This document shows positions 1-64,000 of a stretch of 64,000 nucleotides of DNA, in pieces (the stretch's first letter is position 1; each line of letters starts with the position of its first letter). Where the stretch lies: positions 1-64,000 of the forward strand of contig DASXVO010000033.1 of the NCBI GenBank assembly GCA_036504215.1, in the 5' to 3' direction. The DNA is from Vicinamibacterales bacterium (GTDB lineage Bacteria > Acidobacteriota > Vicinamibacteria > Vicinamibacterales > Fen-181). The notes under the pieces are model-generated. The model was not told the origin of the DNA. It made no database searches and saw nothing but the letters and a program-made list of their open reading frames with translations. Made by a program: the position numbers and the translations under genes.

Positions 1-237
1 TTTGGCTCCAAGGCCAGGGGCGACTCTCGGCCGGACTCTGATCTCGACGTACTCGTGGTCGTCACCGGTGATCGCGTGGGGGCTGAAGACCTGGCCATCG
101 ACATTGCGTTCGACATCAACGTCGCGAGCGATCTCTACATCCCGCCGCGCGTCGTCACCGCCGGTTCTCTGGCCGACCCGGTGTGGCGAACCACCCTCTT
201 CGTTCAGACCGTCACCCGCGAGGGCCTACCGCTGTGA
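1..237 (+). CDS. MNT-type nucleotidyltransferase, C-terminal part (cut by window edge)
   Basis: The open frame begins before base 1, so the start codon is outside the window. The visible 78 residues open with a GSKARGDSRPDSDLDVLV stretch, the minimal-nucleotidyltransferase signature (G-S, then D-x-D metal ligands). Family members of this size act as antitoxin-like nucleotidyltransferases or nucleotidylate a partner, usually a HEPN toxin. No HEPN gene follows on this strand before the convergent helicase gene, so a partner, if any, would be upstream. The Asp pair and glycine loop are intact, unlike the second MNT copy at 4198-4488. The family call is firm; the biological role is inferred. Confidence 0.75.
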   Translation, partial: FGSKARGDSRPDSDLDVLVVVTGDRVGAEDLAIDIAFDINVASDLYIPPRVVTAGSLADPVWRTTLFVQTVTREGLPL

Positions 238-299
238 CCCCAGAAGCCGGCGACATCGCTCGGCACAACACACAAATCCACACAGCCGCCGGTCGCACT

Positions 300-2435
300 T
301 CAGGGTAGGCTCCTCCTCGAGAACGAGAGAGTAGGGTCCGTGGACAACATGGCCTGACGCTGGCTCAGCGACCGCAGAATCGCATCGAGTACCAAGTCCA
401 GGTCTCTTCCTACATCCTCCGCCAGGAATCGCAGCACGAAGTAGCCGTTCTCCTGCAGCAACTGGTCCTTCCTGCGGTCTCGCCGGTAGGCCTCCGGATC
501 TGCCAGGTGCTGGCCTCCGTCCAGCTCAACAGCGACGCGGGTCTCAGCGCTGAGCAAGTCGACTTCCAGCCGCCCCTGCCCGTCGAACGGAATCGGTAGG
601 GACTCGTTCAGCGTGAACCGCCCCTTGGTCTCGATCAGCGTTTCCAACCGTCGGAACAGGAACTCCTCCGTGGCGCTGCGGGCGCGTTCGGCTCCTTCGG
701 CATCCGGTGGCACGGCGCGCGCCGCATGCACGAACAGGCTTGCCAGCGGCACATCGACGCCGTCCCGCACAAGCCTCCGAACGCTGCCTGAGTAGTCGCG
801 CTTCCAGACCGGGTCCGATGGCAGGACCACATCCGCCGGCCACCCCGGTATGGCGCTCGCCGGCAGGAGAATGGTGTAGCCGATCGCCTCATAGCCACGG
901 CAGCGCCGGTCGAACATGCGCGCCAGCATCGGTACGTCCAGGTCCGCGTAGTCGTACACCCGGACCTCTCGCTTCCCGTCATAGAGGCGATGCAGGCGGC
1001 CGGAGTATTGCGCGATCGTCCCGCGCCATGAGACCGGCAACGTCAGAAACAGCGTGTCCAGCCGGGGATCATCGAATCCCTCCCCCACGTACTTGCCGGT
1101 TGCCAGAATGACGCGGGCGTCCTCGCGCGGAATGGCCTCCAACTGGCCCGCGAGAGCTTGCCGCTGCTTCTTGCCCATCCCCGCACGCAGGACCACCAAG
1201 TGCCGCACTTTCCCAACGAGCCCGCTTTCGAGGCGGTCGAGATGGTCGTTCCGCTCTGTCAACACGAGCGGCGACCGGCCGCTGTCCACCGACGCGACGA
1301 TGTCGTCGCAAATGCGACGATTGCGAGAATCGTCATCGACCAATTCCTGGTAGATCGCCTGGAACTCCACACGCCTGTCGGGATCGGGACTCCTGCTCGA
1401 CATGAAGGCCGTCGGCTGCACGAGGACGAAATGTTCAAAGGGGCGTGCCGCCGCCTGGGCTCTTGCGTTGTCCCGATAACGGACGGGCCCGCACTGCATG
1501 AAGATGATGGGATGGTGGCCGTCCTTCCGCGCAACTGTCGCTGACAGGCCCGCGACGAAACGCGCCTTGGCTTGTCGCGCCACCTGCTCGAAGCTGTGCG
1601 CCGACAGGTGATGGCACTCGTCGACGATCAGATGGCCGTACTCGGCCACGCGATCATCGACAACACCCTTCTTCACAAGGCTCTGAATGATCGCGACGTC
1701 GAGCAACCCGGTGGCTCGGCTTCGCCCGCCCCCAATGCGACCGATGGATTTCGCCGGCACATCAAGAAACGTCGAGAGCCGCTCGACCCACTGGTCCAGC
1801 AGTTGACGCCGGTGCACGAGCACGAGGGTGTTCACGCCCCGCTGGGCGATCAGCCAGGCACCGATGACCGTCTTGCCAAAGGCCGTGGTGGCGGCCAGGA
1901 CGCCGGTCTCGTGGGCCAGCATCGCACGCGTTGCTGTCAGTTGCTCGGGTCGGAGTTCACCGTGAAAGCTCACATCCAACGGCCGACCGGCGTAGCGCTC
2001 GTCCCGAAGGACCGAACAAACGCCGAGGTCGGTCAGGGTCTGACGAACCTCGTCGAGGCACCCTCGCGGCAAGCCGATGTGGTGCGGATGGTCCTCTGCG
2101 CAGGCGATGATGCGTGGCTTGTCGTAGGTCGACAGGCGCATCGCCTGGGCTCTGTAGAACTCAGGATTCTGAAACGCCGCGAGACGCAGCAGCCGATTTC
2201 GGAGGCCGGGATGTAGACCGTCCTTGGCGATGTAGATCTGATTGCCAAGAACCAGTTCCAGGGTCTGCGGGAGTTCGCCGACGATTGGCGGCTCCTTGCG
2301 GCGGCGCGACGGAGGGGCTGTCCACGGCTCGTCTTCTCCCTCATCCTGTGGCGGCAGCCGCACGCCGAGGATGCGACCGCGCCGTTCGGCCTCCTGAACG
2401 ATCCCCTCAATCTGTAGGCGGCCTATCCTACGCAC
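300..2435 (-). CDS. SF2 (DEAH-like) helicase with C-terminal DUF559 nuclease; downstream part of a TOTE-type protein
   Basis: A 711-residue frame with the full SF2 helicase set: Walker A TTAFGKT, Walker B DECHH, motif III SAT, and motif VI QYSGRLHR. The last ~90 residues read EVDLL then VAVELDGGQH and GYFVLRF, the core of DUF559/Vsr-like PD-(D/E)XK nucleases. It lies in the same frame as the primase gene at 2520-3155, separated by one TAG and 28 sense codons that also look like coding sequence (EQGNSVFLDD, PWADQWAFLA). The first possible restart is the GTG at 2435, with no visible ribosome-binding site. The natural protein is therefore probably primase-helicase-nuclease in one chain, as in TOTE conflict systems proposed to restrict foreign DNA. 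Activity of the split form is unknown. Confidence 0.85.
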   Translation of the reverse strand: MRRIGRLQIEGIVQEAERRGRILGVRLPPQDEGEDEPWTAPPSRRRKEPPIVGELPQTLELVLGNQIYIAKDGLHPGLRNRLLRLAAFQNPEFYRAQAMRLSTYDKPRIIACAEDHPHHIGLPRGCLDEVRQTLTDLGVCSVLRDERYAGRPLDVSFHGELRPEQLTATRAMLAHETGVLAATTAFGKTVIGAWLIAQRGVNTLVLVHRRQLLDQWVERLSTFLDVPAKSIGRIGGGRSRATGLLDVAIIQSLVKKGVVDDRVAEYGHLIVDECHHLSAHSFEQVARQAKARFVAGLSATVARKDGHHPIIFMQCGPVRYRDNARAQAAARPFEHFVLVQPTAFMSSRSPDPDRRVEFQAIYQELVDDDSRNRRICDDIVASVDSGRSPLVLTERNDHLDRLESGLVGKVRHLVVLRAGMGKKQRQALAGQLEAIPREDARVILATGKYVGEGFDDPRLDTLFLTLPVSWRGTIAQYSGRLHRLYDGKREVRVYDYADLDVPMLARMFDRRCRGYEAIGYTILLPASAIPGWPADVVLPSDPVWKRDYSGSVRRLVRDGVDVPLASLFVHAARAVPPDAEGAERARSATEEFLFRRLETLIETKGRFTLNESLPIPFDGQGRLEVDLLSAETRVAVELDGGQHLADPEAYRRDRRKDQLLQENGYFVLRFLAEDVGRDLDLVLDAILRSLSQRQAMLSTDPTLSFSRRSLP

Positions 2436-2519
2436 GCGTGCGAGGAACGCCCATTGGTCGGCCCATGGCGCGAACGCGTCATCGAGGAAGACGCTGTTGC
2501 CCTGCTCGCGGGGTCGTTT

Positions 2520-2522
2520 CTA
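2520..2522 (-). other. In-frame TAG interrupting the primase-helicase gene
   Basis: This one codon ends the primase frame. The same frame is open from 3155 down to 300 apart from it, giving 951 codon positions. No shift is involved: both flanks are in phase. It could be a real disabling mutation, a sequencing or assembly error, or a read-through/suppressed codon. Confidence 0.85.
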
Positions 2523-3155
2523 AAGGGGCAATGCGATCAGGTTGCCAAATCCCCCTTGCGGCATCGTGTCCTGGTTCGGAAAGAGACGCTCATACGAATC
2601 CAGTCCGATGTCGGGCCGGCGTTCCATGGTCTCGGTCAGAAGATGCGAGCCAAGCCGGCGGGCCAGCGCAGCAGGAACAGCGTCCTCGAAGAAGATCCAT
2701 ACGTGTCCGCCTCGTCCTGACCGAGAGCGTTCGAGTTCGGCGGGCACATCCAGCCGACGGCACGTGTCGAGGAACGCCGCAGCATCCTCGGACCAGCTGC
2801 CCTTGTCGAAGTCGAGGGCAAGGAAGACGCAGGTCTCATCCAGAAGGAGTGGGTAGACGCCCGCGACGAAGGGCTGGCCGTCGTCATCTTGACCAGACAA
2901 GTGCCAACGGATGACCTCATCGGTCACCGGAAGGAAGCGACGATGGGGGCACTCGGCGCACTTGATGCGGGGCTTCTCGCAGACGCCGCGCACCCACTCG
3001 CTCGCGCATGCGGGCGCATACCCGGCCTTGCCGGTCCTCCGGCTCTCGAATCGACGCGGGTATACGTCTTCGCGCCCGCGGAAGAGCGACCGGAAGAGCC
3101 CGATCTTCGCCTCCGATGAAGATCGGCGGTCGACCGATTGAGGGTCATCGCTCAT
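2520..3155 (-). CDS. Archaeo-eukaryotic primase (AEP) domain, TOTE conflict-system type, upstream part of a split gene
   Basis: 211 residues. Features in order: a Cys cluster (VCEKPRIKCAECPHRRF), the metal-binding FLALDFDKGSW (D-x-D of AEP primases), and SRSGRGGHVWIFFE (the s-x-H catalytic/nucleotide motif). The chain ends at MPQGGFGNLIALPL followed by TAG. In this family that motif normally runs on into the helicase, and the codons after TAG continue the expected sequence. A single C-to-T change of CAG would create the stop. The start ATG at 3155 has only a weak ribosome-binding site. Other members of this primase family are fused to SF2 helicases and nucleases and are thought to act against invading DNA. 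Family call is good; function is inferred. Confidence 0.85.
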   Translation of the reverse strand: MSDDPQSVDRRSSSEAKIGLFRSLFRGREDVYPRRFESRRTGKAGYAPACASEWVRGVCEKPRIKCAECPHRRFLPVTDEVIRWHLSGQDDDGQPFVAGVYPLLLDETCVFLALDFDKGSWSEDAAAFLDTCRRLDVPAELERSRSGRGGHVWIFFEDAVPAALARRLGSHLLTETMERRPDIGLDSYERLFPNQDTMPQGGFGNLIALPL

Positions 3156-3249
3156 CCCAGCGCCGTCGCCTCTCGCGATCCCCTCGCGGTAGATTCATGC
3201 CTTGAGCACCAGCCGCCCGAGCTTCTCTCAGTAGACCTCCCGCGAACCT

Positions 3250-3657
3250 TCACGCGGCAAACGGATTCCGGATCGTGAGGCGGCCGCCGATAACCTGGCC
3301 TGATTGCATATCCTCCGAGTAGAGCGTGCGGCAGTCCGCTTCAAGGGCAGTCGCGACGATGAGAGCGTCGTAGATGTGAAACCCATGGCGCACTGCCAGT
3401 CGGAGCGCTGCGTCATGCGTCTCTACGGTCATAGGGACCACTGATGGGCACAGGATCCTGAGCGCGCCCAGCGCGCGAGTAATGTCCTGCCACGTCATCT
3501 TAAGCTTGCGATGCGCAACTGAAGCCAGCTCATTCAAAACCTGGACGCTGACAATGCCACCCTGCTGGACCAGTGCCTCAGCAACCGGCGTCCGCACAGC
3601 GTCCTGCCCGATGGTGTACAGGAGGATGTTGGTATCGAGGAAGACCTTGTCGCTCAT
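3250..3657 (-). CDS. PIN-domain ribonuclease toxin (VapC-like)
   Basis: 135 residues, the usual VapC length. Acidic PIN residues are present: Asp in VFLDTNILLY near the N-terminus, Glu in LNELASV, Asp in HIYDALIVATALE, and Asp in LYSEDMQ near the C-terminus. PIN toxins cleave RNA, often tRNA or rRNA, and are held by a DNA-binding antitoxin. The start overlaps the last 4 bases of the antitoxin gene (ATGA), so translation is probably coupled. All catalytic residues are present, so the toxin looks intact. The RNA target cannot be read from sequence. Confidence 0.88.
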   Translation of the reverse strand: MSDKVFLDTNILLYTIGQDAVRTPVAEALVQQGGIVSVQVLNELASVAHRKLKMTWQDITRALGALRILCPSVVPMTVETHDAALRLAVRHGFHIYDALIVATALEADCRTLYSEDMQSGQVIGGRLTIRNPFAA

Positions 3658-3884
3658 CGTTCGTTCGCCGATTCACGGTCGAACGTGAATCCCTCTGGGA
3701 GGGCGCGGCGCAGTCGCCGAAGGCGTTCAATGGCCCTTCCCGCCCGCCGGTCCCGACTCACGCCGAACGCCCGATCGCCCGCGACGACGATCTCGATCTG
3801 GTCGCCCTCCTTCAGTTCCAACGCCTCGACGACCGCTGCGGGCAGCCGAACGGCGAGACTGTTACCCCATTTCGCAACCTGCAT
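3654..3884 (-). CDS. AbrB/MazE-type antitoxin (SpoVT-AbrB fold)
   Basis: 76 residues opening MQVAKWGNSLAVRLP, the hallmark of swapped-hairpin AbrB-type antitoxins, followed by LELKEGDQIEIVV. The start at 3884 is chosen because the signature begins there and an AGGAGGA ribosome-binding site lies just upstream. Longer in-frame starts up to 4055 would add a tail that crosses the operator and has no domain character. The C-terminal ~35 basic residues should bind and mask the PIN toxin encoded next. Antitoxins of this kind repress their own promoter, and a perfect inverted repeat sits 20 bp upstream of this start. Confidence 0.87.
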   Translation of the reverse strand: MQVAKWGNSLAVRLPAAVVEALELKEGDQIEIVVAGDRAFGVSRDRRAGRAIERLRRLRRALPEGFTFDRESANER

Positions 3885-3903
3885 GAGACGTCCTCCTCGA
3901 GTG

Positions 3904-3927
3904 GATATACACGGATCGAAGTATATC
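3904..3927. promoter_or_regulatory. Perfect inverted repeat, probable toxin-antitoxin operator
   Basis: GATATAC at 3904-3910 is repeated as its exact reverse complement GTATATC at 3921-3927, with 10 bases between, so the half-site centres are 17 bp apart. It is one of the few AT-rich spots in the area and lies 20-43 bp above the antitoxin start. Autorepression by the AbrB-type antitoxin, alone or with PIN toxin, would fit. Confidence 0.6.
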
Positions 3928-4096
3928 ATTTCCGACACACTTCCTCTGTTTCGGCGGATCGACGGGAGTGGCGCTCGCGGCGCCCCCGATGCCCGGGTAG
4001 CTGACTCCCTCAGCGCTCCCGCCCGAGAAAGCCGTCGGACTGGCAGCGGTGGCAAGACGACCGGCCACCCGGTGTCCTCAGAGGGGGTCGGCCGGG

Positions 4097-4201
4097 TTAT
4101 CCCCTTGGATGCCCGTCATCGTCGCCGGTGAGTTCTCGCTCGAGTTGGTCGAGCGGAGGGAGGGTCGCGAGAACAAGATAGACGCGGGCGTCCTTGGTCA
4201 C
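4097..4201 (-). pseudogene. HEPN (DUF86/HepT-like) toxin remnant with large internal deletion
   Basis: A 34-codon frame starts at GTG 4201, overlapping the TGA of the MNT gene (GTGA), which is the usual MNT-HEPN arrangement. It opens VTKDARVYLV, typical of the HepT N-terminus, then passes directly into TLPPLDQLERELTGDD, which resembles the C-terminal tail of the same family. About 80 residues that should carry the helical core and the Rx4-6H RNase motif are missing, without loss of frame. It cannot be a working RNase. The identification rests on short end matches and the context. Confidence 0.5.
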
Positions 4202-4488
4202 AACGGTCGCGCCTCCTGGAGAATCCGGCGCCGAAGCAGCCAATACAGCCCGTCCTCCGTCACGACGTCGACCTTCCGTCCCAACAACCGCTCCAACTCC
4301 GCGACGAGCGCGGCAGGAAACCACGGGCTCGTCTCTTCGCCCGCCGAGACGAGCAGATCGATATCGCTGTGCTCGGTCGCCTCACCCCGCGCGACCCACC
4401 CAAATACCCGCACGTCGCGAGCGTTCTGTCGCTCGGCGATCCGGACGATCTCGTCGCGCTCCGTTTGGACGATCTCTGTCGTCGTCAT
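4198..4488 (-). CDS. MNT-type nucleotidyltransferase (MntA-like antitoxin), altered active-site loop
   Basis: 96 residues from ATG 4488 (a longer start at 4521 is possible but adds no conserved residues). The signature reads VRVFGWVARGEATEHSDIDLLV. The two metal-binding Asp and the RGE are present, but the conserved Ser of the G-S pair is Trp. That Ser helps hold the nucleotide triphosphate, so activity may be lost. MntA proteins add AMP to HEPN toxins to silence them; the partner next door is a deleted remnant. With no toxin to restrain, decay of this gene is expected. Confidence 0.75.
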   Translation of the reverse strand: MTTTEIVQTERDEIVRIAERQNARDVRVFGWVARGEATEHSDIDLLVSAGEETSPWFPAALVAELERLLGRKVDVVTEDGLYWLLRRRILQEARPL

Positions 4489-4786
4489 CACGACCCCAAC
4501 TACACGCCCTGCCGGGTCCAACCGCAGACGTTACGCACGCCGACGTCTTACGCCGAGATCCGGCGTCGCGTGCGGACCGGGTGCCTAAAGGACCCGTCCC
4601 GCCGCGCTTATCGGCGACGTGTGCTTCAGGGGCAAACGTGGAGACGCAAGCTCGCGTTTGGACCAATGTTTACGGGCCTGAATCGTCGCTTCGCGGCCGG
4701 AACCTTGAGACGGTGTCGGCCCTAGATCCTCGCCGAACCCGGCGCCAAACCGGATCAGGACCCGAGCCCGCCGCGTCAGGGAGAAT
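4489..4786. other. Gap without a supported gene
   Basis: About 300 bases between the MNT start and the first palindromic repeat. Open frames here lack starts with ribosome-binding sites and show no recognisable domain on either strand. I see no RNA gene. Confidence 0.5.
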
Positions 4787-4824
4787 GCCCTGAGCGATCG
4801 CCCGAAGGGCGCGAGTCGAAGGGC
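4787..4824. repeat. REP-like palindromic repeat upstream of GIY-YIG gene
   Basis: GCCCT (4787-4791) pairs with AGGGC (4820-4824). Inside, CGCCC-GAA-GGGCG (4799-4811) forms a tight hairpin. The core TGAGCGA...GTCGAAGG is the same element type as the copy downstream at 5172-5197, and it resembles dispersed palindromes seen in many environmental genomes. Confidence 0.55.
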
Positions 4825-4827
4825 AAG

Positions 4828-5118
4828 ACGCCAACAGCCGACTTCGTCTACGTCCTCCGCTGCAGTGACGGCACCCTCTACACCGGCTCGACCAACGACG
4901 TCAGCGAACGCGAAAATAGGCACAACGCCGGCCGTGGCGCGAAGTACACGGCGGCGCGCCGTCCAGTGCGAGTGGTGTACTCCGATATCCACGACTCCCG
5001 CTCGGCTGCCCAGAAACGCGAGGCGCAACTGAAACGCTGGACTCGTTCAAAGAAGGAAGCCCTCATTGCCGCGAACCCCAGGACGTTGCACCGCCTCGCC
5101 ATGCGCCGCCAGCCCTGA
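4828..5118 (+). pseudogene. GIY-YIG nuclease (UPF0213/YhbQ-like) without a canonical start codon
   Basis: The frame encodes FVYVLRCSDGTLYTGSTND (the GIY-YIG core, here VYVL...LYTGST), HNAGRGAKYTAARRP with the catalytic Arg region, and REAQLKRW with the conserved Glu-like segment, ending RRQP at TGA 5118. No ATG, GTG or TTG precedes the domain in this frame back to the stop at 4723. ACG at 4828 sits where a start is expected and is one base from ATG. The rest of the frame is undamaged. The family has single-domain members of about 90 residues that cleave DNA and act in repair or are of unknown role. Either the start was lost recently, or a non-AUG start is used. Palindromic repeats flank it. 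Confidence 0.7.
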
Positions 5119-5171
5119 CCTCGACGGACACCTCAAGTCCGGCTCCGGCCGCTCCTCGACTGCGCTCGGGA

Positions 5172-5197
5172 CGGTCCTGAGCAACGTCGAAGGACCG
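5172..5197. repeat. REP-like palindromic repeat downstream of GIY-YIG gene
   Basis: CGGTCCT (5172-5178) and AGGACCG (5191-5197) form a perfect 7-bp stem around TGAGC and GTCGA-type inner halves, the same element as at 4787-4824. A small GCGC-CTTT-GCGC hairpin follows at 5197-5208. Confidence 0.6.
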
Positions 5198-5349
5198 CGC
5201 CTTTGCGCAGCGGCACTTCTGAGACCTCACCGACGACATGTGCGGTCCGGATGGCCGAAGCGTGCTGAGGGCCCGTTGCGAACGAATTGACGTGCTATCA
5301 TCGCCCGTCCGAATCGGGCTGCGCCGCATCCCGGATTCACATTCCTGTC

Positions 5350-6336
5350 ATGCCGAAGTCCGAGCACAAGCGCCCCGTGTCGCGAGAGTCCCGATCCTCT
5401 CAGAACGCTGATGACAGCCCGCGCCCGTTCCTGAAATGGGCCGGCGGCAAGCGCCAGCTCCTGCCGCGCTTGCGGAGATTCTATCCGGATCAGTTCGGCA
5501 ACTACTTCGAACCGTTCGTCGGAAGCGGCGCGGTCTTCTTCGACCTCCACGCTCGCGGTTTGCTGAAAGGGCGCGACGCACTCCTCATCGATAACAGTCA
5601 GGACCTGGTCGGTTGTTACCGCGCGGTTCGCGACCAGGCTGAGGTTCTCATTCGCGGTCTGAGAACACTGGCGAAGGAGCGTCAGAGCGACCCGGCCGTG
5701 CACTACTACGACGTAAGAGATCGCAGGTTCAATCCCATGCGTTCGCATCTCCGCGATCAGGAACCTCGGCCGCTCGCCGACGCCTACACCCCGGAGCTCG
5801 CGGCGATGCTCATCTACCTGAACCGTACCGGCTTCAACGGATTGTTCCGTCAGAACGCTCGTGGCGGCTTCAACGTGCCGGTTGGGCGGTACGTCAACCC
5901 TCGGATCTGCGATGCCGCCAATCTGCGCAACGCCGCGGCGGCACTTTCTCGTACGCGAACACGTATTCTTCTCGGCGACTTCTCGACGGTCCTGGGGCAG
6001 GCGAAGGTAGACGATTTCGTCTATTTCGATCCGCCATATGCACCGCTGAGCGCTACAGCATCCTTCACGTCCTACACCTCCGGCGGATTCGGAGAGGAGG
6101 AGCAGGTTCGCCTTCAGAAGGTGGTCATCGACCTCGCGAACCGAGGCTGCAAGGTCGTCCTCAGCAACTCCACGGCACCACTGATCGAGCGGCTCTACGA
6201 GCGTGATGAGACAGCTCGTCGAGCGGGACTGTCGGCCCATCGCGTCCCTGCCAGGCGTGCGATCAACTCGAAGGCTTCCGCGCGGGGACAGGTTCTTGAA
6301 TACATCATCACGAACGTTCCCGAGCGCGGGGAGTAA
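5350..6336 (+). CDS. dam: D12-class N6-adenine DNA methyltransferase (Dam family)
   Basis: 328 residues. FLKWAGGKRQLL (SAM-binding motif I) is near the N-terminus, FEPFVGSGAVFF follows, then MLIYLNRTGFNGLFR, and the catalytic YFDPPYAPLS (DPPY) in the second half. This order is that of the Dam/DpnIIA class that methylates adenine, commonly in GATC. The start at 5350 begins the first conserved stretch and avoids a leader without domain character from 5287. An unknown 83-residue gene begins 6 bases after the stop. No restriction enzyme is recognisable next to it, so it is either an orphan or the remnant of a restriction-modification pair. Confidence 0.9.
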   Translation: MPKSEHKRPVSRESRSSQNADDSPRPFLKWAGGKRQLLPRLRRFYPDQFGNYFEPFVGSGAVFFDLHARGLLKGRDALLIDNSQDLVGCYRAVRDQAEVLIRGLRTLAKERQSDPAVHYYDVRDRRFNPMRSHLRDQEPRPLADAYTPELAAMLIYLNRTGFNGLFRQNARGGFNVPVGRYVNPRICDAANLRNAAAALSRTRTRILLGDFSTVLGQAKVDDFVYFDPPYAPLSATASFTSYTSGGFGEEEQVRLQKVVIDLANRGCKVVLSNSTAPLIERLYERDETARRAGLSAHRVPARRAINSKASARGQVLEYIITNVPERGE

Positions 6337-6342
6337 CGAGCG

Positions 6343-6594
6343 ATGGCCGGAAAAGCGGCGGCCGTTGCGAACGGCGAAGAGAAGATCCCATCCACGATCC
6401 TGGACATCAACGCCTGGCCCATTCCCGGAATTCTCGTATTCGCTGGCGAGGGATTCTCCGCCCAGATGCGGTCCTACCTGTATTCGACCGGCAAGGCGGT
6501 CGGGTTCGAGGATCTGGAAGCGTGGCTGCGGCTCTTCTTCGGATTGCCCGACGCAGCATTGCCGCCGAACTGTGCACCCGAGGCGACCGCCTGA
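6343..6594 (+). CDS. Unknown small protein coupled to Dam methylase
   Basis: 83 residues, starting 6 bases after the methylase stop, so probably co-transcribed. The sequence includes TILDINAWPIPGILVFAG and an aromatic segment LEAWLRLFFGLPD. No signal peptide, membrane segment or known motif is seen. It is too short for a restriction endonuclease but could be the N-terminal stub of one, since about 520 bases without a gene follow. I do not recognise the family. Confidence 0.45.
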   Translation: MAGKAAAVANGEEKIPSTILDINAWPIPGILVFAGEGFSAQMRSYLYSTGKAVGFEDLEAWLRLFFGLPDAALPPNCAPEATA

Positions 6595-7115
6595 CGGCGC
6601 ACCCTGCGGTTCGGTCCTCGCGGCCGAACGATGGTCGCGACCGAGGACCAAGACCTTGTTCGCGACGAGCGCCTTGTTCCCGTGCGTGAGCGCGGCGCGC
6701 AACGCGGCGACGACACCAAGCTGCTCTCGGTGGTCCGGTGTCCGTCCGTGGACGGCGTCACCGCGGCGAGGTCAGACGCCGGGCCTCATGGTTCGCCACG
6801 ACCCGTTGGTGTTCCAGGGCTTCGGCCCCCACACGATTCCGTCCTGTCGTTCGTGATTTCCGGATCGTTCCGGGTCTTCAATTCTCCGAACATCGGCCAG
6901 GCGGAACGCGGGCTTTGCTGGTTCCAGCACGGGAAAGCGCCCGCGACCGCGACCAGCGTCACGGCCGACGCCCGGACCATCGAACACGACAGCGTGGTCA
7001 TGAGCGCCTCGGCACACGAACGATGGCCGACCTGCTGCGCAGCGGGCGCGACGACGGCAAGAGGTAGAATGAAGTGCTCGTCCGGTTGGCCAGGCGCCAC
7101 AATGGTGGAATCATC
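6595..7115. other. Intergenic stretch without a supported gene
   Basis: About 520 bases. Open frames exist on both strands but show no domain and no ribosome-binding site. It may be decayed sequence following the methylase unit. A TAGAAT at 7065-7070 could be a -10 for the MEMO gene downstream. Confidence 0.45.
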
Positions 7116-8264
7116 ATGACAAGAACGACTTGGGGATTGCGGTTGGCGATCGGAGCGATCGTCGTGGCGGCAGCATCAGCGGCGGTGCACGGACAGATAC
7201 CGATGGAACGCGTCCTCCAGCGAGTGGCCATCCCGTCGAACGGCGGCCTCCGCGGCCTGGTCGACATCGTCGGATTCCCGCAGACCGCCGAACAGATGAC
7301 GGCAATCGGCGGGATGTGCGAGCGCGCGGAGAAGGACGAACTCGCGGCCGTCAGGCAGCGATACGGATGGACGGAGGACGCGAAGCTGGTGGCCGGATGG
7401 AGCCCGCACGACGACTACATGTTGGCGGGCCGGGTCTACGCGCACATCGCGCGCTACATCAAGGCTCGAACGGTCATCCTGATCGGCAACGCCCATTGGT
7501 CGGAAGCCTTCGGCGTGCGCGGCAAACTCATTTTCGACGACTTCGAACGCTGGCGGGGCCCGTACGCGCCGGTCCGTGTCTCGTCGGCGCGCGCCGAGAT
7601 CCTGGCGCACCTTCCGGCCTCGAGCCAGACCGTCAGCCGGCCGATCATGGAGACCGAGCATTCGCTGGAAGCCCTCATCCCGTTCCTGCAGTACTACAAC
7701 CGCGATGTCGAGATCGTTCCGATCCTGGTCCCGTTCATGCCATGGAACGACCTCCACGCCCGGGCGGCCGAGCTGTCGCAGGCGCTGGCGGCGGTGATGG
7801 CCGCGCATCGCTGGACACTCGGGCAGGACGTCGCGGTGTTCGTGTCCGGCGACGGTCAGCACTACGGCGACTACGGGTGGAGCTACTACAACTACCATCC
7901 GTCCGGCTGTGACGGCGTGGGCTACGTCAAGGCCACCGAGCTCGATCAGCGCCTCGTGTCGAGCTACCTGGCTGGCGCCGTGAGCAGCGACAAACTGAAG
8001 GGGCTGTTCTCCGAACTCGTGAACCAGGAGGACATCGACCAGTACAAGGTCACCTGGTGCGGACGGTTTGCCGTCCCCTTCGGCGTCCAATTCGCCGGGC
8101 TGCTGACCGAGGCGGTCGAGCATCGAACGCTCACCGGCTATCCGTTGCGGGAAGGGACCAGCCTCTCGTTCCCGTGGCTGCCGCTCGAATCGATGAAACT
8201 CGGCCTGACGGGCGACGCCAACCTTCACCACTTCGTGACCTACCAGGCCGTCGGGTTCAAGTGA
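7116..8264 (+). CDS. Exported MEMO-family protein (AmmeMemoRadiSam system protein B-like)
   Basis: 382 residues from ATG 7116, which begins a clear signal peptide ([20 protein letters not shown] to about residue 27). Family signatures are [13 protein letters not shown] near residue 95, [28 protein letters not shown], and [17 protein letters not shown] proteins resemble class III extradiol dioxygenases. The usual bacterial members are cytoplasmic and sit beside AMMECR1 and a radical SAM gene; neither is here. An exported, stand-alone form is unusual. Its substrate is unknown. The gene precedes pckG by 55 bases and may share its transcript. Confidence 0.8.
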
Positions 8265-8319
8265 CCCGACCCGGCCAGATTCGGTAAGATTGATGGGTAC
8301 AGCCCCTAAAGGAGAACAG

Positions 8320-10113
8320 ATGACCAGGCACGTACACCTCGCCGAGTGGGTGAACCAGGTAGCGGCGCTCTGCCAGCCGGACCAGGTTCGCTGGTGCGAC
8401 GGCTCGCCCGAGGAATATCAGCTCATGCTCCGTCTCATGGTGCAGGCCGGCACGGCCATCTCCATGAACCACGTTCGTCCCAACAGCATCTTCGTTCGGT
8501 CCGATCCCGCGGACGTCGCGAGAGTCGAGGATCGGACTTACATCTGCGCGAAGCGCAAGGAAGACGCAGGCCCGACCAACAACTGGGCCGACCCCGAGGA
8601 AATGAAAGCGACGCTGTCCAAGCTGTTCGCCGGGTCGATGAAGGGACGCACGCTGTACGTGATCCCGTACAGCATGGGCCCCGTCGGCTCGCCCATCGCG
8701 AAGATCGGTGTCGAGTTGACCGACTCACCGTACGTCGTCGCGAACATGCACATCATGACGCGCGTCGGGTCGAAGGTCCTCGACGCGCTGGGCGAGAACG
8801 GTGAGTTCGTCAAGGGACTCCACTCGGTCGGTGCGCCGCTCACCGGGAACGACCCGGACTTGCCGTGGCCGTGCAGCGCCGACAACAAGTACATCTGCCA
8901 CTTCCCGGACACGCGCGAAATCTGGTCGTTCGGCTCGGGCTACGGCGGCAACGCCCTCCTCGGCAAGAAGTGTCACGCGCTGCGCATCGCGTCGGTGCAG
9001 GCGCGCGACGAGGGCTGGCTCGCCGAGCACATGCTGATCCTGAAGCTGACGAGCCCGAAAGGCGAGGTGCGGTACGTGACGGGGGCCTTCCCCTCGGCGT
9101 GCGGCAAGACGAACCTGGCGATGCTCGTGCCCACGGTCCCCGGCTGGAAGGTCGAAACGATCGGCGACGACATCGCGTGGATGAAGTTCGGCCCGGACGG
9201 CCGGCTCTACGCCATCAACCCGGAGGCCGGGTTCTTCGGCGTCGCCCCCGGAACGAGCATGAAGTCGAATCCCAACGCCCTGCTCTCACTGAAGGCGAAT
9301 TCGATCTTCACCAACTGCGCGATGACGCCTGACGGCGACGTCTGGTGGGAGTATCTGACCGACAAGGAGCCGCCAGAACTCATGGACTGGCTGCGGCGGC
9401 CCTGGCGTCCTGGAATCGGCCGGAAGGCCGCGCACCCGAACTCGCGCTTCACCGCACCAGCGAAGCAATGCCCGGTCATCGCACCGGAATGGGAAGACCC
9501 GAAGGGCGTGCCGATCTCGGCCATGCTGTTCGGCGGACGCCGCGCCACCGTAGTGCCGCTCGTCACCGAGGCGTTCAACTGGCAGCACGGCACGTTCCTC
9601 GGCTCGATCATGGGAAGCGAGACCACCGCGGCGGCCGCGGGCAAGGTGGGTCAACTGCGCCGCGACCCGTTCGCCATGCTGCCGTTCTGCGGCTACCACA
9701 TGGGCGACTACTTCGCGCACTGGCTGAAGGTTGGCGCCAGCGCCGATCCGGCCGCGCTGCCTCGCCTCTACTACGTGAACTGGTTCCGCCAGGACGCCAA
9801 CGGCCAGTTCCTGTGGCCGGGCTACGGCGACAACAGCCGGGTGTTGAAGTGGGTGTTCGAGCGCGTGACCGGGACGGGGCAGGCGGTGGACACACCGATT
9901 GGCTGCCTGCCCGCGCCGGGCGCTCTGGACCTCAGGAACCTCGACATCACGAAGGCCGCGATGGACATCTTGCTGAAGGTGGACGTCGACGGCTGGCTGG
10001 CTGAACTCCCGTCGATCAAGCAGCACTACGAGCGCTTCGGCGACCGCCTGCCCGCAGGCCTCATCGCCGAACTCGGTGCGCTCGAACAGCGGCTCGTCGC
10101 GGCGCGCGGGTAA
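8320..10113 (+). CDS. pckG: Phosphoenolpyruvate carboxykinase (GTP)
   Basis: 597 residues, the normal size for the GTP-dependent enzyme. It converts oxaloacetate and GTP to phosphoenolpyruvate, CO2 and GDP, feeding gluconeogenesis. The P-loop [14 protein letters not shown] lies near residue 255, with [12 protein letters not shown] and the C-terminal [19 protein letters not shown] that binds the guanine. The start is ATG 8320, since AAAGGAG sits 5 bases before it; an earlier in-frame TTG at 8290 lacks such a site. The gene ends facing the acyltransferase fusion across a hairpin terminator. Confidence 0.97.
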
Positions 10114-10135
10114 CGCGCACCGCGCACGCAGAACG

Positions 10136-10182
10136 AGGGGCGGAACTTTGCGAGTCGACCAACTCGCCTCGGTTTCGCCCCT
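10136..10182. terminator. Bidirectional hairpin terminator between convergent genes
   Basis: AGGGGCG (10136-10142) pairs with CGCCCCT (10176-10182). An inner stem GCGAG/CTCGC (10150-10154 with 10163-10167) extends it. CCTTTCCT follows on the + strand. Its place between the stops of pckG and the convergent acyltransferase gene suits termination from both sides. Confidence 0.6.
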
Positions 10183-10200
10183 TTCCTGTCTGCCCGCTGC

Positions 10201-12852
10201 CTACCCGCCCACCCGCCTGTTGTACTGCTCCTCGAGCCCCCGATAGTCGGTCTTGCCGGTCCCGAGAACCGGAATCGAATCAACGTGGATGATCTGGCGG
10301 ATGTTGTAGAGCGGGCTCAGCCCGGCCGCTCGCAGGATCTGGTTGACCCCTTCGCGCGTCGCCTCCCGGCAGGTGAACAGCGCAATCTCCGGATTCTCAG
10401 CCGGCCCGACGGTCTCAACCGCAAGCACCGGACCTTCGTCCCGGGCAGTCGCGAGATGAGGGAGCAACACGGCCTCGATTGCCGGGAGCGAGATCATCTC
10501 ACCGCCGAGCTTCACGAAGCGCTTGAGGCGGCCCTCGAAGAAGATCACCCCGTGCTCATCCTGCCGGACCAGGTCCCCCGTGCGATACCATGACCGCCCG
10601 TCCCACTCCACGAAGGGCGACTCGCCGCTGTAGTTCAGGTACCCGCTGAAGATGCTGGGGCCCCGGACCATGAGCATTCCGGTCTCGCCTGGCGCGACCG
10701 GCGTGCCCGACTCGAGCCCCAGCACGACGCCGTCCACTGTTGGCATCAACCGCCCAATGCTCCCAGGCACGGGTGCCTCCGGCCGGTTCGCCGACACGAT
10801 CGGCGAACACTCGGTGATGCCATAGCCTTCCAGGATCGTGGCACCGGGACATTGAGCACGGAGCGCCTGGTAGACACCGTCCGAGCACTTCTCGGCCCCG
10901 GTCACCGCCAACCGCAGCGAGGACATCTGCTCGCGCGTGGCCGCCCGGACGATGCCGTGGAGGAAGGTCGGGGTGCCAACGAGCATGGTGACGCGATAGC
11001 CGGCAACCACGCGGGCGAGCACCGCCGCCTCGGTTGGATTCGGGTGATACACGGCTCTGAGACCGCTGCACAGCGGCAGGATCGTCGTGACGGTGATGCC
11101 GAACGAATGGAACGGCGGCAGCATCCCGATGATCACATCCCTCCGGTCCAGCGGGACGACCGAGAGGACGTCGCGCACGTTCGTCAGGATGTTCTCGTGG
11201 GTCAGCGGCACGGCCTTCGGCAGGCTCTCCGAGCCGCTCGTGAACAACACGACCGCCTGTTCCGGCGGCGGGGTTTCCCTGAGTGCGCCCCAACTGATGT
11301 AGCTTCGGACGAGCGCCGCGAGCTTCCGCCCCGTCGTGACCGTCGCTCGCAGATCCTCGGCGAAGAGGAACCGGCCGCCCAGCGCCGACAGATCGACGCC
11401 GGTGGCTTCGAGCTTCGAGAGCAGCGCCTTGGCGGTGATCACGCGTCCGACGCCCAGCAGGTCGAGGGCGTGGACGAGGTTGCGGGATCCGGTCGTCCAG
11501 TTGATCATCACGGGCGTCTTCCCGGCAAAGAGCACCGCCAGGTAGAAGAGGCCCGCACCAACCGACGCGGGGAGCATGATGCCGACGTACTGCCCCTGCA
11601 GATCGCGCAGGGCCGGCACGAGCACGAGCAGGCCGATGACGAGCTTGCGATACGTCGTCTCGCCGCTCGTCTGGTCCGCGAGGATCAGCTGTCCCGGCCC
11701 GCGCGCCGCCTGGTTCAGGAACACGTCGGTGATCGTCGCGCCGTCGGCAGCGGCCACCCGGTCCGTGCCGCCTGACGCCAGCCACGCCGCGCTGGCACGC
11801 CTCAGCTCCGACTCGATCGCCGAGGTGCCTTTTCCGGACGCGGCCAGCACGACGTCGCCCACCGTGACGAGGCTTTCGGGCGTGCCGACGGAGAACCCGA
11901 ATTCCTTCTCGATCCACATCACCAGTTCCGCGGCGGCGAGGCTGTCGAGGCCGAGGTCCTGTGCAAGCCGATCGGTCAGGCCCAGGTCGGCGCGGCCGGT
12001 GAGCCGTGACAGTTCCTCGACCACGATCCGCCGCGTGCCCTCCGGCATCTGCTCCGGGTCACCGGCCATCCGCCGCACCTGCGGATCCGGCAGTTCGCGG
12101 GGTCCACTCTTCTCCCAGAAGCCGTAGGGCACGTAGGTATTCCTGGGCGCGCGGGCATTGTAGAACTCCTCCAGGTACCGGTTGATCGCCATGCGGTCCT
12201 GGTCGCGCGGAAAGTCCGCCGGTTCGACGAACTCGATGAGAACCGGCCGGCGCGGCATGAAGAGCACGCCGTTCAGCAGCAGGAGTTTCAGACCCCGCAA
12301 CGCTGTGGCCACGGCATCCGGCATGCGCCCGTTGAAGGCGAGACTGAAGCTACTGCCCCACAGCCCTGTCTGGCGCACCAGCACGACGCGCGCGTCGGGG
12401 ACCGCCTTGACGAGGATGTCGGTACCGCTGGCGGCCCGGATCTCCTCGAGGTAATGCTGGCGCAGGCGACCGGCCGGATAGAAGAGGAGGTTCTCGCCCG
12501 ACCGAAGGCCGGCGATCGTGTCGTCGAGGGCACGAAGGGTGGCGTCCATCACCGACAGACCCTGGCGCTCCATGTTCGGGAGCACGCGGACACCGAACAG
12601 CCGCGCCAGCGCCCCGATGATCGGGCGCGAGACCTGATACTCGTCCCCGAGCGCACGCGGGTGAAAGCCCCGGTCCAGCACGACCATCAGGATGGCAGGA
12701 TCGACCAGCGCGAGATGGCTGGGGAGAAACAGAACGGCGCGTGTGCCCTTCGCGCGCACCTGGTCGAGGCCGCGCACCTCGATTCTGTACCGCAGCGAGA
12801 AGAGCGCCCGCCCGATCAACGAGAGCAGCAGCCGCAGACCGTTCCGCACCAT
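10201..12852 (-). CDS. PlsC acyltransferase - acyl carrier - AMP-ligase fusion (Aas-like)
   Basis: 883 residues with three parts. Residues ~20-225 are a PlsC-type lysophospholipid acyltransferase with the HX4D motif in PSHLALVDP. Residues ~265-340 are an acyl-carrier domain with the phosphopantetheine Ser in QDLGLDSLAAAELV. Residues ~385-880 are an AMP-forming acyl ligase with VVLFTSGSESLPKAVPLTHE and a YRTGDLVRQD-type hinge region. E. coli Aas has the acyltransferase and ligase only; the built-in carrier would let the ligase load a fatty acid that the PlsC domain passes to a lysophospholipid at the inner membrane. The start at 12852 has GAGG 6 bases upstream; GTG 12864 and ATG 12858 are alternatives. 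Confidence 0.88.
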   Translation of the reverse strand: MVRNGLRLLLSLIGRALFSLRYRIEVRGLDQVRAKGTRAVLFLPSHLALVDPAILMVVLDRGFHPRALGDEYQVSRPIIGALARLFGVRVLPNMERQGLSVMDATLRALDDTIAGLRSGENLLFYPAGRLRQHYLEEIRAASGTDILVKAVPDARVVLVRQTGLWGSSFSLAFNGRMPDAVATALRGLKLLLLNGVLFMPRRPVLIEFVEPADFPRDQDRMAINRYLEEFYNARAPRNTYVPYGFWEKSGPRELPDPQVRRMAGDPEQMPEGTRRIVVEELSRLTGRADLGLTDRLAQDLGLDSLAAAELVMWIEKEFGFSVGTPESLVTVGDVVLAASGKGTSAIESELRRASAAWLASGGTDRVAAADGATITDVFLNQAARGPGQLILADQTSGETTYRKLVIGLLVLVPALRDLQGQYVGIMLPASVGAGLFYLAVLFAGKTPVMINWTTGSRNLVHALDLLGVGRVITAKALLSKLEATGVDLSALGGRFLFAEDLRATVTTGRKLAALVRSYISWGALRETPPPEQAVVLFTSGSESLPKAVPLTHENILTNVRDVLSVVPLDRRDVIIGMLPPFHSFGITVTTILPLCSGLRAVYHPNPTEAAVLARVVAGYRVTMLVGTPTFLHGIVRAATREQMSSLRLAVTGAEKCSDGVYQALRAQCPGATILEGYGITECSPIVSANRPEAPVPGSIGRLMPTVDGVVLGLESGTPVAPGETGMLMVRGPSIFSGYLNYSGESPFVEWDGRSWYRTGDLVRQDEHGVIFFEGRLKRFVKLGGEMISLPAIEAVLLPHLATARDEGPVLAVETVGPAENPEIALFTCREATREGVNQILRAAGLSPLYNIRQIIHVDSIPVLGTGKTDYRGLEEQYNRRVGG

Positions 12853-12892
12853 GGACATCCTCACCGGAACATGAAGGAGGGACCCGGGAAGA

Positions 12893-13384
12893 TTACACCA
12901 ATCGCTTGTGCATCAGGATCTCTGACGCGCCGTCGATGATGTAGTCGGGGAATTCGCCGACCTGGTGGTAGCCCTGCCGCTCGTAGAACCCGCGGGCGCG
13001 GGGATTGAAGGACGACACGCAGAGGAAGAAATGGCGGGCAGGCGGTGAGACGCGGCGCTCGCAGAACTCGAGCAGCGCGGCCCCGACGCCGCGACTGCGC
13101 CACGCGGGCGCGACGGCAATCGACGCCAGATACGGCGACCCGGCAAGTCCGCGCGGATGGACCACCGCGAACCCGCAGGGCTCACCAGGCGACTGAGTGG
13201 CACGGGCGTCCCGCCCGTGCACATCGCGAGCGACGATCACATCGACGTCGGACCTGTGGCAGACGGCGCGGCACTGCTCCAACCCTCGCCTCAGCGTCAC
13301 CCACGGATCAGAGGCGGCCATCAACCGCGCGCACCACTCACGGTCCGCGTCGGTGGCCGCCGTCATCTCGAACGTTGCGCTCAC
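12893..13384 (-). CDS. GNAT-family N-acetyltransferase carrying a palindromic-repeat insertion
   Basis: 163 residues. The acetyl-CoA loop is visible as VAPAWRSRGVGAALL and the C-terminal half as SFNPRARGFYERQGYHQVGEF. Substrate unknown. Starts at GTG 13384, overlapping the last 4 bases of the NYN gene (GTGA), so the two are co-translated. Around residues 55-65 the frame contains VHGRDARATQS, the translation of the palindrome at 13200-13220; it sits between core strands and adds about 11 residues without breaking the frame. It probably makes a surface loop, so the enzyme may still fold. Confidence 0.85.
   Translation of the reverse strand: MSATFEMTAATDADREWCARLMAASDPWVTLRRGLEQCRAVCHRSDVDVIVARDVHGRDARATQSPGEPCGFAVVHPRGLAGSPYLASIAVAPAWRSRGVGAALLEFCERRVSPPARHFFLCVSSFNPRARGFYERQGYHQVGEFPDYIIDGASEILMHKRLV
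13200..13220. repeat. Palindromic repeat inside the GNAT gene
   Basis: GCACGGGCG (13200-13208) and CGCCCGTGC (13212-13220) form a perfect 9-bp stem with a 3-base loop. The identical stem occurs at 51260-51280 and a variant at 51389-51409, so this is a dispersed family. Confidence 0.8.
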
Positions 13385-14961
13385 TCCGTCTTCTTCTTGG
13401 CCCTGGGCTTGGCCGGGGCTTTCGCCTTCCGGTTGGGGCCGGCCGCCTTCCGCGCCCCGCCTGAGGCGCGGCGCCGCTTTGGCGCGGCATCGACCGGCGC
13501 AGCCTCGGCGTCCCCGACCACCGGCTCCGCCGAGGTCCCGGTCGTGGGACCGGTGGGTTCCGCATCGATGATGGGCAACTGCTCGGGCTCGAGCGGCAAC
13601 CGGCCGGTGGATTCAGCCGTCGCGCTGCCCGTCACCACGCCCTCGCCCTCCTGATCGGCGACCGGAGACTCCCCGATCACCGCCTCCTGCACCGTCGCCG
13701 AGGACGCGGTCGCCGGGCGCTGCAAAACCGCCCCTGGGAACACGCGCAACACTCCCTGCCGGTCGCGTTCGAGGCGCAAGAGACCATCACGCTGACAGCC
13801 ACGGAGCAGATCCAGGATGCCGCCGAACCCGTACCGGCGCTCGTCGAAGCCGGCTTCGGCCGCGCGAAGCAACTGCTTGACGTTGCGGACATACATCGGC
13901 CACCGCAGCGGCGTGGTGGCGTTCTCGATGACGCGCCGCAGCAGGGTGACGGCCTCGGCCTGCTGCGCCGCCAGCGCTTCGCCCGCACCGGGCACGTATG
14001 GTGGCGCTGCCGGCTCTGGCGCGCTCTCGTGAACGGGACGCTCCTCGGCCGGAGCTTCGTGCTCGGGCGGCGGGCGATGAGCGGCCGGTTGTTCCTGCGG
14101 CCGTTCGTGCTGGCGGTCGTGATGATGATCCTGGCGACGATCGTGGTGCCTCTCGGCCTGGCGTTCCGGCGCCGCCTGCGCGCCATCGGTCGTCTCGTCG
14201 GCCGGCTCGGGCTCCTTGATCTCGACGAGGAGGTTGCGCCCCGACTGGTTGAGACGCAACAGGCCCGCCTGCGCCAGCTTCTCGGCGAAGTCGCGGAACG
14301 AACCCGCCCCGTAGCTCTTCTCCGAGAACGTCGAGTCGAGTTGCAGCAGCGTGCTCTTCAGCAGCCCGAGTTGCGGGGTCACCTCGCGTTCCGACAGCAC
14401 CTTGAGCGCCCGGCGGATCAGCGGGAACGCCCCGGTCACCGACTGCGTGCCCGACGACCGCCCGCGTTCCGGCTGACGTCGAGAGTGTCCAACGCTCACG
14501 AGGTTCTCGTACGCGATGAACTCGTGGCAGTTGCGCTGCAGGATGACGCTCGTGAACGCGCGACCGCCGACGACGATGACGGTCTTGTCGTACTGCTTGA
14601 GCTTCTCCACCAGGCTGAGGAAGTCGCTGTCGCCGCCGACGATCACGTAGGCATTGATGTGATCGTGGGTGAGCGCCATCTCGAGGGCGTCGAGGGCGAG
14701 GTTGATGTCCGCGCCGTTCTTGTCGCCGCCCGGCGTCAGGTTGCGCTGCACCATCTTGATGGCGTGCTGCGTGAGCAGTCGGCTGTAGTCGCCGGCGCGC
14801 GTCCAGTCGCCGTACGCCACCTTGGTCACCACCTCGCCTCGTTCCTTGATCGCTTCGAGGACGGTGCCGACGTCGAAGGCGACGCCGAGCGTGGTCTTGA
14901 CGCCAATCTCGATGTTGTCGAAATCCACGAATACCGCAATCTTCAATCGTTCTTCCGTCAC
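13381..14961 (-). CDS. NYN-domain nuclease with two OST-HTH/LOTUS domains
   Basis: 526 residues from GTG 14961, which has GAGGA upstream; a longer frame to 15225 adds only a low-complexity leader. Residues ~1-160 are a NYN (PIN-like) domain with VFVDFDNIEIG, GADINLALDALE and VIVGGDSDFLS supplying the acidic residues. Two OST-HTH/LOTUS modules follow, about residues 185-260 and 350-420, both with a helical LL...G(F/I) pattern. A His/Gln/Arg-rich linker lies between them, and a Lys/Ala/Pro-rich tail (KRRRASGG, KKKTE) closes the chain. NYN-LOTUS proteins are thought to bind and cut RNA. Two LOTUS modules plus a basic tail suggest strong RNA contact. The GNAT gene overlaps its stop. Confidence 0.87.
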   Translation of the reverse strand: MTEERLKIAVFVDFDNIEIGVKTTLGVAFDVGTVLEAIKERGEVVTKVAYGDWTRAGDYSRLLTQHAIKMVQRNLTPGGDKNGADINLALDALEMALTHDHINAYVIVGGDSDFLSLVEKLKQYDKTVIVVGGRAFTSVILQRNCHEFIAYENLVSVGHSRRQPERGRSSGTQSVTGAFPLIRRALKVLSEREVTPQLGLLKSTLLQLDSTFSEKSYGAGSFRDFAEKLAQAGLLRLNQSGRNLLVEIKEPEPADETTDGAQAAPERQAERHHDRRQDHHHDRQHERPQEQPAAHRPPPEHEAPAEERPVHESAPEPAAPPYVPGAGEALAAQQAEAVTLLRRVIENATTPLRWPMYVRNVKQLLRAAEAGFDERRYGFGGILDLLRGCQRDGLLRLERDRQGVLRVFPGAVLQRPATASSATVQEAVIGESPVADQEGEGVVTGSATAESTGRLPLEPEQLPIIDAEPTGPTTGTSAEPVVGDAEAAPVDAAPKRRRASGGARKAAGPNRKAKAPAKPRAKKKTE

Positions 14962-15284
14962 GTTCTCGTCCTCGCCCGTCGCGCCGGTTTCACGGCGGAC
15001 CGCCCCGTTCTGCCGGCAACCGTCTGGCTGCATCCGGGCATTCGATACGGGGTGGCCCGGCGCGGAATCGCGCCGGCAATTATCGTGCTCCTCCCACTGA
15101 GCGCAGTCGGGACAGGGGCAGGCGTTGCAGGATTCAGCCGTCACGCACGCAGGCGGGGCACCGCAGGGCCCACCGGCCGGGACACGAAGCCCGGGTGCGC
15201 GCGTCGGCCAGCCGGCCGCTTGCATGCGCTACGCGGCCGGTCTGGGTTACAGGTTCCTCGATGCGGAGTGTCACCGGTAGAGCG
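14962..15284. other. Gap between RRM and NYN genes
   Basis: About 320 bases with no supported gene. The NYN frame stays open to 15225 with a Cys-rich stretch, but it has no ribosome-binding site. On the minus strand GATAAT at 15079-15084 could serve as a -10 for the NYN-GNAT unit; no good -35 is seen. Confidence 0.4.
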
Positions 15285-15845
15285 CTAGTCCTGCTCCTCG
15301 TCCTCGGTACCACTCGCGCTGGTGGCGAAGTCGTCGAACTCGATGGCGGCTTCCTCGCCGTCGTCGATGTCCAACACCCGGCCGGTATTGCGCTCGGGAA
15401 TGGGCCCGCGCGGACGCGCCTCGACCTTGGTCGGACGACGGGCTGGTCCCTTGCTGGTGCGACGCGGCGCCGGAGGCCCGAAGTTGCGCGCCGGCCGATC
15501 GCCGGACGCCGCCCCCCCCCCGTCGCCCATGGGCGCGGACGGCCGATAGGACATCGGAGGTCGCGGCCCCGCCGAACGATCTTCTCTGGCCCTGGCCTCG
15601 CTCACCGCGAGGTTGCGGCCCTTGAAGGGCTGCATGTTGAACCGGCGGATCACTTCTTCAGCGACCGCCCGGTCCGTGAACTCGACGAACGCAAACCCTC
15701 GTGGCCTTCCCGTCTCCCTGTCGAGCGGAAGCACTACCTCCGATGGAGGTGTGATCACGCCCAGATGGGCGCGTAACTCCGCGTCAGTCGTGTCGTAGGG
15801 AAGGTTTCCAATGAACAGACGGACAGCCAATCGTTCCTCTCGCAT
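15285..15845 (-). CDS. RRM-type RNA-binding protein with Gly/Pro/Arg tail
   Basis: 186 residues. The N-terminal ~85 form one RNA recognition motif: RNP2 LFIGNLPY and RNP1 GRPRGFAFVEF. The remainder is a low-complexity Arg/Pro/Gly tail ending in an acidic patch (DIDDGEEAAIEFDD). Bacterial single-RRM proteins of this kind bind single-stranded RNA, often under cold or stress. The start at 15845 begins MREERLAVRLFIGN. A run of ten G residues on the coding strand (15512-15521) encodes the glycines of the tail and could slip. It lies just downstream of the giant uvrA on the same strand. Confidence 0.88.
   Translation of the reverse strand: MREERLAVRLFIGNLPYDTTDAELRAHLGVITPPSEVVLPLDRETGRPRGFAFVEFTDRAVAEEVIRRFNMQPFKGRNLAVSEARAREDRSAGPRPPMSYRPSAPMGDGGGAASGDRPARNFGPPAPRRTSKGPARRPTKVEARPRGPIPERNTGRVLDIDDGEEAAIEFDDFATSASGTEDEEQD
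15512..15521. repeat. Homopolymer C10/G10 tract within the RRM gene
   Basis: Ten consecutive C on the + strand, read as glycine codons on the minus strand in the tail of the RNA-binding protein. Runs this long are prone to slippage and to sequencing error; a one-base change would replace the acidic C-terminus. Confidence 0.85.
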
Positions 15846-15941
15846 TGAACCAATTGTGGTCAGCACGCGCCGCACACGCGGCGCACCTCGTGCCCGGACG
15901 GGCACGGAACCAGCCCGACGGGCGGACGGATCCGGCAGTCA

Positions 15942-18900
15942 TCATTGCAGAACTGCCCTATCCGGTTCAAGCATATACGGGAATTGGGCGCGCAAGGCGC
16001 TGCCCGTCCACGACCCCTCCGCCCCGGCGACGGCCTCCGGCGTCCCGGTGGCCACGACCCGCCCGCCGCCGTCGCCGCCCTCCGGTCCGAGGTCGATCAC
16101 CCAGTCCGACGCCCGAACAACATCCAGGTTGTGCTCGACGACCACGACGGTGTGTCCCGCTTCGACCAGGCGGTCGAACACCTGCAGCAGCCGGCCCACG
16201 TCGTCGAAGTGCAGGCCGGTCGTCGGCTCGTCGAAGAGGAACAGCGTGGCACCGTTCGACTCCTTCATCAGCTCGGAGGCCAGCATCAGCCGCTGGCGCT
16301 CGCCGCCGGACAGCGTGTCGGCGCCCTGGCCGAGTCGAAGATAGCCAAGGCCCAACTCCTCGAGGAGAGCCAGCGGTTTCGCTATCGCCCCGTCCCGTGC
16401 GAAGAAGCGGTGCGCATCGCGCGCCGTCATGTCGAGCACGTCGGCAATCGACCGGTCCTGGTACCGGCAGGCGAGCGCCGCCGGCTGATACCGCTGTCCG
16501 CCGCAGTCGGCACAGGGCACCCAGACGTCGGGAAGGAAATCCATGCTGACGCGGATGCGGCCCGCTCCTTCACAGCGGTCACAGCGCCCGCCCTTCGTGT
16601 TCGTCGAGAAATCCTTCTTCAACAGCCCTGCCGCCCGCGCGTCGATCGAAGCCGCGAACAGCTCCCGAATGCGGTCGAACACGCCGAGCATCGTGGCGGG
16701 CATGCTGGACGAGGAAGCCGCCATCCACTCGCGGTTGGCCGACACCAGGCGGACGAAGCCGGCCACGTTGGTGACCGACGCCGGCGATGGCCTGGACTCG
16801 TCTCGTGCCCACAATCCGGGAGCCAGGACGTCGAAGACGAGCGTCGACTTGCCGCTGCCCGACACGCCCGTCACCGCGATCAGGCCGCCGGAGGGCACCT
16901 CGACTGCGACGTCCCTCAGATTGTGCGTGCTCGCATGGGCAATCGACACACCCGGTCCCAGCACGCGTCGGGAATCTCGGCTCGGCAAGCGATTCCCCAT
17001 CGAGCCGGTGCGGAGGTACCGCCCGGTCAGCGACGCCTCGTTCGCGGCGACGTCCGCAGGCGAACCGGTTGCCACGATGCACCCGCCCTCCTCGCCAGCA
17101 CCGGGTCCGAGGTCGATAACGTGGTCCGCCGCCCGGATCACATCGACGTCGTGTTCGACGACGATGACCGTGTTGCCGGCATCGCGGAGCGAGGCGACGA
17201 GACCGAGCAACCGCTCGGTGTCGCGGGAGTGAAGGCCGACCGTCGGCTCGTCGAGCACGTACGTGATACCCGTCAGCCCGGTCCCGACCTCGCTCGCCAG
17301 CCGGATACGCTGCGCCTCGCCTGCCGAGAGCGTCGAGGCCAGCCGGTCGAGCGAGAGGTAGCCGAGACCAGCGTCCCGCAACCGCCCCAACCGCGTGCGC
17401 ACGTCGCGCGTCAGATCGGTCGTTGCCGGGCCGCCGTCGTAGGTTTCGAAGAATCTCAGGCTGTCGTCGGCGCTCAGGTGCTGCAACTCCGCGATGTTCC
17501 GGCCGGCCACTCGGACCGCCAGGCGATCCGCTTTCAGGCGCGCGCCACCGCACGCCGCGCACGGCACCGCGTGCATCAACGGCTCCATGGCTTCACCACG
17601 GTGGTCGGCATGCTTCCGCTCGTATTCCTGCCCGACGTAGTCGAGTAGCCCCAGCCACTTCGCGTGGAAGCGATGCACGCCGGCCCTGGCGCCGCGCCGG
17701 TAGCGCCACTCGACGTCGAACTCGCGGTCTCCGGCGCCTCGCAGGGCCACCTGTCGGGCGGTCTCGGACAGCGCGCTCCAGGCGACGCCGAAGTCGATCT
17801 CGAGCGCAACACCGGCGGCCCGCAGGATCGCCACGTGCTGCCCGTCACGGTCTCCGTAGAACCGGCCGGTGCGGTGGCCGTCCATGGCGCCGTCGAGCAG
17901 CGACCGGTCCGGGTGGGTGATGAGCCTCGCCGGATCGCATTCGGTGACCGTGCCAAGGCCCTTGCACGCCGCGCACGCGCCCTGTTCCGCGTTCGGGGAG
18001 AACATCGTCGCCGTCAGCGGCGACGGCCCGTGCCAGCCGCAGGCCGGGCAGCGCGCCTCCGGGATCGGTACCGCGCACGTCGGGCACTCGGCCGTACCAA
18101 CGCGCGCGAACAGCAGCCGGTAGTAGTCGGCAATCTCGGTCATGGTCCCGACCGTGGACCGTGGGTTTCGCGACGCCACCCGCTGCCTGATCGCCACGGC
18201 TGGCGTCAGGCCGGACACCGACTCGAACGCGGCATCACCCGTCTTCTCGAGGAAGCGCCGCGCGTATGCCGAATAGCTCTCGGTGAAGCGATTTCGGCCT
18301 TCGGCGTAGATCGTGTCGAATGCGAGCGACGACTTGCCGCTGCCCGAGACTCCCGTGATCACGGTGAACCGACCGGCGGGGATCTCGACGTCCACCCGCT
18401 TCAGGTTGTGCGTGGTCACACCGGCAAAGCGAATCGGCTCGGCGGCGACCGCCACCGGGCGCTGCGGCAACACCAGGGTTGACGCCTTCGAACCGTCGCC
18501 GCTTCTGAGCGCCATTCCGGTGGCCGAGGCCTCACAGGCTGCCACCTCGTCGGGCGTCCCGACGGCGACAAGCCGTCCGCCGCGACGACCGCCGCCCGGG
18601 CCGAGGTCGATGACGCGGTCGGCGGCCCGAATGACATCGAGGTGATGCTCGATGGTCACAACGGTGTGGCCCCGGTCGACCAGTCCGGTGATCGCGGACA
18701 GCAACACCCTGATGTCGGCCTGATGCAACCCGGTCGTCGGCTCATCGAGCACATAGAGCGTGTGGCCGCGCCCCGGCCGCCCCAGCTCGGCCGCGAGCTT
18801 CACGCGCTGGGCCTCGCCGCCGGAGAGCGTGGTGGACGGCTGCCCGAGCCGCAAGTAGCCGAGGCCAAGTGCCCGCATGACCGCCAGGATGCGGGCTGCG

Positions 18901-20879
18901 CGCGGCTGGCCCGACAGAATCGTTCCCGCCTCCTCGAGGGTCATCTCGAGGACGTCGTGGATCGTATGGCCGCGGTAGGTGACCTCGAGCGTCTCGTCGT
19001 TGAAGCGTCGTCCCCCGCAGGCCTCGCACACGACATCCACCGGACCGAGGAAGTGCATGCCGACCTGCAGCACGCCTGCACCCTGGCACGTCTCGCAGCG
19101 TCCTCCCGCGACGTTGAACGAGAATCGTCCCTTGCCGAACCCGCGGGCGACGGCCTCGGGCACAGCGGCGAACAGATCGCGCACGACATCCGAGAGGCCC
19201 GTGTAGGTGGCCGGGTTGGACCGCGGCGTCCGGCCGATGGGCGACTGGTCGACGTCGATCACCTTGTCGATGCGCGTCCCGCCGCCGAGCCGTCCTTCCC
19301 GCCACTGCGCGAGCATCTCCTCGACGAGACTCGACTTCCCTGCACCGGACACACCGGTGACCACGTTGAGCGCACCGGCCAGGAACTCGACGTCAACGCC
19401 CTGGAGGTTGTGCCGCATCGCGCGAACCACACGCACGACCCCGGTTCCGGACCGTCGTGCGGCCGGCGGCACAATCCGTTCGACGCCGGTCAGGAAGTTC
19501 CTCGTGCGGCTCCGCGCATCGGCGTCGCCGATTCGATCGGCCGGCCCGGAGAACAGCAGTTCCCCGCCATGCTCGCCCGCGCCCGGCCCGATATCGATCA
19601 GCCAGTCGGCGCGGCGGAGCACCGCCGGATCGTGCTCGACCACGAGGACGGTATTCCCTCGATCGCGCAACGTCGTCAGCACGTCGAGCAGGCGATTCTC
19701 ATCGCGCGGGTGAAGCCCAATCGACGGCTCGTCGAACACGTAGAGCACGCCGCGCAGCTCGGATCCGACCTGCGATGCCAGCCGGAGCCGCTGTGCCTCA
19801 CCGCCGGACAGCGTCGTCGAACGGCGGTCGAGCGTCAGGTGACCGAGCCCGAGGCGGTCGAGCAGGCGGATGCGTGCCAGCATCTCGGCACGAACCGGCC
19901 CGCCGACCGGCGTCTCGCGCGCAGTGAACACGACCGACTCGAGGGCCGCCTGGAGTTCCTCGGCGGGGAGCGCCGCGAACTCGGCAATGTGCCGATCGCG
20001 GAATCGAACCGCCAGGGCCTCGGGGCGGAGGCGCGTGCCGCCACAGGCCCGACACTGGAGGCTCCTGACGAACCGCAGGATGTTCCGGTTCCGGCTGCGT
20101 TTCAGGATCTGCTCCATCACCGGGAGGATGCCCTTGTAGATGCCCTCCTCTCGTGGCCTGGCGGTGATGCCGCTCCATCGGAGGCGCGACTCGAGCGGGT
20201 GCTTGCCGTACGGAATGCGGATCCGGTCGGACCCGTCGAGCACCACGCGCCGCTGCTCGTCGGTGAGGGCTTGCCACGGAACGTCCACGCTGAATCCGTG
20301 CGCGCGACACACCTGGTCGAGCACGTCGATGGTCACCTGGGAGTAGATGACGTATCCGGTCGGCGTGGTGATGACCAGCGCACCCTCACGGATGCTGCGG
20401 GACGCGTCGCGGACGATCAGGTCGGGATCGAGCCGGTCCTCGACGCCAAGTCCCTGGCACACGGGACAGGCGCCAGACGGGGTGTTGAACGAGAAGAGCG
20501 CCCGGTCGGGACGAACGCCCTCGGGTGCGTCACCAAGGCGCGCGAACAGCAATCGGAGGTCGTCGTAGAGTCCGCTGAGCGTCCCCACCGTGGAACGCGG
20601 GTTGCGGAGGGTCGTCCGCTGGTCCACGGCTATCGCCGGTGAAACGCCCGCGATCGACCGGACGGACGGCCGCGCGATGCGGCCGAGGAACTGGCGCGCA
20701 TACGAGGAGAACGTCTCGAGGTATCGGCGCTGGGCCTCCCGGCAGATCGTGTCGAAGGCCAGCGATGACTTGCCCGATCCCGACACCCCGGAGACGACGA
20801 CCAGCGCATCGCGTGGGATATCGACGTCAACGGCCTTCAGGTTGTGCTCGCTCGCGCCGCGGACAGAGATCAGATCCAC
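15942..20879 (-). CDS. uvrA: Double-length UvrA excinuclease subunit (two UvrA units in tandem)
   Basis: 1645 residues in one uninterrupted frame, nearly twice the usual ~940. Four ABC P-loops appear, near residues 31 ([10 protein letters not shown]), 508 (GVSGAGKSS), 843 ([10 protein letters not shown]) and 1337 ([10 protein letters not shown]). Each unit has the UvrA features: LSGGEAQR signature (LSAGEAQR and LSGGERQR in the second), zinc modules such as [24 protein letters not shown] and CDRCEGAG, and NPRSTVGT in the UvrB/DNA-binding insertion. UvrA normally dimerises to find damage and load UvrB; this chain is a covalent dimer. Start GTG 20879 is chosen because the domain begins at residue 2. 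No uvrB or uvrC lies in the window. The second unit is the more divergent. Confidence 0.93.
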
Positions 20880-20885
20880 GCCGCC

Positions 20886-20891
20886 ATTGTA
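20886..20891 (-). promoter_or_regulatory. Candidate -10 hexamer for uvrA (possible leaderless start)
   Basis: TACAAT on the minus strand ends 6 bases before the GTG start, which would put transcription start at the initiation codon. No clear -35 is seen at the usual distance, and there is no ribosome-binding site. Confidence 0.35.
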
Positions 20892-21010
20892 CCCGCGAGC
20901 CGGGCCGGGGCAGCCAGATCCAATCCGCCGATCCAACCCGGCGTGCCCGTCCACAGCGCCCCATGTTATGCTTCGCAGCCTCAGCGTTCCTACTCAGCAC
21001 GAGGACATTT

Positions 21011-22165
21011 ATGCATCGACTCCACCGCTCCCGGCGCATCGCGTTCGCAGCCCTGTTGGGACTGATCGTCGCCACCTCGGCACCCACCATTCGCGGAACC
21101 GTCGGCCAGGCAGCGCCTGCCGATGTCATCAACCGCGTCAAGGCGCAGTACGCGCCGGACACGCGACTGACCGTCTTCGACGTAAAGGCCGAGGCAAAGG
21201 GCAACGCGCTCGAAGTATCGGGCGACGTCGAGCAGACGGCCGCGAAGGACGCCATCCTGAAGGCGCTGCTCGAGGCCGGCTATGCCAACGTGGTCGAGAA
21301 GATCGCGGTGCTGCCCGATCCGGCGTTTGCCGCGAAGCCGCTTGGCATCGTCACGGTCAGCGTCGCGGTCATGAAGACCAAACCATCGCACGCGTCCGAA
21401 CTCGGCAACCAGATGGTCATGGGAAGCCTGGTCAGGGTGCTCAAGAGGGAGAGCGGCTGGTACTTCGTGCAGTCGATGTCGGACCGCTATCTGGGCTGGA
21501 TGGAGCCCGACCACGTCGCCTTCATGACGAAAGAGCGGGTGGACGCGTACCAGCAGGCGTCACACGCGATCGTCACGTCGTGGTTCACCGTCGTGCGCGA
21601 GCAGGCCGTAGACAATTCGCCGGTCGTCGCCGACCTGGTGATGGGCAACGTGCTCGAGACGACGGGCAAGAGCGGCACGTGGCAGGCCGTGACGCTTCCG
21701 GATGGACGAGCCGGGTTCGTGGACGGCGCGGCCGTCACCGACTATGCGACGTGGAAATCGTCGAGGGCGCTGACCGGCGAGAACATCGAGAAGACGGCCC
21801 GCCTGTTCACCGGCGTCCCCTACCTGTGGGGCGGGACCTCGCCCAAGGGGTTCGACTGCTCCGGTTTTGCGAAGACTGTCTTCCGGCTGAACGGCGTCGA
21901 GCTCCAGCGCGATGCCGATCAACAGTCGAACGCCGGCGAGGCCGTCGCCACGGACAACGACCTCGCGCAGCTTCGCAAGGGCGACCTGCTGTTCTTCGGC
22001 CCGCGCCCGGGCGTGGCCAGAATCACGCACGTCGGCATCTACCTCGGCGACAAGCGCTTCATTCACTGCGCGGGCATGGTGAAGCTCAACAGCTTCGATC
22101 CAGCCTCGCCGATCTACAGCGACACCCTCCTGAAGCGCCTCGTCAAGGTGCGGAGGATGGGGTAA
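21011..22165 (+). CDS. Exported NlpC/P60 (C40) peptidoglycan endopeptidase with SH3-like domains
   Basis: 384 residues. Signal peptide at residues ~1-33, a short BON-like/unknown segment, two SH3-type modules around residues 110-255 ([35 protein letters not shown]), then the catalytic domain: [11 protein letters not shown] (Cys), ITHVGIYLG (His) and FIHCAG. C40 enzymes cut gamma-D-Glu-diaminopimelate bonds in stem peptides; SH3 modules bind cell wall. ATG 21011 is preceded by GAGGA. The 3' end overlaps the convergent RIC gene by 23 bases. Confidence 0.93.
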
Positions 22166-22889
22166 CGATCTCGGCCAGCGTGCGCTCGAGCGCGAGCGCC
22201 TTCGGAAACAGGATGTTGTTCTCCAGATGGACGTGGCGGTGCAGGTCCGCCTCGAAGGCCTGCAACTCCTGGTACGTCACCTTGAACGTCGTGCACGCGT
22301 CAGCCGGAAGGGTGTAGTCGCCGCTCAGCCGGCGGATGGTGGCCATCGTGTCGCCGGCCGACTGGTGCTCGGCCTCCATCATGCGGATGGGATTCGCCAC
22401 GCTGCCAAAAGGAGCCGGCGAGGGTGCGGTCCGGACGCGCGCAGCCGCCGCCAACTGACCAATGTAGGGGAAGAGCATCCGCTCCTCCTTGAGCATGTGC
22501 TGTGCCATCTCGGCGGCAATCGCGGCAAACGCGGCGGCGATCTCCTTGACTTCCGGATGATGCCCGCCGTGAACGTCTGCCACTTTCCGCGTGTGTGCGC
22601 CAATCGTGTCGATCGCCTGGCGGACATAGGCGTGGTGGTTGCTGACGATGTAGTTGGCGAGGAAATCGAGGTCCCAGCTGTTGAACCTCGGGACGTCAAC
22701 CTCCGATGCGAGGGCCTCCTCCAGGTCGGCCACGATCTGTCGCCCGTCGAGACCCTGCTCGCCGCACACATCGGCGATGGGTCGGTTGCCACCGCAGCAG
22801 AAGTCGATGCCGTGCTTCTCGAACACGGCCGCGGCGCGGAAGTCGTCGGCGACGATACTGCGGATGGTCGTCGTTGGGTCACTCAGCAT
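22143..22889 (-). CDS. RIC-family di-iron protein for iron-sulfur cluster repair (YtfE/ScdA)
   Basis: 248 residues. The N-terminal ScdA_N domain carries [12 protein letters not shown] with the paired Cys. A hemerythrin-like four-helix bundle follows with iron ligands in [34 protein letters not shown] and [13 protein letters not shown]. Proteins of this family rebuild iron-sulfur clusters damaged by nitric oxide or peroxide. Start ATG 22889 has AAGGAGG 5 bases upstream and overlaps the end of the Crp/Fnr gene by 11 bases, so the two are co-translated and the regulator most likely controls this repair function. Confidence 0.95.
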
Positions 22890-23514
22890 GGGGGCCTCCT
22901 TTTCGGCCATACCACACGATCTTCCCGTCCTCGATCACGAGGATGTCCTGCAGCTCCATGGCCTTGATCGACCGCACGACCGTCTCGACGCGAAGCCCCG
23001 TCATGTCCGCCAGTTGCTGCCGCGTGAACGGCACGCGATAGGGATGGGCTGACAACGCCGGTTCGGTCGAGCGGAAGTACTCAATCAGGGTGCCGAGCCG
23101 ATGCTCGGCCTCTTCGACGGCAATCTCCGCCAGCATCATCGACTTGTAAACGAGCCGGCCGCTGAGCACCTTCGTGAGCTGAAGATGGATCTCCGGGTGC
23201 TCGGCCAGGAGCCTGAGGAAGCCCTCGCGCGAGCACTTCCACACCGTGCTCTCATCGACGGCCACCGCGCCTGCCGGGTAGGGCACGTCGTTGAAGAACG
23301 GCGGCTCGCCGAAGCTCTGGCCGTCGGTGAACAGGCCCTGCACGAACTCGCGGCCATTCTCGTTGTAGCTCACCATCTTCACGCGGCCCGTCTGTACCTG
23401 GAAGAAACTGCTGGCGGTCGTCCCCTGGTCGAAGAGCGTCTCGCCCTTCTCGAGGTGCACGACCCGCGCACCGTACTGCAGCCACAACGTATCGGAAATC
23501 ATGTGGTCAGGCAT
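22879..23514 (-). CDS. Crp/Fnr-family transcriptional regulator
   Basis: 211 residues: cyclic-nucleotide-binding-like beta-roll (GETLFDQGTTASSFFQVQTG, then GQSFGEPPFF), dimer helix, and a C-terminal winged helix with TRQQLADMTGLRVETVVRSI. No N-terminal Cys cluster is present, so it is not an oxygen-sensing Fnr; its link to the RIC gene suggests a nitric-oxide responsive type (DNR/NnrR-like), which is inference. ATG 23514 is chosen. The frame stays open to 23727 only because the upstream minisatellite has no stops. An FNR-like box lies 31 bp above the start. Confidence 0.9.
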   Translation of the reverse strand: MPDHMISDTLWLQYGARVVHLEKGETLFDQGTTASSFFQVQTGRVKMVSYNENGREFVQGLFTDGQSFGEPPFFNDVPYPAGAVAVDESTVWKCSREGFLRLLAEHPEIHLQLTKVLSGRLVYKSMMLAEIAVEEAEHRLGTLIEYFRSTEPALSAHPYRVPFTRQQLADMTGLRVETVVRSIKAMELQDILVIEDGKIVWYGRKGGPHAE

Positions 23515-23544
23515 CACTGTAGGTGTCCGCGAGATCGCGTGGTT

Positions 23545-23558
23545 ATGACGTGGATCAG
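23545..23558. promoter_or_regulatory. FNR/CRP-like box upstream of the regulator gene
   Basis: TGAC-GTGG-ATCA (23546-23557) is the TGAT-N4-ATCA pattern with one change in the core. It lies between the minisatellite and the Crp/Fnr start, so autoregulation is possible. The 10-bp palindrome ACGATATCGT follows at 23566-23575. Confidence 0.35.
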
Positions 23559-23581
23559 GAAGATAACGATATCGTACGAGG

Positions 23582-23705
23582 TGCCGGAGGTGCTGGGGGT
23601 GCTGAAGGTGCTGAAGGTGCGAGTGCTGGGGGTGCTGAAGGTGCTGGGGGTGCTGAAGGTGCGAGTGCTGGGGGTGCTGAAGGTGCTGAAGGTGCTGAAG
23701 GTGAA
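23582..23705. repeat. Minisatellite of 9-bp units
   Basis: Tandem GGTGCTGAA and GGTGCTGGG units, about a dozen, interrupted twice by a 15-bp form GGTGCGAGTGCTGGG. All units are multiples of three, so all frames stay open. It fills most of the space between the Crp/Fnr gene and the cytochrome gene and has no spacers, so it is not a CRISPR array. Confidence 0.85.
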
Positions 23706-23746
23706 TCCCGGCCCTTGGAGCACCCACGGCAGTTGCCGCGTCCGGT

Positions 23747-24304
23747 CTATTTTTTCGCCACTCTCCCTACGTCATTCTTGACGGGTTTCACCGTCTTCAG
23801 AAACGCGAAGATCGACTCGAAGTCCTTGTCCGGCAGGTTCTGGAACTGGGCAATCGGCATGGGAGGTCGCATGACCTCACCCTTCGGGTTCACGCCGGTT
23901 CGCATGAGCTTCTTGAAGTCGGGGAGCGTCCACGAACCGATGCCTGTCTCCTTGTCAGGGGTGATGTTCCGCGACAGCGTGAGGCCCCACGGGCCGCGCC
24001 AGGCCGTCAGGAACATGTTGCTCGATACGCCGCCCACGACCTCGGGCGCCAGTGGGGCGTCGACGGGATGTCCGGCCAGGGCGCGCGACATGTCGTTCCC
24101 GCCGGTCGACAGTTTGGGCGTATGACAGTCGTGGCACCCGCCCAGCATGACGAGTTGCGCGCCCCGCGCAGCCGTCCCGGCCGGGGCGGACGCCTGAGGC
24201 TTGGGGGGCGGATAGGGATTCATCGGCGACTGCTGGGCCAGCGCCAGCGACGGGCATACGGCAACGACGACGGCCACCCACACGGGTGTCATTCTGCGAG
24301 ACAT
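23747..24304 (-). CDS. Periplasmic c-type cytochrome, single haem
   Basis: 185 residues. Signal peptide MSRRMTPVWVAVVVAVCPSL with cleavage near residue 24, a Pro-rich linker, then the haem site CHDCH after LVMLGG. A later Met (MRPPMPIAQF) is the likely sixth ligand. Start ATG 24304 follows AAGGAGG; the longer frame to 24574 has no such site. Resembles diheme/monohaem electron carriers attached to exported dehydrogenases, but no partner enzyme is adjacent. It may run on the same strand as the Crp/RIC pair, though the minisatellite lies between. Confidence 0.88.
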   Translation of the reverse strand: MSRRMTPVWVAVVVAVCPSLALAQQSPMNPYPPPKPQASAPAGTAARGAQLVMLGGCHDCHTPKLSTGGNDMSRALAGHPVDAPLAPEVVGGVSSNMFLTAWRGPWGLTLSRNITPDKETGIGSWTLPDFKKLMRTGVNPKGEVMRPPMPIAQFQNLPDKDFESIFAFLKTVKPVKNDVGRVAKK

Positions 24305-24620
24305 AGGGGCTCTGCCTCCTTGGATGGGGTATCCAGCATGATTACCGCGAAATCCCATCCGTGCGCAAGCTGATCCATCGCCGAGTTCTCCGCTCGGCCG
24401 TCTTGACGTCCCCCAGGCCTTTCGGTACAACCGAGCGGTGCTCGTGCGCCCCACGCTGGACACCCGACGCCTTCCAGGCGCGGTGGGCAGCGGGAAGAAG
24501 CACCAGGTATAGTAAGATCGTTCGACGTATTGCCTGCGGTCCGCCCTTCGATGTCCGACCCCGGCAGTCGACATACGACCGACTTCCTCCCGTCAACCGT
24601 TCACGCGTCGGGTTTCATCC
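24305..24620. other. Divergent intergenic region
   Basis: 316 bases between the divergently read cytochrome and DUF5916 genes. No gene is supported. TATAGT around 24508-24513 on the + strand could be a -10 for the DUF5916 gene; no convincing -35 is seen. Confidence 0.35.
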
Positions 24621-26957
24621 GTGGTCGCACTACTCCTCTTCCTGCAATTGCACCAGGCCGTCACCGGTACCCCGCCGAGAGGCCCCGTCGTCTCGACGAC
24701 TCCACCACCTTCGGCCACCGCACCCATCCGTGGCGCCACGTCCGGACAGGGCCGGCCGACGGTCACGATCCCAAGGATAGACGCCACAATTGTCGTGGAC
24801 GGCGTGTTGGACGAACCAGCGTGGTCGGAAGCCGCGCGTCTCGACGGTTTTTCCCAGTACCAGCCCGTGGACGGGCGCCCAGCCGAAGAGCAGACCGAAG
24901 TTCTCGTCTGGTATTCACCGACCGCGCTCCACTTCGGCATCATGGCGCACGACCGGGAACCCGGCGCCATCCGAGCCACTGTGGCGGATCGCGACAACCT
25001 CAGCCGCGACGACACGGTCACGGTCTACCTCGACACGTTCAACGATCGCCGCCGCGCGTTCTTCTTCACCGTCAACCCGCTCGGCATGCAGGAGGACGGT
25101 GTCCAGACCGAGGGCGCGTTCAACGCCGGAACGATGTTCGGCGGCACATCTGACAAGAATCCCGACTATCAATGGGATTCGAAGGGCCGCATCGTCGAGA
25201 ACGGGTACGTGGTCGAGATCCGAATTCCGTTCAAGAGCCTGCGCTATCCGGGCAACGGACCGCAGCACTGGGGCCTGAACGTGCAGCGCAAGGTGCAGCG
25301 GACCGGCTACCAGGACACGTGGACGGACGTGCGGCGCGCGAGTTCGAGCTTCCTCGCGCAGGCTGGCGCCATCGACGGCTTGCACGACATGAAGCGGGGC
25401 GTGGTCACCGAGCTGCAGCCGTTCATCACCACGGCGAGCAACGGCTCGATCGCCGGCGGTGGGGAGTTCCGGCGCGACAAGACCGACTTCAACCCTGGCG
25501 CGAATCTCCGGTTCGGCTTCACGAACGTGTCGATCGACACGACCGTCAACCCCGACTTCAGCCAGGTGGAATCGGACGCCGGCCAGGTCACCGTCAACCA
25601 GCGCTTCGCCCTGTTCTTCGCGGAGAAGCGGCCGTTCTTCCTCGAGGGAATCGAGCTGTTCTCGACGCCGAATCAACTCGTCTACACCCGACAGATCGCG
25701 AGCCCGATTGCCGGCGGCAAGGTCACCGGCAAGTTCGGCCGGACCAACGTCGCCTTCCTCTCCGCCAAGGAGCGAGAGGACTCGAGCGGGGCCTGGTTCA
25801 ACGTCGCACGCGTTCGTCACGACCTTGGGAGGAACTCCACGGTCGGGATCACGGTCACCGATCGCACCCAATCGAGCGACTACAACCGAGTCGCGGCCGC
25901 CGACTCGCGCATCGTCTTCGCAAAGCTGTACTACGTGCAGGGTCAAGTCGGCCAGTCGTGGACCCGTGACCGCGGCGTGGAACACGCTGCGCCGATCTGG
26001 CTGGCGGAGTTCGACCGCACGGGGCGCGCGTGGGGCTTCAACTACAAGCTGACCGGCGTCGGCCCCGGCTTCGTGTCGAGGTCCGGGTATGTGCCGCGCA
26101 ACGACTACGTCGAGTTCCATGCGGCCAACCGGCTCTCGTGGTATGGGTCCCGGGGCGCCGCAATCGAACAGTTCACGGTCTTTTTCGGCCCTTCGCGCAT
26201 CTGGCGCTACGACGAGTTCGGCCACCAGTCGGCGATCGAGGGGAACGAGAACGTCAACCTGATGTTCAACATCCGGGGCGGGTGGAGCCTGCGCGGGTCG
26301 CTCAGCCGGGATTTCGTCCGATTCGAACCGCGAGAGTACGCGGGCTATCAAGTTCGGGTGGGCGACATGCTGCGCCCGTGGACGACGCCGGGCGACCTGT
26401 CGGGGCTGTTCGGCGCCGGGCTCACGGTCACGACGCCCACCTTCAGGATGTTCAACGCCTCGGTCGAGACCAGGCGGCAGGCGGTCGCGATCTTCGAGGA
26501 GGCCTCGGAGGGGCGCCAGAGGAGCCTGACCGGGAGCCTGAGCCTCCGACCGAGCGGATCGATCCGGATCGACGGAAGCACCACGTACTCGACGATCACG
26601 CGCCAGCGCGACGACAGTGAGTTCGCACGGACGATCATCCCGCGGATCAAGGTCGAGTACCAGCCGCAGCGCGCGCTGTTCTTCCGGGTCGTGACTGAGT
26701 ACCGATCGGAACGGCAAGCCCCACTGCTCGACCCTCGGACCGCCCACCCACTCGTCGTGGACGCCGCGTTGGCCGCGGCGATGCGGTCCGACGGCCTGCG
26801 CGTCGACTTCCTGGTGTCGTACGAACCGACACCTGGCACCGTCGCGTTTTTCGGTTACGGGAGTTCGCTTCGCTCCGACCGCGTGCTGAGCCTGTCTGAT
26901 CTTCGCCGGCAGAACGACGGGCTGTTCCTGAAGCTCGCGTATCTGATTCGGCGCTGA
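24621..26957 (+). CDS. DUF5916 outer-membrane-type protein with CBM9-like N-terminal domain
   Basis: 778 residues. After a short hydrophobic leader, residues ~50-240 form a carbohydrate-binding family 9-like domain (IVVDGVLDEPAWSEAARLDG, YVVEIRIPFKSLRY). The remainder is the DUF5916 region, rich in alternating beta strands (VNPDFSQVESDAGQVTVNQR, FFAEKRPFFLEGIELFSTPN), probably a beta-barrel. Members are common in Acidobacteriota and Bacteroidota and are thought to handle polysaccharides at the surface; no activity is established. Start GTG 24621 gives a poor signal peptide, so the true start is uncertain. Confidence 0.83.
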   Translation: MVALLLFLQLHQAVTGTPPRGPVVSTTPPPSATAPIRGATSGQGRPTVTIPRIDATIVVDGVLDEPAWSEAARLDGFSQYQPVDGRPAEEQTEVLVWYSPTALHFGIMAHDREPGAIRATVADRDNLSRDDTVTVYLDTFNDRRRAFFFTVNPLGMQEDGVQTEGAFNAGTMFGGTSDKNPDYQWDSKGRIVENGYVVEIRIPFKSLRYPGNGPQHWGLNVQRKVQRTGYQDTWTDVRRASSSFLAQAGAIDGLHDMKRGVVTELQPFITTASNGSIAGGGEFRRDKTDFNPGANLRFGFTNVSIDTTVNPDFSQVESDAGQVTVNQRFALFFAEKRPFFLEGIELFSTPNQLVYTRQIASPIAGGKVTGKFGRTNVAFLSAKEREDSSGAWFNVARVRHDLGRNSTVGITVTDRTQSSDYNRVAAADSRIVFAKLYYVQGQVGQSWTRDRGVEHAAPIWLAEFDRTGRAWGFNYKLTGVGPGFVSRSGYVPRNDYVEFHAANRLSWYGSRGAAIEQFTVFFGPSRIWRYDEFGHQSAIEGNENVNLMFNIRGGWSLRGSLSRDFVRFEPREYAGYQVRVGDMLRPWTTPGDLSGLFGAGLTVTTPTFRMFNASVETRRQAVAIFEEASEGRQRSLTGSLSLRPSGSIRIDGSTTYSTITRQRDDSEFARTIIPRIKVEYQPQRALFFRVVTEYRSERQAPLLDPRTAHPLVVDAALAAAMRSDGLRVDFLVSYEPTPGTVAFFGYGSSLRSDRVLSLSDLRRQNDGLFLKLAYLIRR

Positions 26958-26984
26958 CCGGCAGGGACGGATCGAAACCGCGCC

Positions 26985-27809
26985 CTACTTCCCTGAACTC
27001 AGCACGGAAAGGGCAATCAAGGGGTTCTTCCCCCGACGCTCGACCGAGTAGCTCACGCCGCGCGGGATGATCGCGCACGCCCCGGCGTCGAGCGACTGCT
27101 CGTGCCCCTTCGCGCGCAGCACGCCTTCACCGGCAATCACGTACAGCACCTCGTCCACATCGTCGTGCACGCGGTCACGGATGGGCTCGCGCACCTGCAG
27201 CACCGTGGCCGTCGCGCCGGGCGCACGGCCGACGGTCGTCTCCTTCCTCGGATCGTTGCGACCGATGTAGTTCTTCTCGATCCAGTCGGGCAAGGCCAGG
27301 ACATCGACCGTGGCGTCCGGATTCGGCGCGAACTTGGTGCCGGTGGGAGCCGGCACGGGCGCGGAAACGGGCGGCGGGACCGGCCGGGCAGGTGCCCGGC
27401 CGAGCGTCACGTCGACATGTGCTGGCGCACCGGGCTTGAGCGTCAGTTCCCGCTCCAGCGTCACGAAATCGTCGGCCTCGAACCGAAGGCGGTACGTGCC
27501 CGCGCGCAGCGTCTGAAGCGTGACCGACCCTTCACGTGCCGTCGTGCCCTCGCGCGACACGGGACCGGTCGCCATCACACGCACGCCGGGAATTGGCGTC
27601 CCCGAGGCATCCGTGACCGTGAGCGCGACCGTCAATCGTGCCGCGGGCGCCGGCACGGCAGCGTGAGTCTGCGGTGGCGGCGCGGGCGCCTGCACACCAG
27701 GTGTGGGCGTTTTCGCCGCAGGCGTCGGCTTGGGAGGCGTCTGCGCACGGACACCCAACGTTGCGGTTGCGACCAGTCCGAACACCAACAGCCCTGCGAT
27801 TCGACTCAT
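26985..27809 (-). CDS. Exported carboxypeptidase-regulatory-like plus cupin protein
   Basis: 274 residues. Signal peptide at 1-23, a Pro/Ala-rich stretch, then a transthyretin-like module (LTVALTVTDASGTPIPGVRV, residues ~60-140), a second Pro-rich linker, and a C-terminal cupin (HDDVDEVLYVIAGEGVLRAKG, DAGACAIIPRGVSYSV). The cupin has His and Glu metal ligands. An exported fusion of these two folds is uncommon; a surface or periplasmic binding role is a guess. The start at 27809 is 7 bases after GGAG; the adjacent ATG at 27812 is also possible. Confidence 0.8.
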   Translation of the reverse strand: MSRIAGLLVFGLVATATLGVRAQTPPKPTPAAKTPTPGVQAPAPPPQTHAAVPAPAARLTVALTVTDASGTPIPGVRVMATGPVSREGTTAREGSVTLQTLRAGTYRLRFEADDFVTLERELTLKPGAPAHVDVTLGRAPARPVPPPVSAPVPAPTGTKFAPNPDATVDVLALPDWIEKNYIGRNDPRKETTVGRAPGATATVLQVREPIRDRVHDDVDEVLYVIAGEGVLRAKGHEQSLDAGACAIIPRGVSYSVERRGKNPLIALSVLSSGK

Positions 27810-27844
27810 CATGTGCTCCGCGGTTGATACGGGCTCCTTCGTGA

Positions 27845-27850
27845 ATTGTA
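27845..27850 (-). promoter_or_regulatory. Candidate -10 for the cupin gene
   Basis: TACAAT on the minus strand, 35 bases above the start codon, followed by AAGGAG and then the ribosome-binding site. No clear -35. Confidence 0.35.
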
Positions 27851-28039
27851 GCCCGTTCGTCGGCGTGGGGCCGAAGTTTGGGGGCAAAGGGCCGTCCTCA
27901 GTCCTGTTCCAAGGTCATCCACGGTTGCGAAAAGGAGACATCGCGGCGTTTGGCACGGGTATTTCGCGGAATAGATGGGGGTTCCGGCTGGAATCGGTCT
28001 TGCTCCACCATTGGCGACCGTTCCCCGAAAGGCCTGATC

Positions 28040-30256
28040 ATGACTTGCCAACTGCGTCGCTGGTCCGTGGCCCTGCTTGCGCTCGTCCCGGTGATTGCCG
28101 CCGCACAGCCGGTGCTGGCAGACCCGCCCACTCGAGTGGCACGGCTCAACTACGTCAAGGGGTCGGTCTCGTTCAGACCAGCCTCGCTCGACGACTGGGG
28201 GCCGGCGACGCTGAACTATCCGATCACCACCGGCGACCACCTGTGGACCGACACCGAGTCGTGGGCCGAAATGCACGTCGGATCCACCGCGATCCGCCTG
28301 GCGCCCAACACGGCATTCGCGGTCTTCGACCTCGACGACGAGATGACACAGGTCAGCCTGTCGGAAGGCTCGATGGATGTTCGAGTCCGGGACGTGGCGG
28401 GCTCCGCGTTCGAGATCGACACGCCGTCGGCGGCGATCTCGCTCGTTCGGCCGGGCGTCTACCGCGTGGACGTCGTCGGTGACGGTGGGACCGTGCGTGT
28501 GACGGTGCGGCGCGGGATCGCACAGATCACACCGGATGGTCCGGGCTTCTCAGTGTCCGAAGGACAGGAGGCCGCGATCTTCGCCGCCGGGGAACACGAC
28601 ATCTCGCGTGCGACGGCACCGGACAGCTGGGAGCGCTGGTGCCGCGGCCGGGACGACCGCGAGGACCGCGCGGCGTCGCTCCGCTACGTCTCGTACGAGA
28701 TGACGGGCTACGAGGATCTCGACGACTACGGCTCGTGGCACTCGGAGCCCGACTACGGTTGGGTCTGGCAGCCCTCCGTCGTCAACACGGGGTGGGCACC
28801 GTACCGGACCGGCCAGTGGCGATGGGTGGAGCCGTGGGGCTGGAGCTGGGTCGATGAGGCGCCCTGGGGCTTCGCCCCGTTCCACTACGGGCGCTGGGCG
28901 TGCCTGCGAGGCAGCTGGATGTGGGTCCCCGGCGGCTATGTCGTGCGACCGGTCTACGCGCCTGCACTCGTGGCATTCGTTGGTGGCGATCACTGGGCGC
29001 TGTCGTTCGGTCTCGGCCGCGAGGGCCCGATCGGGTGGTTCCCGCTCGCACCAGGTGAAGTGTGGATGCCGCACTATCGCGCCAGCCGAGGCTACATCCG
29101 CGACCTGAACGTCACGAACGTCAACATCACGAACATCGACATTTCCAACTACGGGGTGTCGCGTGGTACGTACGTGAACCGCGCGATCGACGGCGCCGTC
29201 ACCGCCGTTCCGCGAGAGGCCTTCGGCAGCGGCGTCGCGGTGGCTCGGCATGCCGTGGCCGTGGCGCCGCGCATGGCCATGACGAGCGACGTCATCGGCA
29301 CCAGCGCGCTGGTCGTGCCGCGGGCCGAGAGCCTCGTCGGCCGCCATGGTTCGACGGTGCCGCGACCCGGACGCGCCGTGTTCGACCGCGCCGTGGTGGC
29401 GCGCACCGCTCCGCCACCAGCCCCGGTGCCCTTCCGGGAGCGCGAACGCTCGCTGCAGGCCAATGGCGGGCGCCCGCTCGACGAGGGGACCCTTGGGCGG
29501 CTTCGCGACAGCAGGCCCGGAAGCGCATCGGATTGGTCGCCCGTGCGGCTTGCCGGCCGCGGAGGCCGCCGCCCGGGTGAGAGCACGGGCGGAGAGTCGC
29601 CCGCGTCGTCACGCGTTGACACGCCGCCGGCGGCCAGCGCACCGGCGCCATCGGGCGGCGGTCTCGCCATGCCGCGATACGGCCAGCGCAGGCCGGTGGA
29701 TGAGGATCGCGGGCAGCGCACCCAGCCCGGAAGCGGGGTGACGGTCGCTCCGAGATCCGAGGTCAACGATCGGCCGGACTGGGGGAGGCGGCGGGCGTCG
29801 GAGCCCGCCCCGGCGGCGACTCGCCCGACTGCTGACGCGGGGGCTGGGATCGCACTGCCGCGCTACGGGAGGCGATCGGATGACCGCCCGAGTGGTGAGG
29901 TCACGCCGCGGCCGAATGCTGACGGATGGCGGTCCGTGCCCGAGCCTGCGAGACCGCGGGTGAGCGAGCGACCGTCGGGCGGCGAGACCACGCAGCCCAA
30001 CGCCAGCACGCCGCGCGCCACGCCCGACTTCGCGAGGCCCCGATTCGGCGACCGTCCGTCGCCGCAGCCCGAGAATCGTCCGTCGGGTGGCATCGCAGAA
30101 CGTCCGCGCGGCGCCGACCGCCAGGCAGCCCCGCCGTCGTCTCAACAGCGTGGAGCTCAGGCGCCGACCACCGGCGGCCCGAAGGGCGGCGTCAGTCCGA
30201 AGGACGGAAGCAACCCGAAGGGCGGTGGCCGCGAGCGGCCCAAGGGCGGGGATTGA
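28040..30256 (+). CDS. Exported FecR-domain / DUF6600 protein with Arg/Pro-rich tail
   Basis: 738 residues. Signal peptide at ~1-26. Residues ~30-180 are a FecR-like domain (ARLNYVKGSVSFRPASLDDW, LSEGSMDVRVRD). Residues ~215-350 are the Trp/Gly/Tyr-rich DUF6600 segment (YGSWHSEPDYGWVWQPSVV, GQWRWVEPWGWSWVDEAPWG). The last ~250 residues are low-complexity with repeated RYG(Q/R)R and RPS.G motifs. The role is unknown; FecR folds act in signalling or scaffolding, but no sigma factor or TonB receptor is adjacent. ATG 28040 begins the signal peptide, with GAAAGG upstream. It ends 2 bases from the convergent aminotransferase. Confidence 0.85.
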   Translation: MTCQLRRWSVALLALVPVIAAAQPVLADPPTRVARLNYVKGSVSFRPASLDDWGPATLNYPITTGDHLWTDTESWAEMHVGSTAIRLAPNTAFAVFDLDDEMTQVSLSEGSMDVRVRDVAGSAFEIDTPSAAISLVRPGVYRVDVVGDGGTVRVTVRRGIAQITPDGPGFSVSEGQEAAIFAAGEHDISRATAPDSWERWCRGRDDREDRAASLRYVSYEMTGYEDLDDYGSWHSEPDYGWVWQPSVVNTGWAPYRTGQWRWVEPWGWSWVDEAPWGFAPFHYGRWACLRGSWMWVPGGYVVRPVYAPALVAFVGGDHWALSFGLGREGPIGWFPLAPGEVWMPHYRASRGYIRDLNVTNVNITNIDISNYGVSRGTYVNRAIDGAVTAVPREAFGSGVAVARHAVAVAPRMAMTSDVIGTSALVVPRAESLVGRHGSTVPRPGRAVFDRAVVARTAPPPAPVPFRERERSLQANGGRPLDEGTLGRLRDSRPGSASDWSPVRLAGRGGRRPGESTGGESPASSRVDTPPAASAPAPSGGGLAMPRYGQRRPVDEDRGQRTQPGSGVTVAPRSEVNDRPDWGRRRASEPAPAATRPTADAGAGIALPRYGRRSDDRPSGEVTPRPNADGWRSVPEPARPRVSERPSGGETTQPNASTPRATPDFARPRFGDRPSPQPENRPSGGIAERPRGADRQAAPPSSQQRGAQAPTTGGPKGGVSPKDGSNPKGGGRERPKGGD

Positions 30257-30258
30257 CC

Positions 30259-31530
30259 CTATCTTGCGAAACTGACCGTTGCCGCCAGGAACTGCTCGAT
30301 CTCAGCCGCCGTGTTGTAGTGGCTCCCCGAGAGCCTGATGAAGCTTGAGATCCCGAGCTGTCTGAGCATGGCGGCGAAGAACGGGTCGTGCCCTGGAGCA
30401 TGCACACGAATCTGCGCGCGACGGTAGAGATCGCATCCGTCGGTCGACTCGATCCCCGCCAGGTTGAAGCCCACCAGCAGTGACTGCCTGCACAGGTCCT
30501 GTCCAATCCCGTACACCGTCACGTGGTCCATGGCCCTCAGGCCGGGGGTTGCGGCCGTCCCGTCCAACAGGAGCGCCAGCAGGCCGACCTGGTGTGCCTT
30601 GATCGCCTTCATGGCGGCGACGACGAGTTCGCGCCGGCCAGGTGCCTCGGTGAAGTGTCGACCGAGCCAGCACAGGTAGTCCACGACCGCCGACCACGCC
30701 GCGTAGGACTGGTGCTCGACGCCGCCGAGGTCCCAGCTCGTCGCGGGCTTCAGCGTGTACTTCCAGTGCGGCAGACAGGCGAGCCGGTCCGATGCGTGCG
30801 CGTAGCCGCAGCCCTTGACGCCGTAGTTCTTGTAAGGCGCGATGACGTAGGCGTCGGCGCCGATGTCCTCGACGTCGATCAAATCGGACGGCGAGTATTG
30901 GACGCCGTCGACCATGACGAACAGGTCCGGCTTGATCTTGCGAGCCTCGCGGATGATCGTCTTGACGTCGTACACCTCACCGGTCACGTTCGACGTGTGG
31001 GTCAGGACGAGGAAACACGTCTTCGCGTCTATCAGGTCGCAGATGGCGGCGAGTTCCACCGAGGCGGTCTCGCGATTCGGTTCGGCAATCCGCTCCTGCT
31101 TCCCGTACTTGGCCGAGAACTGGGAGAGGGCGCTGCGGACCGACGCGTGATCGAGGCCGGTCGTGACGACGTTGGTGCCGGGGATGGTCGAGAGGACCGC
31201 ATCGGTAATACGGTAGATCACGTGGCTGCTGCTCCAGCCGGGGATCGTCTGTCCCGAACGGGCGCCGAAGAAGGTCATGAGGTCTTCGATGCCCTTGGCC
31301 GTCACGTCCACGGCGTGGCTCGACCCTGGATTCGCTCGGCCCTGCTGGTCGGGCAGGCACGTTTCCCGGGCCATGGCTTCGACGACGCGCGTCGGGCGGC
31401 AGGACCCGGAGGCGGCGTCGAAGAAGATGCGCTGACCCGAGTAGGGGTCCCAATCGACGTAGACGAACTGGTTCCGAATCTCGTCCATCAATGCGGGCGC
31501 GAAGAAGCCCAGTTCGCGAGCGGTACTCAT
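30259..31530 (-). CDS. Class V aminotransferase (cysteine desulfurase / selenocysteine lyase-like)
   Basis: 423 residues. PLP fold-type I: LTHTSNVTGEVYDV, the Asp that binds the PLP nitrogen in FVMVDGVQYSPSD, and the PLP Lys in IAPYKNYGVKG. SufS/CsdB desulfurases have His after VDGAQ; here Ser occupies that place, so substrate choice may differ. The start at 31530 has GGAGGG 8 bases upstream. It is read away from the lactate permease gene, with which it shares a 160-base upstream region. Confidence 0.88.
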   Translation of the reverse strand: MSTARELGFFAPALMDEIRNQFVYVDWDPYSGQRIFFDAASGSCRPTRVVEAMARETCLPDQQGRANPGSSHAVDVTAKGIEDLMTFFGARSGQTIPGWSSSHVIYRITDAVLSTIPGTNVVTTGLDHASVRSALSQFSAKYGKQERIAEPNRETASVELAAICDLIDAKTCFLVLTHTSNVTGEVYDVKTIIREARKIKPDLFVMVDGVQYSPSDLIDVEDIGADAYVIAPYKNYGVKGCGYAHASDRLACLPHWKYTLKPATSWDLGGVEHQSYAAWSAVVDYLCWLGRHFTEAPGRRELVVAAMKAIKAHQVGLLALLLDGTAATPGLRAMDHVTVYGIGQDLCRQSLLVGFNLAGIESTDGCDLYRRAQIRVHAPGHDPFFAAMLRQLGISSFIRLSGSHYNTAAEIEQFLAATVSFAR

Positions 31531-31574
31531 CGTTCACCCTCCGTTGTGCGGCAGACCGACCCGATCGGGTGCTT

Positions 31575-31586
31575 ATTGTATACGAT
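31575..31586. promoter_or_regulatory. GntR-type operator candidate between lldP and aminotransferase
   Basis: ATTGTATACGAT contains the GT-AT-AC core and near-symmetrical flanks typical of GntR/FadR-family sites. Lactate permeases are often controlled by such regulators. It lies 107 bp above the lldP start and 45 bp above the aminotransferase start. No regulator gene is adjacent. Confidence 0.35.
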
Positions 31587-31692
31587 ATTTTTCTTCTGGC
31601 GCAAGCGTCCCGTCCCTCGCCACCGGAACGGCTCTCGCATCAGCGGTCCCGTTTCCGACATACACTACGCACGCCCCAGGAGACGCCTGCCC

Positions 31693-33426
31693 GTGTGGAC
31701 CCAGACATTCGACCCTCTCGGGAACATCCTCGTCTCGGCGCTCGCAGCCGCGCTGCCGGTCGCCTTTCTCTTCTGGGCGTTGGCGGTGAGGAAGATGAAG
31801 GGCCATGTCGCCGGACTCTGCACGACCGGAATGGCCGTGCTCGTCGCCGTCGTCGTCTATCGCATGCCCGTCCATCTCGCCGCCGCCTCCACGCTGCAGG
31901 GCGCATTGTACGGCCTGTTCCCCATCGGCTGGATCGTGATTGCGGCCGTCTTCCTGTACCGCATCACGGTCGAGACCGGACAGTTCGAGGTGATCAAGAA
32001 CTCAATCGCCTCGATCACCGAAGACCGTCGCCTCCAGGCGCTGCTCATCGCGTTCAGCTTTGGCGCGTTCCTCGAAGGAGCCGCCGGCTTCGGGACGCCG
32101 GTGGCCATATCCGCGGCCATGCTCGTCGGCCTCGGCTTCGAGCCGATCTACGCGGCCGGCCTGTGCCTGATTGCCAACACGGCCCCCGTCGCCTTCGGCG
32201 CGATCGGCACCCCGATCGTCGTGGCCGGGCAGGTCACAGGCATCGACGACCGGCTCATCTCCCAGATGGTCGGCCGTCAACTCCCGCTCCTGTCGGTGCT
32301 CATCCCGTTCTGGCTGGTGTTCACGATGTCGGGACGAAAGGGCGTCAGGGAGGTCTGGCCCGCCGCCCTCGTGTCCGGCGGCTCGTTCGCCATCGCGCAG
32401 TGGTGGACGTCCAACTACCTCGGCCCGCTGCTGCCCGACATCATCTCGTCGCTCTGCTCGATCGTGTGCCTCGTGCTGTTCCTCAGGTTCTGGAAGCCGA
32501 AACACGTGTTCCGCTTCGGCGATGAAGGGCGGGCACAGGTCGTCGCCGCCGATGGATTCGGACGCGTCCTGAAAGCCTGGAGTCCCTTCATCGTCCTCAC
32601 GATCCTCGTAGGGGACTGGGGTATGAAGCCGGTGAAGGCGCTGCTGGAGCGGATGACGCTCGCGATTCCGTTTCCGTTGATTCACAACGCTGTGGCCGCG
32701 CCTGGCAGCGAAAGACCGCTCCCTGCCCTCTTCATGGTGAACTGGCTGTCGGCGACCGGCACCGTCATCCTGCTTGCGGCGGTGATCACCGTGATCATCA
32801 CCCGCATGCGACCGGGCGACGCCGTGCGCCTCTTCGCGCGGACGGTCCGGTCGCTGTCGGCGCCGCTCGTCACGGTGGCCGCCGTTCTCGGTTTCGCCTA
32901 CATCGGCAATTCCTCCGGCATGACGACGACGATGGGAATGGCGCTCGCCAGCACGGGAGCACTCTTCCCGCTGTTCTCGCCGCTGCTCGGCTGGCTGGGC
33001 GTGTTCATGACGGGGTCGGACACGTCCGCAAACGCCGTGTTCGGGCGCCTCCAGGCGGTGTCGGCCGAGCGGATTGGGGTGAGTCCGGTGCTGACGGTGG
33101 CGGCCAACTCGTCGGGAGGGGTGACGGGCAAGATGATCTCGCCCCAGTCGATTGCCGTGGCCTGCGCCGCAACCGGGCTCGTGGGTCACGAGGCCAGCCT
33201 CTTCCGATTCACCGTCCGGCACTCGCTGCTGCTGGTCGCGATCGTGGCCGTGATGACGTACCTCCAGGCCACGGTCTTCCGCTGGATGGTGCCGCCGGGC
33301 GGCGCTGCCGGCACGGTGGTCGCCGTCGCATCGAGCCACGCGGCGACGTCGGTACCAGGCTGGACCGCCCTTGGCGCCTCCGCGCTGGCCATCCTGGCCC
33401 TCGTGGCCGCCGTGCGGCGACGCTGA
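31693..33426 (+). CDS. lldP: L-lactate permease
   Basis: 577 residues with about a dozen membrane segments. Family landmarks are FLEGAAGFGTPVAISAAML, NTAPVAFGAIGTPIVVAG, MTGSDTSANAVFG and ANSSGGVTGKMISPQSIA. The protein imports lactate (and glycolate) with protons across the inner membrane. GTG 31693 is chosen because AGGAGA lies 9 bases before it and the next residues begin the conserved VWTQTFDPLGN. The longer frame to 30523 only runs antisense through the aminotransferase. No lactate dehydrogenase gene is adjacent. Confidence 0.95.
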   Translation: MWTQTFDPLGNILVSALAAALPVAFLFWALAVRKMKGHVAGLCTTGMAVLVAVVVYRMPVHLAAASTLQGALYGLFPIGWIVIAAVFLYRITVETGQFEVIKNSIASITEDRRLQALLIAFSFGAFLEGAAGFGTPVAISAAMLVGLGFEPIYAAGLCLIANTAPVAFGAIGTPIVVAGQVTGIDDRLISQMVGRQLPLLSVLIPFWLVFTMSGRKGVREVWPAALVSGGSFAIAQWWTSNYLGPLLPDIISSLCSIVCLVLFLRFWKPKHVFRFGDEGRAQVVAADGFGRVLKAWSPFIVLTILVGDWGMKPVKALLERMTLAIPFPLIHNAVAAPGSERPLPALFMVNWLSATGTVILLAAVITVIITRMRPGDAVRLFARTVRSLSAPLVTVAAVLGFAYIGNSSGMTTTMGMALASTGALFPLFSPLLGWLGVFMTGSDTSANAVFGRLQAVSAERIGVSPVLTVAANSSGGVTGKMISPQSIAVACAATGLVGHEASLFRFTVRHSLLLVAIVAVMTYLQATVFRWMVPPGGAAGTVVAVASSHAATSVPGWTALGASALAILALVAAVRRR

Positions 33427-33513
33427 CATGAGATCGTCGGGGCAGCCACAGGCACGCCTCGACGCGCGGGCCGCTCGAACCGACGACACTCGCCCGCGCT
33501 GGCGGCAGCCGCG

Positions 33514-35097
33514 CTACAGACTGTCGGGCGTCGCCGGCACCGAGGGGGTCGAAACCGACACGGAGGTCGAACCCGAGTCAGGCGTTGTCTCGGAACGGAA
33601 CAGCCGCCGCGCGATGATCCGGGCGATCGTCGGGCTGTTGGCCGCCAGCAGCCGCACCCAGTCGAACGCGGTCGACTGGCGGAAGTAGATGCCCCGAAAC
33701 AGGAGCCGCGACACCAGGAACATCATCTGGGCCGTGAAGTCCTTGTCGTGCGCCACGAGCCAGCGCTGCGTGTCCTTGAAGCGAGCCGAGGTGTAGGCGA
33801 CGGTCCAGGCCCGGCGCACCTCGGCTTCGGCGGATGCCTGGGTGAAGTGCGTGGGCTCGTATGTCGACTTGAACGCCGTCGAACCGAGCCAGTGCTGCGG
33901 CCGGATCATCCGACCGGCCGCCATGAGCTTCTGGTACAGCGGGGTGGCAGGGTACGGTGTGAGCAGGCCGAACACCGGCAGCACCGGCGGCCACAACGCG
34001 ATCTGCTCCCCGAGCGTCTCGGCCATACCCGGATGGTCGGTATCGAACCCGACGATGAACGAGGTGATGGCGTAGACGTCCTGCTGGGCCAGCCGCTCGA
34101 GCGTCCGCGCGTAGTGCTCGGGCCGGTTGAAGCCCTTGCGCACGCTCTTCAGGCTCTCCGGATTCACCGACTCGAGACCCATGAAGATGAAACGGCCGCC
34201 GCTCGCGCCAATCAGTTCGACCAGTTCCTCATCGTCGAGGAGATTGATGCTGATCTGCGCGATCCACGGCAGGCACGCGTCCTGTTCGATCATCTCCCGC
34301 AGGAGTGCCTTGAGACGGTCGCGGCGAATCGCGAAGTTGTCGTCGATGAAGAAGACGCTCAGGAGCGCATGGTCGCGGGCCGCCACCTCCTTCAGGGTCT
34401 TCAGTTCCGCGATGACGCTCTCGTTCGAGCGGAAACGAAGCTGCTGGCCGAAGAAACCCGTCACCGTGCAGAACTCGCAGCCGTACGGACAGCCACGGCT
34501 GGTTTCGACCGGCACGACATAGAGCTTCTGGAAGGGCACGTCGAGGCGCTTCAGGAGCCGGCGGATCGGGTCTGGCACGAATCGCATCAGGTTGAAGAGG
34601 CTCAGATCGGTGTGCTCCCAATCGTTTGCCTTGTAGTCCTCGAGCGTGGGCTTGCCGCCGTGACCGTCCGGACCGTAGACGTCCTTCAGGGTCCCGCGGG
34701 CGGCGTCCTCGACGACTTCGGGCCAGACGTCGTCCGCCTCGCCGAGGACGACCGAGTCCGCGCAGCGCGGGAGTTGATCCCGGCCCAGCGCTTCGTCGGG
34801 CACGCTCGTGACGTGGGGCCCGCCGAACACCACCGGCACGCCGGTCTCGGACCGGATCACGGTGGCCACCTGGTAGGCCTTCTCGGCCATCCGCGTCATG
34901 AAGCCCATGCCGACCAGGCCCACGCGCTCCTCGCGGATGAATCGCACGAGTTCATCCGCGCTGGTGGGCTGCGCGTTGCTGTCGATGATCGTGACGCGGT
35001 GACCCGCGGGCGTTCGTTCACGCAGGAGGAAGGGCCAGAGCTGCGGGACGAAATTGCGGGTGACGTGGTTGTCGGGAACGAACAGGAGAATGTGCAT
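33514..35097 (-). CDS. B12-binding-domain radical SAM protein
   Basis: 527 residues. N-terminal cobalamin-binding-like Rossmann domain (~1-140, with VGLVGMGFMTRMAEKAYQVA and VVFGGPHVTSVPDE), then the radical SAM core with the cluster motif CPYGCEFC near residue 205, and a C-terminal domain (QHWLGSTAFKSTYEP). Relatives methylate lipids or modify natural products (for example the hopanoid methylases); no partner shows which here. The B12-type domain lacks an obvious DxHxxG, so base-off cobalamin binding is doubtful. Confidence 0.9.
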   Translation of the reverse strand: MHILLFVPDNHVTRNFVPQLWPFLLRERTPAGHRVTIIDSNAQPTSADELVRFIREERVGLVGMGFMTRMAEKAYQVATVIRSETGVPVVFGGPHVTSVPDEALGRDQLPRCADSVVLGEADDVWPEVVEDAARGTLKDVYGPDGHGGKPTLEDYKANDWEHTDLSLFNLMRFVPDPIRRLLKRLDVPFQKLYVVPVETSRGCPYGCEFCTVTGFFGQQLRFRSNESVIAELKTLKEVAARDHALLSVFFIDDNFAIRRDRLKALLREMIEQDACLPWIAQISINLLDDEELVELIGASGGRFIFMGLESVNPESLKSVRKGFNRPEHYARTLERLAQQDVYAITSFIVGFDTDHPGMAETLGEQIALWPPVLPVFGLLTPYPATPLYQKLMAAGRMIRPQHWLGSTAFKSTYEPTHFTQASAEAEVRRAWTVAYTSARFKDTQRWLVAHDKDFTAQMMFLVSRLLFRGIYFRQSTAFDWVRLLAANSPTIARIIARRLFRSETTPDSGSTSVSVSTPSVPATPDSL

Positions 35098-35339
35098 GGA
35101 TCCGGACCCCTCGCGGCTATCTCCCAGAGAAGCGTCCGGACCAATAGCACCGAAAGCCTCTGCGTGCGCTGTGGCACAGTCAGGACAGTCGCATCGTTTT
35201 TGTGTCAGTGCAGTGTATCACTCTTGCGTCAAGGCGCCGGTACGGGATTGCCATGCGGCTCGGCGGTTCCTGCACGTCGCCACCCGCTCGACAGCGCGCC
35301 TGCTTGACACCAGCCGCAGCTCAGCACACGATGCGAGCG

Positions 35340-36308
35340 ATGTCTTCGTCCGTGCGCGTGTTCGCTCCGGCCAGCGCCAGCAACCTCGGCCCTGGCTTCG
35401 ATGTGCTCGGCCTCGCGTTGGAACGCCCTGGTGATGTCGTGGAGGCCGAATGGTCCGACGAGGCTGGAATCCAGATCGTCGAAGTGTCGGGTGAGGATGG
35501 CGCCCTCAGTCGGGACCCGCGCGAGAACGTGGCTGGCGTGGCAGCCACGTCGGTCCTCTCGCACCTGGTTGCCTCGGGTCATCCGCCCGCCGACTGTCGC
35601 GTGGGTATTCGCCTTCGTGTCCACAAACAGATGCCGCTCGCGAGCGGTCTCGGCAGTTCGGCGGCAAGCAGCGTCGCCGGCGCGATGGCCGTCAACGAAC
35701 TGCTCGGCCGCCCTCTGGCCAGACGCGATCTTCTCGTCCACGCGCTGGCCGGTGAGCGGGCCGCGGCAGGCTCCACGCACGCGGACAACGTCGCCCCCAG
35801 CCTGCTCGGCGGCATCGTCCTGATTCGCGGCTACGACCCCCTCGAGATCGTGGACCTGCCCGTCCCCTCGGCGCTCCGCATCGTCGTGGTCCACCCGCAT
35901 TGCCGAGTCGAGACATCGAAGGCCCGCGCCATGTTGCGCGGCCACGGGTTCCCCATCGAGCAGGTCGTCGCGAACCTCGGCAACGTCGGCGCGTTCGTGG
36001 CCGCGCTGTACCGCGAGGATCTCGAGTTGCTCGGCCGGAGCATCGACGATCGGATGGTCGAACCGCTGCGCATGCCGCTCGTGCCCGGGTATGGCGAGGT
36101 GAAAGCCGCCGCGACGAGGGCGGGGGCGCTCGGTTGCGCGATGTCGGGTTCCGGACCGTCGCTCTTCGCGTTCAGCGACAGCGACGTCACGGCTGCGCGC
36201 GTGGCCGCAGCCATGTGCGAGGCCTTCCGCGAGGCCGCGCGCCTCGAGAGCGAACACTACGTGGGCCGGGTCAACATCGCCGGAGCTGTGCTGATTGCAG
36301 AAACGTAG
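35340..36308 (+). CDS. thrB: Homoserine kinase
   Basis: 322 residues, GHMP kinase fold: VFAPASASNLGPGFDVLG (motif 1), PLASGLGSSAASSVAGAMAV (ATP loop, motif 2), and GCAMSGSGPSLFAF (motif 3). It phosphorylates homoserine for threonine synthesis, and the next gene is threonine synthase, 53 bases away. The start at 35340 lies just before the first conserved strand; ATG 35331 is equally possible and neither has a strong ribosome-binding site. Confidence 0.95.
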   Translation: MSSSVRVFAPASASNLGPGFDVLGLALERPGDVVEAEWSDEAGIQIVEVSGEDGALSRDPRENVAGVAATSVLSHLVASGHPPADCRVGIRLRVHKQMPLASGLGSSAASSVAGAMAVNELLGRPLARRDLLVHALAGERAAAGSTHADNVAPSLLGGIVLIRGYDPLEIVDLPVPSALRIVVVHPHCRVETSKARAMLRGHGFPIEQVVANLGNVGAFVAALYREDLELLGRSIDDRMVEPLRMPLVPGYGEVKAAATRAGALGCAMSGSGPSLFAFSDSDVTAARVAAAMCEAFREAARLESEHYVGRVNIAGAVLIAET

Positions 36309-36361
36309 AACGACGGCATCGATTGTCCGTGCTTGGTCGTCGTCAACCGGTCGTGTGCGTC

Positions 36362-37666
36362 ATGATCCTCGAAAGTACCCGTCACCAGTCGCCGCCAGTC
36401 ACCTTTCGTGAAGCGGTGCTCCAGGGCCTCGCACCAGACGGCGGCCTGTATCTGCCGTCGGCCATCCCGCCGATCGATCCCGCCACGATCGACTCGTGGC
36501 GTGGCAGATCGCTCCAGGACACGGCCGTCGGCGCGCTCGGGCATCTGGTCGGCGACGAGTTCGATCGCACGGCGTTCGAGCGTCTCGTGCGCGACGCCTT
36601 CAGCTTCCCGGCGCCCACTGTCGGCGTGGCCGACGACATCTCGGTGCTCGAGCTGTTCCACGGGCCGACGCTGGCGTTCAAGGACTTTGGCGCCCGCTTT
36701 CTCGCCCGTGTGTTCGGCTACCTGCTGGCCGAGCGCGCCGATCGCGCGACGATTCTCGTGGCGACGTCAGGAGACACCGGCAGCGCGGTGGCGCAGGGCT
36801 TCTTCAACGTGCCGAACGTCGAGGTCGTCGTATTGTATCCGGCCGGCAAGGTGTCGTCGTTCCAGGAAGCGCAGATGGCGACGCTCGGCGGCAACGTGCG
36901 CGCCGTGCGGGTGTCCGGCACGTTCGACGACTGCCAGCGGCTCGTCAAGGAGGCCTTCCTCGACCGCGCGCTCGACTCGCTCCACCTCTCGTCCGCCAAC
37001 TCGATCAACATCGGGAGGCTGCTGCCCCAGGCGATCTACTACTTCCGGAGCTGGCTGGAAACAACGACCCGTCACGGGGACGAGGTGGTCTTCGTCGTGC
37101 CGAGCGGCAATCTGGGGAACATCACCGCTGGCGTGATCGCCCAGCGTGCGGGCCTGCGTGTGGAACGGTTCGTCTCGGCGTGCAACGTGAACGAGGTGCT
37201 GCCCGAGTTCCTGCGGACCGGCGTCTACCGTGCGCGCCCGTCCATTGCCACCGTGTCGAACGCGATGGATGTCGGCGACCCGAGCAATTTCGCGCGCCTC
37301 CTGGCGCTTCACGACGGGTCGATCGATCGGCTGCGCGCGAACATCTGGGGAACGTCGGTGAGTGAGGCGGACACGCGGACGACGATGCGGGACACGTATC
37401 GACGAACCGGCTACGTGCTCGATCCTCACACCGCCGTCGGATTCGCGGCCGCTCGGCGCTTTCGTGGCGCGACCGGCAACACGCGGCCGACGGTGGTTCT
37501 TGCGACCGCGCATCCAAGCAAGTTCGCTCCGGCCATCCGCGAAGAACTCGGCTTCGAACCGCCGCTGCCTGACGCCTGGCGCGATTGGGCGTCCAAGCCG
37601 CTGCTGGCCGATGATCTGCCGGACGCCCGCTATCCGACGTTCCGGAGGTACTTGCTGGACCAGTGA
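36362..37666 (+). CDS. thrC: Threonine synthase
   Basis: 434 residues. It converts O-phosphohomoserine to threonine with PLP. The PLP Lys is in TLAFKDFGARF, the phosphate loop in TSGDTGSAVAQGF, and NLGNITAGVIA follows. The size matches the long (yeast/E. coli-like) class. Start ATG 36362 (GTG 36356 also in frame). Transcribed with thrB; no thrA lies nearby. Confidence 0.96.
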   Translation: MILESTRHQSPPVTFREAVLQGLAPDGGLYLPSAIPPIDPATIDSWRGRSLQDTAVGALGHLVGDEFDRTAFERLVRDAFSFPAPTVGVADDISVLELFHGPTLAFKDFGARFLARVFGYLLAERADRATILVATSGDTGSAVAQGFFNVPNVEVVVLYPAGKVSSFQEAQMATLGGNVRAVRVSGTFDDCQRLVKEAFLDRALDSLHLSSANSINIGRLLPQAIYYFRSWLETTTRHGDEVVFVVPSGNLGNITAGVIAQRAGLRVERFVSACNVNEVLPEFLRTGVYRARPSIATVSNAMDVGDPSNFARLLALHDGSIDRLRANIWGTSVSEADTRTTMRDTYRRTGYVLDPHTAVGFAAARRFRGATGNTRPTVVLATAHPSKFAPAIREELGFEPPLPDAWRDWASKPLLADDLPDARYPTFRRYLLDQ

Positions 37667-37682
37667 GGAGCCGCGATTCCGG

Positions 37683-39392
37683 TCACTTCCTCTCGTACAC
37701 CACCTTCCCGCCCGCAATCGTCATCGTGACCGTGAGATGGCGGATCTCCTCGGGCTTCACGCCGAATGGATCGGCCGAGAGCAGGGTCAGATCGGCGAGC
37801 TTCCCGACGGAGATCGACCCCTTCTCCTTCTCCTGGAACTCGGCATGGGCGGCGCCCACCGTGTACGCCTCAATCGACTGCGCAACACTCACCTTCTGTT
37901 CGGGCACCCATCCGCCGGGATGCTTGCCGTCGAGCGTGGCGCGCGTGACTGCGGCGTAGAGCGCCTGCAGCGGATCGAGCGGCGCCACCGGCCAATCCGT
38001 GCCGAAGGCCATCCGAACCTTGTGATCGAGGAACGACTTGAAGGGATACGTTGTCTTCGCGCGCTCCGGCCCGATCCGCTTCTCGGCCCACTTCCCATCG
38101 TCGATCGCGTGGTACGGCTGAACTGAGGCTATGACGCCGAGTTGCGCGTAGCGATCGAAGTCCTTCGGCGCGACGTGCTGCGAGTGCTCGATGCGCGGCC
38201 GGCGATCGCGCGGGCCGTTCACCCGCGCGACGTCGGCGAACAGGTCGAGCACCATGGAGATGGCCTGGTCGCCGATCGCGTGAATACACAACTGCTCGCC
38301 GGCCTTGTCGATGGCCAGCAACCGGGCTCGCATGTCATCGAGCGGCTGCATCTCGTCTGCCAGCAGGCCGCGCATGCCCGGGGCGTCGGCGTACGGCTCG
38401 AAGAAGTACGCGGTGGTCGAACCGAGCGACCCGTCGGCAAACCCTTTCGCGCCGGACACTCGGAGGAATGGGGACGGGCGCCTGGCCACCGGCCCCTGGC
38501 CGAGCTGTTTCGCCAGCGTCACCTCGGCAGGGACCGCGCGGATCCGGCTCGTCAACTCACCGTTCGCGGCGAGCGCCGCGTACAGGTCCACGTCGTCGGG
38601 ATCGGGCCCCATGTCCTGCACGCTGGTCACGCCGAGCGACGCCATGTGCGCGAGCGCCAGCTTCAGCGTACGCAGGCGTCGCTCCTTGCTGGCGGGAGGG
38701 ATCACCTTGAAGACGTAGCCCTGTGCGGCGTCCTTGAGCACACCCGTCGGGTTCCGCGCGGCGTCACGAACCACGAGGCCTCCCGGAGGATCTGGCGTCG
38801 CAGCCGTGACACCGGCCAACCGCAGTGCCGCCGAATTCGCCAGCGACATGTGCTCGTCGTAGCGGTTGACGAATACAGGGACGTCGCCAGTGACCGCGTC
38901 GATCATCTGTCGGGTCGGCAACGGTGCGCCCGGCCACTGTTGTTCGTCCCAGTTCCCGCCGAGCACCCACTCCCCGGCCGGCAGGGCCTTCGCCCGTTCG
39001 CCGATCCGGCGCCCGAACTCCTCCGGCGTGGCCGCGTCCTTGAGATCGACGCTCTCGAGTTGGGCGCCGCCGGTCATCAGGTGGATGTGCGCATCGTTGA
39101 ACCCCGGCATGACGAAGCGCCCCACGGCATCCACCACCCGCGTGGCGGGGCCGATCAGGCGCTCGACCTCGATCGTGGATCCGACCGCGACGATCCGGCC
39201 GCCGCGGATCGCCACGGCCTCGGCCTCGGGCCTGGCCGGATCGACCGTCCAGACGCGCCCGTTGCGGACGACCAGGTCGGCCGGCGCCTCGCTGGATGTC
39301 CGTCCACACGACGTCACGGCCGCAGCCGCACACACCATCGACATCGCGCCAGCCATCGCCCACGCCTTTCGAACGACACAGGAAGAGTTCAT
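37683..39392 (-). CDS. Amidohydrolase lipoprotein (YtcJ/NfdA-like)
   Basis: 569 residues. Signal sequence with lipobox VTSC near residue 29 suggests attachment to a membrane. The metal-dependent hydrolase core shows FNDAHIHL, GFADGSLGS, IHAIGDQAI, IEHSQHV and GTDWPVAPLDP, the pattern of YtcJ-type N-substituted formamide/amide hydrolases. The substrate cannot be told. The gene ends 16 bases from convergent thrC, and its start faces the gamma-glutamyltransferase gene. Confidence 0.9.
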   Translation of the reverse strand: MNSSCVVRKAWAMAGAMSMVCAAAAVTSCGRTSSEAPADLVVRNGRVWTVDPARPEAEAVAIRGGRIVAVGSTIEVERLIGPATRVVDAVGRFVMPGFNDAHIHLMTGGAQLESVDLKDAATPEEFGRRIGERAKALPAGEWVLGGNWDEQQWPGAPLPTRQMIDAVTGDVPVFVNRYDEHMSLANSAALRLAGVTAATPDPPGGLVVRDAARNPTGVLKDAAQGYVFKVIPPASKERRLRTLKLALAHMASLGVTSVQDMGPDPDDVDLYAALAANGELTSRIRAVPAEVTLAKQLGQGPVARRPSPFLRVSGAKGFADGSLGSTTAYFFEPYADAPGMRGLLADEMQPLDDMRARLLAIDKAGEQLCIHAIGDQAISMVLDLFADVARVNGPRDRRPRIEHSQHVAPKDFDRYAQLGVIASVQPYHAIDDGKWAEKRIGPERAKTTYPFKSFLDHKVRMAFGTDWPVAPLDPLQALYAAVTRATLDGKHPGGWVPEQKVSVAQSIEAYTVGAAHAEFQEKEKGSISVGKLADLTLLSADPFGVKPEEIRHLTVTMTIAGGKVVYERK

Positions 39393-39440
39393 TTCTGACT
39401 CCGTGGCCCCGGTGGTGAGCTGCGCTCACAAGAGCTCCGC

Positions 39441-39452
39441 GGATTATAATCC
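39441..39452 (+). promoter_or_regulatory. Palindromic -10 region for gamma-glutamyltransferase gene
   Basis: GGATTATAATCC is a perfect 12-bp palindrome containing TATAAT at 39445-39450, with CCGCGG on each side (offset by a base). It is 15 bases above the ATG with its GGAGG site between, giving a short leader. The symmetry could also bind a repressor. No consensus -35. Confidence 0.4.
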
Positions 39453-39466
39453 CCGCGGAGGTATCG

Positions 39467-41164
39467 ATGAACGGTCGTTCCGCGCTCGCGCCTGTCGTGT
39501 GCCTGCTCGCGCTCGTCGTTGCCTGGCCGGTGCTGGCGCAGCCGCAGCCCGTCCGCGCGCGAGACGGGATGGTGGTGTCGCAGAACGAGATTGCGTCGCA
39601 GATTGGGGCGCAGGTGCTCCGTGACGGTGGGACGGCGATCGACGCGGCGGTGGCCGTCGGGTTCGCGCTGGCCGTGACGCACCCGACAGCCGGCAACATC
39701 GGTGGTGGCGGGTTCATCGTGTTCCGCCCGGCGGCTGGCCCCCCCGACGCGTACGATTTTCGCGAGATGGCCCCGGCCCGGGCGACGCCCACGATGTTCC
39801 TCGAGAACGGCAAGTACAGCGCGACGCTGCACCACGACAGCTACCTGTCGGTGGGTGTCCCCGGAACGGTCGCGGGACTCCATCTCGCGTGGAAGGATCA
39901 CGGCAAGCTGCCGTGGAAGCGCCTCGTGGACCCGGCGGTGACGCTTGCGCGCGACGGCTTCCGGGTCACCGACGGCCTGGCCCGGTCGCTGCGATCGGTC
40001 CTGAAGGAGATGCAGCCGTACCCGGCTTCCGTCGCGCAGTTCTCGAAGGGCGGAGTGCCGTATGAGGCCGGCGACGTCCTGAAGCAGGGAGACCTCGCGC
40101 GGACGCTGCAGCGGATTGCGGATCAGGGTCCCTCCGGGTTCTATGAGGGCGAAACGGCTGGACTCATCGAGCGCGACATGGCCGCCCATGGAGGGCTCAT
40201 CACCCGCGACGATCTGAAGGCGTACCAGCCGAGGAAGCGAATACCGCTCTCCGGCACCTACCGCGGCTACGACATCCTGTCGATGCCACCCATCAGTTCC
40301 GGCGGCACGGGTCTCATCGAGCAGCTGAACATCCTCGAGGGGTTCGACCTGAAGTCCGCTGGCTTCCGCTCAGCAGAGAGCGTGCATCTGATGGCCGAGG
40401 GCATGCGCCGTTCGTACGCCGACCGCGCGCGCTACCTTGGCGATCCGGACTTCAATCCCCGAATGCCCGTGACCGCGCTGCTGTCGAAAGAGCACGGCGC
40501 CGAGCTGCGGCGCACGATCTCGCGCGGCCACGCGTCGAAGTCGACGCCCACGAGCTTCGAATGGCCGGCCGAGAGCGACGAGACGACGCATCTGTCCATC
40601 GTGGACGCGCAGCGCAACGCCGTCTCGCTGACCTACACGCTCGAAGCCGGCTATGGCTCGAAGATCGTCGTGGAAGGCGCCGGATTCCTGCTGAACAACG
40701 AGATGGGCGATTTCAACGCCGGACCCGGCCTGACGACGGCGGACGGCCTCATCGGCACCGATCCGAACCTCGCGGCCCCGCGCAAGCGCATGCTGTCCAG
40801 CATGACGCCCACCATCGTGTCGAAGGACGGTCGGTTGTTCATGGTGACCGGCAGCCCCGGCGGCCGCACGATCATCAACACCGTGCTGCACACGGTCGTC
40901 AACGTGATTGACTACGGCATGAACGCGCAGGAGGCCGTCGATGCCCCGCGCTTCCACCATCAGTGGCTCCCCGATCGGATCGTGTACGAACGGTGGGGCC
41001 TGTCACCTGACACGGTGAAGCTGCTGCAGAACATGGGGCACACACTCGCGCCCACGACGGTTCAGGGTGTCGCCGAGGTGATCGTGGTCAACAAGGACGG
41101 CGTCCTGGAGGGAGCCTCGGACCGCCGCGCCTCGGACGGCGCCGCCGTGGGTGTGCAGAAATAG
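39467..41164 (+). CDS. ggt: Gamma-glutamyltransferase (periplasmic)
   Basis: 565 residues with signal peptide (cleaved near residue 24, after PVLAQ). It is an Ntn hydrolase that cleaves gamma-glutamyl bonds such as those in glutathione. The autoprocessing/catalytic Thr is in DETTHLSIVDAQRNAVSLTY, preceded by a ~360-residue large subunit and followed by the small one with NNEMGDF and SMTPTIV. The GGG FIVFR stretch near residue 80 is typical. GGAGG precedes the ATG. Confidence 0.95.
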   Translation: MNGRSALAPVVCLLALVVAWPVLAQPQPVRARDGMVVSQNEIASQIGAQVLRDGGTAIDAAVAVGFALAVTHPTAGNIGGGGFIVFRPAAGPPDAYDFREMAPARATPTMFLENGKYSATLHHDSYLSVGVPGTVAGLHLAWKDHGKLPWKRLVDPAVTLARDGFRVTDGLARSLRSVLKEMQPYPASVAQFSKGGVPYEAGDVLKQGDLARTLQRIADQGPSGFYEGETAGLIERDMAAHGGLITRDDLKAYQPRKRIPLSGTYRGYDILSMPPISSGGTGLIEQLNILEGFDLKSAGFRSAESVHLMAEGMRRSYADRARYLGDPDFNPRMPVTALLSKEHGAELRRTISRGHASKSTPTSFEWPAESDETTHLSIVDAQRNAVSLTYTLEAGYGSKIVVEGAGFLLNNEMGDFNAGPGLTTADGLIGTDPNLAAPRKRMLSSMTPTIVSKDGRLFMVTGSPGGRTIINTVLHTVVNVIDYGMNAQEAVDAPRFHHQWLPDRIVYERWGLSPDTVKLLQNMGHTLAPTTVQGVAEVIVVNKDGVLEGASDRRASDGAAVGVQK

Positions 41165-41283
41165 TCGACCACCAAGGCTCCCGAGGCCACCGACGTTTCC
41201 CGCATGGTCGTCGCGCCGCGTTCGCTGTGTCTCGGTGGCAGCCGTCCCTTGTCGTTCACGTCGTGACCTTCGTGATTCGCCGT

Positions 41284-42519
41284 TCAGTGTCGCCGGTAGC
41301 GGCGCAGTTCCGGCGTGAGACCCGCGATCCATCCGGTGGCCAGCAGTGAACCAATCCCGCCGGACACGACCGACACGACGGGTCCCCACCAGTTCGCCAC
41401 CAGGCCGGCCTCGAGTTCGCCCAGCTGCGGACCGCCCATGAAGAACACCATGTTGACGCCGGTCATCCGGCCGCGCAGGTGATCGGGCGTCTCGAGCTGG
41501 CGCGCGAGGTTGCGGAGGACCATGCTGACGGTGTCGGCCGCACCGGTCACTGCAAGGCACGCGAAGGTGAGCCAGAAGCTGCGCGACAGACCGAAGACCA
41601 CCGTCGCCGCGCCGTAGACGACCACGGCCCACAGCAGCGTCTCGCCCCGCCGATCGATCGCGTCCACGAGTCGCACCATGACCAGACCGGTCACGAGCGC
41701 GCCCACGGCCGGGGCGGCGTAGAGCAACCCGTAGCCATGCGCGCCGACCTGGAGCACGTCCTGCGCGAAGATCGGCAACAGGGCGGTGGCCGACGAGAAG
41801 AACGTCGCGAAGAAATCCAGGAGCATCGTCGATCGAATCATCGGCGACGAGAAGACGAAGCGCAGCCCGTCGAGAGCCGCGCGCAGACTGATGTCGCTCG
41901 TGCCCGCGCCAGTCGTCGACCGCACGTCGCGCATCATGACCAGGCCGACGATCACCGCGACGAACGATGCGGCGTTCAGCGCATAGGCCCACCCGACACC
42001 GAGCGCGCCGATTGCAAGGCCGGCCAGCGACGGTCCCGTGACGGAGGCCGCCTGGAACACGATCGTGTTGAGACTGAGCGCGTTCGGCAGATCCTCGCGG
42101 GGTACCAGGTTCGGTACGAGCGCCTGCCGGGCCGGCGCGTCGAAGGCGGCAGCCGCGGACGTCAGCGCCGCCAGCACGTAGATGGGCCACGGCGTCGACA
42201 GCCCCCTGAACGTCAGCCACGCCAACGTCGCCGCGAAGAGCGCCATGGTCGTCTGGGTGATGATCATGAGCCGGCGCCGGTCGAGCACATCGGCCACCAC
42301 GCCGCTGAAGAGGGAGAGTACGATCACCGGAAGGATGCGGACCAGGCCCACGAGGCCAAGCGCGATCCCCTTGTGCTCCGGGCGGACCAGCAGCGACACG
42401 TGCCAGAGCAGCGCGGCCGTCTGCATCATCGTGCCGGAGACGGAAATCAACTGGCCGGTCCAGAGCAGCCGGAAGTTGCGGTGGCGGAGGGCATACGCGG
42501 AGGAGCGAGGCGGTGTCAC
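41284..42519 (-). CDS. MFS transporter (EntS-like)
   Basis: 411 residues, 11-12 membrane spans. Near the N-terminus NFRLLWTGQLISVSGTMMQ, and after span two the MFS motif DVLDRRRLMIITQ. Matches exporters of the EntS/MFS_3 group, though the substrate is unknown. Starts at GTG 42519, 22 bases after the phosphoesterase gene, so it is the last gene of a yceI-phosphoesterase-MFS unit. Confidence 0.92.
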   Translation of the reverse strand: MTPPRSSAYALRHRNFRLLWTGQLISVSGTMMQTAALLWHVSLLVRPEHKGIALGLVGLVRILPVIVLSLFSGVVADVLDRRRLMIITQTTMALFAATLAWLTFRGLSTPWPIYVLAALTSAAAAFDAPARQALVPNLVPREDLPNALSLNTIVFQAASVTGPSLAGLAIGALGVGWAYALNAASFVAVIVGLVMMRDVRSTTGAGTSDISLRAALDGLRFVFSSPMIRSTMLLDFFATFFSSATALLPIFAQDVLQVGAHGYGLLYAAPAVGALVTGLVMVRLVDAIDRRGETLLWAVVVYGAATVVFGLSRSFWLTFACLAVTGAADTVSMVLRNLARQLETPDHLRGRMTGVNMVFFMGGPQLGELEAGLVANWWGPVVSVVSGGIGSLLATGWIAGLTPELRRYRRH

Positions 42520-42541
42520 GGGTCGATTGGTCCGACGGGCA

Positions 42542-43030
42542 TCAGAGACCCTGCATCACCAGATCGAGAATCTCGGCCTCCACCTGGCCGTTCACGATCC
42601 TCAGCCGGGCGACGCTTGGCTGATGGTGAAACCGCCGGGGCCCCGCGGCTCCAGGATTCACGACGACGCGCGGTCCAGCCCGGTGGATGAGCGGACGATG
42701 CGTGTGGCCAAAGACGATGACGTCCGCCGTGTACCGCTCGAGAAGCCTGGCCGGCGTCGGGCTGCCCAATTCGTGGCCGTGGCTCACGTGGATGGTCACA
42801 CCCCCCATCGTCTCGGAGAAGTGCGCCGAGAGCCCAGGATCGCCCGGCATGTCCGTATTGCCGTAGACCGCCTGCACCGGCGCGATCTTCGAGAGGATCG
42901 AGATGACCTCACGGCCGCCCACATCGCCGGCGTGGAAGATCACCTCGACCCCGTCCAGCGCGAGAAAGCACTCGGGGCGGACCAGGCCGTGCGTGTCGGA
43001 GATCAGGCCAATCGCGTGGATGGCGGCCAT
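42542..43030 (-). CDS. YfcE/MJ0936-type metallophosphoesterase
   Basis: 162 residues, complete calcineurin-like set: GLISDTHG, FHAGDVGG, VYGNTDM, HVSHGHELG and VFGHTHRP, so two metal ions should bind. Small members act on phosphodiesters, often with unknown natural substrate. AAAGGA precedes ATG 43030. It is the middle gene of a three-gene unit. Confidence 0.94.
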   Translation of the reverse strand: MAAIHAIGLISDTHGLVRPECFLALDGVEVIFHAGDVGGREVISILSKIAPVQAVYGNTDMPGDPGLSAHFSETMGGVTIHVSHGHELGSPTPARLLERYTADVIVFGHTHRPLIHRAGPRVVVNPGAAGPRRFHHQPSVARLRIVNGQVEAEILDLVMQGL

Positions 43031-43044
43031 CCGCGTCCTTTCCG

Positions 43045-43674
43045 CTACTTCTTGACGGCTCCGGGCGCAGGCGCCGCTGGCTTCGCCACGAGTTCGATGT
43101 CCACGGTGATCGCCACCTCGTCACCGACCACGACGCCGCCAGTCTCGAGAGCGGCGTTGAAGGATACGCCGAAGTCCTTCCGATTGATCGTGGTCGATGC
43201 CGAGGCCCCAACGCGCTGGACGCCCATGGGGTCCTTGACGGGCGGTGTGGGTCCTTCGACGGCGAAGACGACCGGCTTGGTGACGCCGCGAATGGTCAGG
43301 TTTCCCGCCATGCGCAGCTTCCCCGGCCCGGCGGGCTCGATCTTCGTCGACTTGAACGTCAACGTCGGGTACTTCTCCACGTCGAAGAAGTCGGCGCTCT
43401 TCAGGTGCGCGTCGCGGCGCGGTTCGCGCGTGCTGATGGAGGCGGCGTCGATCGTGACATCGACGACGGCCGTCGAGAAGTCCTTGCCGTCCCACTGAAC
43501 CGTGCCCGTGGTCTTGGTGAACTCGCCACGAACGTTCGACACCATCATGTGGCGAACCGAGAACTGCGCGGCGGTGTGCGGGGTGTCGACCTGCCAGGTC
43601 ATCGGTTGCTGGGCCAGGACGGGGGCGGTGGTCAGGGCCAGCACGGCCAGTGTCTGCACGAATCTGCGGATCAT
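43045..43674 (-). CDS. YceI-family periplasmic lipocalin-like protein
   Basis: 209 residues with a signal peptide (MIRRFVQTLAVLALTTAPVL). The YceI fold is shown by WQVDTPHTAAQFSVRHMMVS, FDVEKYPTLTFKSTKI and GNLTIRGVTKPV. These barrels bind long isoprenoids, often in acid or osmotic stress. ATG 43674 has AAGGAG upstream. A strong consensus promoter with an overlapping palindrome lies ~100 bases above. Confidence 0.94.
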   Translation of the reverse strand: MIRRFVQTLAVLALTTAPVLAQQPMTWQVDTPHTAAQFSVRHMMVSNVRGEFTKTTGTVQWDGKDFSTAVVDVTIDAASISTREPRRDAHLKSADFFDVEKYPTLTFKSTKIEPAGPGKLRMAGNLTIRGVTKPVVFAVEGPTPPVKDPMGVQRVGASASTTINRKDFGVSFNAALETGGVVVGDEVAITVDIELVAKPAAPAPGAVKK

Positions 43675-43776
43675 CGTCTGCTCCTTGGTGCGCGTGTCGT
43701 CGAACGGATGTGCGGGACGAGGGCGGAAACCATCGCGCCGCGCGTCCAAGTCGATCATCTGCGCACGAACATGATC

Positions 43777-43805
43777 ACTATACGTGTGATAACACCTATT
43801 GTCAA
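43777..43805 (-). promoter_or_regulatory. Consensus sigma-70 promoter with embedded operator, upstream of yceI
   Basis: On the minus strand TTGACA (43805-43800), 17 bases, then TATAGT (43782-43777): nearly perfect -35, spacer and -10. The spacer holds GTGTTATCACAC, a palindrome that grows to an imperfect 20-bp one (ATAGGTGTTATCACACGTAT), as in MarR/TetR-type operators. It reads toward yceI. Confidence 0.65.
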
Positions 43806-44035
43806 CAACCCCGGCGTGCCGGCTCGAGCCGCGTGCTTCGCGACCGGTCCGCCGGCACCGACATCCCAGACTGCGCGAGGAGCCATGCGAGCGCGACCTG
43901 CGGCGGTGCCACGCCCCGTGCGGCGGTCAGTTCCACGACGCGATCGGCCACCTGGAAATCGGCGTCGCTGTCGTAGAGATTCTGGCTGACGCAAGGCGAC
44001 AGATCCGTCAGAACGCCGGCGCCGGTTCGGACCAC
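43802..44035 (-). pseudogene. Aldo/keto reductase fragment
   Basis: About 77 codons. SQNLYDSDADFQVADRVVE, then ARGVAPPQVALAWLLAQSGM, match the region of aldo/keto reductases just before the last NADPH-binding loop. The catalytic Tyr/Lys half is absent, and after SVP the sequence leaves the family. No start with a ribosome-binding site. A decayed remnant, probably of a once complete gene. Confidence 0.65.
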
Positions 44036-44050
44036 AGGCCCGCCCTCTCA

Positions 44051-44827
44051 CTACGCGGCGACGGTCAGCGCGTAGACCGCCACGAGCGCACCCTCCGGAT
44101 CCCGGACAACCGCGAACCGGCCGCGGCCCGGTACGTCGCCGGGGGGCGTCACGATGGCTCCGCCCAGACTCTCGACCTCGGCGGCCGTCTCCTCCGCGTT
44201 CACCACCTCCACGTACGGGAGCCAACATGCGTGGTCTGCGCGCGGCGTTGGCTGCATCATGCCTGCCACATCGCGGTCGCCGCTGCTGAAGATCCAGTAC
44301 TGCCCATGCTCGCCCAGGTTCCGCTCGACTGCGGTCCAGCCGAACACGTCCGGGTAGAAGCGGAGAGCGTCGTGAGGGTCGGTGCTCAGCAGTTCGCACC
44401 AGCAGAAGTGACCTGGCCCCGAGACGTCGGGCGAAGCAGCCGCAGCGTCGGGCGCTCGCACGAGACCGAACCACGCACCCTGCGGGTCGGCGACAACAGC
44501 CGCCCGGCCGATACCCGCCGTCTCGGCCGGCGCGGCCACGACCGTTCCACCGGCGCGTCGAACCAACTCCAGCGCGTCGTCGAGATCCCGAACCGCCGCG
44601 TACGACAACCACCGAGCGGCCGACTCGACGTCCCCGGCGGGCGGCAGCAGAAGGGCCACATCGCCGCTGCCCGACCGAAAGGTGCCGGCACCATCGGCAC
44701 CCAGATCGAATCCGTGTACGGTCCAGCCGAAGAGGCTTCCGTAGAAGGCGTGGGCGCCTGCGCGCCTGCTTGTGGCAAGGCTGTGCCACATGAAACGCCC
44801 GACAGGGCAACGAGACGTGTCGGCCAC
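44051..44827 (-). CDS. VOC-superfamily protein with two glyoxalase-like modules
   Basis: 258 residues in two similar halves. The first contains RRAGAHAFYGSLFGWTVHG, the second DPHDALRFYPDVFGWTAVER. Each resembles one VOC beta-alpha unit pair. Related two-domain proteins act as dioxygenases, hydroxylases or binding proteins; the metal ligands cannot be confirmed. Start GTG 44827 follows GGAGGAACACC. Gene content nearby (RidA) does not show a pathway. Confidence 0.87.
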   Translation of the reverse strand: MADTSRCPVGRFMWHSLATSRRAGAHAFYGSLFGWTVHGFDLGADGAGTFRSGSGDVALLLPPAGDVESAARWLSYAAVRDLDDALELVRRAGGTVVAAPAETAGIGRAAVVADPQGAWFGLVRAPDAAAASPDVSGPGHFCWCELLSTDPHDALRFYPDVFGWTAVERNLGEHGQYWIFSSGDRDVAGMMQPTPRADHACWLPYVEVVNAEETAAEVESLGGAIVTPPGDVPGRGRFAVVRDPEGALVAVYALTVAA

Positions 44828-44888
44828 GGTGTTCCTCCTGGTCGGCACCAACGCAGGGATCGAGCAGTTCTATGTCGGCGGATCGTCC

Positions 44889-45287
44889 CTACGGCAGACA
44901 GGCAATCGCGTCGATCTCGACCCGGAGACCCGGGTGCGGCAGCGCCGCCACGGCCACGGTGGTTCGAGCCGGCCGGTGGTCGCCGAACACGCGGGCGTAC
45001 ACGGCGTTCATCGCCGCAAAGTCACGCATGTCCACGAGGAACACTCCGCAGCGCAGTACGTGCGACAGGTCGGTGCCGGCCGCTTCGAGAATTGCCCGGA
45101 TGTTGCGGAAGACCTGCTCGGTCTGCGTTTCCACGTCGAGCCCGGCGAGTGCGCCGGTGGCGGGATCGGTGGCCCCCTGGCCAGACACGAAGACGAGGCG
45201 CTCGAACGCCACGGCCGGCGAGTAGGGCCCGACCGGCTTCGGCAGGCGGTCGGCCAGCACGGGGCGAGGCGAGGACGCGGCGGACAT
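44889..45287 (-). CDS. RidA-family enamine/imine deaminase
   Basis: 132 residues. GPYSPAV near residue 18, FVSGQGATDP, and the conserved RTTVAVAALPHPGLRVEIDAI end (the Arg binds substrate carboxylate). RidA proteins hydrolyse reactive enamines formed by PLP enzymes. Start 45287 follows GGAGC; upstream in-frame extension to 45392 is discarded. Confidence 0.93.
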   Translation of the reverse strand: MSAASSPRPVLADRLPKPVGPYSPAVAFERLVFVSGQGATDPATGALAGLDVETQTEQVFRNIRAILEAAGTDLSHVLRCGVFLVDMRDFAAMNAVYARVFGDHRPARTTVAVAALPHPGLRVEIDAIACLP

Positions 45288-45424
45288 AGATGCTCCGAGG
45301 GGTTGGAAGAGATGAGCACTGGAAACGACGAAGGTCGAACGAAGAACCCAGCCGGATTCTCCGTTCGACGTCCCTCGTCGAGACCGATCCAAACGCGCGT
45401 TCAGCGGTTCGAGGCGAAGCTTCG

Positions 45425-46825
45425 CTAGAACCCCACTGTCAGCGACACGCCAAGCAGGTGGGCCTTGAAGCTGAACGTACCGTTGTTGTCCGCAGCCGTC
45501 GGCACCGCACCCTTGCCGGCCGTCGTCCGGCCTGCACGGTCCGGCTGGCCGAGGTACAGGTAGCCCACGTCGAACCGCGCACGCTTCGAGATCTGCGAGC
45601 CGAAGCCGACGGAGAACTCGCGCCGCGACCCTTCCGGCAGGTTCGGCGTCACGGTCTGATCCGGTGCGGCCCCGCCGTGAAGGTCGATGCCCGCGCGCAG
45701 CACGTTCTTCTTGCCCACGAGAATCTCGGTGCCGATGCGAACGCCGTGCGTGTCCTCGTAGCTCTCGAGGACCCCGCTCTTCAGATAGTCACCGTTGACC
45801 GGGAGCGTATCGAACGCGCGCCACCGGGTGAACTGGTAGTCGAGGAACAGCTTGGCCGTCGGCGTCACCTTGAACGCCACGCCTGCCACGAACTGGGCCG
45901 GCAGCGGAAGCGTCGTCGTCGCGTTCTGGTTGCTCAGCTTCCCGCCCGCCGCAAACTGGCCCTTGACCAGCGCGTCCAGCGGCGTGCCTGCCGGCGCGAC
46001 GCCGGGGATCGACACCGGCAGCTTGTACTGCGTCCCGTCGGGCTTGACCGCCGAGATCTGCGTCGTGGTGATGGTCCCGTTGGTGACGTCGACCTTCTGC
46101 GGCGCGAGGAACCGCATGCCGATCGAGACCTTCTCGCTGGCCTTCATCAGCAGGCCCAGGTGGTAGCCGGCGTGCCACGCGTTTCCCTTGAGCTGGACAT
46201 CCGCGAAATCGGTGCCCGCCCGGACGCCGAGCGCGGCGAACGTGCCGGCGCCAAACGCCTGCGTCGAGAGGTCCAGACGCTGACGGAGTTCGACGTTCAG
46301 GTACGAGAGGTCGATCCCGCCGCCCACAGACACATTCTCACTGAGCTTCACCGAGATGGTGGGCTGCAAGTAGACGCCCTGCACCACGCTCTTGTATCCG
46401 AGGAACCGGCCCTGTGACGACTCGGGCCAATCCGTCGTCAACCCGTACGGCGCGAACACCCCGAGGCCGACGGCGAACTTCTTGGCAAACGGCTTCGAGA
46501 AGTAGATGTTGGGCACCGGGTACCAGTGGTTGTTCAATGTGCTCACGGTGCCGTTCAGGGAGCCCCCGGACGAGTCCGTGAAAGTGCCGCGCGGGCCGAT
46601 CAAGACGCCGCCGAGCGTGATCTGCGTCGCCTGCATCGACAGCGCCGCCGGATTGAAGAACGCGCCGGACCCGTCGGCACACGGATCGGCGACGCCCGCG
46701 CCGCTGCGCCCCATCATGCAGGCTCCCTGCTCGTACACCCCGTAGCCCTGCGCATACGCCGTGCCGCCGCCGACCAGCGCGCCCAGCAGGATGCCAAGCG
46801 CCACAATCGCTGAAACTCGGTACAT
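45425..46825 (-). CDS. FadL/OmpP1-family outer-membrane transporter
   Basis: 466 residues. Signal peptide through about residue 25, then the FadL start (GYGVYEQGACMMGRSGAG, ADGSGAFFNPAAL) which forms the hatch and first strands. The rest shows barrel strands and the final strand ending LGVSLTVGF with terminal Phe. Takes up long-chain fatty acids or aromatic compounds. ATG 46825 follows GGAGGAAG. Confidence 0.92.
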   Translation of the reverse strand: MYRVSAIVALGILLGALVGGGTAYAQGYGVYEQGACMMGRSGAGVADPCADGSGAFFNPAALSMQATQITLGGVLIGPRGTFTDSSGGSLNGTVSTLNNHWYPVPNIYFSKPFAKKFAVGLGVFAPYGLTTDWPESSQGRFLGYKSVVQGVYLQPTISVKLSENVSVGGGIDLSYLNVELRQRLDLSTQAFGAGTFAALGVRAGTDFADVQLKGNAWHAGYHLGLLMKASEKVSIGMRFLAPQKVDVTNGTITTTQISAVKPDGTQYKLPVSIPGVAPAGTPLDALVKGQFAAGGKLSNQNATTTLPLPAQFVAGVAFKVTPTAKLFLDYQFTRWRAFDTLPVNGDYLKSGVLESYEDTHGVRIGTEILVGKKNVLRAGIDLHGGAAPDQTVTPNLPEGSRREFSVGFGSQISKRARFDVGYLYLGQPDRAGRTTAGKGAVPTAADNNGTFSFKAHLLGVSLTVGF

Positions 46826-47009
46826 CGGTACACTTCCTCCAATGCGGGGGCCACGCCTCATCTGAGCCAGTCAGAACAACTCTCCAGAACGCCCGGGAAA
46901 GGCTAGCATAGACCGGCAGAGCCCGAAAAGGGTTTCTGTGCGGGGGGCTGCCTCCCGTTTTGGTGCCATAATCTCCCGGGAAGGCACACCCGCCATCTGG
47001 ATCGATGTC

Positions 47010-47996
47010 ATGCACTCGCACACCCTGATTCCCGCCGCCGTCGTTCTCGCCGCGCTTGCCGTACTCCCGGCCTGTGCGGGTGACCGACAGGCGGGGAGCC
47101 CGGGCAAGCGGTTGGTCATCGCGGTCGTCCCCAAGGGCAGCGCGCACCAGCATTGGAAGGGCGTGCGGGCGGGCGCCCTCGCCGCGAGCCGAGAGATCGG
47201 TGTCGAGGTGATCTGGCAGGCCCCTGGGAAGGAAGACAGCAGCGAGGAGCAGATTCAGGTGGTGGACAGCCTCAGGAGCCGCGGCGTGTCAGGTATCCTG
47301 CTCGCCCCGCTCGATGAACGCGCGCTGCGCGCCCCGGTCGCCAACGCGGTCCACGCCGGCATCCCGGTCGCCTTGTTCGACTCCGGGCTCGACAGCCAGG
47401 ACTACGTCAGCCTCATCGAGACCAACAACTACCAGGCCGGTCGGCTCGCCGGAGAACACCTCGCGCGGCTCCTCGACGGCAGGGGGCCGATCATGCTGCT
47501 GCGTGTGCGGGAGGGGTCGGCCAGCACGACGCAGCGCGAACAGGGATTCCTCGACGCGGTGGGGGCCTTCCCGGGCCTGCAGATCGTCAGTTCCAACCAG
47601 TATGCTGGCGCGACGACCGACGGCGCGTACACCGCCAGCCGCAACCTGTTGACGGTGCTGCGGGCGGGCGACGGGGGCGTGGCGGGCGTGTTCTGCGCGA
47701 ACGAATCGGGCACGAGTGGGATGCTGCGTGCGCTGCAGGAGGCGAAGCTTGCCGGCCGGATCCGCTTCGTCGGGTTCGACGTCTCGGACGTGCACCTGCA
47801 GGGCCTGCGCGCCGGGCAGATCGACGCGCTCGTCGTGCAGGACCCCTTCCGGATGGGCTACTTGGGCGTCCGGATCCTCGCCCGCGCCATCGGTGGCGAG
47901 AAGGTCGAGAAACACGTGGACACCGGCGTCACCCTGGTCACCAGAGAGAACGTGGATCTCCCGGAACTCCAGCAGCGGCTCCACCCGGGAAGGTGA
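47010..47996 (+). CDS. Sugar-type periplasmic binding lipoprotein (RbsB-like), orphan
   Basis: 328 residues. Lipobox LPAC near residue 22. Periplasmic-binding-protein type 1 fold: IAVVPKGSAHQHWKGVRAGA, ILLAPLDERALRAPVA, IPVALFDSGLD and VGFDVSDVHLQGLRAG. No ABC permease or ATPase lies nearby, so it may work with a distant transporter or as a receptor. It follows the divergent FadL gene by 184 bases; CATAAT at 46968-46973 could be a -10. Confidence 0.9.
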   Translation: MHSHTLIPAAVVLAALAVLPACAGDRQAGSPGKRLVIAVVPKGSAHQHWKGVRAGALAASREIGVEVIWQAPGKEDSSEEQIQVVDSLRSRGVSGILLAPLDERALRAPVANAVHAGIPVALFDSGLDSQDYVSLIETNNYQAGRLAGEHLARLLDGRGPIMLLRVREGSASTTQREQGFLDAVGAFPGLQIVSSNQYAGATTDGAYTASRNLLTVLRAGDGGVAGVFCANESGTSGMLRALQEAKLAGRIRFVGFDVSDVHLQGLRAGQIDALVVQDPFRMGYLGVRILARAIGGEKVEKHVDTGVTLVTRENVDLPELQQRLHPGR

Positions 47997-48026
47997 CGAC
48001 GGCAGCCAGGAGTCAGGAGCCAGCGT

Positions 48027-49751
48027 TCAGAAGGCCCGTGCGCCGGGACCCTTCAACGCTCGCCCGGGCCGTTCGGTCGTGATCTTCCCGTCAGTCACCA
48101 CCGCGCGCCCGTTCACCAGGACGTGCCGCACACCCACCGAGTAGTGCATCGGGTCCTCGAACGTCGACACATCCCGGATCGCGGCGGGGTCGAAGATCGT
48201 GATGTCGGCCGCCATGCCCGGGCGAAGGATGCCGCGATCGTTCAGGTGCACGCGCGTGGCCGGCTGTGAAGTCATCTTGCGGACCGCTTCCTCGAGCCGG
48301 AGCACCTTCTCGTCGCGCACGTACTTGCCGAGGATCCGGGCGAATGTGCCGAATGCGCGCGGATGCGACCTCGACTCGGCCATCGGCCCGTCCTCTGCCT
48401 TCGCGCCGGAGTCGGTGTCGACGCTGACCAGCGGATGCCGGAGCGCCGCCACCACATCGTCCTCCCGCATGATCGATGTGACGACAGCCGTATTCCCCCG
48501 GTCGGCGATGACGAGATCGATCACGGCATCCCGCGGATCCGTGCCCATCTGCCGGGCAATCTGGGTCAGCGTCATGCCTTCGTACTTCCGAAGTGAAGGG
48601 TCGAGCACCGACGACACCATCACGCCGTCACCGCCACCCGATCCGTACCACTGGTTCTCCCAGCCCACCGCGTTCTCGTCGTCCATTTCCTTCTTGATTC
48701 GCTCGCGATCGGCCGGATTCTTGAGCCGGGACAACGTCTTCTCGAGACCACCCTCACGCGCCCACATCGGCAGGCACGAGTCGAGGCCGTTCGAGGCGCG
48801 CGTGTAGGGATACTGGTTGGCGGTGATGTCGAGGCCGCGCGCGCGGGCCGCCTCGATCCGCGCCAGCACCTGCGGCATCTTGCCCCAGTTCGCCTTGTAG
48901 GCCGTCTTCAGGTGCCAAATCTCGGCTGGGATCTTCGCGCGCTCCGCGATGGCGCACGTTTCATCGATCGCGTCGAAGATGCCGGCGCTCTCCGATCGAA
49001 GGTGCGTGAAGTAGACGCCCCCGTAGCGCGCGGCGACGCTGGCGAGCGCCACCAGTTCGTCGGTCGAGGCGTAGCGGTCGGGCATGTACTGCAGCGACGA
49101 ACTCACGCCGAGCGCGCCGTCCTCCATCGCCTGGGCGACCAGCTTCTGCATCTGATCGAGTTCCGCGGGCGTCGCCGGTCGATTGTCCTTGCCGACGACA
49201 TACGCGCGCAGGCCGCCTGCCCCGACGAACGTCGCGATGTTGATGGCCGGATGCGTGCGCTCGTTCAAGCGTTTGAAATACTCACCGAGCGTCCGCCAGT
49301 CCCACGCGACGTTGAAGTGCTTGAAGCCGTCGGCCTGATCCTCGAATAGCCGATCGTTGATCGGCGCAATCGACGTCCCCTCCCCCGTCACCTCCGTCGT
49401 CACGCCCTGGAGGATCTTGCTGGCTGCCCGGTTGTCCACGAGCACGTTGAACTCGGACTGCCCGAGCAGATCGATGAAGCCGGGAGCGACGACGAGGCCG
49501 GATGCGTCGATGCGCTTCGCGGTGGACGCCTGCGTCAGATCGCCAATCGCCGCGATTCGGTCGCCGCGGACGCCGACGTCGCCGAGATACCACGACGCGC
49601 CGGTGCCGTCGACGATGCGCCCGCCGGTGATGATCGCGTCGAAAGCCTGCACGCGCGGCGCCCGTGCCGTCAGGACCACGGCCAGGCCGGCGGTCAGGAT
49701 TGCGGTCAGGCTCAGGCAGAGAACCGAGGAGAGTCGGAGCTGTGGAGACAT
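48027..49751 (-). CDS. N-acyl-D-amino-acid deacylase (D-aminoacylase family), exported
   Basis: 574 residues with an N-terminal signal/anchor segment. Family features are ITGGRIVDGTGASWYLGDVG, APGFIDLLGQSEFNV (where family members have HxH or Cys), GVSSSLQYMPDRYAS and YFTHLRSES. Related enzymes release fatty or acetyl groups from D-amino acids using zinc. Here the first metal pair (HxH) reads LGQSE, so metal binding differs from dipeptidases and resembles DAN1-like members. The start lies 9 bases after TATAAA on the minus strand. Confidence 0.85.
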   Translation of the reverse strand: MSPQLRLSSVLCLSLTAILTAGLAVVLTARAPRVQAFDAIITGGRIVDGTGASWYLGDVGVRGDRIAAIGDLTQASTAKRIDASGLVVAPGFIDLLGQSEFNVLVDNRAASKILQGVTTEVTGEGTSIAPINDRLFEDQADGFKHFNVAWDWRTLGEYFKRLNERTHPAINIATFVGAGGLRAYVVGKDNRPATPAELDQMQKLVAQAMEDGALGVSSSLQYMPDRYASTDELVALASVAARYGGVYFTHLRSESAGIFDAIDETCAIAERAKIPAEIWHLKTAYKANWGKMPQVLARIEAARARGLDITANQYPYTRASNGLDSCLPMWAREGGLEKTLSRLKNPADRERIKKEMDDENAVGWENQWYGSGGGDGVMVSSVLDPSLRKYEGMTLTQIARQMGTDPRDAVIDLVIADRGNTAVVTSIMREDDVVAALRHPLVSVDTDSGAKAEDGPMAESRSHPRAFGTFARILGKYVRDEKVLRLEEAVRKMTSQPATRVHLNDRGILRPGMAADITIFDPAAIRDVSTFEDPMHYSVGVRHVLVNGRAVVTDGKITTERPGRALKGPGARAF

Positions 49752-49760
49752 GAGGGGGAT

Positions 49761-49766
49761 TTTATA
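49761..49766 (-). promoter_or_regulatory. Candidate -10 close to the deacylase start
   Basis: TATAAA (minus strand) ends 9 bases before the ATG, so the transcript would have almost no leader. No ribosome-binding site and no good -35 are visible. Confidence 0.3.
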
Positions 49767-49781
49767 GCAGCGGCGACGAGT

Positions 49782-50264
49782 TCAGTGAGTGACCGTACCG
49801 GCGAGCGTGCGGTAGGCGTCGCAGACGCTCGCGAAGGCGCGGGCGAGGCGGGCGCGTTCCTGGTCGCCGGACCCGGGGTGGCGATCCGGGTGAAACTTGC
49901 GGGCAAGAGCCCTAAACGCGCTCTTGACCTCGGCGTCCGTGAAATCGGCGTGGAGCGACTGAGCTCCCATCCCGCGGAGGCAGTCGAGCGCCTGCTGCTC
50001 GGTGGCTGAAAGGTGCCGAACTGGCCGTCTGGGCGGTTGTGGCGGCTCGTATGCCGGAAACCAGGTCGGCCTACCCGGCTGAGAAGACAACCGGCCTGCG
50101 TCTGCGGTGAAACCGCTGAGGAAATCACCGAACAGGAACACCGGTTGCGGGCTCGGGCGCCATGATGCTGAGGGGGCGTTGGTGGTCCTTGGCGAAGACC
50201 AGGCGAAGCTGTCGTCATTCAGCTTCTCGTCGAGGATCCGTCCGAAGGTCACTCCAGCCCGCAT
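49782..50264 (-). CDS. J-domain protein
   Basis: 160 residues. A Pro-rich N-terminal half, then a C-terminal J domain: DAEVKSAFRALARKFHPDRH contains the HPD that stimulates Hsp70. No zinc-finger or substrate domains, so it is a specialised J protein; DnaK is not in the window. The start at 50264 has GGGAGG upstream; the frame could run to 50351 across the divergent methyltransferase start, which is unlikely. Confidence 0.85.
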   Translation of the reverse strand: MRAGVTFGRILDEKLNDDSFAWSSPRTTNAPSASWRPSPQPVFLFGDFLSGFTADAGRLSSQPGRPTWFPAYEPPQPPRRPVRHLSATEQQALDCLRGMGAQSLHADFTDAEVKSAFRALARKFHPDRHPGSGDQERARLARAFASVCDAYRTLAGTVTH

Positions 50265-50394
50265 GCCCTCCCAATCGGCCCTGCGGGTCCGAGCTTGAGC
50301 CGCGCATCGGCGTGATACCCTGTTCGCGAAAACCGTCGTGCTGGTTTGCATCGGTCATCCTCGTGACGACGGTGCCAGCTTCAGGAGGCGTGTG

Positions 50395-51255
50395 GTGGCA
50401 GGTCTCAACCTGGGCGTCGCCCGGTTCATCGGCAACCTCTTCGGCCGTCCGGCGTCGAGGCCAGCGCCCCCTCGGGAAAAGCCCAAAGGGTGGCTCAGCG
50501 AAGAAGAGGATAGCCTCGTACCGCCGCGTTCGGTCTGGATCGGCCCCGACGACCCGATCAGCCACTACTACCGGTGGGTCTGGGAGTATCTGGCTTATCT
50601 TACGCTCGTCGCCGAACTGGGGCGGCAGGAATCGGTGCTGGAGTTGGGGTGCGGACATGGGCGAACGAGCCGGGGGCTACTGTGCTACCTGCGAGCGCCC
50701 GGCAGCTACGCGGGCCTCGACGTCGATCGTGTCCGTGTCGAGGACGCCAAGGCGCGAATCGAGGCGCGCTGGCCGAATTTCCGGTACGTCTGGGCCGATG
50801 TCCGGAGCTCGAACTACAACCCCTCGGGGGCGGTGAACGCGGCCAATTACCGGTTTCCGTTCGACGACGCGGCCTTCGACGTCCTGTACGCGGCGTCGCT
50901 GTTCACGCACCTCCTGCCTGCCGAAACCGCGAATTACCTGCGCGAGAGCCGGCGCGTGATGAAACCGGGGGGGCGCTGTCTGTTCAGCGTGTTCCTGCTG
51001 GACCACTATCGCGGCCCGAAGACGACGATCTCGCCCATGTACGAGTTCGAGCACAGGCTCGAAGGACATCCCGGCGTCGCGACGCGCGATCCGAGATTCC
51101 CGGATGCCGCGGTCGCCTACAACCTCGAGACGTTGACGCGCATGGCTGATTCGGCTGGACTTCGCGTCGACCGCGTGCTGCCGGGTCTCTGGAGCGAGAG
51201 TCCGGGCATCGCGGTGAACGAACAGGATATGGTGCTGCTGCGGGCGAGGGACTAG
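50395..51255 (+). CDS. Class I SAM-dependent methyltransferase
   Basis: 286 residues. Motif I is SVLELGCGHGRTSRGL; YAGLDVDRVRVEDAK binds the ribose; and FDDAAFDVLYAASLFTHL and VMKPGGRCLFSVFL complete the Rossmann fold. Related to small-molecule or glycan methyltransferases; substrate unknown. GTG 50395 follows AGGAGG by 6 bases; ATG-like starts further up to 50338 lack a site. Confidence 0.9.
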   Translation: MAGLNLGVARFIGNLFGRPASRPAPPREKPKGWLSEEEDSLVPPRSVWIGPDDPISHYYRWVWEYLAYLTLVAELGRQESVLELGCGHGRTSRGLLCYLRAPGSYAGLDVDRVRVEDAKARIEARWPNFRYVWADVRSSNYNPSGAVNAANYRFPFDDAAFDVLYAASLFTHLLPAETANYLRESRRVMKPGGRCLFSVFLLDHYRGPKTTISPMYEFEHRLEGHPGVATRDPRFPDAAVAYNLETLTRMADSAGLRVDRVLPGLWSESPGIAVNEQDMVLLRARD

Positions 51256-51259
51256 CAGC

Positions 51260-51280
51260 GCACGGGCGAGACGCCCGTGC
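51260..51280. repeat. Palindromic repeat, copy 2 of the GCACGGGCG family
   Basis: GCACGGGCG (51260-51268) AGA CGCCCGTGC (51272-51280). The stem is identical to 13200-13220. It begins 4 bases after the methyltransferase stop. Confidence 0.8.
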
Positions 51281-51294
51281 CACTCGCCATCCAC

Positions 51295-51391
51295 GGCCAT
51301 CTCTCGACCCGAGTGGGAGTCCTGCCAGACACGTCGAAGGGACTCAAATCCATCACCGCCATGCACGGGCCATCTCTCGACCCGAGTGGGA
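51295..51391. repeat. Direct repeat, two 24-bp copies
   Basis: The 24 bases beginning GGCCATCTCTCGACCC occur at 51295-51318 and again at 51368-51391. Each copy lies beside a palindrome, so the palindrome and this flanking block seem to have spread together. Confidence 0.8.
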
Positions 51392-51409
51392 CAGGCGTCT
51401 CGCCTGTCC
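51389..51409. repeat. Palindromic repeat, variant copy 3
   Basis: GGACAGGCG (51389-51397) TCT CGCCTGTCC (51401-51409): a perfect 9-bp stem, with compensatory base changes relative to copies 1 and 2. Such covariation shows that the hairpin itself is kept. Confidence 0.8.
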
Positions 51410-51422
51410 GGGCCGCGCTCGC

Positions 51423-53114
51423 CTACCGCCTCCCGCCCACCACCGCGCGGAGTGCGCGCAGACGGATGTCCAGCTCTTCGGGCGTCATCGAGGCGTATTT
51501 TGGCGGCAGCAGTCGCCGGCTCGATGCCTCGAATACTGCCAGTAGTTCCATATAGTCGAGCAATTCCTGGTCCCGGCTCGGGAAATAGTCGGCCGCCGCG
51601 CGCGCGAGGTGGTCGGCCGTCACCTCCGCGTCCCCGCCCGCCTCCCGCGCGGCATCGTCGTTCGCCATGAGGATGACGGCTTCGACGTCCGCGTTGCTGT
51701 AGCCGACGAGTTTCTGGGAGAACTGCGCGCGGATCGGCGCGAGGTCCACCGAGGTCGTGATCTTGTTCTTCCGGAGGAGCGCGCGCGCCACCTGCTCGAC
51801 TTCCTCCGCGGTCTGCGAGTAGAGGAACGGAATCTTCCGGTCGAGGCGGCCTGCACGCTTCAGATCGACGTCGAGCTTGTCGGGCCGGTTCGTCATCACG
51901 AGGAACAGGATGCGCCCCCGGTTCGACGTGTCCGACATGAACTCCTTGATCCTCGCGATGACACGCGACGAGGTGCCGCCATCGCCGTCGCCGTCCGTGT
52001 TGCCGAACGCGCGGTCCCCCTCGTCGATGATGACGACCACCTGGCCGATCGCTTTGATGACGGTCAGGATCTTCTCGAGGTTGCCCTCGGTCGCCCCCAC
52101 CCACTTCGACCGGAAGTTCTTCAGCTTGATCGTCGTCAGGCCGCATTCCTTCGCAAACGCCTCGGCCACGAAGGTCTTGCCGGTGCCCATCGGACCGGTG
52201 AAGAGGATGCCCATCGGCACGCGGCTGGTGCGACCCTCGCGGATGTTGTCGGCAAGGACGAGGAGGTCCTTCTTCACCTCCTCCATGCCGCCCACGACCT
52301 CGAAGCCGTGCTCGGGCTCGACGAACTCGACGAGGCTGAAGCACTCACGCTCGAGGATCTCCCGCTTGCGGCGGGCAATCAGGCGGTCGGCCTCCTGGCG
52401 GGCAACGTCGGCTACCGACGCGGGTGAAGGCCCGGCCGGCCCGGGCGAGAGGATCGACGCCAGTTGAATCGCCTTGAGTCCGGCCGTTGTTTCCGCGTAA
52501 CGGTCCACGTCCTTGTCGCTCAGTCTCGCGTCGGCCAGGCGTGCGGCTGCGCGCCGCGTCTCAAGGTCCGGCATCGGGATCTCGAGGACGCCGACCTTGG
52601 GATTGGAGATGATCTTCGGCGAGAGCTCGCTGAGGTTCTCGGTCACGAGCAGCACGACGTTGTCGCCCTTGTCGATTTCTGGCAGGAACGACCACCGCTG
52701 CAACGTGATGACCGCGCCGCGATCGCCATCGGCCTGGAACGCCGGGTCGCCGGCCGGTGCGATGGCCTCCGCGTACTCGAGGATCACCGCGACCTTCGAC
52801 CCGCCAATCAGGACCCGCTCGAGCGCGGCCAGGGCTCTCGGTTTCTCGGTGGCGGTCAGCGCCTCGTCCAGCGCGCCGACACCCGGCTCCCGCCTGGCGA
52901 ACCGAATGCCGGTCGCGAGGTTGTACACCGCGATCGTCTGACGCGTCTCCTTCAGCAGGACGTCGGTGAGGAAGTCGGTCAGCGTGAGCATCCGCTGTTC
53001 GTGCACCACGGCGTCGAACACGTTGCCGTGGAGGACGAACATCGACGCTTCGCCGCGCAGGTATCGGCGCCGCAGGTCCTCGGCCCAGGACGGGAGGAGA
53101 CGCGTATCGCTCAT
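51423..53114 (-). CDS. AAA ATPase, two-half (Ycf46/Vps4-like), of the PspA/ABC cluster
   Basis: 563 residues. Residues 1-250 look like an AAA-like half without a P-loop ([13 protein letters not shown] at ~108, [16 protein letters not shown] at ~153). Residues 270-500 are a full AAA module: Walker A GPMGTGKT at 307-314, Walker B VVIIDEGD at 360-367, and Arg fingers in [12 protein letters not shown] at ~419. The order resembles Ycf46-type proteins. It starts 9 bases after the membrane coiled-coil gene and is last of seven same-strand genes that include PspA. By analogy with Vps4 acting on ESCRT-III, it could disassemble PspA polymers; that is a hypothesis. Confidence 0.85.
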
Positions 53115-53123
53115 GGCGGATCC

Positions 53124-54014
53124 CTAGAGAGTGCCCAGTACGGCCTCGGTCTCGAGGGCCGTCTGGCGAATCGACTCGACGCCGTCGAGGAGCTCGTTGA
53201 GCTGCCCCGAGAGCTGTTGGGGTGACTGCATCGTGACGATCTGGTCGGCAATGAGCTGGAAGGAATTCTCGATTAGATCGAGCTGCCCGCGCGCCACCTC
53301 GAGGTAGCGGCGGATTTCCTGCATCTTCTCGAGGCGCTTCAGGATGATGGCCAGGTTCTTCTTCGCGAGGTCGATGGTCGGCTCGCCGTCCTTCGCGAGC
53401 TTGATGTCCCGCTCGAGCCGCGAGCGGTCGGCGTCGAGCGAGACGACGTCCACCGACTGCAGGTACGACTCGTAGCGAGCGGAGGTGACCGCCATCTCGA
53501 TGAACGCCTCCACGAGCTTGTCGGTCTTCTTCAACTCGGCGCGCAGCAGATCGCCCGTCAACGACGGGTTTTGCGCGGCCAATCGCTGGATCTCGGCTTG
53601 GCGGTAGGTCAGGTCCTCGACGCGCGTTCGTTCGCGTTCGCCGAGGCCCTGCACGCGCAGGGCGCGCTCGCGGTCCTCCGCGTCCCGCCTGAGTTGCTCG
53701 AACTTCGGGTCCCAGACGAACCGCTTGAGGAGCACCGAGTCGGCATTCACCAGCCAGATCGTCTCGAGGCCGAGGGTGGCGAGCGCCAGAATCGGGTTGA
53801 CGGTCAGGACTGCCGCCCCCAGTCCGCCGACGAGCAGCGACAGGTTGAACGGGTTGACGAACGCCCACTTGTGGTAGGTCGGCTTGTCGGGCACGGCTGC
53901 CGGTGCCGGGGACGCGGGAGTCGCGGACACCGCCGCCGGCCGCCGGGCAGACGAAGGAATGGGCGGCGGATTCACACGCGATGCGGACGGCTTCGGCCGG
54001 TCGGGCGTCGGCAT
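53124..54014 (-). CDS. Unknown membrane-hairpin / coiled-coil protein of the PspA/ABC cluster
   Basis: 296 residues. A Pro/Ala/Ser-rich N-terminus (1-45), one hydrophobic hairpin or long span at ~57-90 (FNLSLLVGGLGAAVLTVNPI), then about 180 residues of heptad-patterned helix ending at the C-terminus. No catalytic motif seen. Packed between the ABC ATPase (9-base gap) and the AAA ATPase (9-base gap), so it works with them. The topology suits an adaptor that ties the membrane to the AAA or PspA proteins. I do not recognise the family. Confidence 0.75.
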   Translation of the reverse strand: MPTPDRPKPSASRVNPPPIPSSARRPAAVSATPASPAPAAVPDKPTYHKWAFVNPFNLSLLVGGLGAAVLTVNPILALATLGLETIWLVNADSVLLKRFVWDPKFEQLRRDAEDRERALRVQGLGERERTRVEDLTYRQAEIQRLAAQNPSLTGDLLRAELKKTDKLVEAFIEMAVTSARYESYLQSVDVVSLDADRSRLERDIKLAKDGEPTIDLAKKNLAIILKRLEKMQEIRRYLEVARGQLDLIENSFQLIADQIVTMQSPQQLSGQLNELLDGVESIRQTALETEAVLGTL

Positions 54015-54023
54015 GGGCTCATT

Positions 54024-54821
54024 CTATGCGGGCTCGGTCGCCGGAGCGTAGAGCATCTCGAGGAGTTTCTTCTCCACGGCCCGGAACTCGTTCGACGACT
54101 TCAGGGCGATGTCCCGCACCTGGAAGAAGGGCACGTCCACGCGGTGCAGGATGCGCGCTGGCCGCGGAGAGAGCACGTAGACGGTGTCGGCCAGGTAGAC
54201 GGCCTCCGACACGTCGTGGGTCACGAACAGGATCGTGTTGTCCTCGGTCCGCGAGACGTCGAGCAGCAGCCCCTGCATCTCCCACCGCGTGTAGGGATCG
54301 AGCGCGCCGAACGGCTCATCCATCAGGACGACGCGCGGCTTGTTGATGAGCGTTCGCGCGATCGCCACGCGCTGCTTCATCCCGCCCGACAGGTCCTTCG
54401 GGTAGCGGTCGGCGAACTCCTCCAGGCCGACCGCCTTCAGGTAGTGCGTGGACTGCCCGCGACGCTCGGCGCGCGGCACGCCCTGGAGCCGCAGGCCGTA
54501 CTCGACGTTCTCACGCACGGTCAGCCAGCCGAACGAGGTGTACGCCTGGAACACCATGCCGCGGTCGCGCCCAACCTCGTCGACCCTCTTGCCTTCCAGT
54601 TGCACCTCGCCCGAAGTCGGCGCCAGCAGGCCGGCCACGGCCTTCAGGATCGTGGACTTGCCGCAGCCCGAAGGCCCAAGGAACACGACAATCTCGCCGC
54701 AGCCCGGCTTGTCGTGCACGTCGAGCGAGACGTCGCGCACGGCCTCGGTGCGGCGTCCTCCCCGATCGATGTAGGTGATGCACAGCTTGTCGAGACGGAG
54801 CTTCACGGCCAATTCGCTCAT
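54024..54821 (-). CDS. ABC transporter ATPase, nitrate/sulfonate/taurine type
   Basis: 265 residues. Walker A FLGPSGCGKSTIL, Q-loop in MVFQAYTSFGWLTV, signature LSGGMKQRVAIAR, Walker B VVLMDEPFGALDP, and H-loop VTHDVSEAV. Matches NrtD/SsuB/TauB-type ATPases, which work with a two-permease dimer and a substrate-binding protein. The start ATG 54821 overlaps the permease stop (ATGA), so the two are translated together. The long frame to 55097 is discarded because it is only antisense-like to the permease. Confidence 0.94.
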   Translation of the reverse strand: MSELAVKLRLDKLCITYIDRGGRRTEAVRDVSLDVHDKPGCGEIVVFLGPSGCGKSTILKAVAGLLAPTSGEVQLEGKRVDEVGRDRGMVFQAYTSFGWLTVRENVEYGLRLQGVPRAERRGQSTHYLKAVGLEEFADRYPKDLSGGMKQRVAIARTLINKPRVVLMDEPFGALDPYTRWEMQGLLLDVSRTEDNTILFVTHDVSEAVYLADTVYVLSPRPARILHRVDVPFFQVRDIALKSSNEFRAVEKKLLEMLYAPATEPA

Positions 54822-55615
54822 GCGGCCTTCTCCCGCCAGCGGAACAAGATGCTGGCACCGGCGCGAATCAGGCCGTCGGTGGCGAGGCCGATGCCGCCAA
54901 TCACCAGCAGGCCGGCAAACGACCAGGATGCCTTCTGGTGGGTCCGCGCCAACTCGACCATGTAGCCCAGGCCGTGTTCGGGATTGACCGCTTCGGCGAG
55001 GATCACGTAGGTCCACGAGATCGCGTTCATCACCCGGAACGAGTCGAAGATCTCCGGCAGCGCCGCCGGCAGCAGCACCGTTCGCACCGCCTGCCACTTC
55101 GTCGCGCCGAGCGTCAGCGCCGTCTGGACCAGTTCCTCCGGCACCGCGCGGATTGCCGTGACCACGACGGGGAGGAGGTAGACGAAGACGCCCAGGAACA
55201 GGAAGGCGACCTTCTGGGACTCGTAGATCCCGAACCAGAGGATCAGCAGTGGAATGAACGCGGAGATCGGCATGTAGCGCAGCGGCGCCATGATGGGCTC
55301 GAAGATCCGATTGACCGGCTCGAACGCGCCCATCAGGATGCCGAGCGGCAGCGCCAGCGCGGACGCCAGCGCGAATGCGACCAGGATGCGCCTGGTCGAC
55401 ACCCAGATCGCCTGCCCGAGGTCGTACTGCAGGAACAGTTGCAGCGTCCCGCGCACGACCTCGCTCGGCGAGGGTAGGAAGTCAGCCGGGGCCAGTTGGC
55501 CGTACGAGATGACGCACCAGGCTCCGAGCACCAGGGTCGGTGCCACGAAGCCCAGGACGACCGCCAGCGGCCGCGGCAACGGTGCGCGGAGGGAGAACAA
55601 GTCGGAACGCTTCAT
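54818..55615 (-). CDS. ABC transporter permease, nitrate/sulfonate/taurine type
   Basis: 265 residues, about six spans. The EAA loop is visible in VQTALTLGATKWQAVRTVLLPAA, the contact to the ATPase. The preceding binding protein (543 residues) supplies the substrate domain. The upstream gap of 83 bases contains the CAGGAG 7-bp repeats. Substrate unknown: candidates are sulfonates or small anions, but the binding protein is atypical. Confidence 0.92.
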   Translation of the reverse strand: MKRSDLFSLRAPLPRPLAVVLGFVAPTLVLGAWCVISYGQLAPADFLPSPSEVVRGTLQLFLQYDLGQAIWVSTRRILVAFALASALALPLGILMGAFEPVNRIFEPIMAPLRYMPISAFIPLLILWFGIYESQKVAFLFLGVFVYLLPVVVTAIRAVPEELVQTALTLGATKWQAVRTVLLPAALPEIFDSFRVMNAISWTYVILAEAVNPEHGLGYMVELARTHQKASWSFAGLLVIGGIGLATDGLIRAGASILFRWREKAA

Positions 55616-55628
55616 CAGGACTCAGCAT

Positions 55629-55656
55629 CCAGGAGCCAGGAGCCAGGAGTCAGGAG
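55629..55656. repeat. Four tandem 7-bp units (CCAGGAG)
   Basis: CCAGGAG three times, then TCAGGAG, inside the operon gap between the permease and the binding-protein gene. Similar CAGGAG/GGCTCCTG runs are seen near 48006-48022 and 57346-57357, so the element is dispersed in intergenic sites. Confidence 0.7.
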
Positions 55657-55698
55657 GCGCCCCTCCATCCCGACTCCTGAATCCTGCGTTCTTCGTGA

Positions 55699-57330
55699 TC
55701 ACTGCGAGGCCAGCACCACCTTGATGTCGGTGCGGCGGTTCAACTGGCGTCCGGTCTCGGTCGCGTTCGGAGCCACCGGGTTCGCCGAGCCGTGGCCGAT
55801 CGTCTGGAAGCGGGTCGCCTGGATGTTCGGGAAATTCTTGAGCACGTAGTTCTTCACCGCCAACGCCCGCCGCTCGGACAGCGTCATGTTGGCCGTCGGC
55901 GACCCGGTCGAGTCGGTGTTCCCTTCGACTCGCAGGTACGTATTCCCGAACGACGTCATCGTCTCGCCCAGCGCGTCGAGTACGAAGTACGACCCCGCCA
56001 TGATCTCGTCCGATCCCGGCGTGAAGTGGACCTGGATCTCCTTGTTGATGATCGCGCGGTCCTGCGGTGACGCCGGCTTGGCGGCCAGTTTCGGCTCCTC
56101 GACCTTCTGGCCGGGATACATCACGGCCAGTGACGAGATGAACCTCGTGTCTGCCCAGTCCCTGCCGGATACCGGCCGCGTCACCAGGCCCTTCTTCCGC
56201 CAGATCACGAAGGCCGTGTCGAACAGCGTGTCGTAGTGGGCCTTGCCGCCCGTGAGGCCGTAGAATTGCGCGTTGTCCGCGTACGGCGTCAGCTTGAGAC
56301 CCGACAACATGCCGGAGACCGTGTCGTTGTCGAGCTTCAGCGCGCGGCCGACGAGCGCGTACGACGAGGCGGGGTCGCGCTTGATCGCCTCGATGCCCTC
56401 GAACCATCCCTGGACGAAATCACGCACCGTCCCCGGCGCCTGGTCGATGAGCTGCTGGCGTGCGACCAGCGTGTCGGCGATGATGTTGGTTGCCGCGGTC
56501 GTCGACACGAGGACATGCGCCTCGTCGCCACGAGCCGTCACTGCCGCCGACAGATCCGGCTCCCACGTCACCGCCGCGTCCACCTGCCGGGCCTTGAACA
56601 TCGCGGCTGCGGCCGGCGCGTCCTGCGTGAAGATGATGTTCTTCTCCACGACGTTGCGGTCCTCGGACGACAGGCCGGACTGCGCCAGCAGGTACAGCAG
56701 CAGGAAGTGCGACGGCGTGAACTGCGTGCACGCCACCTTCCGCCCCTTCAGATCCTCGATCGATTTCAGGGTCGCGAGCGAGACGATGCCGTCACCGCCG
56801 CGCGACCAGTCCTGCATGATGACCGACTTGGCCTTCTGCCCCTGCTCCTCGAGAATCGACGCCTCGCGGGCCCAGTTGTCCACCGTATCCCACATGATGT
56901 CGATGTCGCCCTTGCGGAACGCCGCCAGCTTGGCGGCCGGGTCCTCGAGCAGCACGAACTTCACGTCGAGACCGAACTTCTTCTTGTAGGCAGACGCCGG
57001 ATTGGGGTCCATGCCGCCGTTGAACACGATGCCCGGCGAATGGCCGGCCCACGTGTTGATGCCGACAACCAGCGGACGCGACAGCTTTCCGCCAGTTGCC
57101 AGGCTCGTCGCGGTGACGCCCGTCGATCCGATGCCCCGTTCGGGATCGGCCGGTGCGTTCTTGAGCGCGTCGAAGTCGCTCGCCGCCGTCTTGTCCGCCT
57201 GCGTGGCCGCCGGTTTGTCGCCCACGGCCCATTGCTTCACGTCGGCACCCTTGTAGTGCCAGAACGCGTACCCGACGACCGCCACCACCACCACCGTGAC
57301 GAACAACTTCGCAAAAGGCGTGAGTTTCAT
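55699..57330 (-). CDS. Membrane-anchored ABC substrate-binding protein fused to OmpA domain
   Basis: 543 residues. The N-terminal anchor (MKLTPFAKLFVTVVVVAVVG) has no clear signal cleavage site. Residues ~85-420 are an NMT1/SsuA-type binding domain (VVGINTWAGHSPGIVFNGG, AAVTWEPDLSAAV). Residues 430-543 are an OmpA C-terminal domain with NTDSTGS, LSERRALAVKNYV and LNRRTDIKVV, which binds diaminopimelate in peptidoglycan. So one end is in the inner membrane, the other on the cell wall, and the ligand domain between. Ordinary binding proteins diffuse freely; this tether is unusual. AAGGAGCG precedes ATG 57330. Confidence 0.9.
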   Translation of the reverse strand: MKLTPFAKLFVTVVVVAVVGYAFWHYKGADVKQWAVGDKPAATQADKTAASDFDALKNAPADPERGIGSTGVTATSLATGGKLSRPLVVGINTWAGHSPGIVFNGGMDPNPASAYKKKFGLDVKFVLLEDPAAKLAAFRKGDIDIMWDTVDNWAREASILEEQGQKAKSVIMQDWSRGGDGIVSLATLKSIEDLKGRKVACTQFTPSHFLLLYLLAQSGLSSEDRNVVEKNIIFTQDAPAAAAMFKARQVDAAVTWEPDLSAAVTARGDEAHVLVSTTAATNIIADTLVARQQLIDQAPGTVRDFVQGWFEGIEAIKRDPASSYALVGRALKLDNDTVSGMLSGLKLTPYADNAQFYGLTGGKAHYDTLFDTAFVIWRKKGLVTRPVSGRDWADTRFISSLAVMYPGQKVEEPKLAAKPASPQDRAIINKEIQVHFTPGSDEIMAGSYFVLDALGETMTSFGNTYLRVEGNTDSTGSPTANMTLSERRALAVKNYVLKNFPNIQATRFQTIGHGSANPVAPNATETGRQLNRRTDIKVVLASQ

Positions 57331-57357
57331 GGCTCGCTCCTTGTTCCTGGCTCCTGC

Positions 57358-58071
57358 CTAGAGCGTCTTCTGCCCTGCGGCTGCCTGCGCGGCGGCGCGC
57401 TTCGCCTTCATCTCGGCGAGTTGCTGCTTGGCCTGCGCCTCGCCGACCTGAGATCGGACGGCCGCCAGCTTCGAATCGAGCGTGGACTCGGACAGTTCCT
57501 TGCCCAGGTTGGCTTCGGCAATGGTGTTCTTGATGTGCTGACGCACGTTGTCGAGCGCCTTGACCTCGGCATCGACCGACAGACCGTCGAGCTGCTCCTG
57601 AATCTTGATGCGCGCCTGCGCCGACTGCATCTTGGCGAGCATCGACTCGCGTTCGGCCTGGAGCTTCCGGATCTCGGCCTGGACGCTGACGAGCGACGAC
57701 TTCGCGCCGTCCGCATCCCGCTGCGCGGTGTCCATCTCCGCCCGCAGGTCGGCAACCTCGGTGGCGAGCTGGTTCTTCTTCTGGAGCAGGATCAGCGCCA
57801 CATCGTCCTGGTTCGTGTCCATCGCGACGCCAAGTTCGGCGTCGGTCTGCGTCAGTTCCTTGGTGGCCTTCTGGTAGCGCTCGCTCGTATCCTCGCGGCG
57901 ACGGATGATCGCGGCGGTGGCCGCCTTCAGCCTCGAGTACTTCTCGACCATCGAGTTGATCGCGTTCTCGTAGGCGATCTCCGGATGTTCCTTCTCCACG
58001 TCGGAAATCCAGATTGAGAGAAACCCCTTCCAGAGGTTTCCGAGACGCGCAAAGAATCCTGCTCCTGCCAC
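57358..58071 (-). CDS. pspA: PspA/IM30-family membrane-remodelling protein
   Basis: 237 residues, long helices throughout: ARLGNLWKGFLSIWISDVEK (amphipathic helix 0/1), then heptad-rich helices with DAELGVAMDTNQDDVALILL and LAAVRSQVGEAQAKQQLAEM. PspA and IM30 belong to the ESCRT-III superfamily; they polymerise on and protect the inner membrane under stress. Start GTG 58071 is chosen because the conserved helix begins just after it and AAGGGGG lies upstream; the frame to 58284 adds Arg-rich noise. No PspB, PspC or PspF-type partners are adjacent. Instead it leads an ABC transporter and AAA cluster. Confidence 0.88.
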   Translation of the reverse strand: MAGAGFFARLGNLWKGFLSIWISDVEKEHPEIAYENAINSMVEKYSRLKAATAAIIRRREDTSERYQKATKELTQTDAELGVAMDTNQDDVALILLQKKNQLATEVADLRAEMDTAQRDADGAKSSLVSVQAEIRKLQAERESMLAKMQSAQARIKIQEQLDGLSVDAEVKALDNVRQHIKNTIAEANLGKELSESTLDSKLAAVRSQVGEAQAKQQLAEMKAKRAAAQAAAGQKTL

Positions 58072-58168
58072 GTCAACCCCCTTGATTGGACGGACACATC
58101 GGCGATCAGTAGGTACTACGAAGGCCCGCCGCGGGAGTTCCGAGGCGGACAGCATCCTGCTACGGCGT

Positions 58169-58834
58169 CTAGGCGGACCCCGGCGACGACGGATCGTGGA
58201 GGCGCGGGGAGGCCTGCACCACGCGCGCCACCGCCTCCTGGCCGAAGAACTCCAGAACCCGCTGGATGTCCAGCTTCCTGGCATTGCAGGCGACCGTGAC
58301 GCCCTGCTGCTGGGTGACCTGCTCCTCCATCCGCGTCTTCAGCTTCTTGATTTCGTCCTCGAATTGCGCGATGCGGTGGTTCGACTCCTCGAGCACGCGC
58401 TCGGTGTCGCCGGCATTCTTGCGAATGTAGCCTTCGAGCGCCTGGATCTCGGCAACGCCAGCTTCGATGATGTTGTCGATCGGCACACCGAACGCCTTGA
58501 GGGAGGCCTCGACGATCTGTTTCTTGACCGGCACGGGTGTCTCGGCCGGCAGACTGCCAAGCAAGTCCCGGGCCTTGCCGACACGCTCCCGCTCGACCGC
58601 GTCGATGCCGGCGGCATCGAACACCTCGTCGAACGCCACGTCACCGCCCTTCGGCGCGGGCGGCTCGTTCTTGAAGAACACTGGCGCCGGCTGTTCGGCG
58701 GCTGCGGACGCTATTACGGAGGCGTCGGCGTCAGCGGCGCCCGAGGAGGCCGCCGCCGTGGTCTCGGCCGGCTCGCCGTCCTGCACGATGAACCAGCCGA
58801 GGACGGTGGAGCCCCAGTTCTTCTTGTCGGTCAT
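58169..58834 (-). CDS. Unknown coiled-coil protein, first gene of the PspA/ABC cluster
   Basis: 221 residues. MTDKKNWGSTVLGWFIV at the N-terminus, an Ala/Glu-rich linker, a globular-looking middle (FDEVFDAAGIDAVERERVGK, VPVKKQIVEASLKAFG), and a coiled coil at ~130-190 (SNHRIAQFEDEIKKLKTRM). The CNARKLDIQRVLEFF tail is distinctive. GAGG precedes ATG 58834. It begins the seven-gene row, 97 bases from pspA. I do not recognise the family; it is a good candidate for a PspA partner or regulator. Confidence 0.75.
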   Translation of the reverse strand: MTDKKNWGSTVLGWFIVQDGEPAETTAAASSGAADADASVIASAAAEQPAPVFFKNEPPAPKGGDVAFDEVFDAAGIDAVERERVGKARDLLGSLPAETPVPVKKQIVEASLKAFGVPIDNIIEAGVAEIQALEGYIRKNAGDTERVLEESNHRIAQFEDEIKKLKTRMEEQVTQQQGVTVACNARKLDIQRVLEFFGQEAVARVVQASPRLHDPSSPGSA

Positions 58835-58878
58835 GGGTGAACCTCGCGGCGCGTGCTCAGCGGGAATCGAACCGCCGA

Positions 58879-58884
58879 ATGATA
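58879..58884 (-). promoter_or_regulatory. Candidate -10 for the PspA/ABC cluster
   Basis: TATCAT on the minus strand (in GGTGCTATCATT), 44 bases before the first ATG of the seven-gene row. A -35 is not convincing. No other promoter-like site is obvious in the 144-base gap. Confidence 0.3.
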
Positions 58885-58978
58885 GCACCCCTGGCCCCGG
58901 GGCGCTTGTCCGGCGGCGCAGCAACCTTGGGCGGCCATTCAACACGGAGTGCACCGCGACTCCTCTCCGCCGTCCCGC

Positions 58979-60880
58979 CTACTTGATGTACTGCCCGTAC
59001 CACGCCAGGATCCGGTTCAGACGGTCCAGCAAGTGCTTCTCCTCACGCAGTCCGTGCCCTTCGCGTGGGTAGACGACGAAGTCGGCGGCGACGCCGTATC
59101 GTTTGAGACCCCGATAGAGCTGCTGGCTCTGGCCAATCGGGTCGGTGGTATCGGCCTCCCCTTGAAGAATCAGGCTCGGCGTCCTGGCGTTCTTGATGTA
59201 GGTAATCGGCGAGCACTTGATGAAGCCTTCGAGCTTCTCGTACGGCGTCCCGAAGAACCACTCGTCGTACGCCGATCCGTTCTCGGTTCCAAACTCGCTG
59301 GCGAGGTCCGACAGTCCCGCACCGATGACCGCCGCCTGGAACCGCGCCGTCTGCGTGATCGCCCATGCCGACATGTAGCCACCGTACGACCAGCCGCCGA
59401 TGCCGAGGCGCTTCGGGTCGGCGATGCCGCGGGCGATGAGATCGTCCACGCCGGCCATCAGGTCCTTGAAATCGCCGCCGCCCCAGTCGGCGCGGTTCGA
59501 TTCGACGAAGCGATGACCGTAGCCGACCGAGCCCCGAATGTTCGGGTAGAACACGGCGTAGCCGCGCGCCGCGAGCAACTGTCCCCAGGGCTCGAAGGCG
59601 TTGCTCCAGCGGCCGGTCGGACCGCCGTGGATTAGCACGATGAGCGGGAGTTTCACGCCGGCGCCGACGTTGGCCGGCTTCAGGAGGGCGGCTTCGATGT
59701 CGAGGCCGTCGAAGCTCCGGTAGCGGTAGAACTCCGGCTCGAGCGGAGCCGGCCGATTCCAGTCGGTGTTCACGCTGGTCAGCACCTCTGGCCGGGCCGT
59801 CCCCCTGGCGTGCCAGATTTCGGGCGCATCGACAGCCGTCTCGCCGACGAACCAGATGTCGTCGTCGCGAGCCGCGAAGGCCCCCCGGTTCATCTCGACC
59901 GCCGGGGCGGAGGTGACATGGCCCTGTCGATCGACGACGGCGTAACGCGTGCGGAAACCATCGGCGAACAGTACGTTCAGGGATCCGTCCTTCCGCCAGG
60001 CGTACCCCATCACCGGCCTGTCGACCGAAAGGGTGACATTCCGGGGCGCCGACACGCCGGCCTCGAGCACATACAGGTCGTGCGCATCAGGACCATCGAC
60101 GCGCGCACCGACCCACGCGAGCGTCTTCCCGTCTGGAGACAGGCGGACCTGCGCGACGGGCCCCTTCGGCGCGGCCAGCGGCGTCAGCGCGCCGCCGGCG
60201 GCAGGGATGGAGAGGATCCGATCGGTGTTCTGGTCCACCTCGGGACGATCGGTCGCCACGACGATCAGTCGCTCGCCGTCCGGAGCCCAGCGCGCATCGC
60301 CGATCGCCCACGCCCCGGAGGTCAACTGCGTGACCGCGCGGGACTCCCGCACGATGACCCACAACCGTGCGCGTTTCTCGTCCTTGTCGACGACGCGTGC
60401 ATCGTCTTTGTCCTTCTCGCGCTTCTCCTCGGCATCGGTGCGGGGTTCCTGCGCGAGGAAGGCCAGTCGCTGGCCGTCTGGAGCCCAATCGAACGCCTGG
60501 ACACTGTTCTTCCCGCCGGTGAGCTTCGTCGCTTCGCCGCCATCGGCTGGCAGGAGGTGGATCTGCGTGCCACCCTCCCGGTCGGACAGGAAGGCGATCG
60601 TCTTCCCGTCGGGCGACCATCGAGGAGAACTGGCGCCTTTCGGCGAGTACGTCATCCGTCGAAGCTGGCGCGACGCCAGTCCGAGCATCCAGATGTCCCG
60701 CGGCCGGGTATTGCCCTTTGGCGGTTCGGTCACGACGAACACCAGGCGGGAGAGGTCGGGTGAGAGTTGCAGGTCGGAAATCTGCCGCCCGCCGAGGGTC
60801 TGCTCGGGTGTGAGCGGAACCGCTGCGACGGCCGGCGTCTGCAGGGCAGCCACCAAGGAAAGCACGAGAAGGACGGACAT
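58979..60880 (-). CDS. S9-family prolyl oligopeptidase, exported
   Basis: 633 residues. Signal peptide to about residue 20 (MSVLLVLSLVAALQ), then a beta-propeller with repeated SPDGKT-type blades (LSPDLSRL, WSPDGKTIAF, LSPDGKTLAW), and an alpha/beta hydrolase domain. The nucleophile is in GGWSYGGYMSAW, with Asp in EADTTDP and His in REGHGLRE. Cleaves short peptides in the periplasm. Start 60880 is preceded by GGGGGT; GTG 60886 and TTG 60892 are alternatives. Confidence 0.93.
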   Translation of the reverse strand: MSVLLVLSLVAALQTPAVAAVPLTPEQTLGGRQISDLQLSPDLSRLVFVVTEPPKGNTRPRDIWMLGLASRQLRRMTYSPKGASSPRWSPDGKTIAFLSDREGGTQIHLLPADGGEATKLTGGKNSVQAFDWAPDGQRLAFLAQEPRTDAEEKREKDKDDARVVDKDEKRARLWVIVRESRAVTQLTSGAWAIGDARWAPDGERLIVVATDRPEVDQNTDRILSIPAAGGALTPLAAPKGPVAQVRLSPDGKTLAWVGARVDGPDAHDLYVLEAGVSAPRNVTLSVDRPVMGYAWRKDGSLNVLFADGFRTRYAVVDRQGHVTSAPAVEMNRGAFAARDDDIWFVGETAVDAPEIWHARGTARPEVLTSVNTDWNRPAPLEPEFYRYRSFDGLDIEAALLKPANVGAGVKLPLIVLIHGGPTGRWSNAFEPWGQLLAARGYAVFYPNIRGSVGYGHRFVESNRADWGGGDFKDLMAGVDDLIARGIADPKRLGIGGWSYGGYMSAWAITQTARFQAAVIGAGLSDLASEFGTENGSAYDEWFFGTPYEKLEGFIKCSPITYIKNARTPSLILQGEADTTDPIGQSQQLYRGLKRYGVAADFVVYPREGHGLREEKHLLDRLNRILAWYGQYIK

Positions 60881-60896
60881 CGACACCCCCAATGAC

Positions 60897-61898
60897 CTAG
60901 AAGACCTCCCGATCGTCGAGCACCATGTCGGCCCGGAACCACCACCGCGGCTGGTAGCCGACGTACACCGGCACTTCCGTCAGCGCGCCCTCGATGCCGC
61001 ACGCGATCGTGAACGCTTCCTTCCACGACGCCTTGCGGTCGCGCAGTTCGAACTCGGATTGCAGCAAACGCGGATAGGTTCGCGCGCCGAACGTGGCGCT
61101 CGTCAGCACCTCGGAGGACGCGCGCGTCAAATCGTACTGCTTGCCGTAGTAGGCATAGGGCACGCTCTTGCGGCCCGGCGCGCGGCGGTCGCGCTTGTAA
61201 CTCTCGACTGCGTCGTGCAGCAGTTCTGCCAGGCCGATCAGGAAACCGGGACGCCCGCCAGCCGGCACGGCAGTCGTCTTGTGGCGCGGCGGGCCAGGGG
61301 ATTTCACGAGCGCGTCGTAGAGCGCGTCGAGCTCGCGGTACGAGTAATCGCGCGTCACCTGGGTCATCGTGACAGTCGCCACCGACTCGGTCGCGGTGTT
61401 TCTCGACTGGATCATCTTGAAGACCACGCCCCCCTTCGCCTCGTTCGACACGTGCGACTTCGCCTCGTCCAGGGAATCCTCGTCGCTCTTCTTCATGATC
61501 CCGAGGATCGCCGTCTCGCCGCCCTTCGTCTCCTCCAGGATGAATCCCCAGCGGTTGACCTGGCGCGGCGCGCGCGCCGGGTCCGAACCGATGAGCAGGT
61601 CGTAGCCGACCGCCCCGTCCTCGCCCCGTCGCCACCTCATCCTGGCGCCGCCCACGTTGTCCTTGCCAATCCAGAAGAGCAGCAGCGGGCGGATCTTGGC
61701 CGACATCCGGTAGCGGTGCTCGGTCACGACCGGCACGAAACCCTGCAACGGGACGACGGGGAGCTGTCCGACCGCGTCGAACTCGCCGGCCGCGCCGGGG
61801 CTGTGGCCGACCACTGGAGTGGCGGCGCCGATCAGCAGACCGACGACCACGGCGGTTCCAAGACCGACGATGGGCGCAACATGTCGATGGGGTGACAT
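60897..61898 (-). CDS. Exported protein of unknown function (~333 residues)
   Basis: 333 residues. An N-terminal hydrophobic signal (VAPIVGLGTAVVVGLLIGAA) is followed by a beta-rich body: YRMSAKIRPLLLFWIGKDNV, RWGFILEETKGGETAI, VPYAYYGKQYDLTRASSEV. No known catalytic motif. It precedes the S9 peptidase by 16 bases and so may be co-transcribed. ATG 61898 lies 7 bases after TATAAT on the same strand, suggesting a leaderless message; the longer frame to 61919 would start inside the -10. Confidence 0.75.
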   Translation of the reverse strand: MSPHRHVAPIVGLGTAVVVGLLIGAATPVVGHSPGAAGEFDAVGQLPVVPLQGFVPVVTEHRYRMSAKIRPLLLFWIGKDNVGGARMRWRRGEDGAVGYDLLIGSDPARAPRQVNRWGFILEETKGGETAILGIMKKSDEDSLDEAKSHVSNEAKGGVVFKMIQSRNTATESVATVTMTQVTRDYSYRELDALYDALVKSPGPPRHKTTAVPAGGRPGFLIGLAELLHDAVESYKRDRRAPGRKSVPYAYYGKQYDLTRASSEVLTSATFGARTYPRLLQSEFELRDRKASWKEAFTIACGIEGALTEVPVYVGYQPRWWFRADMVLDDREVF

Positions 61899-61905
61899 CG
61901 CTTGG

Positions 61906-61911
61906 ATTATA
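61906..61911 (-). promoter_or_regulatory. -10 hexamer for the unknown exported gene (leaderless?)
   Basis: A perfect TATAAT on the minus strand, 7 bases from the ATG, placing transcription start at or one base from the start codon. No -35 consensus and no ribosome-binding site. Confidence 0.4.
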
Positions 61912-62020
61912 CCCGTCACTTGCGCGCCAGCAGCCGGGTGGGCTACCCTTCGACACGGTTGTGTTGCCCCGGTCGCTCCGCATCAGGAGTCTCTGGAAGA
62001 AGCGAGACACCGAAAGACAC

Positions 62021-62377
62021 GTGACATCCGCGCGCTTTCGCCGCATCGGGCGCCTGTTTGCCGTGCTGCTGCTCGCATGGACAGCAGCCGACATCTGCGA
62101 TTTCGGTCTCTGCCGGCACGACCGCGAGCCGATTGCGCCGGCCGTCCCCGCGGGGCCGCACGGCGCCCGCACGGTCACGGCCTGGGCACCGGACACCGGC
62201 GCACCGTCTGACGCGGCGGACCTTGGTGAAGACTGCTTCTGCTGTTCGCCGTACGTCGATGTCCAGACGCGCGTCGCGATCACGGTCACCTACTCGTTCG
62301 CGTGGAAAGTCGCCTTCGACCTCGCGGCGCGGCCAGACGTGGCCGCGTCACGTCTCTATCACCCGCCGCTCGCCTAG
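62021..62377 (+). CDS. Small exported Cys-rich protein ahead of efflux genes
   Basis: 118 residues. A hydrophobic N-terminus (RRIGRLFAVLLLAWTAADIC) then ICDFGLCRHD and EDCFCCSPYVDV, four Cys within short spans, and a second aromatic stretch. Cys clusters and its place before a TolC/adaptor pair suggest a metal-related periplasmic role, perhaps sensing or carrying metal. The start is GTG 62021 because it begins the signal segment; the frame to 61892 is possible but unsupported. Confidence 0.6.
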   Translation: MTSARFRRIGRLFAVLLLAWTAADICDFGLCRHDREPIAPAVPAGPHGARTVTAWAPDTGAPSDAADLGEDCFCCSPYVDVQTRVAITVTYSFAWKVAFDLAARPDVAASRLYHPPLA

Positions 62378-62469
62378 ACTCACCGAGCACACACGCCCCC
62401 GCTCCGGCCCGCCGGCCGATTGGCCGCGCTGAATCTTCGGCATCCTGCCCCCAGGTAGTCCGTACAGTC

Positions 62470-63777
62470 ATGCGCACACTGACCGTTCCCTGTATCTGCC
62501 TGATCGCATACGTGTCGTTCTCCGGCACCGCACGGGCCCAGGCCGGCGATATCCCGTCGCGGCTCTCGCTGGCTGACGCGCTTGCCCTCGCCGAGCAACG
62601 CAACCCGGCCCTGGCATCGGCCCGCCAGCAGGCGGCCATCGCCGACGCCGGAGCGATTGCGGCTCGACAATGGCTGAACCCGGTCTTCAACCTGGCCGGA
62701 GCGAAGTACCGCCCTGGTGAGCCTACGGGCACGAGTTTCCTGAACCAGCAGGAGCTCAGCGTCCAGATCGAGCAGCAGTTGGAAACCGCTGGACGCCGCC
62801 GGTGGCGGTCGGCCGTGGCCGCTGCGGCACAGGGCGCAAGCCGATCGGGCATTGAGGATCAGCGCCGACAACTGCGCCTCGAGGTACAGCGCGCCTACTT
62901 CCAGCTGGTGCTGGCCCGCCTCGATGCCGACGCGGCCGCGACCTCGCTCGCCGACATCGACAAGGTGATCGCGCTCAACCGCTCGCGCTACCAGCAGGGC
63001 GAGATTTCCGGCGGTGAACTGCGGCGGCTGGAGGTCGAACGCCTGAAGTTCACCGACGACGTGCTGGCGGCGGAACTGGAGAGCCGACACGCCAGGAGCG
63101 CGGTGCTGGCGCTCCTCGGGGCTCGCCGGCTGGATCTGCCGATCGAGCCGAGCGACGGCCTGGTTGCCAGCGACGGCACGGCGGCCGGCCTGCCGGCCGG
63201 GAGCGGCACGTCTCTCGATGTCGAGGCGATTGCCGCCCAGGCCCTGTCGGGCCGCCCCGACCTCGTCAGCGCCCGCCAGGATCAGTCGCGCAGCCGGGCT
63301 GAACTCGGGCTGCAGCGCGCCATCCGGACGCCCAACGTGTCAGTGGGCGCCGGCCTGCTCCGAGACTTCGGTGTGAACGGGCTGATGTGGAACGTCACTG
63401 TCCCGCTTACGCTGTTCGACCGCAACCTGGCCGGCATCACGCGCGCCGAGGCCGAGGCACGCCTTGCCGACAGCCGAGTGCGCGAGCGGGAGCTGGCGGT
63501 CTCGCTCGACGTGCAGCAGGCAGTCGATCTCGTCGAGATCAGCCGCCGGCGCGTCGAATACCTCGAGCGCGAGTATGTGAAGAAGGCCCGCGAAGCGCGC
63601 GACGCGGTGCTCGCCGCCTACCGATCCGGCGAAACCCCCCTGCTCGATTTCCTCGACGCCCAGCGCGTCTATCGCGACGTGCTCCGCGCCTACAACCGAG
63701 CGCTGTTCGATCATCGACTCAGCCTCATCCAACTCGAAGCCGCCGTCGGGACCGCTCCCGGAGGACCGCATTCATGA
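62470..63777 (+). CDS. TolC-family outer-membrane efflux channel (CusC/CzcC-like)
   Basis: 435 residues. Signal peptide (cleavage after ARAQ near residue 23), then two similar halves with TolC repeats: LSLADALALAEQRNPALASA and PNVSVGAGLLRDF-type strands, coiled helices LELQRAYFQLVLARLDADAA-like and a C-terminal RSGETPLLDFLDAQRVYRDV. Forms the outer exit of a tripartite pump; closest by order to CzcC/CusC. It overlaps the adaptor start by 4 bases (ATGA). ATG 62470 begins the signal peptide. Confidence 0.9.
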   Translation: MRTLTVPCICLIAYVSFSGTARAQAGDIPSRLSLADALALAEQRNPALASARQQAAIADAGAIAARQWLNPVFNLAGAKYRPGEPTGTSFLNQQELSVQIEQQLETAGRRRWRSAVAAAAQGASRSGIEDQRRQLRLEVQRAYFQLVLARLDADAAATSLADIDKVIALNRSRYQQGEISGGELRRLEVERLKFTDDVLAAELESRHARSAVLALLGARRLDLPIEPSDGLVASDGTAAGLPAGSGTSLDVEAIAAQALSGRPDLVSARQDQSRSRAELGLQRAIRTPNVSVGAGLLRDFGVNGLMWNVTVPLTLFDRNLAGITRAEAEARLADSRVRERELAVSLDVQQAVDLVEISRRRVEYLEREYVKKAREARDAVLAAYRSGETPLLDFLDAQRVYRDVLRAYNRALFDHRLSLIQLEAAVGTAPGGPHS

Positions 63778-64000
63778 TCCGCCGCTTCTCGTTGCTCCTG
63801 TTTCTGCTCTTGGTGGCCGGCTGCGGGCCTGGTGCCGCGCCTCCGGCCGAGCGCACCGCGACGCCACCGGCTGAAGCCGCGCGGCGCGGCGCACCGCGCG
63901 AGCTGCGCGTGGCCGGCGACCTGCAGAAGAAATGGGGGCTCGTCACAGGACCTGTCGCGCGGCTCTCGGTATCGGGCGCGCTGACGCTTCCTGGCGTGAT
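63774..64000 (+). CDS. Efflux RND/HlyD-type membrane-fusion lipoprotein (start; cut by window edge)
   Basis: The first 75 residues. A lipoprotein signal with lipobox LVAGC at residues ~14-18, then a low-complexity Ala/Pro linker and ELRVAGDLQKKWGLVTGPVA, the start of the adaptor barrel (SGALTLPGV). Metal-pump adaptors (CusB/CzcB) look like this. ATG overlaps the TolC stop, so the two are co-translated. The inner-membrane pump gene should follow beyond 64000. Confidence 0.8.
   Translation, partial: MIRRFSLLLFLLLVAGCGPGAAPPAERTATPPAEAARRGAPRELRVAGDLQKKWGLVTGPVARLSVSGALTLPGV

What the first reader, a model, noticed from the sequence alone, without database searches (positions are those of the whole stretch)
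51423..53114. Two-half AAA ATPase next to PspA: a possible Vps4-like partner
Seen: intact Walker A, Walker B and Arg fingers in the C-terminal half, a P-loop-less half at the N-terminus, the same strand as pspA. Inference: it could pull on PspA/ESCRT-III filaments, which in bacteria are known mostly with PspF or PspBC partners.
Basis: inference. Interest (0 to 1): 0.55.

Follow-up and report, generated by a model that had tools for sequence, protein, structure and literature searches.

The report
Bacterial ESCRT partner ATPase for PspA
This gene appears to encode a two-ring molecular motor that travels with one particular kind of the membrane-coating protein PspA, whose tail end carries a short conserved tag, which suggests that some bacteria have their own version of the motor that takes ESCRT-III filaments apart in our cells.

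Summary
Window 51423-53114 (-) encodes a 563-aa tandem AAA protein: a P-loop-less AAA-fold half, then an intact classical AAA half, in a seven-gene minus-strand run that includes pspA. The model is confident (pLDDT 91) and matches p97/Cdc48, Rix7 and Pex1/6 over its length. It is not a Vps4 family member (no MIT, no Vps4_C, closer to CDC48). The PspA association is in print (Ravi et al. 2024). New here: genomes with this AAA keep PspA (25 of 25 whose AAA locus showed none; 92 of 92 AAA+ Myxococcota), some with the genes over 1 Mb apart; and the PspA ends, after a variable linker, in K/R-x-[L/M/I], either C-terminal or followed by G/GP (strict form 93 of 97 AAA/PspA pairs; 1 of 70 PspAs from AAA-less genomes). 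Out of sample in Myxococcota the strict form mostly failed (13 of 62); a wider, post hoc form fits 60 of 62 (AAA-less 2 of 21) but is less specific. Best reading: a dedicated PspA/ESCRT-III remodelling ATPase that reads this tail. Binding, threading and disassembly are inferred, not shown.

The parts
51423..53114 (-). tandem AAA ATPase, 563 aa: degenerate AAA half + active classical AAA half
52425..53093 (-). N-terminal P-loop-less AAA-fold half (about residues 8-230); N31 and D34 kept in 58 of 58 at the former P-loop position
   Evidence: boundary approximate
51525..52346 (-). C-terminal active AAA half (about residues 257-530)
   Evidence: boundary approximate
52173..52196 (-). Walker A GPMGTGKT (residues 307-314)
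   Evidence: sequence
52095..52121 (-). pore loop 1 KNFRSKWVG (residues 332-340)
   Evidence: sequence
52020..52037 (-). Walker B VVIIDE (residues 360-365)
   Evidence: sequence
51837..51848 (-). Arg-finger region R423 ... R426
   Evidence: sequence
53124..54014 (-). 296-aa protein: hydrophobic helices about 47-89 (membrane, by eye), antiparallel coiled coil about 103-295; no known family
54024..54821 (-). ABC ATPase, closest to taurine-type (below the curated cut-off); ATG overlaps the permease stop
54818..55615 (-). ABC permease, closest to SaoP/TauC type (below the curated cut-offs)
55699..57330 (-). NMT1/SsuA-type binding protein fused to an OmpA domain; N-terminal membrane helix by eye
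57358..58071 (-). PspA (ESCRT-III superfamily), GTG start, PF04012 E 8e-18; only PF04012 match in this genome
57361..57369 (-). C-terminal K-T-L tag of PspA
57454..57489 (-). MIM1-like stretch ESTLDSKLAAVR near the end of PspA (MIM1 consensus recalled)
58169..58834 (-). 221-aa protein of unknown family, first gene of the acidobacterial version of the run

Best explanation
A tandem AAA motor dedicated to one kind of PspA. The inactive first AAA ring serves as docking and scaffold; the active second ring (Trp pore loop) grips the flexible PspA C-terminus with its conserved K/R-x-[L/M/I] tag and pulls subunits out of membrane-bound PspA/ESCRT-III filaments, so that the coat is recycled or remodelled. 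Here the motor is paired with a predicted membrane coiled-coil protein and an ABC importer whose binding protein carries a peptidoglycan-binding type domain, so the filaments probably act around that transporter or envelope site. Shown: architecture, gene run, co-occurrence, tag conservation. Inferred: ring formation, binding of the tag by the AAA, threading, disassembly, role of the transporter.
For: PspA beside the AAA in 52 of 80 loci, in several gene orders and phyla. Of the 28 loci without it I followed 25 to their genomes (not L030, L033, L038): 25 of 25 have PspA, 24 of them tagged. Acidobacteriota: PspA in 25 of 29 AAA+ genomes against 32 of 170 AAA-; in G236, G174 and G199 the two genes lie 1.0-1.2 Mb apart on one contig. 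Myxococcota: 92 of 92 against 23 of 54. Strict tag ([KR]x[LMI] at the C-terminus, or [KR]x[LMI]GP near it) in 93 of 97 AAA/PspA pairs; in 70 PspAs of AAA-less Acidobacteriota and Pseudomonadota terminal form 0, GP form 1. In 67 non-redundant terminal-type tails (selected by positions -3 and -1) the unselected position -2 is T in 47, entropy 1.43 bits against 1.9-2.8 at positions -4 to -15. In ten AAA+ genomes with further PspA paralogues, 0 of 16 paralogues has the strict tag. Tag type (terminal or followed by G) is clustered on the AAA tree: 3 label changes against 16.8 shuffled. Intact ATPase motifs and aromatic pore loop; model aligns with p97, Rix7, Pex1/6.
Against: No binding or activity data. 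The strict tag, defined on Acidobacteriota, Proteobacteria and some Myxococcota, matched only 13 of 62 further AAA+ Myxococcota genomes; the form that fits 60 of 62 ([KR][TSQNAED][LMIV] followed by G or the end) was written after seeing them. A near-identical wide form hits 10 of 70 AAA-less PspAs: six from family f35, where the PspA has no AAA partner and four keep a KQIG remnant while two match inside the helix. AAA-less G609 and G610 have AKTIGKK tails. AAA+ G146 and G265 show no tag, in G480 and G514 none was seen, and G075 ends QKTT. AAA+ G089, G096, G099 and G186 have no PF04012 match; all have divergent AAAs. Divergent AAAs sit with SBP-ABC genes without PspA (L272, L273, L275), so the transporter link can exist without PspA. 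In many Myxococcota the two genes are 10-12 kb apart on one contig (e.g. G562, G608, G586), so co-occurrence there is not independent of linkage. Related genomes are not independent; the Fisher values overstate, and clustering of tag type on the tree is expected from descent too.
Confidence: 0.62

Rival explanations
1. PspA regulates the AAA rather than being its substrate: the filament anchors or inhibits the motor at the membrane, as E. coli PspA represses the AAA protein PspF, and the motor acts on other proteins such as the ABC transporter or the coiled-coil membrane protein.
For: PspA-mediated repression of PspF is established (recalled; titles of the primary papers seen in reference lists). 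Divergent two-half AAAs occur next to SBP-permease-ATPase without PspA.
Against: In the 25 followed loci neither PspA nor the transporter genes were found in the fetched stretch (some stretches are short), yet all 25 genomes keep PspA and 24 a tagged one. The tag sits at the end of a variable linker, as expected of a motor's entry or docking signal.
Confidence: 0.2
2. The tail is an inherited clade mark, or a degron or membrane contact read by another protein, and its co-occurrence with the AAA is shared ancestry.
For: Most AAA-paired PspAs score together against the profile made from AAA-linked ones (some GP-type ones score low); f35 PspAs without AAA keep a KQI remnant in some members.
Against: The last three residues are better conserved than the linker before them, and none of the 13 f35 genomes without the AAA has the terminal or GP form.
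Confidence: 0.14
3. It is a true Vps4/CdvC acquired from archaea.
For: Classical AAA clade, Vps4-like SKWxG pore loop (motif recalled), partner of the ESCRT-III superfamily.
Against: No MIT or Vps4_C match in 58 members at E <= 0.01; CDC48 model 80.8 bits, CdvC 53.7 bits against a cut-off of 650; N-terminal half is an AAA domain.
Confidence: 0.04

Closest known systems
PspA-associated two-AAA protein of Ravi et al. 2024 (PMC11237479; operon example OGG56892.1)
   Same: [quoted passage not shown] ATP-dependent membrane remodelling proposed there
   Different: No C-terminal tag was seen in the passages read; supplements could not be read
Vps4/CdvC with ESCRT-III
   Same: Classical AAA with aromatic pore loop beside an ESCRT-III superfamily protein; short C-terminal motif on the filament protein as the presumed address
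   Different: Tandem AAA without MIT/Vps4_C; tag is K/R-x-[LMI], not a MIM bound by MIT
Cdc48/p97, Rix7/NVL, Pex1/Pex6 tandem AAA proteins
   Same: Tandem AAA fold; p97 5c18_A Z 23.6 (464 aligned, rmsd 9.0), Pex1/Pex6 chain 8u0v_A Z 22.8, rmsd 4.2 over 489 residues
   Different: First half without P-loop in 58 of 58 members; protein starts directly with that half; PspA context
Ycf46-type cyanobacterial AAA (name recalled, from no call)
   Same: About 500-540 aa proteins of cyanobacterial-phylum genomes match the model from about 144-238 to about 525, best E 9e-43
   Different: The first about 145 positions are not matched; both types can occur in one genome (G268)
PspF
   Same: AAA protein tied to PspA
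   Different: NtrC-type AAA fused to a Fis-type HTH (PMC11237479 passage); one AAA domain

Membership tests
Vps4/CdvC | N-terminal MIT domain | tested here: not met
   No MIT match at E <= 1 for the window protein or E <= 0.01 in 58 members; N-terminal half models as AAA
Vps4/CdvC | Vps4_C oligomerisation region | tested here: not met
   No match in 58 members at E <= 0.01
Vps4/CdvC | passes the CdvC equivalog cut-off | tested here: not met
   53.7 bits against 650
Vps4/CdvC | ESCRT-III superfamily partner encoded nearby | tested here: met
   PspA in 52 of 80 loci
Vps4/CdvC | extracts ESCRT-III subunits with ATP | not testable with these tools
   needs biochemistry
Cdc48/p97 | tandem classical AAA domains | tested here: met
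   structural alignment over both halves
Cdc48/p97 | passes the CDC48 model cut-off | tested here: not met
   80.8 bits against 802.65
Cdc48/p97 | two ATP-binding AAA domains | tested here: not met
   P-loop in 0 of 58 N-terminal halves
PspA-linked two-AAA family (Ravi et al. 2024) | two AAA domains, N-terminal copy inactive, with PspA | tested here: met
PspA-linked two-AAA family (Ravi et al. 2024) | operon with ABC ATPase, permease, PBP-OmpA protein | tested here: met
   co-transcription itself not tested
Ycf46 | full-length sequence relationship | tested here: inconclusive
   no named Ycf46 sequence was at hand; partial matches in cyanobacterial-phylum genomes
CbbX | matches the CbbX model | tested here: inconclusive
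   no CbbX model among the 25 shown of 35 NCBIfam matches
PspA/ESCRT-III superfamily (57358-58071) | PspA_IM30 profile over its cut-off | tested here: met
   65.2 bits against 33.9, residues 6-225

The most novel reading that the evidence does not exclude
Bacteria of at least four phyla (by record titles) have a complete ESCRT-III/ATPase pair built from other parts than Vps4: a tandem AAA motor with a dead first ring and a matching PspA whose K/R-x-[LMI] tail is the motor's address, an independent counterpart of MIT-MIM; the pair is kept together by selection even when the genes are far apart.
Probability: 0.5. Interest if true: 0.82.

Novelty: new variant of a known kind. Interest (0 to 1): 0.63.

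Why it matters
Whether bacterial PspA/Vipp1 polymers are remodelled by a Vps4-like ATPase is named as an open question (PMC8281802, discussion passages). A named motor plus a three-residue tail on its presumed substrate turns that into a simple experiment: cut the tail, or mutate Walker B, and look at the filaments. It would also show that coupling of ESCRT-III polymers to AAA motors exists outside the archaeal/eukaryotic Vps4 line.

Tried and rejected
Vps4 membership: rejected on domains and profile scores. The membrane coiled-coil protein as a hidden second ESCRT-III: its model (pLDDT 82) found nothing at E <= 0.001 in Foldseek and only unspecific helical matches up to Z 11.7; no ESCRT-III chain was among the rows shown, which does not exclude the fold; left open. 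MIM1-like stretch near the end of PspA: in 35 of 97 AAA-paired and 0 of 57 AAA-less PspAs, but the AAA has no MIT and descent may explain it; not used as evidence. A shared terminal tag on the coiled-coil protein: ends looked at by eye; no common motif across all (some betaproteobacterial copies end in LKT/VKT-like). The strict tag as a universal rule: failed in Myxococcota (13 of 62), replaced by a post hoc wider form. Complex modelling was not possible: only single chains could be folded. Dropped before counts: from the 80 loci, L026 (PspA split over two frames) and L030, L033, L038 (no PspA in short stretches, genomes not followed); from the Acidobacteriota tail table, G104 (masked), G109 (contig end), G210, G140, G192 (weak hits) and G263 (cut by a contig end; it does stand among the 70 controls). 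L233-L235 fell below my profile filter; their ends lack the strict tag. Three of the 97 pairs repeat genomes met twice (97 rows, 94 different). The 20/2/1/28 table given to Fisher was assembled by reading, with the window as one AAA+ genome. For each pair the best-scoring PspA in the locus or genome was taken, paralogues set aside.

Full report
WHAT IS THERE. On the minus strand lies a run of seven genes: a 221-aa unknown (58834-58169), PspA (58071-57358, GTG start), an NMT1/SsuA-type binding protein fused to OmpA (57330-55699), an ABC permease (55615-54818), an ABC ATPase (54821-54024, ATG overlapping the permease stop), a 296-aa coiled-coil protein with hydrophobic helices (54014-53124) and the reported AAA (53114-51423). 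The genome has one PF04012 match and one full-length AAA of this family.

THE ATPase. The C-terminal half is a classical AAA module: [12 protein letters not shown], pore loop [12 protein letters not shown]. Over 58 relatives the P-loop is in 58 of 58 C-terminal halves and 0 of 58 N-terminal halves; D364/E365 and R423 in 58 of 58, W338 in 55, R426 in 30; at the former P-loop of the first half N31 and D34 are kept in 58 of 58. The AlphaFold model (58 sequences; pLDDT 91.2; pTM 0.86) shows two AAA folds. Foldseek's best matches are p97, Cdc48 and Rix7 over both halves; the second aligner gives p97 Z 23.6 (464 residues, rmsd 9.0), Pex1/Pex6 Z 22.8 (489 residues, rmsd 4.2) and Vps4 3eih_A Z 22.6 over 267 residues of the second half. 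By profile the closest named family is CDC48 (80.8 bits), then FtsH and PAN; CdvC 53.7 bits; all far below their cut-offs. No MIT or Vps4_C match.

NEIGHBOURHOOD. Iterated profiles find PspA in 52 of 80, the coiled-coil protein in 45, SBP-OmpA in 37, ABC ATPase in 29, permease in 28, the 221-aa protein in 11. Gene orders: acidobacterial (unknown-PspA-SBP-permease-ATPase-coiled coil-AAA) and proteobacterial (SBP-permease-ATPase-coiled coil-PspA-AAA). In one group (mostly Myxococcota by title) no PspA was found in the stretch; in the 14 such loci whose upstream 3 kb I looked at, other genes or no clear gene precede the AAA.

CO-OCCURRENCE. Of the 28 loci without PspA I followed 25 to the genome; 25 of 25 have PspA. 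In 199 Acidobacteriota, AAA (E <= 1e-40) in 29, PspA (PF04012, E <= 0.001) in 57, both in 25, one of these (G210) by a weak match (Fisher 3e-12); some pairs are far apart (G236, G174, G199: 1.0-1.2 Mb on one contig). In 146 Myxococcota, AAA (E <= 1e-60) in 92, PspA in 115, both in 92 (Fisher 2e-17); there the genes are often 10-12 kb apart (e.g. G562, G608, G586). In 150 genomes of the phylum of Hydrogenophaga (Pseudomonadota) the AAA was found only in the centre genome. In 59 genomes of the phylum of G268 (record titled Cyanobacteria bacterium RYN_339) 7 have it at E < 1e-200. Related genomes are not independent, so these p-values overstate.

THE TAIL. Of 51 intact linked PspAs in the 80 loci, 48 end, after the last helix and an Ala/Gln/Gly-rich linker of varying length, in K/R-x-[L/M/I], and 3 have the motif a little further in. 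The same end is on the PspA of 24 of the 25 followed genomes (G075 ends QKTT), while 0 of 16 further paralogues in ten AAA+ genomes has the strict form. A second form, [KR]x[LMI] followed by G, mostly GP, with more residues after it, belongs mainly to a separate AAA clade: the tree of 97 AAAs needs 3 label changes (shuffled mean 16.8). Counts for 97 pairs: 79 terminal, 14 GP, 3 G without P, 1 none. Controls: 70 PspAs of AAA-less Acidobacteriota and Pseudomonadota: terminal 0, GP 1 (G112, a short contig from the genus of AAA+ G124 and G148). By genome in Acidobacteriota: strict tag in 20 of 22 AAA+ and 1 of 29 AAA- (table read; Fisher 6e-11). Thirteen genomes of the unnamed family f35 have a PspA that scores with the AAA-type profile but only partial AAA hits without the N-terminal half; none has either strict form, though several keep KQI(G/A/S) followed by a longer tail.

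OUT-OF-SAMPLE TESTS. In the phylum of G268, PspA lay in the fetched stretch in 5 of 7 genomes; one (G268) was seen before. Of the four new ones three end in KTM, KTI and KTL (two with a second KxLG upstream) and one has RQLG. In Myxococcota the result was mixed: the strict form was in 13 of 62 further AAA+ genomes, many of them close relatives; most PspAs there have EKTIGKKVEVK-like ends, divergent ones KALGPE or K[DEN]LGPAT. A wider form, [KR][TSQNAED][LMIV] followed by G or the end, written after seeing this, fits 60 of 62 (not G480, whose AAA sits on a short contig without PspA, nor G514, whose AAA is divergent) and 2 of 21 AAA-less genomes, G609 and G610. A near-identical form (without D, 30-residue window) hits 10 of 70 of the earlier controls, so it is less specific.

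MECHANISM. Shown: sequence, gene run, co-occurrence, tag. Established for relatives: AAA proteins with aromatic pore loops thread flexible ends (recalled), and ESCRT-III is remodelled by Vps4, thought to recruit it through its MIT domain (PMC11746142 discussion passage). Inferred: the dead first ring docks the tail or adaptors; the live ring pulls PspA out of the coat. The coiled-coil protein and the OmpA-bearing binding protein may place this at the inner membrane; what the importer carries is unknown.

LITERATURE. The association and an ATP-dependent membrane-remodelling role were proposed by Ravi et al. 2024 (PMC11237479, passages). [quoted passage not shown] PMC8281802 (passages) calls an equivalent ATPase an open question. 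PMC9239133 (passages) gave no AAA partner for the terms searched. No mention of the tail was found in the listings or in those passages; supplements were out of reach and most subscription journals are not held.

VERDICT. Real, in print as an association, and here given a testable address tag and genome-level co-occurrence. Not a Vps4; probably works like one.

Noticed in passing
L272, L273, L275: Divergent two-half AAAs directly after SBP-permease-ABC ATPase without PspA; in G099 and G096 no PF04012 match was found in the genome. The AAA-importer tie may be separate from the PspA tie.
   Followed up: partly
L268-L271: Another divergent acidobacterial AAA clade; L268 and L270 lie beside a large protein with repeats suggestive of a beta-propeller, L270 and L271 beside a TPR-like protein (by eye, no family search).
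   Followed up: no
58169-58834: 221-aa protein with conserved start (KNWGSTVLGWF) and conserved end (VLEFFGQEAVARVV); found in 11 of 80 loci (ten with acidobacterial titles, one Polyangiaceae) and in G142; no known family.
   Followed up: partly
57454-57489: MIM1-like stretch near the end of PspA, in 35 of 97 AAA-paired PspAs and 0 of 57 AAA-less ones, although the AAA has no MIT.
   Followed up: partly
L053, L081: Records titled Klebsiella pneumoniae MAG carry AAAs that cluster with Myxococcota-titled rows; the titles look wrong.
   Followed up: no
G222, G257, G243 and ten more genomes of family f35: PspAs that score with the AAA-type profile in genomes without the AAA, with altered tags: a natural test of the pairing.
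   Followed up: partly
49782-50351: Small J-domain protein downstream of the run on the same strand (PF00226).
   Followed up: no
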